This document shows positions 1-10,643 of a stretch of 10,643 nt of DNA, in pieces (within the stretch, counting starts at the first letter, position 1; every line of letters starts with the position of its first letter). The stretch lies in assembly GCA_017395725.1 (NCBI GenBank), contig JAFQOB010000160.1, positions 1 through 10,643 on the forward strand, read 5' to 3'. Under the pieces are notes generated by a model, which saw only the letters and a program-made list of their open reading frames with translations, did not search any database and was not told the DNA's origin. A program made the translations under genes and the position numbers. The DNA is from Clostridia bacterium. GTDB taxonomy: Bacteria; Bacillota_A; Clostridia; Oscillospirales; CAG-272.

Positions 1-452
1 ACTATATATGTATTAGCTTCGATAACTTTGCTAATTATTCTGGAGATAGTGTAAGTGATGATATATTAAAAGTATCCAGCATTAATTATTATAAGAATCG
101 AATCAATGTTAGCGACACATATTCACTTATTGCAAATGCTAAAAAAATATCTGTAAGCGAGGCGGAAACTTTGCTATATAATGGGTATGTTTTCGGAGGT
201 CATTCCTGCCCTTTATGCATGAAGGCTCAAGACAAAGTAATCTTTGAAGGTTACGACTTTGTTGATATTGAATATGTGTTTGGATATGATAATAAAACCG
301 GAAAACCAACGGTGGGAATACCTTTCTATGCTTTTTATAAAAATATCGGTACATCTGAAAATGGAAACACAATCTACGCAAAGACTTACGTAACCGCGAT
401 AGAAGTTAGTGGATATGAGTGGTATTTTGAAAGACAAAAAGACAACCACTAA
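1..452 (+). CDS. C-terminal part of an unrecognised protein, truncated by the window edge
   Basis: The reading frame is open from base 3 to the TAA at 450-452, giving 149 residues without a start, so the gene begins outside the window. The TTG at 171 is in frame but has no convincing ribosome binding site and coding sequence continues above it, so I do not take it as the start. The visible part has an N-terminal stretch rich in Asn, Ser and Tyr. It then has a compact domain with GHSCPLC (a CxxC pair), an aromatic-rich segment around VGIPFYAFYK, and a C-terminal TYAKTYV...GYEWYFERQK segment. No membrane segment is present in this part. The CxxC could bind metal or form a disulfide, but neither is shown. 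The style resembles the C-terminal domain of a secreted or lipoprotein hypothetical of Clostridia; I cannot assign a family or function. A repeat-filled gap with no gene follows. Confidence 0.75.
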   Translation, partial: YICISFDNFANYSGDSVSDDILKVSSINYYKNRINVSDTYSLIANAKKISVSEAETLLYNGYVFGGHSCPLCMKAQDKVIFEGYDFVDIEYVFGYDNKTGKPTVGIPFYAFYKNIGTSENGNTIYAKTYVTAIEVSGYEWYFERQKDNH

Positions 453-480
453 AAAACCATAAATATAACTTTTTTGGCTC

Positions 481-524
481 TCCTCATCCACCGCAAGCGG
501 TCCCCCTTCTCCGCTGGAGAAGGC
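481..524 (+). repeat. Family B palindromic repeat, single copy
   Basis: The segment starts with CCTCATCC, has a small hairpin (ACCGCAAGCGGT), and ends with CCTTCTCC...GGAGAAGG, a second hairpin. The same order of parts recurs in the larger inverted element at 4968-5206, so this is a dispersed repeat. It lies about 30 bases past the stop of the first gene and might act as its terminator, but no T-run follows. Confidence 0.6.
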
Positions 525-532
525 TTTATATA

Positions 533-583
533 GTTCGTACAAATCGGAGAAGCAAAGTTCTTTGCCTACTTTCTTCCTAAAAA
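533..583 (+). repeat. Family A repeat, copy A1 (degenerate)
   Basis: The shared parts are GTACAAA, a GAG-rich link, GTTCTTTGCC and TACTTTCTT. They match the copies at 644-725, 8184-8240, 8564-8626, 10001-10064 and 10112-10190. The second half of the terminal hairpin (AAGAAAGTAGG in other copies) is missing here and is replaced by the family E hairpin that follows. Confidence 0.5.
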
Positions 584-584
584 A

Positions 585-620
585 TGGCGGGAGCAAGCCC
601 CCGCCATACAAGATAGGGAT
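585..620 (+). repeat. Family E hairpin repeat, copy E1
   Basis: Stem TGGCGGG (585-591) pairs with CCCGCCA (600-606) around an AGCAAGCC loop, followed by TACAAGATAGGGAT. The half-element at 6337-6372 has the same loop and the same trailing ATAGGGAT. Two copies in different gaps support a dispersed repeat. Confidence 0.5.
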
Positions 621-643
621 AAAGTTTGCACAATTAATAAACA

Positions 644-725
644 TAGGCACAAACCGAGAGAGGCAAGTTCTTTGCCAAGCTTTCTGCGAAAGAAAGCGGG
701 CCTACTTTCTTTCAAGAAAGTAGGG
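644..725 (+). repeat. Family A repeat, copy A2 (long variant)
   Basis: This long variant contains GAGAGAGGCAAGTTCTTTGCC, a first hairpin (GCTTTCT...AGAAAGC, 680-697), then an 11-bp hairpin (701-711 with 714-724). Its reverse complement is nearly identical over about 45 bases to the copy at 10134-10178. It ends five bases before the pepD stop codon, so its hairpins could also stop pepD transcription, though there is no clear T-run on that strand. Confidence 0.6.
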
Positions 726-729
726 GAAA

Positions 730-2175
730 TTATATATTCTCTAACATATCAAGCATAATTGCATAGGCATCGGAAAGGGATTGGAGTTCAAGACGCTCGT
801 CGGGAGTATGGATATTTTGAACTGTAGCACCAATAGATACGCCGTCGAGATTACCACCCATAGCGGTTATAATAATACCACATTCAACGCCTGCGTGAAC
901 CGCCTCAAACACGGGAGTTCTGCCAGTTCTCTTTTCAAAACACTGGGCATAGAGGTCGCGCATATGGCTCTTCGGCATATATTCCCAACCGGGATAACGG
1001 TCATGGCGGTCTATTTTCGCCCCTGCGAGCTTAGCAATCATATCAAACTTCATAACTATCTCGTCAAGCTTAGACTCTACCGAAGAACGAGGCATAAGAT
1101 AAAGCTTAACCGTATTTCCCTCGGTAGTAACAACACCGAGATTAGACGAGGTCTCAACAAGTCCCTCAAGGGAACGGCTCATTTCGTACACTCCGTTAGG
1201 AATTATATTCATAGTACTTATAACTCTATAGGTATCCTTGAAACAGAAAGCCGTATCGGAAATGCCGTTTGCGTTATCCACGCGTACCGAGAATTTTTTG
1301 TCATTCTTTACAAGCTGTTTTCTTATGGTATCGGCAAGGCCTTTTATAGTTTCTTTCGCTTCCTTTTTGTCAAATACGCTTATAACAGCCTCACATTCAC
1401 GGGGAATAGCATTAACCTTGTTACCGCCGTTTATTGATATAAGGTTAAAAGGCATTTTTTCATAGAGACCGCCGAGAAGCTTTGCCATAAGGATATTCGC
1501 ATTCTGTTTACCCGAATTTATATCCGTACCTGAATGACCGCCGGCAAGACCTTTTACGGTTATTTTAATAGGCGAATTCTGATTCTTGTATGAATCAAGC
1601 TCGAAGCTTATATCGCATCTGACACCGCCGGCACAGCTAACTGTCGCGTGGTCAAGGTGTTCGCAGTCGAGGTTTATAAATGACTTGGCAGACAACTTTG
1701 AATAATCGAAGTTAATAGCTCCCACCATACTTGTTTCTTCCTGAACGGTAAAGAGACATTCAAGCGGTGGGTGTTTTGCGTCTTTGTCGGCAAGAACAGC
1801 CATCATCATAACGACTGCAATACCGTCGTCACCGCCGAGTGTTGTTCCCTCGGCATATAGCCAACCGTCTTTTTCGTATATTTTCAGCGGGTCAGTTTCA
1901 AAGTTGTGAACGACGTCGTTGTTTTTTTCACATACCATATCGGTATGTCCCTGTAAGAGCACTGCGGGTTTGTTTTCATAACCTGCAGAGGCATTTTTCT
2001 TTATAAGAACGTTATTAACGTCATCTCTATAATATTCAAGTCCGTTGTCCTCGGCAAATTTGCAAAGATAATCGGCAATTCCCTTTTCGTTACCCGAACC
2101 GTGCGGAATAGCGCAAATTTCTTCAAAATAACGGAAGAGGGCTTCCGGTGAATAGTTTGACAAAATATAATTCAT
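730..2175 (-). CDS. pepD: Aminoacyl-histidine dipeptidase (PepD, peptidase family M20)
   Basis: Cytosolic di-zinc dipeptidase expected to cleave Xaa-His dipeptides such as beta-Ala-His and other dipeptides, releasing amino acids. I place the start at the ATG at 2175 (481 residues, close to the roughly 485 of E. coli PepD). AAGGAG (2185-2190) lies 9 bases before it, and the 18 extra upstream residues are unlike the family and overlap the promoter. Metal and catalytic residues of M20 are visible: H77 and D79 in LLQGHTDMVCEKN, D116 in GTTLGGDDG, E146/E147 in FTVQEETSMVGA, D170 in INLDCEHLD, and H456 in QNIHTPDERL. The lid/dimerisation region carries GGHSGTDI. No signal peptide is seen. The gene is monocistronic, with its own promoter at 2220-2248 and repeat hairpins just past the stop. 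Identification is secure at the family level; substrate range is inferred. Confidence 0.95.
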   Translation of the reverse strand: MNYILSNYSPEALFRYFEEICAIPHGSGNEKGIADYLCKFAEDNGLEYYRDDVNNVLIKKNASAGYENKPAVLLQGHTDMVCEKNNDVVHNFETDPLKIYEKDGWLYAEGTTLGGDDGIAVVMMMAVLADKDAKHPPLECLFTVQEETSMVGAINFDYSKLSAKSFINLDCEHLDHATVSCAGGVRCDISFELDSYKNQNSPIKITVKGLAGGHSGTDINSGKQNANILMAKLLGGLYEKMPFNLISINGGNKVNAIPRECEAVISVFDKKEAKETIKGLADTIRKQLVKNDKKFSVRVDNANGISDTAFCFKDTYRVISTMNIIPNGVYEMSRSLEGLVETSSNLGVVTTEGNTVKLYLMPRSSVESKLDEIVMKFDMIAKLAGAKIDRHDRYPGWEYMPKSHMRDLYAQCFEKRTGRTPVFEAVHAGVECGIIITAMGGNLDGVSIGATVQNIHTPDERLELQSLSDAYAIMLDMLENI

Positions 2176-2219
2176 AAGACAAAACTCCTTAAAAAATAAC
2201 GTAACATTTTTGTATACAT

Positions 2220-2248
2220 ATTCTAACACAATGCAATAGATTCTTCAA
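2220..2248 (-). promoter_or_regulatory. Predicted sigma-A promoter of pepD
   Basis: On the minus strand, TTGAAG (2248-2243) and TAGAAT (2225-2220) are separated by 17 bases. The -10 matches 5 of 6 and the -35 matches 4 of 6 consensus bases. The predicted start near 2213 gives a leader of about 38 bases before the pepD ATG. Confidence 0.6.
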
Positions 2249-2304
2249 TAAGATTATGTAAAATAATAAATTTTAAAAAAGTAAATAAAAAAACGAAATA
2301 GTGC

Positions 2305-2333
2305 TTGACAATTGAGAATAGTTATGTTATAAT
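2305..2333 (+). promoter_or_regulatory. Consensus sigma-A promoter of the tRNA-Arg/tRNA-His unit
   Basis: A perfect TTGACA (2305-2310) and a perfect TATAAT (2328-2333) are separated by exactly 17 bases. Transcription should begin near 2340, about 28 bases before tRNA-Arg. A full-consensus promoter fits the high expression expected of stable RNA genes. Confidence 0.9.
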
Positions 2334-2367
2334 TCTGTGGTATCGAAATGAGGCGCAGAGAAGTTAA

Positions 2368-2444
<77 letters not shown>

Positions 2445-2450
2445 GAAGAC

Positions 2451-2485
2451 TTTATTGAGGTTTGCGAAATGCAAACCTCAATAAA
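2451..2485 (+). repeat. 15-bp perfect hairpin in the tRNA spacer
   Basis: TTTATTGAGGTTTGC (2451-2465) pairs perfectly with 2471-2485 around a GAAAT loop. No U-run follows, so it is not a typical terminator. In the transcript it sits seven bases past the CCA of tRNA-Arg and could protect or guide 3'-end processing. Role unproven. Confidence 0.7.
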
Positions 2486-2487
2486 AT

Positions 2488-2531
2488 ACTTCTTACTTAC
2501 TTCTTACTTACTTCTTACTTACTTCTTCCCT
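2488..2531 (+). repeat. Four tandem copies of an 11-base unit between the tRNAs
   Basis: ACTTCTTACTT occurs three times perfectly (2488-2498, 2499-2509, 2510-2520), followed by a degenerate fourth copy (2521-2531). A pyrimidine-rich ACCTCTTACTTATTACTT tract continues to about 2552. The tract is purine-poor and unlikely to be structured in RNA. Its copy number may vary by slippage. Confidence 0.85.
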
Positions 2532-2559
2532 ATTACCTCTTACTTATTACTTCAAATAT

Positions 2560-2637
2560 GGTGGGTGTAGCTCAGTTGGTTAGAGCGTCAGGTTGTGGCC
2601 CTGAAGGCCGTGGGTTCGAGTCCCATTACTCACCCCA
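2560..2637 (+). tRNA. tRNA-His, anticodon GUG
   Basis: Acceptor GTGGGTG (2561-2567) pairs with TACTCAC (2627-2633) with two G-T pairs. The extra G-1 at 2560 faces discriminator C at 2634, the identity signature of tRNA-His. Anticodon stem TCAGG/CCTGA encloses TTGTGGC, with anticodon GTG at 2595-2597. D arm GCTC/GAGC, T loop TTCGAGT, encoded CCA at 2635-2637. It is probably co-transcribed with tRNA-Arg, since no clear promoter lies in the spacer and the terminator follows. Confidence 0.95.
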
Positions 2638-2640
2638 GAG

Positions 2641-2670
2641 AAAAAAGCACCGAAATAGCAGTGCTTTTTT
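2641..2670 (+). terminator. Rho-independent terminator of the tRNA unit
   Basis: AAAAAAGCAC (2641-2650) and GTGCTTTTTT (2661-2670) form a 10-bp stem with a 10-base loop, and the stem ends in six T. It starts three bases after the tRNA-His CCA. The matching A-run makes it potentially bidirectional. Confidence 0.85.
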
Positions 2671-2672
2671 CA

Positions 2673-2842
2673 ATGAAATTCGCCTTACGGCGAGTGAAAT
2701 AGCTTCGCTATGAAATACGCTGTCGCGTATGAAATAGTTGCTTCGCAAATATTAAATTGCGAATTTTCATTTCACATTCGGTGGAACACCGAATATTTCA
2801 TAATCCGTTAGGATTATTTCATATTGCGTAGCAATATTTCAT
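2673..2842. repeat. Mirrored hairpin array D1 (ATGAAAT x4 then ATTTCAT x4)
   Basis: Heptamers ATGAAAT occur at 2673, 2694 (as GTGAAAT), 2710 and 2729. Reverse-complement ATTTCAT heptamers occur at 2769 (as ATTTCAC), 2795, 2816 and 2836. Between them are short palindromes of differing sequence, such as TCGCC/GGCGA, ACGC/GCGT, an 8-bp ATTCGGTG/CACCGAAT, AATCC/GGATT and ATTGC/GCAAT. The whole 170-base block is a large inverted repeat made of small hairpins. It begins two bases after the tRNA terminator stem and its last base overlaps the serA stop codon. A second array of the same design lies at 10382-10548. The hairpin nearest serA could help end serC-serA transcription. Confidence 0.85.
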
Positions 2843-3753
2843 TAATTCAAAACACACCATCTATTAATAATCCCCGCGATTTCCTCACCGATTCTGCTTT
2901 GCGCCTCGGCGGTTTGTCCGCCTATATGCGGAGTAACCGATACTCTCGGGTGACTGCATAAAGCCATATTAGCAGTAGGCTCATTTTCAAATACATCAAG
3001 TGCCGCACCCGCAATTTCCCCATTGTTTAATGCATTTAAAAGAGCATTTTCCGATACCACACCGCCTCTTGATGTATTTATAATAAATGCAGTAGGCTTC
3101 ATAAGCTCAAGCTCTGCTTTGTCGATTATCGGTCTGTTATCTGCCGGCATAGGAATATGCAAGGATACGTAATCGGATATTTTCAATAGCTTTTCTAACG
3201 GAAGATAGGTATAATTACCTATCTCCTTTTTTTCACCGCTCCGGCAGGTATAGACAACCTTTAACCCCAGAGCCTCGGCACGTTTTGCAACCTCTTGCGC
3301 TATTCTTCCCATACCGATAAGTCCAAGAGTCTTCCCGCTGATTTCACTACCCTCATACTGCTTTTTGTTCCATAGTCCTTGTCTCATTTCGGCGTTTGCT
3401 ATGCCGATAAAACGAGAAAGGGCGAAAATATGACCAATAGCAAGCTCGGCAACAGAGGCAGAGCTTGCATTGGGAGTATTGCGAACAGCAATGCCCTTGC
3501 TTTCGGCATAGTCAACATCAATATTGTCAACGCCGACACCGCCGCGAATAATAAGCTTTAGCTTTCCTGTAACAGCTTCGTCAATATGGCTTGCCCTTAT
3601 CTTTGTTTTTGAACGCACCACTACACAGTCATATTCTTTTAAAGCACTTCCGAGCTTATCGGATTCATAAAACTGCCCGACTACCTCGTGGCCATCTGCT
3701 CTCAGTTTTTCTATAGAAAAACTGTCGATTCCGTCTGTAACTAATATTCGCAT
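2842..3753 (-). CDS. serA: D-3-phosphoglycerate dehydrogenase, short form
   Basis: Cytosolic NAD-dependent enzyme oxidising 3-phosphoglycerate to 3-phosphohydroxypyruvate, the first step of serine synthesis. The 303 residues cover only the substrate- and nucleotide-binding domains of the D-2-hydroxyacid dehydrogenase family; the C-terminal ACT domain that gives serine feedback in longer SerA proteins is absent. The nucleotide loop is GLIGMGRIA (144-152), with Ala at the usual third Gly. The catalytic triad is R229 in NTSRGG, E258 in DVFENEP and H276 in TPHIGG. GGVGVDNID at 71-79 is also typical. The start at 3753 is supported by AGGAAG a few bases upstream, inside the 15-base gap after serC. 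Adjacency to serC favours this function over other hydroxyacid dehydrogenases. Array D1 touches its stop codon. Confidence 0.93.
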   Translation of the reverse strand: MRILVTDGIDSFSIEKLRADGHEVVGQFYESDKLGSALKEYDCVVVRSKTKIRASHIDEAVTGKLKLIIRGGVGVDNIDVDYAESKGIAVRNTPNASSASVAELAIGHIFALSRFIGIANAEMRQGLWNKKQYEGSEISGKTLGLIGMGRIAQEVAKRAEALGLKVVYTCRSGEKKEIGNYTYLPLEKLLKISDYVSLHIPMPADNRPIIDKAELELMKPTAFIINTSRGGVVSENALLNALNNGEIAGAALDVFENEPTANMALCSHPRVSVTPHIGGQTAEAQSRIGEEIAGIINRWCVLN

Positions 3754-3768
3754 AGTATTACTTCCTAT

Positions 3769-4851
3769 TTACTTGTGTTCTTCTTCAAAGTTTTTCAAGA
3801 AATCCACCAACGCCTCCACACCCTCTTTAGGCATAGCATTGTAAATGGAAGCGCGTAAACCGCCAACAGACTTGTGTCCCTTTAAGTTATCGTAACCCGC
3901 TTCCTTAGTAGCTTTGACGACTTCCCCGTCAAGCTCCTTTGAAGCAGTAACAAAGGGAACGTTCATAAGGCTTCTGTATTCCTTTTCTACCGTACCGCTA
4001 AACATATTTGAATTATCCAAAAAGTCATACAGAACCTTTGCTTTTTCGATATTACGCTTATTTATTTCTTCAAGACCGCCGATGCTTTTTAGATACTTAA
4101 ACACCTTACCGCAGCAGTATATAGCCCAACAGTTAGGAGTATTGTACATAGAACCCGCGTCAGCGTGTGTCTTATACTGCATATATATGGGAAGACTGTC
4201 TAAGTCATCGCGTATTAAATCCTCGCGAATGATAACAACTACCATCCCCGCAGGACCAACGTTTTTCTGTACACCGGCATAAATCATACCGTAATCAGAA
4301 ACGTTGCAAGGCTTTGAAAGGAACATAGACGACTGGTCGGATACAAGTATTTTACCCTTAGTGTTTGGCAAAGTCTGCCACGTTGTGCCGTGAATGGTTT
4401 CGTTTTCGCATATATAAACGTAATCGATATCGTCGGCAATATCCAAATCCGAGCAATCGGGGATATAGGTGTAATTCTTATCTTTTGAAGAAACAACCGT
4501 AACTTCTCCCACTTTTTTGGCTTCGTCAGCCGCTTTTTTTGACCAAGCCCCCGTTTCGATATACAGGGCCTTTCCGTTCTTCATAAGATTCATAGGAATC
4601 ATAGAAAACTGCAAGGTTGCCCCCCCTTGAATAAACAGAACCTTGTAGTTATCGGGGATTCCCATAAGCTCTCGCAAGTCCTTCTCTGCCTCGTCAAATA
4701 TCTGCTGAAACTCAGGACTTCTGTGAGACATTTCCATAACGCACATACCGCTTCCGCGATAGTTCAGCATTTCATCTCTTATTTCTTCAAGTACTGCCTC
4801 GGGCATCATAGCGGGACCGGCTGAAAAATTAAAAGTACGACCGTAATTCAT
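3769..4851 (-). CDS. serC: Phosphoserine aminotransferase
   Basis: PLP-dependent class V aminotransferase (fold type I) that converts 3-phosphohydroxypyruvate and glutamate to O-phosphoserine and 2-oxoglutarate; related enzymes also act in pyridoxal phosphate synthesis. The 360 residues match the usual full length. The N-terminal NFSAGPAMMPEAVLEE and MSHRSPEF motifs are diagnostic. GGATLQF lies near residues 76-82, and D172 in SDQSSMF is the expected PLP-pyridine contact. K196 in YAGVQKNVGPAG is the Schiff-base lysine, and the C-terminal GHKSVGGLRASIYNAM segment is typical. The ATG at 4851 follows AGAGG on the minus strand. It is the first gene of a serC-serA operon with a 15-base gap. A phosphoserine phosphatase gene is not in the window. 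Confidence 0.97.
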   Translation of the reverse strand: MNYGRTFNFSAGPAMMPEAVLEEIRDEMLNYRGSGMCVMEMSHRSPEFQQIFDEAEKDLRELMGIPDNYKVLFIQGGATLQFSMIPMNLMKNGKALYIETGAWSKKAADEAKKVGEVTVVSSKDKNYTYIPDCSDLDIADDIDYVYICENETIHGTTWQTLPNTKGKILVSDQSSMFLSKPCNVSDYGMIYAGVQKNVGPAGMVVVIIREDLIRDDLDSLPIYMQYKTHADAGSMYNTPNCWAIYCCGKVFKYLKSIGGLEEINKRNIEKAKVLYDFLDNSNMFSGTVEKEYRSLMNVPFVTASKELDGEVVKATKEAGYDNLKGHKSVGGLRASIYNAMPKEGVEALVDFLKNFEEEHK

Positions 4852-4888
4852 AATATTTACCTCTCTTTTTTATAAAACGGAACCAAGC

Positions 4889-4917
4889 CTTTAACTTAGT
4901 CCTTTTTTTACTGACAA
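4889..4917 (-). promoter_or_regulatory. Possible weak promoter of serC-serA
   Basis: On the minus strand, TTGTCA (4917-4912, 5 of 6 consensus) lies 17 bases before TTAAAG (4894-4889), a poor -10. This is the best pair I see close to serC. A regulator-dependent promoter would fit a weak -10, but the assignment is uncertain. Confidence 0.3.
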
Positions 4918-4967
4918 AAACTAATTAAAAACTGCGTATTTTAAAATAAAAAAATAATTATAAGAAA

Positions 4968-5206
4968 CGACCTCATCCGTCGCACCGCATAAAGAACAAT
5001 AAACAATAAAAATCACTTGCGGTACGACACCTTCTCCCACCGGAGAAGGTACAATGTAAAAGCTTAATTCTCAAACTATATTGTTTTTTACAACTACCAT
5101 TTATTAAGCCTGTACAGACAAAGACCTTCTCCGGCGGGAGAAGGTGTCGAGGCAGTGTACAAACTTTACTTATTATATTACCTTGCTGCCGAGACGGATG
5201 AGGTCG
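4968..5206. repeat. 239-base nested inverted-repeat element (family B), MITE-like
   Basis: The outer ends are a perfect 14-bp inverted pair, CGACCTCATCCGTC (4968-4981) and its complement at 5193-5206. Inside, 5025-5050 and 5124-5149 form a second inverted pair matching at 25 of 26 bases. Each inner arm is itself a CCTTCTCC/GGAGAAGG hairpin. The core between them is AT-rich and has no gene. The element fills almost half of the 545-base gap between divergent serC and the LysR gene. A single half-copy relative is at 481-524. It resembles a miniature inverted-repeat transposable element, but no transposase or clear target duplication is visible. The remaining sequence at 5207-5335 holds nothing I can assign. 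Confidence 0.75.
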
Positions 5207-5335
5207 TCTACTCTACTTTATTTATTTGACTCGATTCACTCTGTTGTATTATCAACAAGAATACTCTCCGCTTTGTTACAATAAAGCTATTCTATACCCC
5301 CTTAACAAAAATGTAAAGAATTTGCTGAAATGCAC

Positions 5336-5364
5336 TTGCTAAACTTTTAAAAGTTTGGTAAAAT
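5336..5364 (+). promoter_or_regulatory. Predicted promoter of the LysR-type regulator
   Basis: TTGCTA (5336-5341, 4 of 6) and TAAAAT (5359-5364, 5 of 6) are 17 bases apart, ending 32 bases before the ATG at 5397. The spacer contains the palindrome at 5341-5356. Confidence 0.55.
5341..5356. promoter_or_regulatory. Palindromic putative operator inside the LysR promoter
   Basis: AAACTTTTAAAAGTTT is a perfect 16-bp palindrome lying between the -35 and -10. An imperfect dyad extends to 5336-5361. A dimeric regulator bound here would block RNA polymerase, so negative autoregulation is a reasonable inference. AT-rich palindromes can also arise by chance. Confidence 0.4.
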
Positions 5365-5396
5365 AAAGAAAATCATTATTTGAAGAGGGTTATACT

Positions 5397-6245
5397 ATGG
5401 AATTATTACAGCTCCAATATTTTTTTGAAAGTGCCAAAACTGAAAATTTTGCAAAGACTGCAGAAAAGCACTACGTACCGACATCATCTGTATCGGGCTC
5501 GGTACGCAGACTTGAAAAGGAGCTTGGCTGTCAGTTGTTCGACCGTTCGGGCAACAGTATTACGCTAAATAAAAACGGTAAAAGGCTGTTTTCTGCTCTG
5601 CAAGTAGCCTTTGAAGAAATAGACAGTGCGGTTAAGGATTTGACTAACTTAAAAGATGACCGCGAGATAAATCTGCTTGTACGCGCTATGCGAGGGAAGA
5701 TAACCGACTATATTATTGAATATAACAAACTAAAGCCCCACGTTCAGTTTCAAATTAACTTTGACAACGCCGAGCAGAATTTTGAAAAGTATGATATTAT
5801 TATAGATGAACGTTCGGACCTCTACCCTACACGTGAACGGACCGAGCTTTGCCACATGCGAATGAAACTTGTTGTTTCAAGAGAAAGCCTTCTCGCTCGA
5901 AAGAAATTGACTATGAAGCAGCTGTCTTCTCAGCAATTTATAACATTGGGCGAACAGAGCAATATGCATAAGATACTTATAGATGCCTGTAAAAAGGCGG
6001 GATTTTCTCCCAACGTGTCTATCCGCAGTAACGATATGAAATATTACGAAAAGCTCGTTGATTCGGGCATTGCTATAGGTGTTGAAAGGGATAATGCAAA
6101 GAATTTGCAAACACGTAACATTGCATATTTAGACGTTTCCGACTTTGCCGAGGAATCGGTTGTTTTCGCATATTACAAAAGAGAATCCGCATACGGCAAC
6201 GTTGAGCAGTTTCTGCAATTTTTAAAAAACAAAGATTTCAGATAA
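5397..6245 (+). CDS. LysR-type transcriptional regulator
   Basis: Cytosolic DNA-binding regulator of 282 residues, slightly shorter than the usual 290-310. The N-terminal winged helix-turn-helix spans about residues 1-62. It has the typical LQYFFESAKTENFAKTAEKH helix pair, SSVSGSVRRLEKELGCQLFDR recognition helix and LNKNGKRLF wing. The region from about residue 90 to the end fits a two-lobed periplasmic-binding-protein-like effector domain, which is poorly conserved here, so the ligand cannot be named. GAAGAGGG (5382-5389) is the ribosome binding site for the ATG at 5397. The gene is divergent from serC, a common arrangement for a LysR protein and its target, but the long gap and intervening repeat weaken that link. 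A terminator follows at 6289-6317. Confidence 0.93.
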   Translation: MELLQLQYFFESAKTENFAKTAEKHYVPTSSVSGSVRRLEKELGCQLFDRSGNSITLNKNGKRLFSALQVAFEEIDSAVKDLTNLKDDREINLLVRAMRGKITDYIIEYNKLKPHVQFQINFDNAEQNFEKYDIIIDERSDLYPTRERTELCHMRMKLVVSRESLLARKKLTMKQLSSQQFITLGEQSNMHKILIDACKKAGFSPNVSIRSNDMKYYEKLVDSGIAIGVERDNAKNLQTRNIAYLDVSDFAEESVVFAYYKRESAYGNVEQFLQFLKNKDFR

Positions 6246-6282
6246 ATTTTAAATTAAATAAAAAAGACAAGCAGTCGCATTG

Positions 6283-6372
6283 TTGTAGGGCGGGGGTTTA
6301 TCTCCCGCCGCTTTTTTAGTTATTGTTTTTTCATTAACGGCGGCAGCAAGCCACCGCCCTACGATATAGGGA
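6283..6372. repeat. Family E inverted-repeat element, copy E2
   Basis: GTAGGGCGG at the left (6285-6293) is complementary to CCGCCCTAC at the right (6354-6362). Each side is also a local hairpin: GGCGGGGG...CTCCCGCC on the left, and GGCGG-CAGCAAG-CCACCGCC on the right. The right half, including the trailing ATAGGGAT, resembles 585-620. It is a small mobile-looking palindromic unit between the regulator and scfA. Confidence 0.6.
6289..6317 (+). terminator. Rho-independent terminator after the LysR gene
   Basis: GGCGGG (6289-6294), extended by G-T and G-C pairs, pairs with CCCGCC (6304-6309) around TTTAT. A T6 run lies at 6312-6317. It starts 43 bases after the LysR stop and insulates scfA. 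It is the left arm of repeat E2, so the repeat appears to supply the terminator. Confidence 0.65.
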
Positions 6373-6446
6373 TATTGTTTGTATAGATTTGGTTATTTAG
6401 CAGTATAGTTTTTTGTTTTATTGACGGATAATGTTTATATTTCTTA

Positions 6447-6474
6447 TTGACTTTCAGGAAAAAAGTGTTATAAT
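6447..6474 (+). promoter_or_regulatory. Predicted sigma-A promoter of scfA-scfB
   Basis: TTGACT (6447-6452, 5 of 6) and a perfect TATAAT (6469-6474) are separated by 16 bases. The predicted start near 6481 gives a leader of about 36 bases ending in the strong ribosome binding site GGAGG (6503-6507). Confidence 0.75.
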
Positions 6475-6516
6475 AAAAGGTGTATAAAGTGTATTATCAA
6501 ACGGAGGTACTGTACA

Positions 6517-6666
6517 ATGAAACACATCGAAACTATCGAAACACGTAATCTTTGCGAAAGTGCAAAGAACGGCGGTTGCGGCGAATGCCAGACATCTTGC
6601 CAGTCTGCTTGCAAAACAAGCTGCGGTATTGCTAACCAGCAGTGCGAAAACAAGGAAAGCAAGTAA
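6517..6666 (+). CDS. scfA: SCIFF-family six-cysteine ranthipeptide precursor
   Basis: A 49-residue ribosomally made peptide, the substrate of the adjacent radical SAM maturase. The leader MKHIETIETRNL matches the conserved MKHI... start of the SCIFF family. The core has CGECQTSCQSACKTSC, then GIANQQCE, giving cysteines at 21, 24, 28, 32, 36 and 43. A seventh Cys at 13 lies in the leader. The family is known for Cys-to-Thr thioether bonds; from memory the mapped acceptor is the Thr just after CKTSC. Here that position is Gly37, while Thr26 and Thr34 are kept. GGAGG lies 9 bases before the ATG. The gene is preceded by its own promoter and followed by a hairpin, then scfB. The mature product's biological role is unknown for the family in general. 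Confidence 0.95.
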   Translation: MKHIETIETRNLCESAKNGGCGECQTSCQSACKTSCGIANQQCENKESK

Positions 6667-6691
6667 GTTTTATTTAGAAACTTTCCGATAG

Positions 6692-6720
6692 AATGCCGCC
6701 TATTTTTTGGCGGCATTTTT
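6692..6720 (+). terminator. Intercistronic hairpin between scfA and scfB
   Basis: AATGCCGCC (6692-6700) and GGCGGCATT (6709-6717) form a 9-bp stem with a T-rich loop, followed by T to 6720. It has the form of a rho-independent terminator but lies inside a probable two-gene unit. Partial termination would give more precursor than maturase transcript. No separate scfB promoter is evident in the short gap. Confidence 0.7.
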
Positions 6721-6747
6721 ACTGTAATATTAAGGAGTACATAGATA

Positions 6748-8127
6748 ATGATACATCAGTATAAGCTTAACGGCTATAACATAGTTCTCGACACCTGCTC
6801 GGGCGGTATCCACGTTGTCGACGACGTGGCATACGATATTATTTCCCTTTTTGAAGGCGAAAACAAGGAAGATATTATTGCAAAAATGTCTGAAAAATAC
6901 GTGGGCAAAGACGAGATAACACCAAAAGATATTGAAGAATGTTACGAACAGGTCGAGCAATTAAAGGATATGGGTAAGCTGTTTGCCCCCGATACCTTTG
7001 AAAATATGGCGGGTAAGCTGAAGGAAAAGACGTCGGGCGTGGTTAAGGCACTCTGTTTGCATATCGCCCATACCTGTAACCTCAACTGCGAATATTGCTT
7101 TGCAAGTCAGGGTAAATATCACGGAGAAAGAGCCGTTATGTCTTATGAAGTGGGTAAACAAGCCCTCGACTTCCTTGTTGCCAACTCGGGTACAAGAAGA
7201 AACCTTGAGGTTGACTTTTTTGGCGGCGAACCGTTGATGAACTTTGAGGTTGTAAAACAACTGGTAGCTTATGCGAGAAGTATTGAAAAAGAACATAATA
7301 AGAACTTCCGCTTTACTTTGACTACTAACGGTCTTCTTATTGATGATGACGTTATTGAATGGGCAAACCGTGAGTGCAGTAACGTTGTTCTCAGCCTCGA
7401 CGGCAGAAAAGAGATTCACGACAGATACCGCGTTGACTACGCAGGTAACGGAAGCTGGGAAAGAATCGTCCCCCTCTTTCAGAAGTTTGTTAAGGCACGT
7501 GAGGGAAAGAATTACTATATGCGAGGCACCTTTACCCACGCTAACCCCGACTTTTTAGAGGATATAAAGCAGATGCTTGAGCTGGGCTTTACGGAGCTTA
7601 GTATGGAGCCCGTTGTTTGTGCACCCGGCGATAAATCGGAGCTTACAGCAGAAGATATGCCTATTGTGTTCAAGCAGTACGAGGACTTGGCGAAGCTTAT
7701 GCTCGAAAGAGATAAGGAAGGCAGACCATTTACGTTCTATCATTATATGATAGATTTGACAGGCGGTCCTTGTATTTATAAGCGTATTTCCGGCTGCGGC
7801 TCGGGTACGGAGTATATGGCTGTTACACCTTGGGGCGACCTATACCCTTGCCACCAGTTTGTCGGCGAAGAATCTTATAAGCTGGGCGATATATGGAACG
7901 GAGTTACAAATAAAGAGAAACAGGACGAATTTGCGTGCTGTAACGTGTATGCACGTGAAGAATGTCGCGACTGCTGGGCAAAGCTATATTGCTCGGGCGG
8001 CTGTGCTGCAAACGCATACCACTCCACAGGCTCGGTTAAGGGCGTGTATAAAGCAGGCTGCGAACTGTTTAAGAAGCGTATGGAATGTGCGATTATGGTT
8101 GAGATTGCGAGAAAATTGAATAAGTAA
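6748..8127 (+). CDS. scfB: SCIFF peptide maturase, radical SAM/SPASM thioether-forming enzyme
   Basis: Cytosolic iron-sulfur enzyme expected to abstract hydrogen from the ScfA core and form Cys thioether cross-links. The 459 residues fit the family. An N-terminal peptide-recognition region spans about residues 1-90. The radical SAM motif is CNLNCEYC with cysteines at 110, 114 and 117, followed by FFGGEP (157-162) for SAM binding. A C-terminal SPASM domain holds auxiliary-cluster cysteines: C350 in GCGSGTEYM, C368 in GDLYPC, C406, C409, C415 and C419 in CRDCWAKLYCSGGC, and C438. AAGGAG (6732-6737) lies 10 bases before the ATG. No transporter or leader protease gene is next to it, which is usual for SCIFF loci as far as I recall. 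A repeat hairpin follows 14 bases past the stop. Confidence 0.96.
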   Translation: MIHQYKLNGYNIVLDTCSGGIHVVDDVAYDIISLFEGENKEDIIAKMSEKYVGKDEITPKDIEECYEQVEQLKDMGKLFAPDTFENMAGKLKEKTSGVVKALCLHIAHTCNLNCEYCFASQGKYHGERAVMSYEVGKQALDFLVANSGTRRNLEVDFFGGEPLMNFEVVKQLVAYARSIEKEHNKNFRFTLTTNGLLIDDDVIEWANRECSNVVLSLDGRKEIHDRYRVDYAGNGSWERIVPLFQKFVKAREGKNYYMRGTFTHANPDFLEDIKQMLELGFTELSMEPVVCAPGDKSELTAEDMPIVFKQYEDLAKLMLERDKEGRPFTFYHYMIDLTGGPCIYKRISGCGSGTEYMAVTPWGDLYPCHQFVGEESYKLGDIWNGVTNKEKQDEFACCNVYAREECRDCWAKLYCSGGCAANAYHSTGSVKGVYKAGCELFKKRMECAIMVEIARKLNK

Positions 8128-8141
8128 GAAATAAGAAATAC

Positions 8142-8169
8142 GTGGGGACTTTTTGAAAAAAGTCCCCAC
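8142..8169 (+). repeat. Hairpin after scfB
   Basis: GTGGGGAC (8142-8149) pairs with GTCCCCAC (8162-8169) across an extended TTTTT-G-AAAAAA centre, so nearly the whole 28 bases fold back. No T-run follows, so it is not a standard terminator, but it is the first strong structure after scfB and may stabilise the mRNA 3' end. Confidence 0.6.
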
Positions 8170-8183
8170 ACCCTCAAAAACTT

Positions 8184-8240
8184 CCTACTTTCTTTAAGGA
8201 AGAAAGTAGGCAAAGAACCTTGCCTCTCTGGTTTATTCAA
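8184..8240 (-). repeat. Family A repeat, copy A3
   Basis: An 11-bp hairpin CCTACTTTCTT/AAGAAAGTAGG (8184-8194, 8200-8210) is followed by GCAAAGAACCTTGCCTCTCTGG and TTCAAAC. This is the reverse orientation of copy A2. From 8241 to 8376 I see no gene, only further AT-rich fold-backs near 8289-8306 and the palindrome GTTTGTACAAAC at 8358-8369. Confidence 0.6.
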
Positions 8241-8376
8241 ACAATAATAGATAATTTGTAGGGGGGCAACATTCTGAAACCCACCAAAGAAACTTTTTGA
8301 AAAAGCGCCTTTTTAATCCGAAAAAACTTTAACTTTATTTGGATGGCAAAAATACCGGTTTGTACAAACGTTGTCA

Positions 8377-8498
8377 GCCTCCCTTGTGTAAAGGGAGGTG
8401 CCGAGGTACGAGGCGGAGGGATTGTACACATCAAAAGTTTTTTTATCAAACAATCCCTCAGTCAGCTTCGCTGACAGCTCCCTTTACACAAGGGAGCC
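8377..8498. repeat. Family C MITE-like element with about 49-bp inverted ends
   Basis: The left end GCCTCCCTTGTGTAAAGGGA... and the right end, read on the other strand as GGCTCCCTTGTGTAAAGGGA..., match closely. Similarity continues to AGGGATTGT about 49 bases in, leaving a core of about 24 bases. The right arm contains the small hairpin GTCAGCTTCGCTGAC. No transposase and no clear target duplication are visible. A degenerate partial copy of the right arm, inverted, lies at 10069-10111. Confidence 0.75.
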
Positions 8499-8563
8499 TA
8501 TGTTTGTTTCTACTGTTTTATTGTCCTTGCGTCTTGGGAAACTCTTACCACAAGGTAGTATTT

Positions 8564-8626
8564 GGAACTGTACAAACCAATTATTCGAGGTTTCTTTGCT
8601 ACTTTCTTTCCTTAAAAGAAAGTAGG
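8564..8626 (+). repeat. Family A repeat, copy A4, upstream of the decarboxylase
   Basis: It has GTACAAACC, ATTCGAGGTTTCTTTGC and an 11-bp hairpin (8599-8609 with 8615-8625). It ends 23 bases before the decarboxylase ATG, so the hairpin is probably in its mRNA leader. An inverted copy, A5, begins right after that gene's stop. Confidence 0.65.
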
Positions 8627-8649
8627 AAAAAAACAAAGGGGCAAGAAAA

Positions 8650-9996
8650 ATGAAAACACCAATCTGTGATTTTGTAAAGCAATATGCGGAGAGCAAAACG
8701 GCAAGAATGCACATGCCGGGCCACAAGGGCAAAAGCTTTTTAGGCTTCGAGCAATTCGACATAACGGAAATAATGGGAGCCGATTCTCTTTACGAGGCTG
8801 ACGGCATAATAGCGGAGAGCGAAAGCAACGCCTCTGCCCTTTTTGGCTGCAAAACATTTTATTCTGCCGAGGGCTCGTCCCTTGCAATAAGGGCAATGCT
8901 TTATTTATGCACACTTTACGCGAAATCACAGAACAAGAAGCCCCTTATTTATGCGGGGAGAAACGCCCACAAGAGTTTTATAAATACGATATCTTTGCTT
9001 GATATTGATATAGAGTGGTTAGAGGGAAACAAAGACAGTTCGTATTTATCCTTTGCAATAGAACCCGAAGCCCTTGAAAATAAAATAAAGAACGCACAAG
9101 AGCTGCCGACTGCGATATATATAACGTCACCAGACTATTTAGGCAATATGGCAAACGTATCGGCTATATCGAAAATATGCAAAAAGTACGGCATATTGCT
9201 GTTGGTTGACAACGCACACGGAGCATATTTGAAATTTATGCCACAAAGCCAACACCCCATAGATTTGGGGGCTGATATGTGCAGCGATTCGGCACATAAG
9301 ACCTTGCCGGTACTTACAGGGGGAGCATATTTACATATATCAGACAATGCCCCCGACCTATTTGCAAACGGCGCGAAACAAGCGTTGTCACTCTTTGGCT
9401 CGACCAGTCCGTCATATTTGATTTTACAGTCTCTTGACAAAGCAAATGAGTATATTGACGGGGACTACAGAACGAGACTTTTACACAAGGCTGAAGCCGT
9501 AAAATCAATAAAATATGCTCTAACCGAAAATGGCTATACACTTGTTGGCGACGAGCCTACGAAAATAACTATAGAGACAAAAAAATACGGCTACAAAGGA
9601 TATGAATTTGCCGATATTTTGCGTAAGAATAATATTGAATGTGAATTTGCAGACCCCGATTACGTTGTATTTATGCTTAGTGCAGAGAGTTCGGAAAGCG
9701 AAATAAACAGCCTTGAAGAAGCACTATTATCCATAGAAAAAAGACAGCCGATAACGGCATATTCCCCGAAGATGAGCATACCGAAGAGGGCTATGACCGT
9801 TCGAACAGCTACACTTTCGCCTTACGAAGAAATAGATGCAAAAGATGCTCTTGGCAGAATACTTGCCTTTTCTGAGGTAGGCTGTCCCCCCGCCGTACCC
9901 ATAGTAATATCAGGTGAAATAATCGACGGCGATGCAATAAAATGCTTTGAATATTACGGCATAGAAAAATGCCGCGTGGTGAAGACATTAGAATAA
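8650..9996 (+). CDS. Orn/Lys/Arg decarboxylase family PLP enzyme
   Basis: Fold type I PLP enzyme, probably a cytosolic basic amino acid decarboxylase feeding polyamine synthesis; the substrate (arginine, lysine or ornithine) cannot be told from sequence. The 448 residues lack the N-terminal receiver-like wing domain of the large enterobacterial inducible enzymes and resemble the short Firmicutes form related to Bacillus SpeA. Motifs are RMHMPGHKGK at 19-28, EGSSLAIRAM at 74-83, the PLP-contact D187 in VDNAHGAY, and the Schiff-base K217 in SAHKTLPVLTGGAYL. The C-terminal domain has VGCPPAVPIVISGE. The ribosome binding site is AAAGGGG (8635-8641), 8 bases before the ATG. The gene stands alone, closely bracketed by inverted repeats A4 and A5. 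No clear promoter is seen; it must lie in or near the repeat-rich leader. Confidence 0.9.
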   Translation: MKTPICDFVKQYAESKTARMHMPGHKGKSFLGFEQFDITEIMGADSLYEADGIIAESESNASALFGCKTFYSAEGSSLAIRAMLYLCTLYAKSQNKKPLIYAGRNAHKSFINTISLLDIDIEWLEGNKDSSYLSFAIEPEALENKIKNAQELPTAIYITSPDYLGNMANVSAISKICKKYGILLLVDNAHGAYLKFMPQSQHPIDLGADMCSDSAHKTLPVLTGGAYLHISDNAPDLFANGAKQALSLFGSTSPSYLILQSLDKANEYIDGDYRTRLLHKAEAVKSIKYALTENGYTLVGDEPTKITIETKKYGYKGYEFADILRKNNIECEFADPDYVVFMLSAESSESEINSLEEALLSIEKRQPITAYSPKMSIPKRAMTVRTATLSPYEEIDAKDALGRILAFSEVGCPPAVPIVISGEIIDGDAIKCFEYYGIEKCRVVKTLE

Positions 9997-10000
9997 TCCC

Positions 10001-10064
10001 CCTACTTTCTTTTAAGGAAAGAAAGTAGGCAAAGAAACCTCGAATCTCGGGTTTGTACAAACCC
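10001..10064 (-). repeat. Family A repeat, copy A5, after the decarboxylase
   Basis: A 12-bp hairpin (10001-10012 with 10018-10029) starts 5 bases after the decarboxylase stop. It is followed by GCAAAGAAACCTCGAATCTC and the perfect palindrome GGGTTTGTACAAACCC (10049-10064). In reverse orientation it matches copy A4 closely, including TCGAGGTTTCTTTGC. The hairpin may serve as the transcription end for the gene, although no T-run follows. Confidence 0.65.
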
Positions 10065-10068
10065 AAAT

Positions 10069-10111
10069 GCTCGCCCTTCGAGAGAGCTATCAGTGAAGCT
10101 GACTGAGAGGG
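10069..10111 (-). repeat. Degenerate partial family C repeat
   Basis: Read on the minus strand, CCCTCTCAGTCAGCTTCACTGATAGCTC matches the right arm of the family C element (CCCTCAGTCAGCTTCGCTGACAGCTC at 8455-8480) with one two-base insertion and two substitutions. It sits between A5 and A6 and mirrors the C1-A4 order upstream of the decarboxylase. Confidence 0.6.
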
Positions 10112-10190
10112 CTTCTTTTAAGAAAAGAAAGTAGCCCGCTTTCTTTCGTAGAAAGCTTGGCAAAGAACTTGCCTCTCTTGTTTTGTGCGA
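10112..10190 (-). repeat. Family A repeat, copy A6 (long variant)
   Basis: The reverse complement of copy A2 matches this copy almost perfectly over about 45 bases (10134-10178), including the GCTTTCT/AGAAAGC hairpin and GGCAAAGAACTTGCCTCTCT. The outer TACTTTC hairpin arm is altered. From 10191 to 10279 I see no gene, only a GCCGGC-AA-GCCGGC fold-back at 10240-10253. Confidence 0.6.
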
Positions 10191-10279
10191 ACATTGTAAG
10201 GCTCCCATTCAGGCGGCGCGGAACAATACTCCCTCTCTTGCCGGCAAGCCGGCGCTCAAGTTCAAATCCTTTTTCAACA

Positions 10280-10320
10280 AAAAATGTGATGGCGCGGCTT
10301 TGCCGTTCCATCACATTTTT
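10280..10320. terminator. Terminator-like palindrome, possibly bidirectional
   Basis: AAAAATGTGATGG (10280-10292) pairs perfectly with CCATCACATTTTT (10308-10320) around a GC-rich loop that itself contains CGGC/GCCG. A-runs and T-runs at the two ends allow termination in either direction. No gene adjoins it directly. Confidence 0.5.
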
Positions 10321-10325
10321 GCTAT

Positions 10326-10376
10326 GGTCTACAAAAAATATTTTCATCATTTTTGCGTATAAATTTAAACTCTTAC
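10326..10376. repeat. Imperfect direct repeat, left copy
   Basis: This block, with ATATTTTC and TTTTGCGTAT, matches 10591-10643 at about 40 of 51 aligned positions by eye, with one 2-base gap. Both copies directly follow a 13-bp terminator-like palindrome (10280-10320 and 10551-10582), so the duplicated unit is palindrome plus block. No gene is supported in it. Confidence 0.55.
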
Positions 10377-10381
10377 AGAAA

Positions 10382-10548
10382 ATGAAATCCTTGCTGACGC
10401 AAGGATGAAATCAGCTAACGCTGATGAAATCTTCGGCTTTGCCTCAGATGAAATTAAATCCACCCATCCGCCGTCGAGGCGGATTTCATCCCCGCAGGGG
10501 ATTTCATCATTGAAGATGATTTCACCCACCCCAAAGGGTTGATTTAGT
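10382..10548. repeat. Mirrored hairpin array D2 (ATGAAAT x4 then ATTTCAT x4)
   Basis: ATGAAAT occurs at 10382, 10405, 10424 and 10448. ATTTCAT occurs at 10483, 10501 and 10519 (as ATTTCAC), with a decayed ATTTAGT at 10542. The spacers are palindromes unrelated in sequence to those of D1: CCTTGC/GCAAGG, CAGC/GCTG, ATCCGCC/GGCGGAT, CCCC/GGGG and CCC/GGG. The heptamer, the switch of orientation in the middle, the longest spacer at the centre and the total length (167 versus 170) all match array D1. Confidence 0.85.
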
Positions 10549-10550
10549 TG

Positions 10551-10582
10551 AAAAAACGACGTGTCAAATCACGTCGTTTTTT
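10551..10582. terminator. Bidirectional rho-independent terminator-like palindrome
   Basis: AAAAAACGACGTG (10551-10563) pairs perfectly with CACGTCGTTTTTT (10570-10582) around TCAAAT. The T6 run serves the plus strand and the A6 run serves the minus strand. The right side may end a minus-strand gene entering from beyond the window, but only about 24 open codons are visible there. Confidence 0.7.
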
Positions 10583-10590
10583 CTGTGTAA

Positions 10591-10643
10591 GGACTATAAA
10601 AAAGATATTTTCGGCCGTTTTGCGTATGACTTCGAACTCTCAC
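10591..10643. repeat. Imperfect direct repeat, right copy, reaching the window edge
   Basis: It pairs with the block at 10326-10376; the sequence TTTTGCGTAT is identical in both. On the minus strand a 24-codon open stretch runs from the edge to a stop in the palindrome. The equivalent stretch of the left copy is broken by several stops, so it is not evidence of a gene. Confidence 0.5.

Follow-up and report, generated by a model that had tools for sequence, protein, structure and literature searches.

D1 and D2, two mirrored arrays of short words and hairpins, are probably copies, without a gene of their own, of a dispersed DNA element that occurs in Oscillospiraceae-type gut bacteria and is linked to a protein gene of the IVP family (Pfam 23S_rRNA_IVP, PF05635); we put the probability of this reading at roughly 60%. 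Both lie in a 10,643-nt stretch of DNA from a Clostridia bacterium, which was analysed as a whole and is called the window below. The original prediction had described two blocks of one design, with about four constant ATGAAAT heptamers followed by about four ATTTCAT heptamers and palindromes between them. The mirrored design is real in both blocks, which span 2673–2842 (D1, four forward and four reverse words) and 10382–10525 (D2, four forward and three reverse words plus an end hairpin). The count of about four plus four holds for D1, but D2 has three reverse words and a hairpin at its outer end. Most words have the described sequence, except that one forward word of D1 is GTGAAAT and that the innermost reverse word of D1 and the outermost of D2 are ATTTCAC. 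D1 does end on the stop codon of serA, as its last word ends at 2842, the final base of that codon. The terminator stems beside both arrays, the tRNA-His gene before D1 and the IVP partner gene are additions to the earlier description.

The forward words of D1 start at 2673, 2694, 2710 and 2729 and its reverse words at 2769, 2795, 2816 and 2836, and the corresponding starts in D2 are 10382, 10405, 10424 and 10448, and 10483, 10501 and 10519 (other features are listed in Table 1). Eight words fall in the densest 170 nt of the window, compared with a maximum of four in 200 first-order Markov shuffles. When folded as single-stranded DNA, D1 and D2 gave z scores of -7.06 and -4.60, respectively, and none of 200 shuffles was equally stable. 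The AAATTCGC stem of D1 was also found by the array detector, and the end hairpin of D2 has an alternative pairing with the centre of that array (10455–10465 with 10536–10546, read from the sequence). All four array halves were matched by the Rfam model Gut-1 (RF01706) in cmscan, two of them at or above the 50-bit cut-off. No rRNA match was found in the window by Rfam search, and D1 sits between tRNA-His and a protein gene. No IVP-like ORF was present to the right of D1 or D2 among the ORFs read in the window, and no tRNA was found beside D2 in the 60 nt that remain to the window end, where a conserved block is located instead.

Table 1. Features of the two arrays and their surroundings in the window
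Feature	Position	Strand	Basis or remark
tRNA-His (gtg), encoded CCCA end, directly before D1	2561..2637	+	ARAGORN, Rfam
Left end unit of D1: symmetric intrinsic terminator GAAAAAAGCAC...GTGCTTTTTTC	2640..2671	+	Stem search; similar boundary in relatives
D1 left Gut-1 match	2671-2740	+	63.8 bits, above cut-off
D1 left half: ATGAAAT, GTGAAAT, ATGAAAT, ATGAAAT and three hairpins	2673..2735	+	Word search, Gut-1 match
D1 centre: final hairpin of the left side plus GCGAATTT (2759-2766), a possible pairing partner of AAATTCGC in the first hairpin (2676-2683)	2736..2768	+	Pairing read from the sequence
D1 right half: four reverse words and three hairpins	2769..2842	-	Word search, Gut-1 match
D1 right Gut-1 match	2790-2853	-	44.5 bits, below cut-off
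ORF named serA in the original prediction; stop overlaps last base of D1	2842..3753	-	ORF list
Conserved block, found in relatives after the right end of D2's array subfamily	10330..10376	-	47-nt repeat
D2 block-side Gut-1 match	10380-10459	+	42.3 bits, below cut-off
D2 half adjoining the conserved block: four ATGAAAT	10382..10454	+	Word search, Gut-1 match
D2 terminator-side Gut-1 match	10478-10550	-	57.5 bits, above cut-off
D2 half on the terminator side: three reverse words with an end hairpin	10483..10546	-	Word search, Gut-1 match
D2 symmetric terminator GAAAAAACGACGTG...CACGTCGTTTTTTC	10550..10583	-	Inverted repeat and stem search
Conserved block, second copy (77% to the first), at the edge of the window	10597..10643	-	Repeat search

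Such arrays are not unique to the window, and the spacer palindromes of their relatives keep pairing beyond chance. The closest serA relatives of the window (the gene name is that of the original prediction) are two Oscillospiraceae MAGs with 76% identity, one of which is genome G001. In the genus of G001, Gut-1 matches were detected in 76 of 136 genomes (E ≤0.001; 65 above the cut-off), with a maximum of 27 in one genome, and in G001 itself they occurred on both strands at 8 of 12 places. An order-wide draw gave matches in 105 of 245 genomes, and among 14 named control genomes E. coli alone had a match, which was below the cut-off. The four closest serA loci contained neither arrays of the D1 word near serA nor a tRNA; the neighborhood of D1 is not common to serA relatives.

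From forty fetched regions and other loci, 84 arrays were detected, and removal of eight loci (chance, judged by eye) and one duplicate left 75 arrays at 65 loci. Their usual order is a terminator stem, a first hairpin, units of word and hairpin, a centre and then reverse units, and it is common that the centre can pair with an arm of the first hairpin; one locus (L298) has a half array only. Most arrays use one type of word, and the words differ among arrays: (A/G)TGAAAT, GTGAAGTT, GTGATATT with GTTATATT, TGATAT, ATGATG and others. The detector demands the same hexamer in inverted orientation, so the agreement of words between the halves of these 75 arrays is given by construction; however, it was also seen by eye in Gut-1 hits picked without the hexamer rule.

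The left end of the arrays prefers terminators and tRNA 3' ends. When arrays were oriented by their internal pairing (five could not be), a T-run of at least five was present on the left in 46 of 70 and on the right in 11 of 70. A tRNA gene within 130 nt pointed at the array in 37 of 75 cases, and in none was such a gene found only pointing away. With hand-set orientation, in which L153, L465, the arrays of the window and the five ambiguous arrays were oriented by the T-run and one tRNA was counted twice at tandem arrays, the left neighbor was a tRNA toward the array in 39 cases and away in 0, and an ORF in 20 and 9, respectively; 7 had no neighbor. The T-run counts and the 37 of 75 above do not depend on this hand-set orientation. 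In a weaker order-wide sample (25 arrays from 22 of 29 loci with top Gut-1 scores, five of them within 150 nt of the end of the stretch), 9 of 25 had a tRNA toward the array and none away, and an IVP gene was adjacent in 1 of 25.

A search pattern for the left end, which itself demands a T-run, CA and AAAT, had 103 matches; 56 of these have a stem, including two chance matches in viral contigs (L449 and L453). Forty-four of the 56 stemmed left ends directly follow CCA, and the stem starts with GAAAA or a near variant in most. A G and an A-run after CCA were found in 26 of 36 array-bearing tRNAs versus 7 of 60 array-free tRNAs with a T-run, and at six of those seven an array start is in fact visible in the sequence. 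Because this feature occurs mostly at array-bearing tRNAs, the terminator seems, as judged from sequence, to be part of the element itself. D1 after tRNA-His conforms to the CCA–terminator–array layout of the relatives.

One tRNA-Lys site could be compared among 22 genomes. The array was present in two, in one of which it lies some 180 nt farther along, behind a second terminator, and absent in 20; three array-free genomes (L497, L499 and L503) have an IVP gene at this site. Neither the tRNA-Lys site in the 22 genomes nor the serA relatives yielded an exact empty site or a target duplication. The earlier interpretation is right in part. A non-autonomous dispersed element that favors gene ends is supported: there are many copies in relatives, the left end coincides with a terminator and frequently with the 3' end of a tRNA, and the array is absent at 20 of 22 tRNA-Lys sites. 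Mobility of the element is what we infer.

Fuller copies carry a gene. At 14 loci, which account for 18 of 75 array rows, an IVP gene of 115–155 codons was located to the right of the array and pointed away from it. The four of these more than 60 nt from the array are farther members of tandem arrays, and 57 of 75 rows had no IVP gene within 600 nt, some having short right flanks. The assignment to PF05635 was confirmed for five of five proteins, which came with five word families, and array-side IVP matched one solved protein by sequence, 2rld (five chains). Members of PF05635 are described, in the parts of the literature cited here, as pentamers of four-helix bundles that resemble Avd (PMC4990558, PMC10053308). 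In the genus, 94 of 136 genomes have an IVP gene; it was present in 70 and absent in 6 genomes with Gut-1, versus 24 and 36 without Gut-1 (odds ratio 17.5, kinship ignored).

The IVP set contained 121 hits and 84 distinct proteins. A mirrored array within 160 nt upstream was seen for 20 of 24 IVP genes in loci chosen by arrays or other queries and for 8 of 60 in loci chosen by IVP score; the latter were the best-scoring rows in order, with three skipped, and over-represent high-scoring, mostly non-array IVPs. The IVP start is 18–109 nt from the last array word. An exact TATAAT precedes the start of IVP in 17 of 29 cases, compared with 6.9% of shuffles, and of 23 promoters with a good -10, only 7 have a -35 hexamer that overlaps the words.

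A tree was built from 83 of the IVP proteins (one shorter than 100 aa was dropped), and all 27 array-linked rows fell within one clade of 30 (support 99/93). The other three members are L085, which was counted as array-free by the detector and has an array visible by eye, L499 and L503. Array labels required 9 changes on this tree versus 26 when shuffled, and none of 200 shuffles was as low. Words, grouped into families by hand for this test, mostly occupied single branches: TGAAAT (13 rows), TGATGC (4 rows) and AGCTAA (3 rows) required one change each, whereas GTGAAGT words (3 rows) required three, no better than shuffles. Neighboring sequences are inherited together, so the linkage to one clade shows a unit and not recognition. 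The word is probably the DNA site of IVP; word and IVP branch may, however, co-occur merely as inherited neighbors.

The sister clade of 53 IVPs has no arrays, and its genes mostly lie between inverted tandem heptamers. Upstream repeats of period 7 or 14, and of no other period, were detected at 40 of 56 non-array IVPs but in none of 1120 shuffles and none of 54 stretches downstream, and an inverted heptamer copy was present at the gene end in 42 of 56. In a second scoring, two-sided repeats were found at 38 of 62 IVPs of the genus set, inverted in 38 of 38; at 7 of 28 in other Bacillota, five of them inverted; and at 5 of 30 hits (fragments included) from five genomes of other groups, all five inverted, with 18 of the hits having none. 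Control ORFs had two-sided repeats in 0 of 843 and 1 of 237 cases and one-sided repeats in 46 and 6, respectively. Tandem heptamers also occur just before the S23 ORF in the 23S intervening sequence of Coxiella, and such elements are called selfish in the part of that study cited here (PMC4990558). Taken together, the repeats in the genus, in other Bacillota and other groups and in Coxiella give the association of 7-nt words with IVP genes the look of a widespread trait.

The pairing of the spacers was predicted to be kept while their sequence differs, and this was confirmed. A total of 372 spacers from the 75 arrays, the two of the window included, yielded 300 distinct sequences, 78.7% of which form a stem of at least 4 bp, compared with 9.7% of shuffles; these 300 have 123 distinct stem arms. 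Read on the strand that has the word as ATTTCA, the stem is closed by C-G in 217 of 236 cases and 90 of 136 triloops are GNA (another 21 are AAA, which is not GNA). Of 85 tetraloops, 62 are GNNA, and 36 of these 62 are GNRA, the rule for RNA tetraloops. The complementary TNC-type loop occurred twice. GNA or GNNA loops on G-C pairs are described as extraordinarily stable DNA minihairpins in the part of PMC4686876 that we cite. Since the loops follow this GNA/GNNA rule and no more than 36 of 62 GNNA loops are GNRA, the loop types favor, as far as sequence can tell, DNA over RNA as the working form.

A structured RNA had been among the possibilities named at the outset, and Rfam does hold one in Gut-1: its model scores both halves, and in the portion of PMC2864571 cited here Gut-1 is listed among the motifs likeliest to be expressed as non-coding RNAs and is confined to the human gut. 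UGAAAU words and hairpins are common to Gut-1 and each array half. If Gut-1 were a true structured non-coding RNA, the mirrored half would be a second RNA gene or a by-product. However, the RNA family has 77 model positions, which in the window and its relatives correspond to half of a mirrored array, and here there are several word families, a terminator and sometimes an IVP gene. The matches lie on both strands in mirrored pairs, a layout absent from the Gut-1 description in the cited portion of PMC2864571. In addition, the array comes after a terminator and, in copies with IVP, before a promoter box; the strand on which the loops obey the DNA rule is the one opposite to that of the Gut-1 model; among the 62 GNNA loops, 26 depart from GNRA; and word changes coincide in both halves, as judged by eye. 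We therefore consider the RNA explanation unlikely. It is somewhat less likely that the arrays are fixed 3' elements of tRNA operons that serve the host as terminator and as a barrier to supercoiling or read-through, with IVP as a hitch-hiker at a hot spot. The preference for tRNAs and terminators would fit, as would the IVP gene at the tRNA-Lys site of the three array-free genomes, and BIMEs after busy genes are known to bind gyrase. Yet the array is missing from 20 of 22 orthologous tRNA-Lys sites, and the distance of 18–109 nt between IVP start and last word and the single clade of linked IVPs also argue against this.

The least probable of these explanations, which we regard as very doubtful, is a system of the REPIN kind mobilized by a RAYT (Y1) transposase. 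Of 136 genomes of the genus, 76 have Y1 genes, some of them RAYT-like, and short inverted repeats served by one protein follow the logic of REPINs; dispersed inverted palindromic repeats with a dedicated protein gene are indeed common to the two. But the arrays lack a GTAG tag, their hairpin sequences vary and their protein is not a Y1 transposase. Only 2 of 20 fetched RAYT-like regions hold an array, both with other words, and many RAYT-like genes have GTAGGG...CCCTAC-type repeats beside them (by eye, uncounted). Two genomes with 26 Gut-1 matches each (G078 and G107) gave no Y1 hit, and the association of Y1 with Gut-1 is weaker, with an odds ratio of 2.5. RAYT/Y1 as the mobilizer is thus disfavored.

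Other known systems are similar in part. The 23S rRNA intervening sequences with an S23/IVP ORF share a PF05635-type protein and, as seen in relatives, heptamer repeats next to the ORF, but those are inserted in 23S rRNA, whereas the present copies follow tRNA genes or terminators and most are gene-less; in D1 and D2 hairpins separate the 7-nt words, and an ORF is missing. A likeness to Avd of diversity-generating retroelements comes from the protein, as PF05635 is said to resemble Avd in the cited part of PMC10053308. MITEs are marked by terminal inverted repeats and a target site duplication; D1 and D2 have mirrored words, and the site comparisons above gave no exact empty site. The comparison with reversed CRISPR logic gained no support, because here a 7-nt word and palindromic spacers stand against identical repeats of 20–50 nt and non-palindromic spacers. 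Searches for REP and gut repeats in the open-access literature, by title, returned no paper on Gut-1-like arrays.

In the IVP-linked DNA element that we prefer, the unit consists of a symmetric terminator hairpin and a mirrored array of 7-nt words with minihairpins, joined in fuller copies by the gene for the four-helix-bundle IVP. An IVP oligomer may bind the word as its DNA site, and the mirrored array would then act as both inverted ends of the element, placed side by side. Its minihairpins could form in single-stranded DNA, in a cruciform or during replication, and aid binding or copying; binding near the IVP promoter might also limit IVP expression. No catalytic domain is known in IVP, so a host enzyme would cut and join. 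Gene-less copies such as D1 and D2 would use IVP from elsewhere or may be relics.

A wider proposal, which we offer tentatively and hold to be possible rather than probable, is that IVP (S23-type) proteins are word-specific DNA binders of mobile elements found across phyla, the ends of which are inverted arrays of 7-nt words, either in tandem or spaced by minihairpins. Rather than an RNA, Gut-1 would then be the end array of a single branch that homes to tRNA 3' ends with its own terminator. This would provide a testable role for a widespread protein family without known function, would reinterpret as DNA elements what Rfam lists as an RNA family and would define a repeat–protein pair in which the 7-base word is constant and the hairpins are variable. 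If the word is the site of IVP, recognition of heptamers would be a common thread in the puzzle of this family, from rRNA intervening sequences to the kinship with Avd.

A viral origin of the arrays was considered and rejected: among the matches listed, most matches of two open patterns in viral contigs had no mirrored array. Two specific patterns gave 5 and 4 stretches in viral contigs. Arrays or half arrays were recognized by eye in six of these contigs (L280, L298, L311, L462, L464 and L465), and the detector added L228. Neighboring ORFs were read for L465 and L280; the left neighbor in L465 is an ORF of 522 aa, which resembles a serine recombinase.

The conserved block, GTAAGAGTTCGAATTCATACGCAAAACTGCCGAAAATATCTTTTTTGTAGCCCATAGACA in the form seen in L726 and, with small changes, in others, follows one array subfamily, and its first copy in the window recurs at nine further places in the loci of relatives. 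It often precedes the next terminator (window, L731, L751 and L106), and in L731 arrays of two different words alternate with it. By the layout of L731, the second copy in the window may be followed by a further tandem array beyond the window.

Additional repeats were noted. Between tRNA-Arg and tRNA-His (2487–2551), the window has tandem TTACTTACTTC units with a period of 11, partly 7, which resemble the heptamer ends beside IVP genes. At locus L148 (1177–1323), two TTGACAA heptamer arrays in inverted orientation are separated by some 90 nt and lack a gene; they are likely a solo copy that belongs to the other IVP class. GTAG-type REP-like palindromes, gtagggcgggggtttatctcccgccgc ... ggcggcagcaagccaccgccctac, are present at 6283–6363 and 586–610 of the window and are like those beside RAYT-like genes of relatives. 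Copies of a dispersed intergenic repeat with arms CTACTTTCTT...AAGAAAGTAGG were seen by eye near 700, 8180, 8590, 10000 and 10120. Finally, a gene for a small cysteine-rich peptide precedes a radical-SAM-like ORF (6517–8127), a pair that presumably resembles the SCIFF system.
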